A DNA stretch of 31,755 nucleotides from a virus. Made by a program: the position numbers and the translations under genes. This document shows positions 1 through 31,755 of this stretch, one piece after another; position 1 is the first letter of the stretch, and each line of letters starts with the position of its first letter. Under the pieces are notes generated by a model. That model saw only the letters and a list, made by a program, of their open reading frames with translations, was not told where the DNA came from and did not search any database. Location: the IMG/VR virus record IMGVR_UViG_3300034061_001015, positions 1-31,755 of that record, one strand, 5' to 3'.

Positions 1-92
1 TTTCATCATCAATTAAAATGTCAATTGATACAACTAAAATGAGAATTGAAAGAATTAATAAATCAAAAATATGTACCAATCAGAATCAATAA
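1..92 (+). CDS. 3' part of small hypothetical gene (complete copy at 31508-31699)
   Basis: This is the C-terminal part of the 63-aa protein whose full copy is at the right end. Its stop (TAA, 90-92) lies inside the ERF gene start, a 22-bp overlap. The mismatch at base 22 gives Ser here and Leu in the right-end copy. The gene is unrecognised. Confidence 0.75.
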   Translation, partial: SSSIKMSIDTTKMRIERINKSKICTNQNQ

Positions 93-148
93 CTAAAATA
101 GCCTTAGCCTTAGTAAAGGCACAAATGGCAATGAGTGGAGCTGTTAAA
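1..148. repeat. Left copy of 148-bp terminal overlap
   Basis: Bases 1-148 are the same as 31608-31755 except at one position: C at 22, T at 31629. Such an overlap is what assembly of a circular or circularly permuted genome gives, so the unique length is 31,607 bp. A true short direct terminal repeat is possible but less likely, because the overlap lies inside two genes (the 63-aa gene and the ERF gene) and not at a packaging boundary. Confidence 0.9.
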
Positions 149-610
149 TCGGCTACAAATCCATTTTTTAAATCAAAATATGCTGATATAAATTCAGTTC
201 GTGAGGCTTGTATTCCAGCTTTAAACGAAAACGGTATTTGTGCAATGCAACCAACAGTTGAAATAAACGGAAAACCTTATGTAAAAACACTTTTAATTCA
301 CGAGTCGGGCGAATGGATTGCAGGCTATACTGAAATAATTAGCGGTAAACAAAACGATGCTCAATCACATGGCAGCGGTTTGACTTATGCCAGGCGTTAT
401 GGATTGCAAAGTATGACTAATTTAGGCAGTGAAGATGACGATGGAAATGCAGCAAGCAAGCCACAATCAAAAGCACCTGAAAAGGTATGGTTAAATCCAA
501 ACACAAAGCAGTTTGATGAGGCCATTGCATTTATTAAAAAAGGTGGCACAATTGAACAAATTAAAGTTAAATATAATATTTCAAAAGAAAACGAAAAACT
601 ATTAGTATAA
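71..610 (+). CDS. erf: ERF-family single-strand annealing recombinase
   Basis: 179-aa protein of the ERF superfamily, which anneals complementary single strands in phage recombination and genome circularisation. The signature is NPFFKSKYADINSVREA at about residues 30-46, followed by the ERF core with LLIHESGEWI and the SHGSGLTYARRYGLQ motif around residues 97-112. The linker after the DDDGN stretch is polar and leads to a short helical C-terminal domain (about 135-179), probably for partner interaction. The start at 71 is chosen because ERF proteins begin just ahead of the conserved SESI..LA.ALVKAQ helix. The gene overlaps the preceding small gene and is coupled by TAATG to the next one. It heads the recombination and replication operon. 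Confidence 0.88.
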   Translation: MYQSESITKIALALVKAQMAMSGAVKSATNPFFKSKYADINSVREACIPALNENGICAMQPTVEINGKPYVKTLLIHESGEWIAGYTEIISGKQNDAQSHGSGLTYARRYGLQSMTNLGSEDDDGNAASKPQSKAPEKVWLNPNTKQFDEAIAFIKKGGTIEQIKVKYNISKENEKLLV

Positions 611-1077
611 TGGAAACAGCAATGAGTACAGTAAGGCAACTGCCTGAAACAAAACAGCAAATTGAAATATTTGCAGACCAATTGGAACAAGGGTTAAACA
701 ATGGTAGAATTGTAGCAAGTGAATTGCTACGATTCCAAAAAGCAATGGAAAAAGTTTTTGATAAAGTAAAACCAACTTTGATTGATTGCGCTTTAGCAGA
801 ATTAGACAAATACGAAAAAAACACTATTATAAAAAATACTGAATTTAGTATTGTAGAAGCTGGAACAAAATACGATTATAGTATGTGTAATGATGCTGAA
901 TTGAATGATTTATATTTAAGCATGGATTTGCTAAAAGAAAAAGTAAAACATCGTGAAACATTTTTAAAAGCATTAAAAGAACCATTGTCAATTATTGACG
1001 AAGAAACTGGGGATTTACAAAGAGTACACCCTCCAAAAAAATCAAGTTCAACAACTGTAAAAGTAACATTTAAATAA
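610..1077 (+). CDS. Hypothetical protein of recombination operon
   Basis: 155-aa, largely helical, charged protein that I do not recognise. Its start overlaps the ERF stop (TAATG) and its stop overlaps the next start, so it is translationally coupled between ERF and the DnaA-like protein. Residues about 15-60 and 95-125 look like coiled-coil or helical segments; the tail (PPKKSSSTTVKVTFK) is basic. By position it may be a recombination accessory protein (nuclease inhibitor or annealing partner), but nothing in the sequence shows that. Confidence 0.75.
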   Translation: METAMSTVRQLPETKQQIEIFADQLEQGLNNGRIVASELLRFQKAMEKVFDKVKPTLIDCALAELDKYEKNTIIKNTEFSIVEAGTKYDYSMCNDAELNDLYLSMDLLKEKVKHRETFLKALKEPLSIIDEETGDLQRVHPPKKSSSTTVKVTFK

Positions 1078-1481
1078 TGGAAGCAGCATATTTTAAAACG
1101 TGGAATAATCACATTCCACGTACTCCAATCGACATACAAAATAATGAATTTGTTGTAAATAGAACAAAAAATATTATTGAATTTGTCACAGGGCTAACTT
1201 ATGAAAATTACAACGTGAAAAGCAGACGTAGGAATATATCATTCGCAAGGCAATTATTTTTTTACTTAGTTCGTCAAAATTCAACACTTTCTTTAAAGTC
1301 AATTGGCGAATTATTTAGCTATGAATTTTATTTTAAAGACACTAATAAAATGGGGCGAAGATGGTATGACCACACAACTGTAATTCATGGAATAAAAACC
1401 ATAAACGATTTAAAAGATGGGTATGCAAGTCATGAAAAGAAACAAATATTAACAGCAATCGAAAAATTTAAACAAGTATGA
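1077..1481 (+). CDS. DnaA domain IV-like DNA-binding protein, candidate replication initiator
   Basis: 134 aa. Residues about 47-112 match the C-terminal DNA-binding domain of DnaA: a basic helix (SRRRNISFARQLFFYLVR), the SLKSIGELF helix, and the DnaA signature WYDHTTVIHGIKTI, with DHTTVIHG at 98-105. The AAA+ domain of DnaA is absent, so this is a stand-alone domain IV that could recognise origin or DnaA-box-like DNA without ATP control. It sits between recombination genes and the helicase operon, consistent with replication initiation or interference with host DnaA. A purely regulatory role is also possible, since the host domain works as a repressor too. Confidence 0.75.
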   Translation: MEAAYFKTWNNHIPRTPIDIQNNEFVVNRTKNIIEFVTGLTYENYNVKSRRRNISFARQLFFYLVRQNSTLSLKSIGELFSYEFYFKDTNKMGRRWYDHTTVIHGIKTINDLKDGYASHEKKQILTAIEKFKQV

Positions 1482-2011
1482 AAGCAGTAACTTGTAAATG
1501 CAAAAATTGCGGTGTTCGATTTACTCCTAAAAGGTCAAGTTTAGAAAATTCATGTTCGGTTTTTTGTGCAATTGAAATAGGAAAACTAAAACCAGTAAAG
1601 CCAAATTATGCAAAAATAAAGCGTGATAAAATTGAAAGTTTAGAAACTAAAAAGCAAAGTTATGTAAGGCGATTAAATGCTATAAAAGTTATATTTCAAA
1701 AGTGGATACGTGAACGTGATAAACATTTGCCTTGTGTAAGCTGTGGTGCAATTACAGCTATTGAATGGCACGCAGGACACCTTTATAAAGCAGAAAACTA
1801 CAGCGGTTTAATATTTGACGAGCGAAATTGCAATAAGCAGTGTAAAAAATGCAATGTTTTTTTAGATGGAAACCAACTAGAATATTTTAACCAAATGAAA
1901 CAAAAGCACGGATATGATTTTATGGAAAAATTACGATTAGATGCTTATTTGACAAAAGTAAAAACATTCACAGAACAGGAATTAAACGAAATAAAAAACA
2001 AATACAAATGA
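1478..2011 (+). CDS. ninG: NinG/Rap-like recombination nuclease
   Basis: 177 aa, resembling lambda NinG (Rap), a structure-specific nuclease acting on branched recombination intermediates. There is an N-terminal zinc-binding cluster (C6, C8, C11, C26, C30), a basic helical linker (about 45-82), then the core: CVSCG at 86-90, HAGH at 98-101, FDERNCNKQCKKCN at 113-126 and GN at 131-132. These His, Cys and Asn residues form an HNH-like metal site. It overlaps both neighbours by ATGA-type junctions and fits with the ERF protein in one recombination pathway. Confidence 0.85.
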   Translation: MKAVTCKCKNCGVRFTPKRSSLENSCSVFCAIEIGKLKPVKPNYAKIKRDKIESLETKKQSYVRRLNAIKVIFQKWIRERDKHLPCVSCGAITAIEWHAGHLYKAENYSGLIFDERNCNKQCKKCNVFLDGNQLEYFNQMKQKHGYDFMEKLRLDAYLTKVKTFTEQELNEIKNKYK

Positions 2012-2265
2012 AAGCACCAACCAACCAAACAGCCGCAATATTACAGAGTCTAATTAGAGATAGTTATGTTACTGAGCAAGAATTTTGCTTTAACGGTTTT
2101 AGAGCAAGAATAAGTGAACTTAGGCAGTTAGTAACAATAGATACTCAAAAGGTTAATTATATTAACCAATTTGGACATAGTAGTTATTACAACCAACATT
2201 CGCTAAATAAAGAAAATAAAAAATTAGCAAAAGAAGTTTACGAAAAAATAAATTTGCGAAAGTAA
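2008..2265 (+). CDS. Small winged-helix-like protein
   Basis: 85 aa. Residues about 5-45 have the pattern of a compact winged helix seen in small phage proteins (AAILQSLIRDS, then FNGFRARISELR, where the last helix would contact DNA). The C-terminal half is basic. The start overlaps the ninG stop. It is the last gene before an independent promoter, and the TTG box of that promoter lies within its final codons. A regulator or replication accessory role is inferred only. Confidence 0.5.
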   Translation: MKAPTNQTAAILQSLIRDSYVTEQEFCFNGFRARISELRQLVTIDTQKVNYINQFGHSSYYNQHSLNKENKKLAKEVYEKINLRK

Positions 2266-2283
2266 AATAAAAGGTTACTTTTG
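2254..2283 (+). promoter_or_regulatory. Bacteroidota-type promoter for the 2289-2394 RNA
   Basis: TTG at 2254-2256, a 19-nt spacer, then TACTTTTG at 2276-2283, an exact match to the Bacteroidota housekeeping promoter (TTG-N19-TAnnTTTG). Transcription should start near 2289-2291, immediately before hairpin 1 of the RNA candidate. Confidence 0.8.
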
Positions 2284-2288
2284 TAGTA

Positions 2289-2394
2289 CAATTAGTTGAG
2301 GTCGAAGCCAACTAACATAAATCAGAACTTTAACATGGTGTAAAAGTATATGATTATAGCCCCTTTAGCTTCGACCTATTGGGGCTATTTTCGT
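2289..2394 (+). ncRNA. Candidate ~105-nt structured RNA with kissing loops
   Basis: Hairpin 1 has stem TTAGTTG (2292-2298) with CAACTAA (2309-2315) and loop AGGTCGAAGC (2299-2308). Hairpin 2 has stem ATAGCCCC (2356-2363) with GGGGCTAT (2381-2388) and a 17-nt loop holding GCTTCGACCT (2368-2377). The two loops are perfectly complementary over 10 nt, so they can form a kissing-loop or pseudoknot. Hairpin 2 is followed by TTTT and can act as terminator. With the promoter just upstream this makes a compact stand-alone RNA. It holds no meaningful ORF. It could instead be a 5' leader controlling the gene at 2413, or a replication-linked structure. Confidence 0.65.
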
Positions 2395-2412
2395 TTAAAT
2401 TAATTATTAATT

Positions 2413-2715
2413 ATGAATTATCAAACAATGCCATTCGGCAAATTTAAAGGCACTTTAATTAAAGAATTGCCAACAAATTACATTGCTTATGCCTTAGAAT
2501 CATTTGAACTTCCTGATGAATTAACAGGAAAATTAAAAGATGAAATTTGCGAAAGACTGTATTTATTTCCAAAATCAATACCTTTAGCTAAAAATTTTAA
2601 TGATGTGTATAGAAAGCTGGCAGTAAAATATCATCCTGATAGGGGTGGAAGTGGTATTGAAATGAAAGTTTTAAATGAGTTTCGTGATTTATATTATATT
2701 GATTTGCCATTTTAG
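2413..2715 (+). CDS. DUF3820-J-domain fusion protein
   Basis: 100 aa with two recognisable parts. Residues 4-52 match the DUF3820 family (MPFGKFKGTLIKELPTNYI), a small domain also found at the C-terminus of exonuclease X-type proteins. Residues about 62-95 carry the core of a DnaJ J-domain, YRKLAVKYHPDRGG, with the diagnostic HPD at 74-76, which stimulates the Hsp70 DnaK. Position ahead of the DUF6291-like protein and the DnaB-like ATPase suggests recruitment of host DnaK to remodel a replication complex, as lambda replication does with host DnaJ. That role is inferred. It lies 25 nt after the structured RNA. Confidence 0.75.
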   Translation: MNYQTMPFGKFKGTLIKELPTNYIAYALESFELPDELTGKLKDEICERLYLFPKSIPLAKNFNDVYRKLAVKYHPDRGGSGIEMKVLNEFRDLYYIDLPF

Positions 2716-2717
2716 TT

Positions 2718-3287
2718 ATGAGAAAAGGATTTAATTTTTATCGCAGCTATTTTGAAGTATCAATGGAATTAAAAGATAGTGAATTTATAGAATTTATTAA
2801 GGCATTACTTCAAAAGCAATTTAATGGAATTGAGCCAACTAATTTAAAAGGAATGGCTAAGTTTGCATACCTAAGCCAAAAGCACTCAATAGACAGTCAA
2901 GTTAAAGGTTATGAGGACAAAACAAAAGAAATACTTATTGAAATTATAGGGGGTTCGGTAGGGGGTTCGGTAGGGGGTTCGGTACAAGAGAAAGAGAAAG
3001 AGAAAGAGAAAGTACAATTAAGTAAGAAATTAATTAAGGTTATTTTTCAAGAATCTAATTTATTTGATAAGAATATTTTTAAATCTGAATTTCCTGAATG
3101 GAACACCACAAAACTTTTGTACTATTACGAAGCTGCAATAGCTTATTCAAACGAAGGTAATAAATATGTAAATTGGAAGTCAGCTATAAATAATTGGGCT
3201 AAACGTGACGAGTTGCAAGGCAAGCTAAAATTTGAAGCAAAAGGAGTTGACCCAAGAAACCCTAAAAATTTGAGGGTTATAATATGA
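2718..3287 (+). CDS. DUF6291-like primosomal or helicase-loader candidate
   Basis: 189 aa. The N-terminal ~80 residues (FNFYRSYFEVSMELKDSEFIEFIKALL...NGIEP) fit the DUF6291-type domain found at the start of phage replication proteins of the DnaD/primosome kind. A linker of GGSV repeats and EK repeats (about 78-98) leads to a helical C-terminal domain (about 100-175) with the W.SAINNWAKRDE pattern that such proteins carry near their end. It overlaps the DnaB-like gene by ATGA, which supports a helicase-loader or initiator role. The linker is coded by tandem DNA repeats and may vary in length. Confidence 0.6.
   Translation: MRKGFNFYRSYFEVSMELKDSEFIEFIKALLQKQFNGIEPTNLKGMAKFAYLSQKHSIDSQVKGYEDKTKEILIEIIGGSVGGSVGGSVQEKEKEKEKVQLSKKLIKVIFQESNLFDKNIFKSEFPEWNTTKLLYYYEAAIAYSNEGNKYVNWKSAINNWAKRDELQGKLKFEAKGVDPRNPKNLRVII
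2949..3011 (+). repeat. In-frame tandem repeats (12 bp x3, then 6 bp x4)
   Basis: Three perfect copies of GGGGGTTCGGTA (2949-2960, 2961-2972, 2973-2984) are followed by four copies of GAGAAA (2988-3011). Both units are multiples of three and code for GGSV and EK linker repeats. Slippage would change linker length without breaking the frame. The G5 tracts stand out in an AT-rich genome and could form G-quadruplex-like structure. Confidence 0.95.
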
Positions 3288-4258
3288 AAATTAGAAAATT
3301 TAATGATGTTGCAGAAAAGGTTTTTGAACTTCACAAAAATAATACATCAAATTTATTAAGTACTGGTTTTGAAACATTAGACCCTTTTTATCAAATTAGA
3401 CCAGGGAACACAACAATTATTTATGGTTATCCAAGCTCAGGGAAAAGTGAGTTTGCATTTCAATTACTAATTTCATTAAGTGCAAGAAAATACAAAAAGC
3501 ATTTAATCTATTCACCTGAAACTGGAAGCGCTGAAGAAATATTTAGCGAAATAGCACACTCATTAACTGGCAAAAGCTTTGATAAAAGATTCCAACATAA
3601 CTACATTACTGAAGCAGAAATTTACAAAGTACAGCCATTTATTCAAGACCATTTTACAATTATCGAAGATGATGACATAAGCGGTTTAACACTTGAAAAA
3701 TATTTTGAAGTAGCAAAACAAGTAAAAATGGATAACGGATTAGATTGCACTTTGATTGATAACTTTAACGATTTACAACATAACAGCTCCGACCTTAGTA
3801 ATATTGCGGCTTATTTACCTTCTTTTTTAATGAAGTGGAATAAGTTTAGTAAATTACACAACCTGCATTCTTTTATGGTTTGCCATGCTAGAAACCCAAC
3901 TGGAGTAAAGTCGGGCGAATTACCAAAGGCGCCAAGCGTATTTGAAATAAATGGAGGTCAAGCGTGGTATGCAAAAGCTCAAAGCTTGATATGTATTGAT
4001 AGGCCATACGAAGAAATAAATGGGTTAATTCAGCAATCAAATACAGTGGAAATTGACATTAAGAAAATAAAACCTAAAATAGTAGGTAAAAAAGGAGTTG
4101 TAAAACTTGACTTTGAATTTAGTAAAAAATGTTATTCGGAAATAATAAACGGTGAAATTCATAGAATTGATACTGGTTTTAAAGAATCATACAAAGCACC
4201 AACAAATGCAATACAATCAACAATAAATTTAAACGATCCATTTAAAGCACCTTTTTAA
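3284..4258 (+). CDS. DnaB-like RecA-fold ATPase, replicative helicase candidate
   Basis: 324-aa RecA-fold ATPase resembling the C-terminal motor domain of DnaB. Walker A is GYPSSGKS at 48-55, preceded by the typical TGFETLD...IRPGNTTII lead. The HLIYSPETGSAEEIF segment is the conserved step after Walker A, LDCTLIDNFNDL (about 155-166) is Walker B, and VCHARNP (about 205) is the sensor-like strand. The N-terminal DnaB domain is missing, and the protein is shorter than full DnaB (about 450 aa), as is common in small phages. It follows the loader candidate directly. A non-helicase recombination ATPase is the main alternative. Confidence 0.75.
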   Translation: MKIRKFNDVAEKVFELHKNNTSNLLSTGFETLDPFYQIRPGNTTIIYGYPSSGKSEFAFQLLISLSARKYKKHLIYSPETGSAEEIFSEIAHSLTGKSFDKRFQHNYITEAEIYKVQPFIQDHFTIIEDDDISGLTLEKYFEVAKQVKMDNGLDCTLIDNFNDLQHNSSDLSNIAAYLPSFLMKWNKFSKLHNLHSFMVCHARNPTGVKSGELPKAPSVFEINGGQAWYAKAQSLICIDRPYEEINGLIQQSNTVEIDIKKIKPKIVGKKGVVKLDFEFSKKCYSEIINGEIHRIDTGFKESYKAPTNAIQSTINLNDPFKAPF

Positions 4259-4259
4259 A

Positions 4260-4658
4260 ATGACAGAATACGAAACTTTAAAAAAAGAGCAAGACGATTT
4301 AAACAATTTGCGAAGTGAAGATTATAAAAAACTTCAAAAAATAATGATTGAATGGTGCGACTTTACAAATTTGGAATCAAGAAACGAACCATGTTATATA
4401 AATTTATGGGCTATAAACAACTTTATAGGCGATTTAGAGCAAAAAACGATTAAGAGTATAGGCGACAAGAAAAAAGCGGCTGAAACACACTTAAAAACGC
4501 TTTACGAAATTCAACAGCAATATGGCAAGTTTTATTTTGAATCTATTATTTACCGAACTAAAGTTTCGGAACTTGAACGCAATCAGTTTATATTTTTGGA
4601 GCGAATCAAAGAACTAGAAAAAGAAAACACAATTTTAAAAAAACAACTTGAATTTTAA
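4260..4658 (+). CDS. Hypothetical coiled-coil protein
   Basis: 132 aa, unrecognised. It is very rich in Glu, Lys and Leu. Residues 1-30 and especially 100-132 (ERIKELEKENTILKKQLEF) have heptad spacing for a coiled coil. It starts 1 nt after the helicase stop and is the last gene before the promoter at 4702, so it closes the replication operon. Confidence 0.7.
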   Translation: MTEYETLKKEQDDLNNLRSEDYKKLQKIMIEWCDFTNLESRNEPCYINLWAINNFIGDLEQKTIKSIGDKKKAAETHLKTLYEIQQQYGKFYFESIIYRTKVSELERNQFIFLERIKELEKENTILKKQLEF

Positions 4659-4701
4659 TTAACTAAAATACAACTATTTACAAACAAAATAAAAACAATA
4701 C

Positions 4702-4731
4702 TTGTAATTACAAATATTTATTTTAGATTTG
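4702..4731 (+). promoter_or_regulatory. Bacteroidota-type promoter upstream of 4754
   Basis: TTG at 4702-4704, a 19-nt spacer and TAGATTTG at 4724-4731 match the Bacteroidota consensus exactly. It lies in the 95-nt gap after the replication operon and would start transcription about 15 nt ahead of the 58-aa gene at 4754, reading on into the cassette array. Confidence 0.8.
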
Positions 4732-4753
4732 TGCCATAATTAAAAACAAGGAT

Positions 4754-4930
4754 ATGAAAGCAACTGTAAAAGCAATAAGGAAAATGTTATTTGATTCAAA
4801 TGATAATTGTTTTTTAAACAAAAATATGATGACAAATAAAGAAGCTAGGGATTATTTTTATAATTTAGAAAATCAAGACCAAGAATTTGAAGTATTTGGA
4901 ACTGAAAACATATTAATTGTAAATAACTAA
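4754..4930 (+). CDS. Small hypothetical protein (58 aa)
   Basis: ORF starting MKATVKAIRKMLFDSND and ending in LIVNN. It lies right behind a consensus promoter and has AAGGA just before its ATG. The middle (NKNMMTNKEARDYFYNLENQ) looks helical. Its stop overlaps the next start (TAATG). No family recognised. Confidence 0.65.
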   Translation: MKATVKAIRKMLFDSNDNCFLNKNMMTNKEARDYFYNLENQDQEFEVFGTENILIVNN

Positions 4931-5070
4931 TGACACAAAAGAAAGCAGGGCAACCAAAAAAAGGAGTAAATAAACTTATTCAAACTCAATTTCGAGTACA
5001 CCCTAAGCGAAAAGATAAATTTAGGGCAAAAGTAAATGAGTTTATAAAGGAGTTTCAAAAAATAATATAA
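4930..5070 (+). CDS. Small basic protein (46 aa), possibly DNA-binding
   Basis: Begins MTQKKAGQPKKGVNKLIQTQ and continues with a strand-then-helix pattern (QTQFRVHPKRKDKFRAKVNEFIKEF) that weakly suggests a ribbon-helix-helix fold. It is coupled to the gene before by TAATG. Its stop codon is the TAA of the TAACGG that opens the first attC-like site, just as the cassette gene at 5149 ends in the next site, so it may be the remnant gene of a first cassette. No matching left cassette boundary is visible upstream. Confidence 0.6.
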   Translation: MTQKKAGQPKKGVNKLIQTQFRVHPKRKDKFRAKVNEFIKEFQKII

Positions 5071-5200
5071 CGGTTCTCGGCTTGCCGTCAGGGCGGGTAT
5101 TGAACCACAAAACTTGAATAGAATTACTAACTTTTAAATAACAACAAAATGTCAAACGAAGAACTGAACCCCGCCTTGCGGCAAACCGATGTTAACAGCC
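5065..5200 (+). repeat. attC-like site 1 (imperfect inverted repeat, ~136 bp)
   Basis: R'' side TATAACGG at 5066-5073. Left arm TCGGCTTGCCG...GGGCGGG (5077-5097) pairs with right arm CCCCGCCTTGCGGCAAACCGA (5169-5189) with a few mismatches. R' side GTTAACAGCC at 5191-5200. It has the same layout as the other two sites: TAACG plus a 3-4-nt spacer on the left, a 1-2-nt spacer before GTTA on the right. R' departs from the canonical GTTRRRY. The start codon of the cassette A ORF lies in its loop. Confidence 0.65.
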
Positions 5201-5352
5201 GTTTTATTTATCTTATCACAAACGAAACTGATGGGATAGTAGAATCTGCTTGGTCTAACTTTGAAGAAGCAAAAAAAGAATGTCAGCAATGGGAAAAGAT
5301 GAAACCACAAAAGCGGTTTATGATTGTCGAGCTCCCTGTAAATGGCTGTTAA
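5149..5352 (+). CDS. Cassette A ORF (67 aa), attC-derived N-terminus
   Basis: The first ~17 codons (MSNEELNPALRQTDVNSRF) are read from the loop and right arm of attC-like site 1; the cassette-specific part starts at RFIYLITNETDGIVESAW. That part is a small alpha/beta-like segment (SNFEEAKKECQQWEKMK, then RFMIVELPV). The stop TAA falls inside the R'' box (GGCTGTTAA) of the next site. Function unknown. Translation could start at 5149 or inside the cassette, but no better start is visible. Confidence 0.6.
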   Translation: MSNEELNPALRQTDVNSRFIYLITNETDGIVESAWSNFEEAKKECQQWEKMKPQKRFMIVELPVNGC

Positions 5353-5445
5353 CGTTTTGCAGCTAACAGAAGTGGCTGCTTGTAAGAACTTCTGAATTAA
5401 AAACAAATGCTTGTAGCAGCCATTTTTGTTAGGTGCTGTTAGGCG
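5344..5445 (+). repeat. attC-like site 2 (imperfect inverted repeat, 102 bp)
   Basis: R'' GGCTGTTAAC at 5344-5353, spacer GTTTT. Left arm GCAGCTAACAGAAGTGGCTG begins at 5359 and pairs with the right arm at 5415-5436 (AGCAGCC...GTTAGGTGC) with bulges. R' GTTAGGCG at 5438-5445 matches the canonical GTTRRRY. The loop carries AACTT...AAAAACAAATG as in the other sites, but its ATG-led frame ends at the TAG within GTTAGGC. Confidence 0.7.
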
Positions 5446-5461
5446 AAGTTAAATTAGATAG

Positions 5462-5653
5462 ATGGAAAAAATAACAACAAGTAGTGAATCTACATTAGAA
5501 GTAATAACTATTGATTCTTATACAGGTGAGGGTACTAATGACCTGACGATTTCAATTTATAATAAGATTTGTAACGATTCGGCACATATCAACTTAAATG
5601 AAGATGAAGTTAGAAGATTACGAGATGAATTAAATGAGTGGTTGGACGATTAA
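5462..5653 (+). CDS. Cassette B ORF (63 aa)
   Basis: Acidic small protein whose second half (DLTISIYNKICNDSAHINLNEDEVRRLRDELNEWLDD) looks like two strands followed by a helix. It occupies cassette B alone: the start is 17 bp after R' of site 2 and the stop is 4 bp before R'' of site 3 (5657). The attC-borne start upstream is blocked by a stop here, so this ORF uses its own ATG. Function unknown. Confidence 0.6.
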   Translation: MEKITTSSESTLEVITIDSYTGEGTNDLTISIYNKICNDSAHINLNEDEVRRLRDELNEWLDD

Positions 5654-5656
5654 TTT

Positions 5657-5792
5657 CGCCTAACGTTTGGCAGCCTTACGCAGTGGGGGCTTTTAACCAC
5701 TGCACTAACTTAGAAGCACAAAATTATGAATAACGAAAAATTTTCAAACGAAGCACAGAACCCCCCATTGCGTAAGGCTGCTGTTATAAGCC
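5657..5792 (+). repeat. attC-like site 3 (strong inverted repeat, 136 bp)
   Basis: R'' CGCCTAAC at 5657-5664 (canonical RYYYAAC within it), spacer GTTTG. Left arm GCAGCCTTACGCAGTGGGGG (5670-5689) pairs with CCCCC...ATTGCGTAAGGCTGC (5761-5781) over 20 bp with one mismatch. R' GTTATAAGCC at 5783-5792. This is the best-paired of the three sites. Its loop holds the ATG of the next ORF. Confidence 0.72.
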
Positions 5793-5974
5793 GTTTTTCT
5801 TTGTGGTGGATTAGAACATTTAAAGTAATATCAAACCAAAGAGCAAAAGAAATCGGTTTAAAATGGTATAGAAATGTATTTGGAGATGAAATTAATCATT
5901 TGAATTGCAGGTCTATTTGGACTGACAAAAGAGGGAATAGATACAGAGTTAGTCATTTGGAGGGTATTTCCTAA
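5726..5974 (+). CDS. Cassette C ORF (82 aa), attC-derived N-terminus
   Basis: Starts in the loop of attC-like site 3; the first ~24 residues (ending NPPLRKAAVISRF) are read from the attC right arm and parallel the NPALRQTDVNSRF of cassette A. The cassette-specific part has a helix (SNQRAKEIGLKWYRNVFGD) and a strand-rich end (CRSIWTDKRGNRYRVSHLEG). The stop is 4 bp before R'' of the trailing half-site at 5978. Function unknown. Confidence 0.6.
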   Translation: MNNEKFSNEAQNPPLRKAAVISRFSLWWIRTFKVISNQRAKEIGLKWYRNVFGDEINHLNCRSIWTDKRGNRYRVSHLEGIS

Positions 5975-5977
5975 AAT

Positions 5978-5987
5978 GGCTTATAAC
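5978..5987 (+). repeat. Trailing R'' half-site of cassette C
   Basis: GGCTTATAAC is the exact reverse complement of the GTTATAAGCC that opens cassette C. The hairpin arms and R' expected after it are missing: the next bases (TACTGTATAACTGC) lead straight into the phage gene at 6022. The right edge of the array is therefore truncated or decayed. Confidence 0.6.
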
Positions 5988-6021
5988 TACTGTATAACTG
6001 CAATAAAAAGGATAAATAAAT

Positions 6022-6252
6022 ATGAGAGTATCAGTAAGTTATATAGTTGTTTGGCAAGTTGTAATTAATGGAATTGAAACACCTTATAAGTTCACAAAAG
6101 ACGGTATTTGTATTAATACCCAACGATGCAAAATATTAAAAAAAGTATCAAAAAATTCAACAATAGGATATAATTTTAATTCAAAATTTTACCCACTTTC
6201 AAAAGTTCGATTAATGATGCAAAAAATAAAAATAAATAAATTACCATTTTAA
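6022..6252 (+). CDS. Hypothetical protein (76 aa)
   Basis: First phage gene after the cassette array, with an AAGGA-like sequence 12 nt upstream. The pattern (KFTKDGICINTQRCKILKKV...TIGYNFNSKFYPLSKVRLMM) is a strand-rich module with a conserved-looking GY..N.KF..LSK.R core, which I have no name for. It is coupled to the next gene by a 2-nt gap. Function unknown. Confidence 0.65.
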   Translation: MRVSVSYIVVWQVVINGIETPYKFTKDGICINTQRCKILKKVSKNSTIGYNFNSKFYPLSKVRLMMQKIKINKLPF

Positions 6253-6254
6253 AC

Positions 6255-6572
6255 ATGACAAAAGACATATACGATAACCATTCAATGAATAGTTTAAACG
6301 CCTATTGGCATGCAAAAGCAAGCTGTCAATATTGGGATTCAGTAATAAGCGATAGGCACTTAATGAGTAATAAAGACTTTTTGAAATGTATGATTGCAGC
6401 ACGAAAAGCAAGCCGCATTTTAATTACTGAAATTGAAAAGGCATACAAGCAAGCTGGAATTGACATTGAACAGATTGGAGAAGAAAACGAGGTTATATTC
6501 CAGGCTATGGAAATAATGCAGGAGTTAACTGATAGTTTACAAATAAAACCAATATTGAAAGTAAAAATGTAA
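6255..6572 (+). CDS. Hypothetical protein (105 aa)
   Basis: Mostly helical and charged, with three helices at about 13-35, 42-68 and 75-97. No family recognised. It directly follows the 76-aa gene. The TTG box of the promoter candidate for the sigma-like gene lies in its last codons. Confidence 0.65.
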   Translation: MTKDIYDNHSMNSLNAYWHAKASCQYWDSVISDRHLMSNKDFLKCMIAARKASRILITEIEKAYKQAGIDIEQIGEENEVIFQAMEIMQELTDSLQIKPILKVKM

Positions 6573-6587
6573 AAAATACTATATTTG
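6555..6587 (+). promoter_or_regulatory. Promoter candidate for sigma-like gene
   Basis: TATATTTG at 6580-6587 matches the -7 element TAnnTTTG; the nearest TTG (6555-6557) is 22 nt upstream, slightly too far. The box ends 8 nt before the ATG at 6596, so the transcript would be nearly leaderless. Confidence 0.5.
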
Positions 6588-6595
6588 TAAAATAA

Positions 6596-7075
6596 ATGGA
6601 ATTAGTTAACATAATTTTGAGCAACAAAATATATTTTGAAACTTGCAAAAATATAAACATTAATTATGCTGATGACATTTATCAAGAGGTAATAGAACAA
6701 CTATTAACAATGCCAGTTGAAAGACTGCCAACAAAGGAATATTTGCAGTTTTGGTTTTATTGCACAGCCAGAAATATTATCTCACAAAATGGAAAGTTAG
6801 GAAAATTAATAAGTAAAGATTTTCCAACCGATATTCAATTTGAAATAATAGAAGAAGAACAAAATTGCGAATTAAAATTTGAACTAGATATTAAAAATAT
6901 TGAAGATTTTTTATTAAGTTTAAACGAGTTTGAGAATAGAATAATAATTTTATATTCCGAACATAAATCAATGCGAAAAATAAGCCAGTTAACTGGAATA
7001 AGTTACTCAGCTTTAAGGTCAGTAAAAGAAAAAATAAAACAATTTGCAAATGAAAATACTTGTAATAATTCCTAG
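6596..7075 (+). CDS. Sigma-70-like transcription factor
   Basis: 159 aa with the outline of a small ECF-type sigma factor. Residues about 24-60 (ADDIYQEVIEQLL...LQFWFYCTARNII) fit region 2. Residues about 110-152 (EFENRIIILYSEHKSMRKISQLTGISYSALRSVKEKIKQ) fit the region 4 helix-turn-helix. The usual aromatic -10 recognition residues are only partly recognisable. It stands between the early genes and the late region, where a factor redirecting host RNA polymerase to late promoters would be expected. It could also be a plain HTH regulator. Confidence 0.6.
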   Translation: MELVNIILSNKIYFETCKNININYADDIYQEVIEQLLTMPVERLPTKEYLQFWFYCTARNIISQNGKLGKLISKDFPTDIQFEIIEEEQNCELKFELDIKNIEDFLLSLNEFENRIIILYSEHKSMRKISQLTGISYSALRSVKEKIKQFANENTCNNS

Positions 7076-8117
7076 TTACCCCAAAATAAGCGGTGTTGAT
7101 TATCATCGACTTTTACAGCCACATAAGCGAATGTCTGAAATGTTTAAAGAGTCAGTTGATATGTACCAAATAAATGAAATTGACACCGCAACAATTGAGT
7201 TTTTACAAGGGTTTGATTTAGTGATTGCAAACCGATTTATTTCAAGAGTAAACGGGAACGAAGCGATTAAAAAGTTACAAGATGCAAATGTTCCTTATGT
7301 TTTAGATATTGATGACGATTACAGATTACCCGAGTGGCATATTTTAGCGCACCAAGCAAAGAAAGAGAAACACGCTGAAAAGATATTACAAGCGTTGCAT
7401 TATGCAAAAGCAATTACAACAACACACGATTATTTGAGTGGAACTTTAAAGCATGAAGCTAATCAGAAATATGCTTTTGAAATTCCAAATGCAATTAATC
7501 CAAAAGAGGAACAGTACAAAGGTAAAAAGCGTGAAATTGATGTTGTGAAATTGGGGTGGAGTGGATCAATTACTCACTTTGAAGATGTGATGTTATTGCA
7601 TGATAGTTTATATTCATTGTATAGCCAGGAGCAAATAAAAGATAAATTTCAAATTGTTTATGGGGGTTATGGAAATGCAGACGAAAACAGCAAAGCAATA
7701 GCAGGTGTTTTAAGTTGCAAAGGTAAAGCAGCACCAAGTCAATTTGCTACGTTTCCAAGTGCATCAATTAACGATTATGCAAGGTTCTATGACTTAGTTG
7801 ATGTTAGTCTTATACCTTTGCGAGATAACCGATTTAACAAGCTAAAATCTAACCTTAAATTAATTGAATCAGGATTTAAAAAGAAGGCATGCATAGTTTC
7901 AAATGTTCACCCTTACGAACCAATGTTAAAGCATGGTAAGAATTGCCTTGTAGTTAAGCATAAGAACGATTGGTATAAACACATGGTCAAGTTAATTGAA
8001 AACCCAAACATGATTGAGGACTTAGGAGAACAATTATATTTAGATTGCCAAGTGCAACACATTGATAGAATAGCAGAATTAAGATATAAAACGTATAAAC
8101 AAATATTAGAATTATGA
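7050..8117 (+). CDS. GT-B-type glycosyltransferase
   Basis: 355 aa from ATG 7050 (an in-frame TTG six bases earlier is a weaker start). The N-terminal fold MKILVIIPSYPKISGVDYHRLLQP and the DLVIANR strand are typical of GT4-like enzymes; the C-terminal half has VKLGWSGSITHFEDV, IVYGGYGN, SLIPLRDNRFNKLKSNLKLIE and KACIVSNVHPYEPML, where NKLKSNLKLIE is the nucleotide-sugar-contacting helix of GT-B enzymes. It transfers a sugar to an unknown acceptor in the cytoplasm. It overlaps the sigma-like gene by 26 nt and opens a block of three transferases. Confidence 0.8.
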   Translation: MKILVIIPSYPKISGVDYHRLLQPHKRMSEMFKESVDMYQINEIDTATIEFLQGFDLVIANRFISRVNGNEAIKKLQDANVPYVLDIDDDYRLPEWHILAHQAKKEKHAEKILQALHYAKAITTTHDYLSGTLKHEANQKYAFEIPNAINPKEEQYKGKKREIDVVKLGWSGSITHFEDVMLLHDSLYSLYSQEQIKDKFQIVYGGYGNADENSKAIAGVLSCKGKAAPSQFATFPSASINDYARFYDLVDVSLIPLRDNRFNKLKSNLKLIESGFKKKACIVSNVHPYEPMLKHGKNCLVVKHKNDWYKHMVKLIENPNMIEDLGEQLYLDCQVQHIDRIAELRYKTYKQILEL

Positions 8118-8302
8118 AAATATTACAAACAAACAAAAGCAAAGTTTTATTTTTAGAAAATGAAAACGAGGTAAAAATTTTAAAAGAATTACTTAAAAAA
8201 AATAAAAAAGGTGGATTAATATTTGTTGAAAGTAGCGAAAATACACCAAGTGACAAAGAGATTGATAAAGTAATTAAATTAACGTACAAAAATGATAGAT
8301 AA
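8114..8302 (+). CDS. Small hypothetical protein (62 aa)
   Basis: Lys/Glu-rich, starting MKILQTNKSKVLFLENENEV. The start overlaps the glycosyltransferase stop (ATGA) and the end overlaps the next gene by 11 nt. No family recognised; kept as a gene because of the tight coupling on both sides. Confidence 0.6.
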   Translation: MKILQTNKSKVLFLENENEVKILKELLKKNKKGGLIFVESSENTPSDKEIDKVIKLTYKNDR

Positions 8303-8531
8303 AATTTTATATTGCATTGGAATATCAATGCTGTTTACTTCCTTTTTTAGCTTAACACAAATCCCTAAATGGTTAGATTTTAAACCATTTAATTGCGGTG
8401 TGTGCCTTTCATTTTGGATTTGTGTAATAGCTATTCAATTTGATTTAATTCAATACACACAAGCGTTTGCCATAGCAGGGTATGCAGCTTATTTTTCAAT
8501 GATTTTAAAACGAATAATGTATAAAATATGA
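8292..8531 (+). CDS. Small membrane protein with CGVCxSFW motif
   Basis: 79 aa with three hydrophobic segments (about 5-22, 40-52, 57-75). Between the first two is NCGVCLSFW, a Cys-x2-Cys loop followed by an aromatic residue, as in DUF1360-like small membrane proteins. It is located inside the glycosyltransferase block, so it may anchor or assist surface glycan modification, but that is conjecture. Confidence 0.65.
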   Translation: MIDKILYCIGISMLFTSFFSLTQIPKWLDFKPFNCGVCLSFWICVIAIQFDLIQYTQAFAIAGYAAYFSMILKRIMYKI

Positions 8532-8776
8532 AACCAAAACAAAAAGCAAAAGAATTAGTAATGAGTATGTTTCAACCTCCGGTAGATTCTTTAGAATATA
8601 AACAAGGTCAAAAACATTTTTTTAATCAATATAGTGCAGCAAAACCATGTGCATTAATAGCAGTTGCAGAAATACTAAACGCAATTTATAACGAAGATTT
8701 TGATGGGCATTTAATTGATGAAAATGATGCTGCAAGTTATTGGCAAGAAGTAAAAAGAGAAATAGAAAAGCTATGA
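8528..8776 (+). CDS. Hypothetical protein (82 aa)
   Basis: Helical, soluble. Starts MKPKQKAKELVMSMF by an ATGA overlap with the membrane protein gene and ends in EVKREIEKL. The segment KPCALIAVAEILNAIYNED looks like a conserved core. No family recognised. Confidence 0.6.
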   Translation: MKPKQKAKELVMSMFQPPVDSLEYKQGQKHFFNQYSAAKPCALIAVAEILNAIYNEDFDGHLIDENDAASYWQEVKREIEKL

Positions 8777-9054
8777 GAACATTTAAAGATATTTTAGAAC
8801 AACTAAAACATAAAGGACCTAACCGATTTAGCTTATATGAATTACTTGAAATATTTATTAATGAAACTGATTGGGTAGGTAGTGGGCAACAATTTTTAGA
8901 ACTTGCTTCAATATGGCATGAAATAAGCGGGACACGAGTTAATACTGGCTGCCCTGCTTGCTGCTTAGATACTTTAAAAAGTCTAAAAAATTGGTATATT
9001 CGTGAAAGTGAAATACATTTTAAAGGAGTTCAACCTAAAAAAAGGAGTAAATAA
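8773..9054 (+). CDS. Hypothetical protein (93 aa)
   Basis: ATG at 8773 overlaps the previous stop (ATGA) and is preferred over an upstream in-frame TTG at 8740. The middle has the Cys-rich NTGCPACCLDTLKSLKNWY, possibly a metal site; the end is basic (QPKKRSK). Its stop overlaps the GT2-type gene start (TAATGG). Confidence 0.62.
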   Translation: MRTFKDILEQLKHKGPNRFSLYELLEIFINETDWVGSGQQFLELASIWHEISGTRVNTGCPACCLDTLKSLKNWYIRESEIHFKGVQPKKRSK

Positions 9055-9848
9055 TGGCACTAATTGCAATGTGTTGCCATGACACAGAAGAAAATGGAAG
9101 GTCTAAATATACATCACAAACAATTGAAAGTTTATTTGAAACAGTTGATTTTACACAAGACAAATTAGTTATTATTGATAATGCAAGTTGTCAAGAAACT
9201 AAAGAACTAATGAAAGAATTGGGTTGCATTCTTGATACTAAAAAGTTTAAAGAAAATCATATACCTTTTGTTTTAATTACCAACTCCGAGAACTTAGGAA
9301 CTGCAAAAGCAATTAACCAAGCATGGAGTTTAAGAGAACCTAACGAAGTAGTTATTAAAATGGATAACGATGTTGTCATAAATAACTATGGTTGGATAGA
9401 AGAAATGGAGTTAGCAATGAAACTTGGTGGCTATGGAATAGTAGGCTTGAAACGTAAAGACTTAATGCAACACCCAAACGCTAAAGACAATTGGAAAACA
9501 GAACTAAAAATGCTTCCACACGAAAAAGGCGACAACTGGGTAGTAGTAGAAGAAAGCGCAGACATAATGGGTACTGTTCAAATGTTTAATCCAAGTTTAA
9601 TTAATAAAATGGGTGGGTTAATGCAAGCAGGAGTATATGGATTTGATGACACATTAGCTTGTATAAGAGCAATATTACTTGGTTATAAACTTGCATTTTT
9701 GCCACACATAGACATTGACCATATAGATGTTGGTGGGGATGCTTACACAGAATGGAAACGCAAATATGCAGGCGAAAAAATGGAAGAATTTTATAAAATA
9801 AAAGATGGTTTAATTAATGGCACAATACCAATAAAAGTAGAACTATGA
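9054..9848 (+). CDS. GT-A (family 2-like) glycosyltransferase
   Basis: 264 aa. LVIIDNASCQETKEL (38-52), LITNSENLGTAKAINQA (74-90) and the metal-binding DxD in VIKMDNDV (D104, N105, D106) are the standard GT2-like elements. The second half (SADIMGTVQMFN, YGFDDTLACIRAILLGYKLAFLP, then DIDH) fits the acceptor-side aspartates and C-terminal part. A cytoplasmic sugar transferase; the acceptor (host glycan, virion protein or DNA) cannot be read from the sequence. It is coupled to the next transferase by ATGA. Confidence 0.82.
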   Translation: MALIAMCCHDTEENGRSKYTSQTIESLFETVDFTQDKLVIIDNASCQETKELMKELGCILDTKKFKENHIPFVLITNSENLGTAKAINQAWSLREPNEVVIKMDNDVVINNYGWIEEMELAMKLGGYGIVGLKRKDLMQHPNAKDNWKTELKMLPHEKGDNWVVVEESADIMGTVQMFNPSLINKMGGLMQAGVYGFDDTLACIRAILLGYKLAFLPHIDIDHIDVGGDAYTEWKRKYAGEKMEEFYKIKDGLINGTIPIKVEL

Positions 9849-10480
9849 TAGTTTTAACAGTAGCAGACCAACGTAGTAAATGTTTCCAATTAGAACGCTC
9901 CTTAAATTATTTTAAGTGGCAGTATCATATAATTGAAGTAAACCAATGGCAAGGATTCGCAATGAAACTAAACAAGGTATATGAATACTTAAAAGCTAAT
10001 CCGAATATAACCGATTTTATATTTGTTGATGCTTATGATACATTTTTTTTAGACACACCACAAAACACTAAGCGCAAAATATATTGGAATTGTTTATTTA
10101 ATTCAGAAGTAAACTGTTGGCCTGATGTTGACCAACTAGCAAACTACGAAGCAAGGGAACAATACACAAAACCAAACACAAAATTTAGATTCTTAAATAG
10201 TGGTGCTTACTACATGAAGTCAGAAACATTTATTAAGTTAATAGACAAACAAGGAATACACGACAGTGAAGATGACCAAAGAATAGCAACTAAATGGCTA
10301 ATCAATAACCCAAGCATAGGTGTAGACCATGATTGCCGAGTATTTCAAACATTATGTGGTATATTGCCAACTGATTACAGAATAGAAAATAATCAATTTA
10401 TTACTAAAGATAATTTCAAACCAACAATCATTCATGGAAACGGTAAAGCAGATATGAATTTTATATACGAATTAATATGA
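9845..10480 (+). CDS. PLOD/procollagen-type glycosyltransferase
   Basis: 211 aa. FIFVDAYDTFFLD (58-70) carries the DxxD metal-binding motif, FLNSGAYYMKSETFIKLID the nucleotide-sugar loop, and HGNGK near the C-terminus the conserved His. This trio matches the glycosyltransferase domain of procollagen lysyl hydroxylases (PLOD) and related bacterial and giant-virus enzymes that glycosylate hydroxylated side chains. No hydroxylase domain accompanies it. The third, structurally distinct transferase in this block. Confidence 0.75.
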   Translation: MIVLTVADQRSKCFQLERSLNYFKWQYHIIEVNQWQGFAMKLNKVYEYLKANPNITDFIFVDAYDTFFLDTPQNTKRKIYWNCLFNSEVNCWPDVDQLANYEAREQYTKPNTKFRFLNSGAYYMKSETFIKLIDKQGIHDSEDDQRIATKWLINNPSIGVDHDCRVFQTLCGILPTDYRIENNQFITKDNFKPTIIHGNGKADMNFIYELI

Positions 10481-10518
10481 GTAATTGTTTAAAATGCGAA
10501 AAAGACTTAAATAAATAA
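10477..10518 (+). CDS. Tiny ORF (13 aa), possible remnant
   Basis: MSNCLKCEKDLNK, coupled to the previous gene by ATGA. It holds a single CxxC and then stops, like the first knuckle of a truncated zinc ribbon. Probably a decayed gene end; no sign that it is functional. Confidence 0.25.
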   Translation: MSNCLKCEKDLNK

Positions 10519-10536
10519 CATAATGATAATTTTATA

Positions 10537-10544
10537 TATATTTG
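10537..10544 (+). promoter_or_regulatory. -7 box candidate for lipoprotein gene
   Basis: TATATTTG matches TAnnTTTG and lies 21 nt before the ATG at 10566, in a gap after the glycosyltransferase block. No TTG is found at the proper distance upstream, so it is weak or depends on another factor. Confidence 0.45.
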
Positions 10545-10565
10545 CAACATAATAAACAACAGAAC

Positions 10566-10913
10566 ATGAAAAAGATTACAATATTTATCACAGCACTTTT
10601 AATGGTATTTAGCTGTACAAAAGAGCAAGTTGAACCAACACAAGTTTACAAAACAATTGAAACGAAGTTGTTTATTTTTAACACAATTACCAACGCTGCT
10701 AATAACACATGGGTAAATGATACAGCTATTTATTCAGCATTTACAACTGACTTTCAATTTGTGAGAACAATGGCAAAAGGCGATTCAATAAAAATCAAAG
10801 TATTTTCTAATCGTGTAAGCCAAAATAATAAGTTAAATATTGTTTATAATGGATTAGTAATAAAAAATATTGAAGTTCAAAAAGTTTTAGAATACACCTT
10901 TAAATATGAATAG
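10566..10913 (+). CDS. Small lipoprotein
   Basis: 115 aa from ATG 10566: MKKITIFITALLMVFSC is a signal peptide with a lipobox ending at C17, so the mature protein is a lipid-anchored periplasmic or outer-membrane protein. The rest is strand-rich. The in-frame upstream start at 10542 lies within the -7 box and is rejected. A lipoprotein expressed by a phage before the packaging genes may act in superinfection exclusion or host envelope alteration; this is inference. Confidence 0.7.
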   Translation: MKKITIFITALLMVFSCTKEQVEPTQVYKTIETKLFIFNTITNAANNTWVNDTAIYSAFTTDFQFVRTMAKGDSIKIKVFSNRVSQNNKLNIVYNGLVIKNIEVQKVLEYTFKYE

Positions 10914-10915
10914 TT

Positions 10916-11425
10916 ATGGCACGACCTTTTGGAACTAAAGCAATAGAAACACCTGAAAAAATGTGGTGTAACATAAACAATTGTGAAGGATACATGATTT
11001 CAAATTATGGAGATGTAATTTCATTTAGAAAAAGAAACAGTAAAGTGTTTTATGATGTTCCGAAAGTTATAAAACAAAATACAATAACTACTCATTGTGC
11101 AAAAAAGTATAATAGAGTAAATTTGCTAGGAAAAGCTTTTTTTGTTCATAGATTAGTAGCAGAACATTTTATTGAGAATAAAACAAATAAACCTCAAGTA
11201 AACCATATTGATGGTGATTCATTAAATAATATTGTGATTAATTTAGAGTGGGTTACTAATTCAGAAAATCAAATACATAGATTTAAAATGAATGGCACAA
11301 AAAACAATTATGGTCAATATGTACATAAAAGTAAAAACAATTTTAGAGTTTATAAAAAAGGAGTAGTCGATAAATCATTTAGAGAATTAGAAGTTGCTCA
11401 AACATTTGCTAAACAATACTACTAA
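10916..11425 (+). CDS. NUMOD4/HNH homing endonuclease-like protein
   Basis: 169 aa. EKMWCNINNCEGYMISNYGDV (about 14-34) is a NUMOD4 DNA-binding motif, FFVHRLVAEHFIEN (about 76-89) the usual link, and QVNHIDGDSLNNIVINLEWVT (about 95-115) an HNH_3 catalytic domain. C-terminal residues give a modular DNA-binding tail. Free-standing homing endonucleases of this kind sit next to or within their target genes, here beside terS and the intein-bearing terL. The first 15 residues, MARPFGTKAIETPEK, resemble the N-terminus of Bacteroidota small terminases and not an endonuclease. Confidence 0.82.
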   Translation: MARPFGTKAIETPEKMWCNINNCEGYMISNYGDVISFRKRNSKVFYDVPKVIKQNTITTHCAKKYNRVNLLGKAFFVHRLVAEHFIENKTNKPQVNHIDGDSLNNIVINLEWVTNSENQIHRFKMNGTKNNYGQYVHKSKNNFRVYKKGVVDKSFRELEVAQTFAKQYY

Positions 11426-11427
11426 TT

Positions 11428-11829
11428 ATGCACCCAACAAGAATATTTAAAACACCTGAAGAATTAGAAAAAGCTTTTAATGAGTACAAACAAAGTCTTA
11501 TTGAAGAAGCTAAACAATGGGTTAAAGTACAATATGTCGGAAAAGATGGAGATAGGGTTACTGACCCTTTAAAACTACCATATACCATAGACGGATTTGA
11601 AGTTTGGTGCAAAAATAATTATGGATTTGTACATCAATATTTTGATAATAAAGAGAACCTTTATAATGACTTTGTGACTATCTGTTCGTACATTAAAAAA
11701 GAAATTAGAAATAATCAAATTACTGGAGGGCTTCTAGGTTCATACAACCCAAGCATAACACAACGATTAAACGGATTAACCGACAAGAGCGAAGTAACTG
11801 TAAAAGAACAGCCTTTATTTCCTGAGTAA
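11428..11829 (+). CDS. terS: Terminase small subunit
   Basis: 133 aa, immediately before TerL. The layout is that of a Bacteroidota-phage TerS: IFKTPEELEKAFNEYKQSLIEEAKQW at the N-terminus, the helix-turn-helix-like LPYTIDGFEVWCKNNYGFVHQYFDNKENLYNDFVTICSYIKKEI (about 51-94), then GGLLGSYNPSITQRLNGLTDKSEV, the oligomerisation and TerL-contact end. It recognises phage DNA and brings it to TerL. It follows the endonuclease gene by 2 nt. Confidence 0.78.
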   Translation: MHPTRIFKTPEELEKAFNEYKQSLIEEAKQWVKVQYVGKDGDRVTDPLKLPYTIDGFEVWCKNNYGFVHQYFDNKENLYNDFVTICSYIKKEIRNNQITGGLLGSYNPSITQRLNGLTDKSEVTVKEQPLFPE

Positions 11830-11882
11830 AATTAAACAAAGTCAACAAAACCGCTTGTCTATACGGTGAGCAAATCGCATTT

Positions 11883-13868
11883 ATGTTTAAACGAACAACC
11901 GCTATAAATAAATTATTGAAACTTGAAAAACGCAAAAAAGTAATTCAAGGCGGTACGAGTGCAGGTAAAACATTTGGAATACTGCCAGTCTTAATTGATA
12001 GAGCAGCTAAAACACCACATTTAGAAATAAGTGTAGTAAGTGAAACAATACCACATTTGCGAAGAGGCGCAATTAAAGACTTTTTAAAAATAATGGAATG
12101 GACGAACCGTTATGTAGATGCAAATTGGAACCGTTCACTATTAACATATAAATTTGCCAACGGTTCATATATTGAGTTCTTTAGTGCAGAACAAGAATCA
12201 AAGTTGCGAGGTGCAAGGCGTAATGTGCTTTACATTAACGAAGCAAACAATATTTCATTTGAAGCTTATCACCAATTAGCAATTAGAACAAGTGGCGAAA
12301 TATGGTTGGACTTCAACCCTACTGCTGAATTTTGGGCGCATACCGAAGTTTTAAAAGACAATGACAGCGAACATATAATACTTACCTACAAAGATAACGA
12401 GGCACTCCCTGAAACAATCATTCACGATATAGAACAAGCGCAACACAAAGCGCAAACATCAAGCTATTGGGCTAACTGGTGGAAGGTTTACGGACTTGGA
12501 TTGATTGGTTCATTACAAGGTGTTGTATTCGATAATTGGAAACAGATTGAAAAGATACCAACAGATGCAAAACTTTTAGGCTATGGAATGGATTTTGGTT
12601 TTACGAATGACCCAACCACATTAATCGCAGTTTACAAAACAAACAATCAACTTTACTTTGACGAGGTATTATATCGTACTAACATGACAAATAATGAAAT
12701 CGGTAACTTTATGAAGTCAGAAGGAATAGGTAGACCCTACGAAATAGTTGCGGATAGTGCAGAACCTAAATCAATCGAAGAGTTAAGAAGGCAAGGATTT
12801 ATGATTACACCTGCAACAAAAGGACCCGATTCAATTAAAATTGGTATTGATATTTTAAAACGTGAAAACTTCTTTGTTACTCAAAGTTCAATCAATTTAA
12901 TTAAAGAGTTAAGGAGTTACGTTTGGGATACTGATAGAGATGGTAAGCTAACAGGAAAGCCAGTCGATTATTCAAATCATTGCTTTATAGGTGAAACTTT
13001 AATTACAACAAACAAAGGGCTAAAAAGAATTGATGAAATAAAAATAGGAGATAACGTTTTAACATCAAAAGGATACAAAAAAGTTCAAAAAGTATTTAAT
13101 AACGGTTTGCATCATGTGAATAAGTACTCGATACAATTAGATACTAATACTGTATATTTGACTGGTACAAATAACCATAAAATAAAAACAACTAAATCAT
13201 GGACAGAATTATCGAAATTGAAAAAGGGACAGCAAATTTTCCAACACAAACCTTTAAAGGGAAGCAATATAGCTTGTACAATGGAGAAAAGTATTTTAGT
13301 AGAGGAAATAAAAGACTTCATACAGAAGTTTGGAAATTTCATAAAGGAGAAATACCTAAAGACTATCATGTACATCATGTTGATGGGAATCAAAATAATA
13401 ACGAAATATCAAATCTTAACCTTGTACATAAAACATTACATCAAAGATTCGAAGCGAAAAAAAGATTTAAAAACAATCCAGAGTTTGCTAAAAGTTTTCA
13501 TGCAAAAGGAATTGAGGCTGCAAAAGAATGGCACAAATCAAAACAAGGAATTGAATGGCATAAAAAGAATGGTAAAGAGTGTTGGATTAATAAACCTTTT
13601 ACAGATAAAATATGCGAACAATGCGGAAAAGATTATAAAACAAGACACTCGGGCATATCTAAATACTGCCATCAAAACTGTAAAGCTACTGCACTTCGAG
13701 CAAGGAGAAAGTTACAAGGCTCAAGTATATGATTTAATGATAGAGGATTGCCACGAATATTTTGCAAATGGAATCCTTGTTCATAATTGTGTTGATGCTA
13801 TGAGGTATTTCGCACTTAATAAATTAAATAACCGACCAAGTGGCAAATACGCAACAATGAAAATTTAG
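11883..13868 (+). CDS. terL: Terminase large subunit interrupted by an intein
   Basis: 661-aa precursor; the exteins (1-366 and 636-661) form a 392-aa packaging ATPase/nuclease. Walker A is GGTSAGKT at 23-30 and Walker B is in NVLYINEANN around 114-122. The RNase H-like nuclease has D237 (MDFGFTNDPTT), D291 (VADSAEPKS) and the third Asp in CVDAMRY (precursor D638, spliced D369). The intein (367-635) lies between H366 and C636, three residues ahead of that last catalytic Asp, so an unspliced protein cannot cut DNA. The region of the precursor between intein blocks B and F does not look like a protein domain, because another gene is read there in a different frame. Confidence 0.92.
   Translation: MFKRTTAINKLLKLEKRKKVIQGGTSAGKTFGILPVLIDRAAKTPHLEISVVSETIPHLRRGAIKDFLKIMEWTNRYVDANWNRSLLTYKFANGSYIEFFSAEQESKLRGARRNVLYINEANNISFEAYHQLAIRTSGEIWLDFNPTAEFWAHTEVLKDNDSEHIILTYKDNEALPETIIHDIEQAQHKAQTSSYWANWWKVYGLGLIGSLQGVVFDNWKQIEKIPTDAKLLGYGMDFGFTNDPTTLIAVYKTNNQLYFDEVLYRTNMTNNEIGNFMKSEGIGRPYEIVADSAEPKSIEELRRQGFMITPATKGPDSIKIGIDILKRENFFVTQSSINLIKELRSYVWDTDRDGKLTGKPVDYSNHCFIGETLITTNKGLKRIDEIKIGDNVLTSKGYKKVQKVFNNGLHHVNKYSIQLDTNTVYLTGTNNHKIKTTKSWTELSKLKKGQQIFQHKPLKGSNIACTMEKSILVEEIKDFIQKFGNFIKEKYLKTIMYIMLMGIKIITKYQILTLYIKHYIKDSKRKKDLKTIQSLLKVFMQKELRLQKNGTNQNKELNGIKRMVKSVGLINLLQIKYANNAEKIIKQDTRAYLNTAIKTVKLLHFEQGESYKAQVYDLMIEDCHEYFANGILVHNCVDAMRYFALNKLNNRPSGKYATMKI
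12981..13787 (+). mobile_element. Intein in TerL (269 aa)
   Basis: Begins with C1 in CFIGETLITTNKGLKRIDEI (block A). Block B is LTGTNNHKIKTTKSWTELSK with the GT..H pattern. It ends with block F (QVYDLMIEDCHEYFANG) and block G (ILVHN) followed by Cys as the first extein residue. All residues needed for splicing (C1, block B H, penultimate H, terminal N, C+1) are present. Joining the flanks gives PVDYSNH-CVDAMRYF, a normal TerL sequence. Instead of an in-frame endonuclease domain, the middle holds an HNH ORF in the -1 frame. Confidence 0.9.
13199..13732 (+). CDS. HNH endonuclease nested out of frame in the TerL intein
   Basis: 177 aa in the -1 frame relative to TerL, from ATG 13199 (inside intein block B) to TGA 13732 (inside block F). 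The HNH_3 domain is YSLYNGEKYFSRGNKRLHTE then VHHVDGNQNNNEISNLNLV, with HH at 59-60 and N68. A C-terminal zinc finger has Cys at 139, 142, 157 and 161 and a basic tail. Its composition is that of a real protein, whereas the TerL frame over 13245-13706 gives an Ile/Lys-rich peptide of no recognisable kind, yet stays open. It probably cuts intein-less terL alleles. Whether it is made from its own start or by frameshifting is unknown. Confidence 0.82.
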   Translation: MDRIIEIEKGTANFPTQTFKGKQYSLYNGEKYFSRGNKRLHTEVWKFHKGEIPKDYHVHHVDGNQNNNEISNLNLVHKTLHQRFEAKKRFKNNPEFAKSFHAKGIEAAKEWHKSKQGIEWHKKNGKECWINKPFTDKICEQCGKDYKTRHSGISKYCHQNCKATALRARRKLQGSSI

Positions 13869-13884
13869 CAAAAAAGTACAAAAT

Positions 13885-13899
13885 TTATATATTAAATAG
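13885..13899 (+). promoter_or_regulatory. Possible late promoter element upstream of tail module
   Basis: TTATATATTAAATAG ends 1 nt before the ATG at 13901. It resembles sequences at the same distance before the starts at 21042 and 23826. See the finding on these three sites. Confidence 0.25.
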
Positions 13900-13900
13900 A

Positions 13901-14503
13901 ATGAAGTTTGAAAAAAGAACCATTAGTCAGTTTATAAAATGCAAAACAATTGCAGAACTTGAAACCGATCCATTAAATCGTAACATTAAATTGCTAGCTG
14001 AATTAACAAACAAAACTTTTGATGAAATAGAGTCGATGCCAATTGAAGACTTAACAAAATCATTAAAAGCATTTAGTGAAATAGAGAACTTAAATCCAAA
14101 CGCAAGAGTGAAAATGGATTTTAAAGTAAAGGGCAGAAGGTTTAAATGTATTTGGCAAACACAAAAGTTAAAGGCAGCACAATACATTGATGCAACTTCA
14201 TTCTGCAAAGATGAGGCGAATATTATAAACAACATTCACAATATACTTGCAGCGATATGTGTTGAAAAGACTTGGTATGGCAAAGTAAAAAAATACGATG
14301 GTGCAAATCATAAAGAGGTTGCAGACTTGTTTTTAAACCACATGAAAATTGAGCAGGCATATCCTATCATGCTTTTTTTTTGCAGGTACTACAAGGAATT
14401 AGCAGACAATATCCTAATTTATTTGGAATCGGAATCGGTGAAAGCAATGGAGAGAGTGAAGCCAATATTGGACAAACATTTGAAACAAAATGGGGTTGGA
14501 TAG
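13901..14503 (+). CDS. Tail assembly chaperone (G-like)
   Basis: 200 aa; a helical protein with a strand-rich insert (ARVKMDFKVKGRRFKCIWQTQKL, about 68-90). Its last third overlaps a second ORF in the -1 frame, and a run of nine T at 14373-14381 sits exactly where both frames coexist. That is the arrangement of lambda G/GT-type tail assembly chaperones, which bind the tape measure during tail building. Position between TerL and the tail genes fits. The family is assigned on architecture, not on a recognised motif. Confidence 0.65.
   Translation: MKFEKRTISQFIKCKTIAELETDPLNRNIKLLAELTNKTFDEIESMPIEDLTKSLKAFSEIENLNPNARVKMDFKVKGRRFKCIWQTQKLKAAQYIDATSFCKDEANIINNIHNILAAICVEKTWYGKVKKYDGANHKEVADLFLNHMKIEQAYPIMLFFCRYYKELADNILIYLESESVKAMERVKPILDKHLKQNGVG
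14374..14380 (+). promoter_or_regulatory. Slippery heptamer for -1 ribosomal frameshift
   Basis: T TTT TTT in the phase of the 13901 ORF (codons ...ATG CTT TTT TTT TGC). A -1 slip on the tandem Phe codons continues into TTG CAG GTA and gives a fusion of the first ~160 residues to the 14380-14655 frame (about 252 aa). The shift sits 41 codons before the in-frame stop. Confidence 0.65.
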
Positions 14504-14655
14504 TAGCAATTAACAACCTTGCAAACAATGATAGAAGTAAGTGGGAATACTTTGAAGATATGAACATAATAGAGTTCTTAAACACATTAGTATTTTATAA
14601 GGATAAAAGTGAAGACGATAAAATAAAATGGCAAGCAGCAAAACAAATACAATAA
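14380..14655 (+). CDS. T-like extension of tail chaperone, made by -1 frameshift
   Basis: 91-residue -1 frame continuation of the chaperone. It has a Gly/Ser-rich stretch (FGIGIGESNGESEAN) and then a helical end with GWIVAINNLANNDRSKWEYF and EFLNTLVFYKDKSEDDKIK, typical of the T part of GT proteins. It has no ATG of its own near its 5' end, which supports expression only by frameshifting at the T9 run. It ends 27 nt inside the next gene. Confidence 0.62.
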   Translation: MQVLQGISRQYPNLFGIGIGESNGESEANIGQTFETKWGWIVAINNLANNDRSKWEYFEDMNIIEFLNTLVFYKDKSEDDKIKWQAAKQIQ

Positions 14656-14810
14656 CAATAAAATATAAAGTAACTATTTATGGCAAATTAATTAGGTTGT
14701 GTAGAAAAACTTTTGCACTACCATTTTTATTAAAGTTTATAAATAAATTTCCAATAGCAATTATGCAGATACCTAAGTTGGGAAAAGAATTAGTTTATTT
14801 AAAAAAATAA
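14628..14810 (+). CDS. Small hypothetical protein (60 aa)
   Basis: Strongly basic (MASSKTNTITIKYKVTIYGK...), with one mildly hydrophobic segment (KTFALPFLLKFINKFPIAIM) that may be a membrane helix. It overlaps the end of the chaperone extension and lies 4 nt before the next gene. No family recognised. Confidence 0.55.
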   Translation: MASSKTNTITIKYKVTIYGKLIRLCRKTFALPFLLKFINKFPIAIMQIPKLGKELVYLKK

Positions 14811-14814
14811 AACA

Positions 14815-15414
14815 ATGGCAGCAAGCGCAAAGGACATAGGTAGTAAGTATGGTAGTTCGGTTGATAACTTTGAAAAGGATTTAGTAAAAGGTGTTGATGG
14901 TGTGTTTTTAGATTGGGCTAATGTTTCAATACTGATTATGCGAAAGATAATTACACGCAAGGCACGAACAGGTCAAGCGAGTACATTAGCGGCCGACATA
15001 GCACCTAAACCTTTTAAAAACGGAATACAAATAGTAACAACACAAGACTATTGGCAGTACATTGATGAAGGTGTACAAGGTGTAAAAAGTCAAACTAAAG
15101 CACCTAACTCACAATTTAAATTTAAAAATTTAGGTGTGCCAAAACAAATGTGGAAATCTTTTATTAAGTACGCCGCAAGAACTGAAGCAAAAGAAATAAA
15201 AGGAATAACACTTTCAACAAAAGGTAAAAGTAAAATACAAGCAGGAAGGGACTTAATAACAGTTGCTAAAGGTTTGGCAGTAGCTACAAAAATAAGCGGT
15301 ATAAAACCAATGCGATATGTTGAACCAGCAGTAGGTTCAGCAAGAATTAAAAAGCTGAATCAAGCTTTATCTAAAGAAATGAAAACAGTAATAACAATGG
15401 CAATAATTAAATAA
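14815..15414 (+). CDS. Minor tail or neck protein candidate
   Basis: 199 aa. The centre (ITRKARTGQAS..., VTTQDYWQYIDEGVQGVKS, then NLGVPKQMWKSFIKYA) resembles HK97 gp10-like neck or tail-completion proteins, which carry a YW.Y...G loop. The C-terminal half is helical and basic. It is coupled to the next gene by TAATGG within the tail module. The specific role is not certain. Confidence 0.5.
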   Translation: MAASAKDIGSKYGSSVDNFEKDLVKGVDGVFLDWANVSILIMRKIITRKARTGQASTLAADIAPKPFKNGIQIVTTQDYWQYIDEGVQGVKSQTKAPNSQFKFKNLGVPKQMWKSFIKYAARTEAKEIKGITLSTKGKSKIQAGRDLITVAKGLAVATKISGIKPMRYVEPAVGSARIKKLNQALSKEMKTVITMAIIK

Positions 15415-16577
15415 TGGCAATTACAATACTTTCAAGCCCGAATCAGTTCATGGCTGCTTATAATCAAGTGGCATATACAGTAAGCAGTAATAATACTGCG
15501 CAACCTAATTTCAACTTTATAATTGATGTGAATCAAACGAGCGGTATAAGCAATCCATTAGCGAGGTTAAAATATCCGAAGCAACCTAACAGTAGCACTT
15601 TGACATTTGACATTGGCAGCGTTTTAAAAAACTATGTAAGCTATGATTTTAAAGCAGCAATGGAAGATGTATGTACGGCAAATGATAACAGCCAATTGAA
15701 ATATTTTTTGCAGTTTAGAGAATTGTATGATGTGAGCGGAATACCTACGTTAAGCGGTGTATTAGCAAGTAACCCAACAACACCAAGCACAACAAGTTAT
15801 CAAATGGCAGGGAATGCTATATTTGATTTTGAGGATTTTACACCAACAAGTTATGCAGGTGTTGAAGTGGCAACACATGGCTTTTTAAATACATCTTTAC
15901 CCGAAAAAATTGAGCCAAATCAAAATAAAATATTAACTTTTTTGCGCAACGCAACGATGTTTGATACAGTGCGAATTACAAGTGGTGGTGTTAATTATGA
16001 TGAGCCTATATATACTCCAATTACAAACAAACATTTGTTCAATATAAATGCAGGTGATTTGCTATTGCTAATTCAAGGCGTAGTAGTGGTTAATAATACA
16101 TACACAGTATCATTAGTAAACTTAGGGACTGTAATATGCAGTAAAGTATTTACTTATGAAACACCATGCAGTCAGTACCCAACAGTAAGGCTACATTGGT
16201 TAAACAAATTAGGTGGATTTGATTCATTTAACTTTGAAAAAAACACAGTAAATGCAACTGAAATAGAGCGCAAACAATTTAAAGCACCATTACCAATAGG
16301 TTATTCAACAAGTGATAGGTTAAAGACTAATTACAACACAACTGTAAATGATGTTATAACTATTAACAGCGATTGGATAAGTGCAGAACAAAGCTTGTTA
16401 TTTGAAGAGTTGAGTAATAGCCCTGTAATATATTTAGAAAGAAGTTCAGATGATTTTGTTGCTGTTAATATTTTAAATTCTAGTTATGAAATTAAGACCT
16501 TTTTAACTGATAGAAAAATGTTCAATGTAACATTTGAAATTGAATACAGCTACTCACGTTATAGACAATCTTTATAA
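15414..16577 (+). CDS. Virion structural protein, distal tail-like
   Basis: 387 aa, strand-rich, Asn/Thr-rich. The N-terminus (SSPNQFMAAYNQVAYTV) and the stretch VRLHWLNKLGGFDSFNFEKN (about 260-280) recur in Bacteroidota phage virion proteins that precede a large tail-tip protein. Together with the next gene it probably builds the distal tail or baseplate hub. Coupled to it by TAATG. Confidence 0.6.
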   Translation: MAITILSSPNQFMAAYNQVAYTVSSNNTAQPNFNFIIDVNQTSGISNPLARLKYPKQPNSSTLTFDIGSVLKNYVSYDFKAAMEDVCTANDNSQLKYFLQFRELYDVSGIPTLSGVLASNPTTPSTTSYQMAGNAIFDFEDFTPTSYAGVEVATHGFLNTSLPEKIEPNQNKILTFLRNATMFDTVRITSGGVNYDEPIYTPITNKHLFNINAGDLLLLIQGVVVVNNTYTVSLVNLGTVICSKVFTYETPCSQYPTVRLHWLNKLGGFDSFNFEKNTVNATEIERKQFKAPLPIGYSTSDRLKTNYNTTVNDVITINSDWISAEQSLLFEELSNSPVIYLERSSDDFVAVNILNSSYEIKTFLTDRKMFNVTFEIEYSYSRYRQSL

Positions 16578-19396
16578 TGAATCAAAACCGATTAATCATA
16601 AATCAAATTGCAGGTGCAAACATAGTTGAATATGAACTTGACTTGTTTGATAACGTGCCAATACCTGTTAACAAAAGTATCATTGATATTCAAAACATAG
16701 CCGAACGCAAAAGTGATTTCACCAAAACAATTACATTGCCTGGCACTCATAACAACAATGATATTTTTAGTAATATATTTAACTTAGCTAGGTCAGTTGA
16801 AAATGATAATACATATAATTTCGCACCTGACTTTAACCCAAATTTAAAAGCTGATGCAATACTTTATAAGAACGGAATTGTACAAATAAAAGGATATTTA
16901 CAACTAACAAATATAAATGTAACTGATGATTATGAAATTGAATATGAAGTAATAATTATTGGAAGAACTGCTAATTTATTTCAGGACTTAGGCGATAAGA
17001 AACTAAATGAATTAGACTTGTCAGCATTTGACCATACGTGGAATTACACAAACATTTCAGCAAGTTGGACACCTAGTTCTGTTATCGGTTATTATTATGG
17101 ACTAATTGACAATGGGTTAAGTTCAAATCAACAAGGCTACTATACTGAAAATTTTAAACCTCAAATATTTTTAAAAGTTATTGTTGATGCAATTTTTAAG
17201 GATGCAGGATATAGATATGCGTCACTTTTTTTTACAAGTGGAAAATATACCAAGCTAGTAGTTCCAACAACACAAAACAAATTATTATTAACAACGCAGC
17301 AAGTAACCGATAGAACATTTATAGCGGATAGAATAGTAAACAGTGGTTTAATTTCTTTACCACAAAGTGGCTTTACTGTATTACCATTTAATAATATTGC
17401 TTTACAGAGTACACCTGCTGGGTATAATAGTACAACATTTATTTATACTATACCAACAGGAGCAAGTGGTGTTTATTCTTTTGCTTGTAATATTGATATG
17501 ACTTTTTTATATGATAATTTCAATAGTAATAACTGTGGAGTTGATTATAGTTTTTTAATTAAAAAGGGTTCAAGTTTATTATTCCAAACAGGTAGGGATT
17601 CAACTACAATAACATTTCCAAGTCAAACAATTAAAACAAGTTTTCAGAGTCAAGAAGTTTTTTGTAGTGCAGGTGAGCAAATAGAGGTTCAGTTATTTTT
17701 TGAAAACAATACAGATATAAACAACACTTTTGATTTAAGATTAAATACAACTTCTAATTTCTTTTCAATTGTAAACCCTAATTTAACTATTGGTAGTACA
17801 ATGCAACTTGCAAATTGTTTGCCAAGCGACATTACACAAGCAGATTTTTTACTATCAATTATAAACTTATTTAATCTTTACATTGAGCCAACAGCACTTG
17901 ACGAAAAAACATTAAAGATTGAACCACGTGATGAATTTTATACAACTGATATAATTGATTTAACAAACAAAATAGATGTATCAAAACCTATCGAAATTAC
18001 ACCACTATCAGAATTAAAATACAAAGAATATCTATACACGTTTAGCGAAGACAAAGACGAATTAAATACTATATTTCAAAGTAAATATACCTATCCTTAT
18101 GGGTCATATTTAAAGAGTGTAAACAATGACTTTGTAAAAGAACAATATAAGACTAAAACATTATTTGCACCAACTCCATTGAATGGAATTAGAAATAAAA
18201 ATCCAAAGGTTGTATTTAGTGAAATTGTTTTTTTAGATTCAAGTGGTAAAAGAACAGATGGCACAAGTAAGCTAAGACTACTATTTGCAGGGGGGTTGAG
18301 TGATTTTATAGGTACAAGTTATTTTAGCTTACGTGACCCTGATGGCACGTTCCATTTTATTGATAGTTATCCATACGTTGGGCATTTAGATAGCATCACA
18401 AATCCGACCTTTGATGTTAATTTTTACACCCCACAACAATTATTTTATGGCAAATCATCAAGTATAAAATATACTGATAACAATCTATTCAATTTATATC
18501 ATAAGAAAGGAGTTGAAGAGATTACAAATAAGGATTCAAAGACTGTTAAGTTTCATGTTAAATTATCCGAAAACGATATTAACAAACTTTCGTTTAGAAG
18601 CCTATATTTTATTGACAAGCAATATTACCGACTATATGAATTAGACTTTGATAGTAACAGCGAAGAGCCTGCAGTTTTAACCTTTTTGCAGCTTGCAAAT
18701 GTTGAATCATTTGTGGGCAGTCAAAGTAATATAAATGGGGGTGGCGATGGTGTAGCAGTTATTGAAATTGATGTACAAAGGAATGGTAATACACTAACAA
18801 AAGGCGGTGATATTTTGTTGTTAGGAAGAGAGAATAATGTTAGCGGTGATATAAATCTAATTAACTCAAATGGGAACCTTGTAAATGGTGAGCGAATAAG
18901 CGTTTTAGGTGGCGAAAACAACATATTAAATAGCACAGATGGAACATACTTAGGCTGTGAAGATTTTACAAGCGTAAGGAATGGTGAAGTGGTAATAAAA
19001 AACATTGACCAACCGTTGCTTACAACACGAATATTGACAGTTGCCGAACTTAAATCACTACATACTACACCTATTCAATTACTTGCATCGGTTGATGGTT
19101 ATTGGATTGAAATATATGATGCTTATATTACTGTGTTCTTTGAATCAGCAACACCAGTAGCATATAACAATCACAAACTACACTTACAATACAGTGGCGA
19201 TGGCACTCACTTATTAGAGTTTGACAATGGAATAACAATGGTAACAGTAGCAACAAAACAAAGAGGTATAAACATAAACGATTTACCATTTAAGAACTTA
19301 GCAGTACAAATACATAGCGCAGGAAACTTAGGAACAAGTGGGAATGGAAAAGCATTAATAGAGTTAGAATACAGACTACATAGAATTATACAATAA
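16577..19396 (+). CDS. Tail tip / tail-associated protein
   Basis: 939 aa, the longest gene. The N-terminal domain (ELDLFDNVPIPVNKSIIDI, KSDFTKTITLPGTHNNNDIF) is a recognisable start of large Bacteroidota phage tail-tip proteins; the middle (about 420-720) is a long strand-rich part; residues about 720-830 after a GGGDG hinge show short NNVSGDINLIN, LGGENNILNSTDGTYLG segments like YadA-head-type beta-roll repeats; the C-terminal ~100 residues form a compact strand domain. The end may bind the host. It precedes the tape measure gene. Confidence 0.68.
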   Translation: MNQNRLIINQIAGANIVEYELDLFDNVPIPVNKSIIDIQNIAERKSDFTKTITLPGTHNNNDIFSNIFNLARSVENDNTYNFAPDFNPNLKADAILYKNGIVQIKGYLQLTNINVTDDYEIEYEVIIIGRTANLFQDLGDKKLNELDLSAFDHTWNYTNISASWTPSSVIGYYYGLIDNGLSSNQQGYYTENFKPQIFLKVIVDAIFKDAGYRYASLFFTSGKYTKLVVPTTQNKLLLTTQQVTDRTFIADRIVNSGLISLPQSGFTVLPFNNIALQSTPAGYNSTTFIYTIPTGASGVYSFACNIDMTFLYDNFNSNNCGVDYSFLIKKGSSLLFQTGRDSTTITFPSQTIKTSFQSQEVFCSAGEQIEVQLFFENNTDINNTFDLRLNTTSNFFSIVNPNLTIGSTMQLANCLPSDITQADFLLSIINLFNLYIEPTALDEKTLKIEPRDEFYTTDIIDLTNKIDVSKPIEITPLSELKYKEYLYTFSEDKDELNTIFQSKYTYPYGSYLKSVNNDFVKEQYKTKTLFAPTPLNGIRNKNPKVVFSEIVFLDSSGKRTDGTSKLRLLFAGGLSDFIGTSYFSLRDPDGTFHFIDSYPYVGHLDSITNPTFDVNFYTPQQLFYGKSSSIKYTDNNLFNLYHKKGVEEITNKDSKTVKFHVKLSENDINKLSFRSLYFIDKQYYRLYELDFDSNSEEPAVLTFLQLANVESFVGSQSNINGGGDGVAVIEIDVQRNGNTLTKGGDILLLGRENNVSGDINLINSNGNLVNGERISVLGGENNILNSTDGTYLGCEDFTSVRNGEVVIKNIDQPLLTTRILTVAELKSLHTTPIQLLASVDGYWIEIYDAYITVFFESATPVAYNNHKLHLQYSGDGTHLLEFDNGITMVTVATKQRGININDLPFKNLAVQIHSAGNLGTSGNGKALIELEYRLHRIIQ

Positions 19397-20943
19397 TGGC
19401 AAACGAAAAAATAATATTTGATACCGAAGTAAAAGTAGGTAGTTCAGTAGGTTCTGTAAAAAGTTTAAAAGCAGAATTAAGAGCAATAACAAACGAATTA
19501 GGAACACTTGAACAAGGTAGTGAAGCATTTATAAAAGCAGCATCAAAAGCAGGTGAGTTAAAAGACAAAATAGCTGATGTAAAAGATACAGTAAATGCCT
19601 TTAATCCTGAAGCTAAATTTCAAGCATTGGCAGGTGTAGTTGGTATTGCTGCTAATGGATTTGCAGCTATGCAAGGAACTATGGCTTTAATGGGTGCTGA
19701 AAGCGAAGACCTAAACAAAGTAATGGCTAAAACGCAAGGCGCAATAGCCTTAGCAACTGGCTTAAATGGGTTATTAGGAATGGGTGATGCTTTTAAATTA
19801 TTAGGAGCGCAAGTAATTAAAATTATTCCATCATTAAACGCAATGGGTGCAGCTATGTTAGGTGCAATTACTGGCGGTGTGGCAATTGCTTTAGTTTTAA
19901 TTATTAGTTATTGGAAAGATTTAAAACTAATGATTACCGGCACTATTGATGAGGTCAAATTAGGTACTAAAGAAATGCAAGAAGCAGTTGCAAAAGGGCA
20001 TGAAGAGTTTAAAAAAGCAGCCGATGAACGCAATTCAACTAGAGAACGTGAAGCAAAATTAAAACTAAAAGGTAAGGACTTAGATATTGAACTTGCTAAA
20101 ATAGAAAAACAAAGAAAGATTGATGAAGCGGTTGCAAGTGGGAAGCTAGCAAGTGAAAAAGTTTTAATTCAAAAAGAATATTTGAAAAGTATTGCTGATA
20201 TAAATAAAAAATATGATGATGAAGAAAAAGCAAGGCAACAAAAACAAAAAGAGCTAAATGATGCTAGAATAAAAAGAGAAAAAGAAGAAAAAATAAGACA
20301 AGCTGAAAGTGACTATAAATTTTATAAAGATTTAAGCGAAAAACAAAAAGAGGAAAAAGACAAACAAAGTAATGATGAGTTTGAAGCCGAACTAAACGCA
20401 ATAAAAGCACAAGGAGAAACACTAACATCACAATATTATAAAGACAAACAATCAGAAATTGAAATTGATAAATTAGCAATAGAAGCAAAAAAACAGCTAT
20501 TACAAACAAGCGCAAGTATTTTAGGTAGCCTAAGCGAACTAGCAGGAAAACAAACAGCAGAGGGCAAAGCATTAGCAATAGCACAAGCAACTATTAATAC
20601 TTATTTAGGAGCATCAGAAGCCTTTACAGGAAGTTTAAAAATAGACCCAACGGGTGTTTTAGGTAGTATTTTAGCAGGTGTTGCAGTATTACAAGGTATT
20701 GCAAATGTAAATGCAATTGCAAATGTACAAGTTCCAAATGGTGGCGGTGGCGGTGGCGGTGGTATAGCAGCACCACCAGCACCTAGAATAGCCCCTAGTT
20801 TGAGCGGTGCGAAATTAGGAGGTAACAGCGAAGTGATAACAAATAATAAAGGCGGTGTACAAAAGGTTATCGTCACCGAAACTGATATTACAAACACACA
20901 AAACAAAGTTAAAAATATAGTCACAAAAGCAACTATAAGATAG
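19396..20943 (+). CDS. Tail tape measure protein
   Basis: 515 aa. An N-terminal helical part, hydrophobic segments at about 75-165 (GVVGIAANGFAAMQGTMAL, AITGGVAIALVLIISYW), a very long charged coiled coil (about 190-355), then the conserved GKALAIAQATINTYLGASEAF segment (about 394-415), a Gly run and a strand-rich tail. This is the tape measure plan. By the usual scaling of about 0.15 nm per residue the tail would be short, near 75 nm. The gene ends the tail module just before a strong terminator. Confidence 0.82.
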   Translation: MANEKIIFDTEVKVGSSVGSVKSLKAELRAITNELGTLEQGSEAFIKAASKAGELKDKIADVKDTVNAFNPEAKFQALAGVVGIAANGFAAMQGTMALMGAESEDLNKVMAKTQGAIALATGLNGLLGMGDAFKLLGAQVIKIIPSLNAMGAAMLGAITGGVAIALVLIISYWKDLKLMITGTIDEVKLGTKEMQEAVAKGHEEFKKAADERNSTREREAKLKLKGKDLDIELAKIEKQRKIDEAVASGKLASEKVLIQKEYLKSIADINKKYDDEEKARQQKQKELNDARIKREKEEKIRQAESDYKFYKDLSEKQKEEKDKQSNDEFEAELNAIKAQGETLTSQYYKDKQSEIEIDKLAIEAKKQLLQTSASILGSLSELAGKQTAEGKALAIAQATINTYLGASEAFTGSLKIDPTGVLGSILAGVAVLQGIANVNAIANVQVPNGGGGGGGGIAAPPAPRIAPSLSGAKLGGNSEVITNNKGGVQKVIVTETDITNTQNKVKNIVTKATIR

Positions 20944-20961
20944 CTTAAATTGATTAATAAG

Positions 20962-20997
20962 AGCGTAATGGTATATTTATATCATTGCGCTTTTTTT
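20962..20997 (+). terminator. Intrinsic terminator after tape measure gene
   Basis: AGCGTAATGGTATA (20962-20975) pairs with TATATCATTGCGCT (20978-20991) with two G-U pairs, followed by seven T (20991-20997). It separates the tail and head modules. Confidence 0.85.
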
Positions 20998-21025
20998 ATG
21001 TCTAAAAAGCAAATAATTTTTAGTC

Positions 21026-21040
21026 TTATATTTATTATTG
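21026..21040 (+). promoter_or_regulatory. Possible late promoter element upstream of head module
   Basis: TTATATTTATTATTG lies right after the terminator and directly before the ATG at 21042. Some promoter is needed here to restart transcription; no TTG-N19-TAnnTTTG is present. It resembles 23811-23825 and 13885-13899. Confidence 0.3.
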
Positions 21041-21041
21041 A

Positions 21042-21623
21042 ATGGATAAATTACCAATTTACAGATTTATAGTAAGCGAAGACGATGAAGCACAACTTGA
21101 AGCGGTGGCTTTTGTGGATTCACCTGCTATTGAAATGAATTGGCAAGCGTTTAATTCTAATCAATATAAGTTCAAAGCTGATAACGAAAAAAGAATTATT
21201 AGTGGACCGTTAATGGTTGCAGAATTGCCAATCTATCGCAGAACAGAAGAGGGCGAATATTATGGTGTATTTCAAAAAGAAGATATTTATAATTTAAGAA
21301 ATAAGTTTTTTAAACAAGGTAAATCAAACTTAGTAAATGAGATGCACAACAGCGACAAAATGATTGAAGGTGTGTATATGATTGAAAGTTTTTTAATTGA
21401 TAAAGAGCGTGGAATAAATGCACCTAAAGGATATACTTTAACTGATGGTAGTTGGTTCGGTTCTTACAAAATTGACAATGATGAAATTTGGAATGACTTT
21501 ATAAAAAGTGGCGAGTTTAAAGGGTTTAGTGTTGAAGGAATATTTAACACAGTTAAGATAGATGAAAAGCCGCAAAACATAATTGAACAAATAATTGAAA
21601 TAATAAAAAATACAAATGAGTAA
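21042..21623 (+). CDS. Prohead protease, XkdF-like
   Basis: 193 aa matching XkdF-type putative serine proteases of phage heads. The N-terminal VAFVDSPAIE is typical, followed by RIISGPLMVAELPIYR, and the catalytic core MHNSDKMIEGVYMIESF (H102, E115) and GEFKGFSVEGIF (S163). It would trim the scaffold and capsid during maturation. It overlaps the scaffold gene by 8 nt. Confidence 0.78.
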   Translation: MDKLPIYRFIVSEDDEAQLEAVAFVDSPAIEMNWQAFNSNQYKFKADNEKRIISGPLMVAELPIYRRTEEGEYYGVFQKEDIYNLRNKFFKQGKSNLVNEMHNSDKMIEGVYMIESFLIDKERGINAPKGYTLTDGSWFGSYKIDNDEIWNDFIKSGEFKGFSVEGIFNTVKIDEKPQNIIEQIIEIIKNTNE

Positions 21624-22209
21624 AATAAAACTAACACCGATGGAAGCTTTAAAGCAAATTGGTAATTTACTAAAAATGGATTTTGCAAAAGTAGAGAAAT
21701 TCAAAAGTGCAAAATTAGCAGATGGAACTGAAATAATGTGGGATGGTGAAATCGCTGAAGGTACTGCTATCATGGTAGTTGCCGAAGATGGAAATCAAAT
21801 GCCAGCACCCGATGCAGTTCATGAATTAGAAGATGGTACAAAGGTTACAACTGTGGGCGGCTTAGTTACTGCTATTGAAGCAAAGAAAGAAGAAGTTGAA
21901 GTTGAAATGGCTGATGACAGCATGGCAAAAATGGAAGAGCGCATGGCATCATGTGAAACTAAAATGGCTGAAATGGAAGTTAAAATGGGCGAAATGTTCG
22001 GCAAGTTTACAGCTATTGATGAAACAATTGCAAGCACTACTAAATCAGCAAATGAAAAGTTTGAAGCAATCAAAGTAATTGTTGATGAAATTGCAGAAGA
22101 ACCAATAGTAACGCAACCTAAACCAACCCAATCAACATTCAGCAAAAAAGATAAACAAATGTCAGCACTTGAAAAAGTAGCTGCCTACAAAAAATTCATA
22201 AACAACTAA
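21616..22209 (+). CDS. Capsid scaffold protein
   Basis: 197 aa. N-terminal helix and strand domain (about 1-80, with LADGTEIMWDGEIAEGTAI), then a long charged, Met-rich coiled coil (about 95-155: MAKMEERMASCETKMAEMEV) and a helical tail ALEKVAAYKKF that would contact the capsid protein. Location between protease and capsid genes and the coiled coil give the role. Confidence 0.7.
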   Translation: MSKIKLTPMEALKQIGNLLKMDFAKVEKFKSAKLADGTEIMWDGEIAEGTAIMVVAEDGNQMPAPDAVHELEDGTKVTTVGGLVTAIEAKKEEVEVEMADDSMAKMEERMASCETKMAEMEVKMGEMFGKFTAIDETIASTTKSANEKFEAIKVIVDEIAEEPIVTQPKPTQSTFSKKDKQMSALEKVAAYKKFINN

Positions 22210-22230
22210 AAAAAACAAACATAAAAAATC

Positions 22231-23172
22231 ATGGCATTTAACGTAACGAGCCTAGCGGCTTACACAAAGACCAACGAGAATACCTTAATAACTCGTTCAT
22301 TTTTCGAGCCTAAAACGGCTGCAAGAATGCAAAAATTAGTAGGTGTAAAATCAACAATTCAAGTACCATCATTATCCGATGTTTTAATATGGCAAAATGG
22401 TGATGCATGTGGATTTGAGGCAAGTGGGGATACTACTATTTCTGCTAGAGTATTGACAGTTGGAAGAGTAAAAGTAAACAAACAATGGTGTATTAACGAT
22501 TTAGAAACTAAATACACAAGTCTTTTGTTGTCACCTGGTTCTAATTATGATGCTTTGCCTGGTGGTATTGATGAAGCTTTTGTTGAAACTATTTTAGGAA
22601 CAACTAATGAAGATACAGAAAAGGCAATTTGGCAAGGTGACACTACATCATGGAACTCACAATTAAAACAATTCGATGGTTTAGTAAAGATTATCAATGC
22701 TGCAAGTGGAACAGTTCAAGCGAATGCAACACCTTACATTGCAACAGCAGTAACAGCAATTACAGCGGCAAATGTGATAAGTGTAATGCAAGCAGTATAT
22801 GCAGCTATTCCAATTGAAATTTTAGACAAAGCAGATTTAAAAGTTAGCGTTGGAACTCACATTTTCAGATTATATCAATTAGCTTTAACAAATGCAAATT
22901 TGTTCAATTTCATTGCAACTGATAACGCATTAGGCGAAATGAAGATACATGGTACTAATGTAACGGTAGTTTCAACTCCAGGACTTAACAACACTAATGC
23001 AATCTATGCTTTAAGAGATGCAAATATGTTTCTTGGTGTAGATTTGGAATCGGAAGACAACGACTTTAGGTTCTGGTATAGTGAAGACTTTGACTTAGTA
23101 CGTTTTAAATACAGATTTAAAATGGGTGTGCAAGTATCACAAGTTGCAGAAATTGTTAAGTTCACATTATAG
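22231..23172 (+). CDS. Major capsid protein (HK97 fold)
   Basis: 313 aa, directly after the protease and scaffold genes. Length, an Ala/Thr-rich composition, the FWYSEDFDLVRFKYRFKMGVQVSQ end and the ALRDANMFLGVDLESED loop fit HK97-fold capsid proteins of Bacteroidota phages. KVNKQWCINDLETKYTS is the region after the E-loop. The intergenic hairpin after it may protect the 3' end of its message. Confidence 0.78.
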   Translation: MAFNVTSLAAYTKTNENTLITRSFFEPKTAARMQKLVGVKSTIQVPSLSDVLIWQNGDACGFEASGDTTISARVLTVGRVKVNKQWCINDLETKYTSLLLSPGSNYDALPGGIDEAFVETILGTTNEDTEKAIWQGDTTSWNSQLKQFDGLVKIINAASGTVQANATPYIATAVTAITAANVISVMQAVYAAIPIEILDKADLKVSVGTHIFRLYQLALTNANLFNFIATDNALGEMKIHGTNVTVVSTPGLNNTNAIYALRDANMFLGVDLESEDNDFRFWYSEDFDLVRFKYRFKMGVQVSQVAEIVKFTL

Positions 23173-23178
23173 TCATTT

Positions 23179-23195
23179 GGGGGTTAATAGCCCCC
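23179..23195 (+). terminator. GC hairpin after capsid gene
   Basis: GGGGG TTAATAG CCCCC followed by only TTT. A five-pair G-C stem 7 nt after the capsid stop; too few T for a full terminator, so more likely a message stabiliser or a partial attenuator between the capsid and the next gene. Confidence 0.45.
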
Positions 23196-23215
23196 TTTAA
23201 ACCCCTTATAAAATC

Positions 23216-23734
23216 ATGGCATGTGCAATAGTAGCAGGTTACGCTTTAGACTGTAAAGATACAGTAGGCGGAATAAAAAATTTGTTTATAACCGAACAAG
23301 CAAACATTACAGCGATAACTGAAAATGCGAGCGGTTATGTAACAGCAATTACAAAGACTGGTGGCACTAAGTATTTTACTTATGCTTTAGAGCCACGTGG
23401 CGCAAACAGTACAACTAACAATATTCAAACTGACCCTAAGATTGGAACAGTAGCTTATGAACAAACAATTGCGGCTGCGTTCTTGAAAATGAAATATGAA
23501 ACGCAATTTAAATTACAGCAAATTATTAAGAATAGAACTTCGATAATTGTTGAAATGAAAAGCGGTCAATATTTCTTATTTGGAAGTGGCAATGGTATGG
23601 AATGTACAGGAGGGACTGGAACATCAGGAGCAGCAATGAATGAGTTTAACGGATATTCATTAACATTCGCAGGTATGGAAAAAGTATTTGCTCAAGAAGT
23701 AGACCCTTCAATTATAGCAGCTTTATTAGTGTAA
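23216..23734 (+). CDS. Major tail tube protein candidate
   Basis: 172 aa, starting MACAIVAGYALDCKDTVGGIKN. A strand-rich protein with KYFTYALEPRGANST in the middle, a helix-strand unit (KLQQIIKNRTSIIVEMKSGQYFLFG) and a GYSLTFAGMEK end, the pattern of tail tube proteins. It is separately terminated, as expected for an abundant virion protein. A head decoration protein cannot be excluded. Confidence 0.5.
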   Translation: MACAIVAGYALDCKDTVGGIKNLFITEQANITAITENASGYVTAITKTGGTKYFTYALEPRGANSTTNNIQTDPKIGTVAYEQTIAAAFLKMKYETQFKLQQIIKNRTSIIVEMKSGQYFLFGSGNGMECTGGTGTSGAAMNEFNGYSLTFAGMEKVFAQEVDPSIIAALLV

Positions 23735-23754
23735 TTTGTTTTCATAAATTTTGC

Positions 23755-23790
23755 AAAAGCCTACTGATTAATTTTAGTGGGCTTTTTGTT
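23755..23790 (+). terminator. Intrinsic terminator
   Basis: AAAAGCCTACT (23755-23765) pairs with AGTGGGCTTTT (23776-23786) with one G-U pair, then TTTTTGTTTT. Ends the capsid and tail-tube transcript. Confidence 0.85.
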
Positions 23791-23810
23791 TTAGCAAACT
23801 TTTGTATTAT

Positions 23811-23825
23811 TTATATTTATAATTA
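23811..23825 (+). promoter_or_regulatory. Possible late promoter element upstream of portal operon
   Basis: TTATATTTATAATTA stands between the terminator and the GTG start at 23826 and resembles 21026-21040. TTTTG occurs about 15 nt upstream, but the -7 box lacks the final G of TAnnTTTG. Confidence 0.3.
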
Positions 23826-24251
23826 GTGATAAGATTTCAAAAAAATTATACAAACAATGTTGTGGTTACTCTAACGGAAAATTCAACTGTGAGTAATCCT
23901 ATTTATTTGTTTTTATTTACAAATCAGACTACCAATGTTAATTATTATTTTATTGCAAATGACACAAGTTTATTTAAAGACAGATATAATAGTTTTATAA
24001 TTATTGAAGGACCTTGCTTACCAATTGATACATTATCCGGGTTTGTTGAATTAGGGTTAAATGGCTTTTATGACTATACTATTTACCAAACATCATTAAC
24101 CAATGTCGATGAGTTAGATAGTGCGAATGATGCAATACCTTATATTACTAAAACAGTTGAAGTTGGAATTGTTGATGTCGTTTTAACTGAACAAGAAATA
24201 GAAGAATACGAAGTGCAAAGTAATACCAATATAGTTTACCAACCCGAATAA
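23826..24251 (+). CDS. Virion-associated hypothetical protein
   Basis: 141 aa, starting with GTG. Strand-rich N-terminus (QKNYTNNVVVTLTENSTVSNPIYLFLF) and an acidic end (LTEQEIEEYEVQSN). The pattern recurs next to portal genes in Bacteroidota phages; probably a head or tail accessory. It ends at the base before the portal ATG. Confidence 0.55.
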   Translation: MIRFQKNYTNNVVVTLTENSTVSNPIYLFLFTNQTTNVNYYFIANDTSLFKDRYNSFIIIEGPCLPIDTLSGFVELGLNGFYDYTIYQTSLTNVDELDSANDAIPYITKTVEVGIVDVVLTEQEIEEYEVQSNTNIVYQPE

Positions 24252-26060
24252 ATGAGTTATACAGATAGAACTATCAAAATAGGATTTAGCAATGATAAAG
24301 TTCCGCAATTCGTGGAGCAAAAGTCAAAAGTATGGGTTAAATATGGTGAAGAAAACAACTATCCTCAATACCTTGTATTATTATTTAACAGAAGTGCAAA
24401 GCATAACGCAATTGTAACTTCAAAACAATTATATATAAGTGGTAAAGGTTGGCAATTTGACCAAGCAGAAATGCAAGGCGAAGAGGTTATTGCATTGCAA
24501 GCATTTATCGATAACCCTAACCAGTACGAAACCTTAAACGATTTAGCCAAAAAAACTATTTTAGACAACGAATTATTTGGAGGTTGTTATTTAAAAGTAG
24601 TAGGTACAAAAGGGAAGAAAGGACAAGAACTTTACCACATTGATTATTGCACAGTAAGAAGCAACGAAGACAATTCAGAATTTTATATAAGTGATGAATG
24701 GATAGATGAAAGTGGTAATGAAAAAAGCAATCCATTGTTTGTTACTTTGCCTGCTTATGACCCGAATGTTAAACAAGCTGAAAGTATTTATTATTACAAG
24801 AGTTACAGACCGAATTTAAAGACTTATACATTACCCGAATACATAGGTGGTATTCCTGCAATTATTACTGATGCAGAAGTAGCAAATTACCATAGAGCAG
24901 AAATACAAAATAGCTTTAAAGGAAGTAAAATGATTACTTTCGTTAATGGTATTCCAAGTGATGATGAAATGAAAGCTACTGAACGCAAGTTAAAGAGCAA
25001 ATTTACATCAACAGATAGCGCAGGTTCAATAGTTGTAGACTTTGCAGATGACAAGGATAGAGTAGCAATAATAAACGATTTAAGCGCAGGTGATTTTGCT
25101 GATAAATACACTGCTTTAAACGATACAATTCAACAAGAGATTTTTGTTTCGCATAAAATTGTATCGCCAACTATTTTTGGGGTAAGGGTTGAGGGTCAGT
25201 TAGGGGCAAGGGCTGAAATGATTGATGCTTTTAACCTATTTAATGCAACTTATGTAAGCCCAAAACAACAAGTTCAAGAACAAATATTTAATATTTTTGC
25301 ACCAGTAAAAGGCAAGTTAAAGATTAAGCAACTTGAACCTATTATGCCTTCATTTAGTGAAGCCACATTAACGCAAATTTTAACAAAAGATGAGTTAAGA
25401 GAAGTAATAGGTAGAAAACCTTTAGAGCCAACACAAGTAGTTCAAGCACCTGCAACTAATTTTAAATTTAGTAAGCAAGTAAAGGATTTAATAGACTATG
25501 AAACCTTTGCAAAGTATGGTGAAAGTGTAGAAAATTTTACAAGCATAAAAACTAAAAAGTTTATGTTTGGCAAGCAAGATTTTATATCTAAAATTGAACA
25601 AGGAATACTTGACTTAATTAAAAAGACTCCAAACATTTCAGTTGAAAGTATAATGAAAGTTATGAGTTTGGATAAAACCAAAGTCAATGATGCTTTAGAA
25701 ACATTGATTGGCGATAATTTAATTGATAAAGATTTAAAAATTACTATCAAAGGCGAAAACAAGAATGTACCTAGTTTTAGTGAATTATTTATTAGATATA
25801 AATATGCTTTAAGAAGTGATGCGCCTGCATTATTAGAAGGTGGCGAAAGTCGTGACTTTTGCGCTGCAATGATGGCTAATCCTAGATACTTTAGCAGAGA
25901 AGATATTGAGAATATAGGCAATGATTTAGGACAAGTTTATGACATACCTAACTATGATGCATTTCGCAGGCGTGGAGGTTGGTATCATGACCCAAAACAA
26001 GATGTAAATTTACCGTTTTGTAGGCATATTTGGGTACAAGAATTAGTAAAAAGAAAATAA
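24252..26060 (+). CDS. Portal protein with C-terminal extensions
   Basis: 602 aa. Residues about 1-385 are a portal: PQYLVLLFNRSAKHNAIV, DNELFGGCYLKVV, NSFKGSKMITFVNGIPSDDE and VSHKIVSPTIFGVRVEGQLG are typical, with QEQIFNIFAPVKG as the stem/crown end. About 443-500 is a winged-helix-like unit (GILDLIKKTPNISVESIMKV...ALETLIGDNLI). The last ~90 residues hold ESRDFCAAM (about 531-539), YFSREDIENIG, RRRGGWYH and FCRHIW (about 589-594), resembling the C-terminal part of MuF/gp7-type minor head proteins. The portal thus carries functions usually found on a separate protein. Confidence 0.8.
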   Translation: MSYTDRTIKIGFSNDKVPQFVEQKSKVWVKYGEENNYPQYLVLLFNRSAKHNAIVTSKQLYISGKGWQFDQAEMQGEEVIALQAFIDNPNQYETLNDLAKKTILDNELFGGCYLKVVGTKGKKGQELYHIDYCTVRSNEDNSEFYISDEWIDESGNEKSNPLFVTLPAYDPNVKQAESIYYYKSYRPNLKTYTLPEYIGGIPAIITDAEVANYHRAEIQNSFKGSKMITFVNGIPSDDEMKATERKLKSKFTSTDSAGSIVVDFADDKDRVAIINDLSAGDFADKYTALNDTIQQEIFVSHKIVSPTIFGVRVEGQLGARAEMIDAFNLFNATYVSPKQQVQEQIFNIFAPVKGKLKIKQLEPIMPSFSEATLTQILTKDELREVIGRKPLEPTQVVQAPATNFKFSKQVKDLIDYETFAKYGESVENFTSIKTKKFMFGKQDFISKIEQGILDLIKKTPNISVESIMKVMSLDKTKVNDALETLIGDNLIDKDLKITIKGENKNVPSFSELFIRYKYALRSDAPALLEGGESRDFCAAMMANPRYFSREDIENIGNDLGQVYDIPNYDAFRRRGGWYHDPKQDVNLPFCRHIWVQELVKRK

Positions 26061-26061
26061 A

Positions 26062-26661
26062 ATGGCAGCGCAAATATTATTTTTAAGTGAGCAAACATTA
26101 AAGCAACGTTCTGTATTGCAGGATAATGTTGATATGAAGATTGTAACCCCTACCATTATTGAGGTGCAAGAATTCTATATTTTACCGATATTAGGAACAA
26201 GTTTATACAACGAATTAAAGACACAAATTGCAGCAAGCACAGTTACAGCAGCGAATAAGAATTTAATTGATAATTATGTAACGAATACGATGATTTGGTA
26301 TATGCAAGTAGAGTTACCTTTGTCAATGAATTATAAATATTTTAATAAAGCAGTAGGCGTACAAAATGCTGATAATATGCAGCCTGCAAGCATGAGCGAA
26401 ATTCGTGACTTAATGGATGAAGCTAGAAATAAAGCCCAAGTATATGCTGAAAGATTAACTAAATTTTTACTAGCAAACACAGCTACTTATCCATTGTATT
26501 TAACACAAACAGGAGTAGGCATAGATACTATATTTCCACAAAGAACTAATTATAATAGTGGAATGTTATTAGATGGTGATGGGTGTTGTAATGGTAAATA
26601 CAACTTTCAAGGGATTAGAATTGAACCAAGAGAATTAACACAACCATGCACATTTTGCTAA
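26062..26661 (+). CDS. Head-tail connector (DUF6712-like)
   Basis: 199 aa, helical. VTPTIIEVQEFYILPILGTSLYNEL (about 29-53) and NYVTNTMIWYMQVELPLSMNYKYFNKAV (about 70-97) fit the DUF6712-type connector of Bacteroidota phages. The C-terminal tail is Cys-rich (DGDGCCNGK, CTFC), which is odd for the family and might bind metal. Follows the portal and is coupled to the next small ORF. Confidence 0.68.
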   Translation: MAAQILFLSEQTLKQRSVLQDNVDMKIVTPTIIEVQEFYILPILGTSLYNELKTQIAASTVTAANKNLIDNYVTNTMIWYMQVELPLSMNYKYFNKAVGVQNADNMQPASMSEIRDLMDEARNKAQVYAERLTKFLLANTATYPLYLTQTGVGIDTIFPQRTNYNSGMLLDGDGCCNGKYNFQGIRIEPRELTQPCTFC

Positions 26662-26795
26662 TGAAAACTAAAATAAAAAATATCGAAAAATTACAGAAAT
26701 TTATAAAAGAACAAAATGGAATTTTACAGCTTAAACCAAATAATAAATCTATTCCAAACAATAGCGACAAGCCACGCTCAAATAAACGGATTTAA
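26661..26795 (+). CDS. Small basic ORF (44 aa)
   Basis: MKTKIKNIEKLQKFIKEQNG start by TAATG coupling to the connector gene; it overlaps the next gene by 80 nt in another frame. A short helical, basic peptide. Real translation is uncertain, but the start arrangement matches its neighbours and no other ORF fills 26662-26715. Confidence 0.4.
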   Translation: MKTKIKNIEKLQKFIKEQNGILQLKPNNKSIPNNSDKPRSNKRI

Positions 26796-27159
26796 CTTTG
26801 GTGAAAGCTATGATATTTCAGCAAGTGAGCAAGAGCAATATCCTTTGTTATGGATTGATGTAGTAGATAGCGCAATTGATAGTAATACTTTGAGTTTAAA
26901 TATGAACGTAAAAGTAATGGATATTCAAAAGGATGACCAAACGAATGAACGAGATACTTTAAGCGATTGTTTAAGCATATCACAAGACGTTTATTCTGCT
27001 TTGACTAACCCAATATACCAAGATTACTTTATGTTGCAATTTAGCACTAATTTAGTACCTTTAAGGGAAGCATTAGCCGATAAAGTAAACGGTTGGGAAA
27101 TGAATTTAACTTTTGAATTAGCACAAGAAAGAAACAGGTGTCAAATACCTTTAAAATAA
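26716..27159 (+). CDS. Tail terminator / head-tail joining candidate
   Basis: 147 aa. The alternating strand-helix pattern, YPLLWIDVVDSAIDSNTLSLNMNVKVMDIQKDD (about 42-74), the helix DTLSDCLSISQDVYSAL and the final strands VNGWEMNLTFELAQ match the compact alpha/beta tail terminator fold seen at this point of Bacteroidota phage head modules. It would cap the tail and join it to the connector. Confidence 0.6.
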   Translation: MEFYSLNQIINLFQTIATSHAQINGFNFGESYDISASEQEQYPLLWIDVVDSAIDSNTLSLNMNVKVMDIQKDDQTNERDTLSDCLSISQDVYSALTNPIYQDYFMLQFSTNLVPLREALADKVNGWEMNLTFELAQERNRCQIPLK

Positions 27160-27169
27160 AATAAATATT

Positions 27170-27439
27170 ATGACAGATTTAGGAAAAATAATTGGATCGG
27201 GAGGCTGCGAATTTATTAAGGCAGCAACTGCAAAAACAAGTAAAAATTATTGCGGTATTGTTATCAATACTGATGCTGTAATTGGCACACTTGAAATGAA
27301 TGGTGTAAATGTATTAGCAACAAAAGACTTTACAAGTGCAACTGTTAGCGCAGGTATGTATATACCAGCAGCGGCAGGGACTGCAATTACTGCAATTACA
27401 TTAACAAGTGGTACAGCAATAGGCTATAACTTTCAATAG
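27170..27439 (+). CDS. Small virion protein (89 aa), decoration or fibre accessory
   Basis: Gly/Ala/Thr-rich and strand-like throughout (IVINTDAVIGTLEMNGVNVLAT, SAGMYIPAAAGTAITAITL). Starts the fibre block and is followed at 2 nt by the fibre gene. Probably structural; the exact role is not readable. Confidence 0.55.
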   Translation: MTDLGKIIGSGGCEFIKAATAKTSKNYCGIVINTDAVIGTLEMNGVNVLATKDFTSATVSAGMYIPAAAGTAITAITLTSGTAIGYNFQ

Positions 27440-27441
27440 TT

Positions 27442-28281
27442 ATGCTTGGAATTACGACAACAAATGCAAGGGTTGGCGGTTATCGTAAGAAAGCGATTGA
27501 CCCAGCAGCAGCAGCATTTATAGCAGCTGCAGGAATAACAGACCCTACGCAACAAGCAGCGGTTATTTATTTAACCGATAGTTTGAAAGGTAATAACAAA
27601 GCCCAAAACGCAAGTGGTATTGACTTCTTTAGCGGTTGTTATGCTATTTATCCATTGGTAGGTAGTGCAGCGACACCGCATAGATATAACTTGCGTGATA
27701 TATCAACGTTCCTAATTACTTATGGTGGTACTGTTACACATGATGCAAATGGTATAACTGGAAATGGTGTGAATGGCTTTGGTGATACTGGTTTCAGTCC
27801 TTTAAATAATGGCTTGCCTTTAGATGATGCAGGTATTGGAGTATACACAAGAACAAGTGCTAATTTAGGAACAGAAATGGGCGCAAGTGATGCAGGATTA
27901 ACCAATAGTTTATATCTTCAAACAAGAGCGGGCGGTTTTACTGTAATGCAAGCTAATAGTAGTACATTTGCCGCAGTTGCAGAAGCTACTGGAACTGGGT
28001 TGTTTGTAGGTGTGAGGCGTAATGCAACAAGTATGCAGATTTATAAAAATGGTGCAAGTACTATATTGAAAACAACAAGTGCAGGAAGTTCAGCAAGAAC
28101 AGCAAGCACGTTGAATTTAATGCGACTAAATACTGGTGGAGTTGGAACAAGTTATAGTGGTAAAAACATTGCTTTTGTTTTGATTTTTACAGCTACAAAT
28201 GCCACATTTATAAATGCAAACATGGCTACACTTTACAACATAATTCAACAATATCAAACTTTATTAAGTCGCCAAATATGA
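27442..28281 (+). CDS. Tail fibre / receptor-binding protein candidate
   Basis: 279 aa. N-terminal ITDPTQQAAVIYLTDSLKGN then FFSGCYAIYPLVGSAATPHRYNLRD is a recurring attachment part of Bacteroidota phage fibres; the remainder (about 95-265) is a Gly/Thr/Asn-rich beta-sandwich of concanavalin/LamG kind, with SMQIYKNGASTILKTTSAG typical of such folds. It would recognise host surface glycan. Coupled to the next gene by ATGA. Confidence 0.65.
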   Translation: MLGITTTNARVGGYRKKAIDPAAAAFIAAAGITDPTQQAAVIYLTDSLKGNNKAQNASGIDFFSGCYAIYPLVGSAATPHRYNLRDISTFLITYGGTVTHDANGITGNGVNGFGDTGFSPLNNGLPLDDAGIGVYTRTSANLGTEMGASDAGLTNSLYLQTRAGGFTVMQANSSTFAAVAEATGTGLFVGVRRNATSMQIYKNGASTILKTTSAGSSARTASTLNLMRLNTGGVGTSYSGKNIAFVLIFTATNATFINANMATLYNIIQQYQTLLSRQI

Positions 28282-28472
28282 TAGGTTATAAACTAACAAA
28301 AACAAAAGCATTAACACTAATTGGTCAAACATTTGATGGTGTAAGTATGTTTAATCCAGTTGAAATAAATGGGCAATGGCTAATCTTTGAGGGTGAAGTA
28401 AACGAATGCACCAATGAAGAATATATGTGGGTTAAAAATTTAACAACAATAGAAATAAATACAATAATTTGA
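28278..28472 (+). CDS. Small hypothetical protein (64 aa)
   Basis: MIGYKLTKTKALTLIGQTFD, with GQWLIFEGEVNECTNEEYMWVKNL. Overlaps the fibre stop, so probably a fibre chaperone or a virion accessory, by position only. Confidence 0.6.
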   Translation: MIGYKLTKTKALTLIGQTFDGVSMFNPVEINGQWLIFEGEVNECTNEEYMWVKNLTTIEINTII

Positions 28473-28481
28473 AATAAATAT

Positions 28482-28715
28482 ATGAACACGACAGAAACAA
28501 TTTTAGAACAAGTAAAAAGCAATTTAGTAGCAGCAAAAGCTATTGAGATATGTTTAGCAGAAAATGCAACTATTAGCATAATTGATAATGGTACAACATC
28601 AATGATGTTGGAAATAACTGAAAGTGGGCAAAATGTGCCAATTGTTCAAGAACCAGTTAATGACATTGCTGAAATAGCAGCAGTATTTATAAGTCGATTA
28701 AATTTCGTATTTTAA
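28482..28715 (+). CDS. Small hypothetical protein (77 aa)
   Basis: Starts MNTTETILEQVKSNLVAAKA; one helix then strands. It stands between the fibre and lysis blocks. No family recognised. Confidence 0.6.
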   Translation: MNTTETILEQVKSNLVAAKAIEICLAENATISIIDNGTTSMMLEITESGQNVPIVQEPVNDIAEIAAVFISRLNFVF

Positions 28716-28724
28716 TTAAATATA

Positions 28725-29000
28725 ATGATTATTGATTTCCAAAATTTCATAAACATATTAACGAGTGGGCTTTTGGGAGTATCAATATACTTTTTTAAAG
28801 TGAGTCAAAACCATGAACAAAGGATTCAGAAAGTCGAGGATATTTTTTCAATAAAATTTGAACATTTAATGAAAGAAATTGATGACATGAAGCATGAGAT
28901 AACTAACCTTACAACAATGGTTAACAAGCAAGCGAATAACGAAAGCAACATGAAGAATGCAGTTGATTTATTGCTTCAAAAATTACTTGAAAAACAATGA
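28725..29000 (+). CDS. Membrane-anchored coiled-coil protein, lysis-associated
   Basis: 91 aa: one N-terminal transmembrane segment (about 8-24, FINILTSGLLGVSIYFF) and then a long coiled coil (about 30-88). It overlaps the holin start by ATGA. The topology recalls XhlA-type proteins that work with holins, though XhlA has its membrane segment at the other end. Confidence 0.6.
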   Translation: MIIDFQNFINILTSGLLGVSIYFFKVSQNHEQRIQKVEDIFSIKFEHLMKEIDDMKHEITNLTTMVNKQANNESNMKNAVDLLLQKLLEKQ

Positions 29001-29236
29001 AAAAAATAATTAACTATATTGGTGCAAGTTTTGACAATTCAAAAGAGGGCGCAAGTGCAAGGAAATTAACAGCTTTTGCATTGATGGTGTGTATTGGTTA
29101 TTTGCATATAAAATACACCGATATAAGTAACTCTGTAAGCTTCCTAACAGTTGATTTAATAGGCGTATTCATGTTGTTAGGTATAGTAACAGCTGAACAA
29201 GTAATTAAGTTTAAAAACGGTGCAAATGATAAGTAA
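28997..29236 (+). CDS. Holin
   Basis: 79 aa with two transmembrane segments (about 24-40, LTAFALMVCIGYLHI; about 48-69, FLTVDLIGVFMLLGIVTAEQ) and a short charged tail. GASARKLTAFALM is the pattern of Bacteroidota phage holins. It would form the membrane lesions that release the endolysin, whose gene overlaps it by 11 nt. Confidence 0.75.
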   Translation: MKKIINYIGASFDNSKEGASARKLTAFALMVCIGYLHIKYTDISNSVSFLTVDLIGVFMLLGIVTAEQVIKFKNGANDK

Positions 29237-29633
29237 GCATATTACAATAGAAGAAGCCACACATAGCGAAAAGGCTATAAAAAACAAGATTTCAAATGTG
29301 CCAAATGAAGCGCAATTGGAAGCAATGCAATTAGTAGCTGGAAAGTTGTTTGAACCTTTGCGAGAATGGTACAATAAACCGATTAAAATAAATTCATTTT
29401 ATCGCAGTACAGAAGTAAATAAATTAGTTGGCGGTGCTGCAACTTCGCAGCATTGTAAAGGCGAAGCAATAGACATTTCAGCTGGCACAAAAGAAGAAAA
29501 TAAAAAATTATTTGATTGGATAAAAAATAGCGGTTTGACTTTTGACCAGTTGATAAATGAATTTAATTATACATGGATTCATATTTCGTATAAAACTAAT
29601 GGAAACAGAAAACAAATTATTGTAATAAAATAA
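29226..29633 (+). CDS. Endolysin, M15 peptidase
   Basis: 135 aa from ATG 29226 (a GTG six bases earlier is less likely). A small M15-type metallopeptidase: SFYRSTEVNKLVGGAATSQHCKGEAIDI with H76 and D83, and WIHIS with H119, are the zinc ligands of the SxHxxGxAxD/HxH type. It cuts peptide bridges of murein. No cell-wall-binding domain, as usual for Gram-negative hosts. Confidence 0.85.
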   Translation: MISKHITIEEATHSEKAIKNKISNVPNEAQLEAMQLVAGKLFEPLREWYNKPIKINSFYRSTEVNKLVGGAATSQHCKGEAIDISAGTKEENKKLFDWIKNSGLTFDQLINEFNYTWIHISYKTNGNRKQIIVIK

Positions 29634-29746
29634 TGGATTCGGTAGAAATTGAAAGAGCAAAAAATGTTCAAATAATTAAAAAAAAATATGCTAAAATTGA
29701 AGCGGATAAAAGGCAAATTTTAGACGATAAGAAAAAACGCAAATGA
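29633..29746 (+). CDS. Small charged ORF (37 aa)
   Basis: MDSVEIERAKNVQIIKKKYA..., Lys/Asp-rich helix, started by TAATGG at the endolysin stop. Its stop overlaps the next start (ATGA). No family recognised. Confidence 0.5.
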   Translation: MDSVEIERAKNVQIIKKKYAKIEADKRQILDDKKKRK

Positions 29747-29886
29747 CCGAAGTAGAATTTAAAGGAGTAATTAAAGATTATAACCGCTTTTGGAATTTAA
29801 AAAGACGTGTAATTCGTAAACTAAAAGGAAAAAAAAGCCACAGAATCGAAGCAATAATTAAAAGATGTAAAAGACTATTGAAATGA
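29743..29886 (+). CDS. Small basic ORF (47 aa)
   Basis: MTEVEFKGVIKDYNRFWNLK and a highly basic second half (RRVIRKLKGKKSHR). Coupled on both sides by ATGA junctions. No family recognised; could bind nucleic acid or membrane. Confidence 0.5.
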   Translation: MTEVEFKGVIKDYNRFWNLKRRVIRKLKGKKSHRIEAIIKRCKRLLK

Positions 29887-29966
29887 AAAACTACGAGCCA
29901 AAACCAAAGGAAGATGAAACAACCGAAGATGCGTATGACTACTGGACTGAAAATGATATGTCGTAA
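29883..29966 (+). CDS. Tiny acidic ORF (27 aa)
   Basis: MKNYEPKPKEDETTEDAYDY..., ends in NDMS. Coupled by ATGA to the gene before and overlapping the spanin candidate start. Kept because of the unbroken run of coupled starts. Confidence 0.4.
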   Translation: MKNYEPKPKEDETTEDAYDYWTENDMS

Positions 29967-30384
29967 TATTAGTGCTATTGCAATAGTTTCTATTTACCTA
30001 TTTATATGCAGTTGCAGCCCTTTAAGAAATCATTATTTAAATAAGTATTGTAAGAATGATACAACCGCTAAAATCGTTTATATACATGATACAATTGTTA
30101 TTGATTCTATTAGAGTTGACTCTGTATTTAGTGATAAAATTGATTCAGTTTATTTGGTTAAAGATAAAATTGAAATTCAATATGTAAAGAAGTTTGGTAA
30201 GGTATATTTGCAAGGTAAATGTAAAGGCGATACTATTTACTACGAAAAGAAAATATTAGTTTATAACGATTGTAAGTCAAAAGAATTAGCATATATGGAT
30301 AAATTCATGATAAAATACAAATGGGCATTTGTAGTAATTGCATTGCTATTAGTAGCAGTAATTATACAAAGCTTTAAAAAATAA
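29953..30384 (+). CDS. Unimolecular spanin candidate
   Basis: 143 aa from ATG 29953. The N-terminal signal IAIVSIYLFICSC ends in a lipobox Cys (C21), then comes a strand-rich periplasmic part (KIVYIHDTIVIDSIRVDSV, KIEIQYVKKFGKVYLQGK), and a C-terminal transmembrane helix WAFVVIALLLVAVII (about 123-137). An outer-membrane lipid anchor plus an inner-membrane helix in one chain is the u-spanin plan (as in T1 gp11), which fuses the two membranes in the last step of lysis. It lies after the holin and endolysin. A longer start at 29914 would push the signal inward and is rejected. Confidence 0.65.
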   Translation: MICRNISAIAIVSIYLFICSCSPLRNHYLNKYCKNDTTAKIVYIHDTIVIDSIRVDSVFSDKIDSVYLVKDKIEIQYVKKFGKVYLQGKCKGDTIYYEKKILVYNDCKSKELAYMDKFMIKYKWAFVVIALLLVAVIIQSFKK

Positions 30385-30405
30385 TAAAAACAGCTTAGTT
30401 TTTTT

Positions 30406-30437
30406 ACCTCAAATATTAATTTATTTGGGGTTTTTTT
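30406..30437 (+). terminator. Intrinsic terminator at end of late region
   Basis: ACCTCAAAT (30406-30414) pairs with ATTTGGGGT (30423-30431) with one G-U pair, followed by seven T (30431-30437). It separates the lysis genes from the early promoter. Confidence 0.85.
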
Positions 30438-30511
30438 ATTTCCTATCAAAAAATAATTAGCTTAAAAATCAAACAGTTACAAAATAATTAGTTTAATTTT
30501 GTATTTTAGTT

Positions 30512-30540
30512 TTGTATATTCAAAACTAATATTATCTTTG
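30512..30540 (+). promoter_or_regulatory. Early promoter, Bacteroidota type
   Basis: TTG at 30512-30514, an 18-nt spacer, TATCTTTG at 30533-30540. It lies in the 180-nt gap after the terminator and 25 nt before the first early gene (ATG 30565). It should drive the operon that runs through the contig join to the helicase. Confidence 0.78.
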
Positions 30541-30564
30541 TAGGGCAATAAAGCAATAGAAATT

Positions 30565-30741
30565 ATGAAAGTACAAATATTTAAATACGAAAAAGAAGCA
30601 CCTTTGTTTAGAGGTGAGCTGTTAGCAAGTTTAACAAGCAAAAAAGCGAACAGAGGCGAAGTAAACGCACAAATTGAGCCATTAAAAACTTTCCTAATGA
30701 AAGAACATGGAACTTTAACAATTGCTATTTTAACCAATTAG
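30565..30741 (+). CDS. First early gene, small hypothetical (58 aa)
   Basis: MKVQIFKYEKEAPLFRGELL... ending TLTIAILTN. Directly behind the early promoter. The antisense frame over this stretch is also open, but the promoter, start context and coupling to the next gene favour this one. Product unrecognised; first genes of phage early operons are often host-takeover factors. Confidence 0.65.
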   Translation: MKVQIFKYEKEAPLFRGELLASLTSKKANRGEVNAQIEPLKTFLMKEHGTLTIAILTN

Positions 30742-30744
30742 ATT

Positions 30745-30909
30745 ATGAGCGACATGGAAATTTTTAACTGGATATTAACTCCAATTGGAGCAATAACAAC
30801 AAGTATAACATCACTTATATTAATTGGTGTAATAGCCATAATTCACACGCTATTTGACGCAAGTGAAGAAATGATAAACGAATGCAAACAAATTTTAAAA
30901 CAAAAATAA
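30745..30909 (+). CDS. Small single-pass membrane protein (54 aa)
   Basis: MSDMEIFNWILTPIGAITTS, one hydrophobic segment at about 13-40 (SITSLILIGVIAIIHTLF) and a charged end. It is 3 nt after the previous gene and 2 nt before the next. Function unknown. Confidence 0.6.
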   Translation: MSDMEIFNWILTPIGAITTSITSLILIGVIAIIHTLFDASEEMINECKQILKQK

Positions 30910-30911
30910 AC

Positions 30912-31166
30912 ATGGAAAAATCAAGATTAAAACCAAGCATTGTTGCAATGCTATTGGAAAAGAAAAACGAACAAAAAGTTATCAAAATATCTGTTCATTT
31001 TGGGGTTGGATTAGCAAGTTTAAAACAAGCTATTCGTAGAAATTCAGAATACCTTACGCAGCCTGCTTATGAGGTGCAAATACAAAAGGCTTTAGGATTA
31101 CCAAGTAATGCCAAGATAAGCGAAATTTATACGATTGACCAACAATTTTTAAGCAATCACAACTAA
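30912..31166 (+). CDS. Small protein with HTH-like part (84 aa)
   Basis: ATG at 30912 follows the preceding stop at 2 nt; a longer in-frame start at 30882 overlaps it and is less likely. KVIKISVHFGVGLASLKQAIRR (about 22-43) could be a helix-turn-helix and AYEVQIQKALGLPSNAKISEIY (about 53-74) a second helical unit. Early regulator is a guess. Confidence 0.58.
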   Translation: MEKSRLKPSIVAMLLEKKNEQKVIKISVHFGVGLASLKQAIRRNSEYLTQPAYEVQIQKALGLPSNAKISEIYTIDQQFLSNHN

Positions 31167-31297
31167 TGGAAGTTATATGGTTTTACACCTTAGTAATCGT
31201 TATGAGTAGCATATTACTTTGGTTCGCAGCAATAGTTTTAAGCCTTTGGGTAAATCGTTCAAAATCTAAAAATAAATACGATGATTTTAATAAATAA
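31166..31297 (+). CDS. Small membrane protein (43 aa)
   Basis: MEVIWFYTLVIVMSSILLWF..., one long hydrophobic helix (about 4-30), then a basic and acidic tail. TAATG-coupled to the gene before it; overlaps the next by 17 nt. Function unknown. Confidence 0.6.
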   Translation: MEVIWFYTLVIVMSSILLWFAAIVLSLWVNRSKSKNKYDDFNK

Positions 31298-31511
31298 ATT
31301 GACATTCTATAATTCAGAAACAAAGGAATACAGAAGCGAAATTGCACTTTATGAAGATGCACAATTTTACAAAGTACTTCACGAATCAGGAGCGAAAATT
31401 AATGGTCAAATATTTTTGAATAAAAATGATGCTATTGATTATTTTAACCAAGCAAAAAAGAATATTTGCAAGGCATTATCGGACATGGGTATAATTTACG
31501 AAATAAAATGA
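31281..31511 (+). CDS. Hypothetical protein (76 aa)
   Basis: MILINKLTFYNSETKEYRSE..., strands then helices, with a NKNDAIDYFNQAKKNICKAL helix. Stop overlaps the next start (ATGA). No family recognised. Confidence 0.62.
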   Translation: MILINKLTFYNSETKEYRSEIALYEDAQFYKVLHESGAKINGQIFLNKNDAIDYFNQAKKNICKALSDMGIIYEIK

Positions 31512-31699
31512 CAAACGAACAACTAAAAAAAGAGTATGCCGAATTAGGCGAAAGTTACATCAAGACATTGGAAATATTTTTAGAATATCATAAGAAAGAT
31601 GCAGCAATTTCATCATCAATTAAAATGTTAATTGATACAACTAAAATGAGAATTGAAAGAATTAATAAATCAAAAATATGTACCAATCAGAATCAATAA
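31508..31699 (+). CDS. Hypothetical protein (63 aa)
   Basis: ATG 31508 is chosen over a longer in-frame start at 31466, because it makes an ATGA overlap with the gene before. Helical, Lys/Glu-rich (MTNEQLKKEYAELGESYIKT...). It overlaps the ERF start by 22 nt and spans the contig join: its last part is repeated at bases 1-92, with a Leu/Ser difference. Confidence 0.65.
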   Translation: MTNEQLKKEYAELGESYIKTLEIFLEYHKKDAAISSSIKMLIDTTKMRIERINKSKICTNQNQ

Positions 31700-31755
31700 C
31701 TAAAATAGCCTTAGCCTTAGTAAAGGCACAAATGGCAATGAGTGGAGCTGTTAAA
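31608..31755. repeat. Right copy of 148-bp terminal overlap
   Basis: Repeats bases 1-148 with T at 31629 in place of C at 22. The last 126 bp are identical between the copies. Confidence 0.9.
31678..31755 (+). CDS. erf: 5' end of ERF gene (complete copy at 71-610)
   Basis: The first 26 codons of the ERF recombinase, cut by the end of the contig; identical to 71-148. Confidence 0.85.
   Translation, partial: MYQSESITKIALALVKAQMAMSGAVK

Follow-up and report, generated by a model that had tools for sequence, protein, structure and literature searches.

It was found that a tailed-phage contig (the window: 31,755 nucleotides, IMG/VR record IMGVR_UViG_3300034061_001015) carries, ahead of its replication operon, an RNA sequence with its own promoter and two hairpins (P1 and P3) whose loops (L1 and L3) are complementary to each other. 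This arrangement is real and beyond chance in the window. Since the loops covary in relatives, sequence comparison indicates that the L1-L3 pairing is also real. The RNA appears to represent a phage RNA family that has not been described before, from a phylum that has received little study; the family is absent from Rfam, and strong covariation, not one lone example, defines it. Its placement suits a leader for the operon behind it better than a gene standing by itself. I see about an even chance that early phage operons use it as a modular, cis-acting leader (an attenuator or antiterminator with a homotypic kissing contact), in which L1-L3 kissing would set the read-through of P3.

The RNA and its neighbours in the window

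The first-pass annotation had described a promoter (TTG-N19-TACTTTTG) followed by two hairpins with fully complementary loops, and the sequence is as described (Table 1): L1 and L3 match exactly at 10 of 10 positions. The RNA start was placed about 6 nt past the -7 element. The central hairpin P2 was absent from that description; a P2-like A/T hairpin also occurs in relatives, with weaker backing than P1, P3, and the loops have. A terminator-like site was predicted at 2366-2387, in the P3 region. All features of the family are present: promoter, P1, P3 with a U-tract, complementary loops, and a start codon close behind.

Table 1. Features of the RNA locus and the downstream operon (positions in the window)
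Feature	Position	Strand	Remarks
Promoter, Bacteroidota-type	2254-2283	+	TTG 2254-2256 (-33), N19, TACTTTTG 2276-2283 (-7, TAnnTTTG)
Predicted leader RNA or terminated small RNA, ~105 nt	2290-2396	+	Putative start; covariation in relatives
P1 hairpin	2292-2315	+	7 bp, TTAGTTG 2292-2298 / CAACTAA 2309-2315
Kissing loop L1	2299-2308	+	AGGTCGAAGC, 10 nt; exact complement of L3, with which it covaries
P2 central A/T-rich hairpin	2320-2355	+	Predicted fold; outer AATCA/TGATT, inner ACTTT/AAAGT
P3 terminator hairpin	2356-2388	+	8 bp, ATAGCCCC 2356-2363 / GGGGCTAT 2381-2388
Kissing loop L3	2368-2377	+	GCTTCGACCT, within the 17-nt P3 loop; exact complement of L1
U-tract after P3	2389-2396	+	TTTCGTTT; T-rich tails behind P3 in relatives too
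First downstream gene, 100 aa, J-domain-like C-terminal half	2413-2715	+	Begins 24 nt behind P3
DUF6291 phage protein, downstream operon	2718-3287	+	
DnaB-like helicase (phrog_5482), downstream operon	3284-4258	+	

The RNA of the window folds better than shuffled sequences (z = -2.86), and GGTCGAAG occurs in the window at these two sites only, where 0.06 occurrences are expected. A scan of the whole window for the full arrangement (a promoter, a hairpin, and a terminator hairpin with a complementary loop) found one site, with a score of 35 and a 10-nt loop match. The same scan of 25.4 Mb of Markov-simulated sequence gave 23 hits, the best scoring 31 and the longest loop match being 9. The promoter string taken alone has no significance within the window; the promoter counts as evidence because its fixed position is conserved in all relatives, not because of the string itself. 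No Rfam family was matched: a search of the whole window against Rfam 15 gave 0 matches, and the best sub-threshold scores were far under the gathering cut-offs.

The RNA had been placed between recombination and replication genes, and the neighbours agree. Erf, a DnaA-HTH protein, and NinG are encoded upstream, and the operon of the DnaB-like helicase lies downstream. The N-terminal part of the first downstream protein matches Pfam QSregVF_b, and an HPD motif lies within KYHPDRGG; it is an odd fusion to open a replication operon. The contig has terminase, portal, and tape measure genes, with the terminase genes at 11.4-13.9 kb, 9 kb from the RNA. Judging from the promoter type, the gene neighbours, and the Polaribacter isolates described below, the host probably belongs to the Bacteroidota (Flavobacteriia).

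Relatives of the RNA in other phages

Dozens of related phage contigs in IMG/VR carry versions of the RNA. In L001-L004, it is identical or nearly so and precedes the same J-domain gene, while diverged copies in L010-L015 again have the J-domain gene behind them. A search with the loop sequence led to L037 and L041, which have a ParB/MT-A70 methylase gene behind the RNA. Since a search without fixed loops was wanted, loci were also fetched by the helicase and by NinG and then scanned for mutually complementary hairpin loops. New loop pairs were found in this way: AGGTCGAATC/GATTCGACCT, AGGTTGTAGC/GCTACAACCT, AGGTTGCAGC/GCTGCAACCT, GTCGCATCT/AGATGCGAC, GTCAGAGC/GCTCTGAC, TTGCAGC/GCTGCAA, AGTAGAGAA/TTCTCTACT, AGTAAGGC/GCCTTACT, and GTGAGAGC/GCTCTCAC. 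A covariance model from which the kissing helix had been left out revealed more copies with previously unseen loops (GTAGTAG/CTACTAC, GTAAGAGC/GCTCTTAC, and GTGAGAG/CTCTCAC).

Several candidates were rejected. Across 84,980 genomes of bacteria and archaea, the exact-loop pattern gave 36 hits; those inspected (the candidates with 6 of 7 bp of P1 and four from Bacteroidota) lack the architecture and are apparently due to chance. Among 21 viral hits of this pattern, nine (spacing 72 or 81) are coincidences in coding regions. A look-alike at L167 8257-8360 (GTCAGAA/TTCTGAC) scores 30 and is inseparable from chance, since two of the 23 simulated hits reach 30; no gene lies directly behind it. The covariance model found nothing in 395 Bacteroidota genomes, which is weak evidence of absence because nine candidates were scored per genome. 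Among isolated phages, no close DNA relative of the window was found.

Covariation of the stems and the loops

The conservation and covariation in related phages on which the first-pass annotation had made its proposal depend were both found. In an alignment of 17 sequences, 92.9% of the cells are standard pairs and 12 pairs have double-sided changes. The covariation score is 0.347; shuffles score 0.142, and slid versions do not exceed 0.084. In P1, four of the six aligned pairs have double-sided changes (A-U to G-C and A-U to U-A) and 100% of the cells are paired. P3 pairs have also changed on both sides in relatives. In the kissing helix, the substitutions include C-G to U-A, A-U to C-G, A-U to U-A, and G-C to U-A.

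At least 17 different loop sequences exist across the relatives, each complementary to its own partner over 7-10 bp. Twenty-five copies with 13 different L1 sequences were delimited by hand; L1 matches its own L3 over 7-10 nt and the L3 of others over 3.9 nt on average. In a permutation test with these copies, none of 100,000 permutations reached the observed total complementarity, although the test is biased for the first group of copies because their scanner demanded complementarity. This bias does not touch the copies found through the covariance model or through a neighbouring protein, and their loops are complementary as well. Thus, the kissing or pseudoknot pairing that had been suggested for the window is borne out by the covarying loops.

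Placement of the RNA and exchange of the neighbouring genes

All 27 tabulated copies have TAnnTTTG (or TAnnATTG) 87-96 nt upstream of L3 and an ATG 12-50 nt behind the P3 stem. The first-pass annotation had regarded the RNA as a self-contained noncoding RNA. A discrete structured RNA with its own predicted promoter and terminator is consistent with this, whereas a free-standing unit is doubtful because every copy lies 12-50 nt before a start codon, leaving no room for a second promoter. A conserved antisense promoter was not found; opposite-strand TAnnTTTG motifs within about 260 nt are sporadic and differ in position.

Most copies open an operon in which a variable initiator or accessory gene is followed by a DnaB-like helicase gene. 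The RNA also precedes an SNF2-like helicase/N6-methylase gene in L101, L096, L135, and L141 and an HNH endonuclease gene in L084 and L196. Across the copies, the genes behind the RNA are unrelated to one another (J-domain, MT-A70 methylase, HNH, Lin1244 initiator, DUF6291, and SNF2-methylase), so the RNA element would work whatever the gene encodes. This exchange speaks against the J-domain gene as a specific target, one of the roles proposed at first. The genes upstream of the RNA are exchanged too, as between the window and L002, and the switch of the downstream gene can fall exactly at the RNA end.

Two copies of the RNA, differing in their loops, occur in each of five genomes (L101, L096, L135, L141, and the L098 contig); in the pairs compared, the loops of paralogues cross-match over 4 nt or less. 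In four of them, the paralogous leaders flank one exchangeable gene, that of the SNF2-like helicase/methylase: L101 (1400-1507 and 3788-3899), L096 (4643-4751 and 7190-7295), L141 (7088-7196 and 9475-9583), and L135 (3051-3159 and 5367-5475).

Cultured Polaribacter phages and turnover of the loops

A scan of seven isolate records found one site, in Polaribacter phage Danklef_1 (28556-28657, GGTGGAA/TTCCACC, score 32). BLAST from this site revealed that it is common to Danklef_1-5 and Freya_1-10. The predicted transcript of Danklef_1 and Freya_1 would be about 100 nt, from a TATATTTG start to the U-tract. The identity between the two phages ends at the U-tract, and the sequences are unrelated beyond it, where the next gene begins. 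The recombination boundary between Danklef_1 (L218, at 28657) and Freya_1 (L220) thus lies exactly at the RNA 3′ end, where Danklef_1 has an extra gene inserted. Integrases are encoded by both Danklef and Freya (PMC8776804).

The gene that follows this site has four metagenomic relatives that were inspected without any requirement on the loops. The RNA is clear in L227 (CTCCGACA/TGTCGGAG), L228 (GGTTCGAC/GTCGAACC), and L229 (GCTCTCAC/GTGAGAGC). L226 perhaps carries it; its score of 25 in a relaxed scan is within the noise. In L227 (406-700), the L1 sequence CTCCGACA is repeated directly before the start codon, and L3 could pair there too. Translation control through such a loop-like sequence was rejected as a general explanation, since L227 is the only copy that has one.

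Between L228 and L229, identity reaches 97.9% over the promoter and 97.5% downstream but 50-61% in the RNA. Both loops have been replaced and complementarity is kept in both contigs. The RNA (around 1531 and 2713, respectively) is a hot spot of turnover between near-identical flanks. This turnover exceeds what a purely structural role needs. A self-recognition function would explain the replacement of the loops; recombination or drift could explain it as well.

Discussion

In the favoured explanation, a host-type promoter would start the RNA directly at P1, followed by P2 and the terminator hairpin P3, and the P1 loop would kiss the P3 loop. The gap separating P3 from the ATG is too short to hold a promoter, so operon transcription from here must pass P3. 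The kissing would most likely set how often RNA polymerase reads through P3, and the products would be a short terminated RNA and a share of full-length replication-operon mRNA. Transcription, termination, and the control of read-through are inferred from the sequences, and the effect of kissing could be to raise or to lower read-through. In members with 7-9 bp, a nested L1:L3 helix costs 8-19 kcal/mol relative to P1 plus P3 and is uncompetitive; thus, kissing rather than strand exchange would be common to all members. For members with 10 bp, the calculated energies of the two folds lie close together (-24.9 versus -25.8 kcal/mol for the window), and a mutually exclusive switch is possible there, including in the window. 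I suspect that the kissing core of the window consists of 7-8 of the 10 complementary base pairs, as in the 7-8-bp members. Dimer formation, also raised at first, is possible, since intramolecular and intermolecular kissing leave the same covariation. Against a cis-acting leader, P3 could be a full terminator and the operon could be served by upstream read-through; the fast turnover of the loops also counts against it.

The RNA might instead be a trans-acting phage small RNA whose loops pair with other phage or host RNAs, its place before an operon being incidental. A 5′ end within a stem and a 3′ terminator favour RNA stability, and this compact, well-folded RNA has both, together with its own promoter, in prediction. 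However, neither loop sequence has a second copy in the window and every copy is tightly placed before a start codon. Moreover, the loops differ among close relatives and between copies in one genome, which argues against a shared target in trans. I regard this explanation as rather unlikely. The unlike loops would be compatible with contacts inside a single molecule or among identical copies of it. The latter is the basis of another explanation, in which a terminated leader pairs with a matching leader still being transcribed (L1 with L3 and L3 with L1). The RNA would then gauge how much of itself is present and might confer immunity, specific to its type, against related phages, the loops diversifying against cross-talk. 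Loop pairs that outpace the flanking DNA and stay complementary (L228/L229 and L093/L094), paralogues with unlike loops in one genome, and the integrases of Danklef and Freya (PMC8776804) are in line with it. So is the precedent of GOLLD, whose covarying kissing loops were first drawn as intramolecular and proved to be intermolecular (PMC12286853). Yet intramolecular pairing should win kinetically, and the divergence of the loops could be neutral or come from recombination; I consider such control in trans unlikely. The bolder idea of the loop pair as a code for self-recognition, by which a leader answers in trans only to RNA of its own type, is likewise rather unlikely. It resembles the loops of plasmid incompatibility, except that here both partners are in one RNA.

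Alternatively, the folded nascent RNA may bind RNA polymerase, which would then read through P3 and later terminators, as with put of phage HK022. Like put, the structured elements lie at the promoter start ahead of early genes (PMC9378689). This is improbable, because put suppresses termination further downstream while the terminator here belongs to the structure itself, the loops are hypervariable, and no conserved primary sequence outside the stems suggests a contact with RNA polymerase. An insulator, combining the terminator of the upstream operon with the promoter of the next one, would suit a site at operon boundaries with genes exchanged on both sides, the loop pairing only stabilising the RNA end. 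This is very unlikely, since the terminator lies downstream of the promoter, not upstream, and would stop the next operon too. A DNA element (operator or origin repeats), with two inverted 10-bp sites for a DNA-binding protein, would account for an inverted repeat close to replication genes. It has hardly any probability: the P1 and P3 stems, not just the 10-mers, change with compensation, which speaks strongly against a mere DNA inverted repeat, and the polarity of the promoter and the U-tract is conserved.

By working principle, the nearest candidates for comparison are the attenuators of replication genes and HK022 put. The attenuators of pT181 and pIP501 consist of a leader terminator before a replication gene, controlled through loop-loop contacts with an opposite-strand antisense RNA. 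The phage RNA shares the terminator-bearing leader (predicted here) before a gene and the loop-loop contacts, but both partners are in one RNA instead of a leader and an antisense RNA, and the conserved antisense promoter behind the leader was not found. In ColE1, RNA I and RNA II form kissing loops of the 7-bp class in replication control, and the loop sequence sets the specificity. The kissing class and the nearness to replication control are alike, whereas ColE1 uses two RNAs rather than one and has a primer role, the leader here being known from sequence only. The pRNA of phage phi29 (about 120-174 nt) is encoded near packaging genes and has a 5′/3′ helix and two mutually complementary loops. 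The loops are the shared trait; here there is no closing helix, and the RNA lies in the replication region. To my knowledge, HK022 put has no loop-loop covariation of the L1-L3 type. Shared features would be a cis effect of the nascent phage RNA on termination and structured hairpins close to where an early transcript begins; put, however, has no internal terminator, and its sequence, host, and promoter type are unrelated (PMC9378689). GOLLD and ROOL are also phage-encoded structured RNAs with covarying kissing loops, but they are hundreds of nucleotides long and form multimeric cages, unlike this RNA of about 105 nt with a terminator and a tie to operon starts (PMC12286853). In mycobacterial prophages, a noncoding RNA is likewise linked to phage replication: RNA-based origins drive extrachromosomal prophage initiation beside parABS, and no kissing structure was reported (PMC7157519). 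The main text describing Danklef and Freya does not mention a noncoding or small RNA (PMC8776804), and a literature search, incomplete in coverage, found nothing like a kissing-loop leader.

With this family, a putative RNA switch would stand where phage replication operons begin. Is read-through governed by kissing of the terminator loop, and what drives the rapid replacement of the loop pairs? With cultured, integrase-bearing Polaribacter phages and natural loop-swapped variants, both questions are directly testable. If self-recognition is true, the leader would measure phage gene dosage or give type-specific immunity, and its loops would diversify under selection and yet stay complementary.
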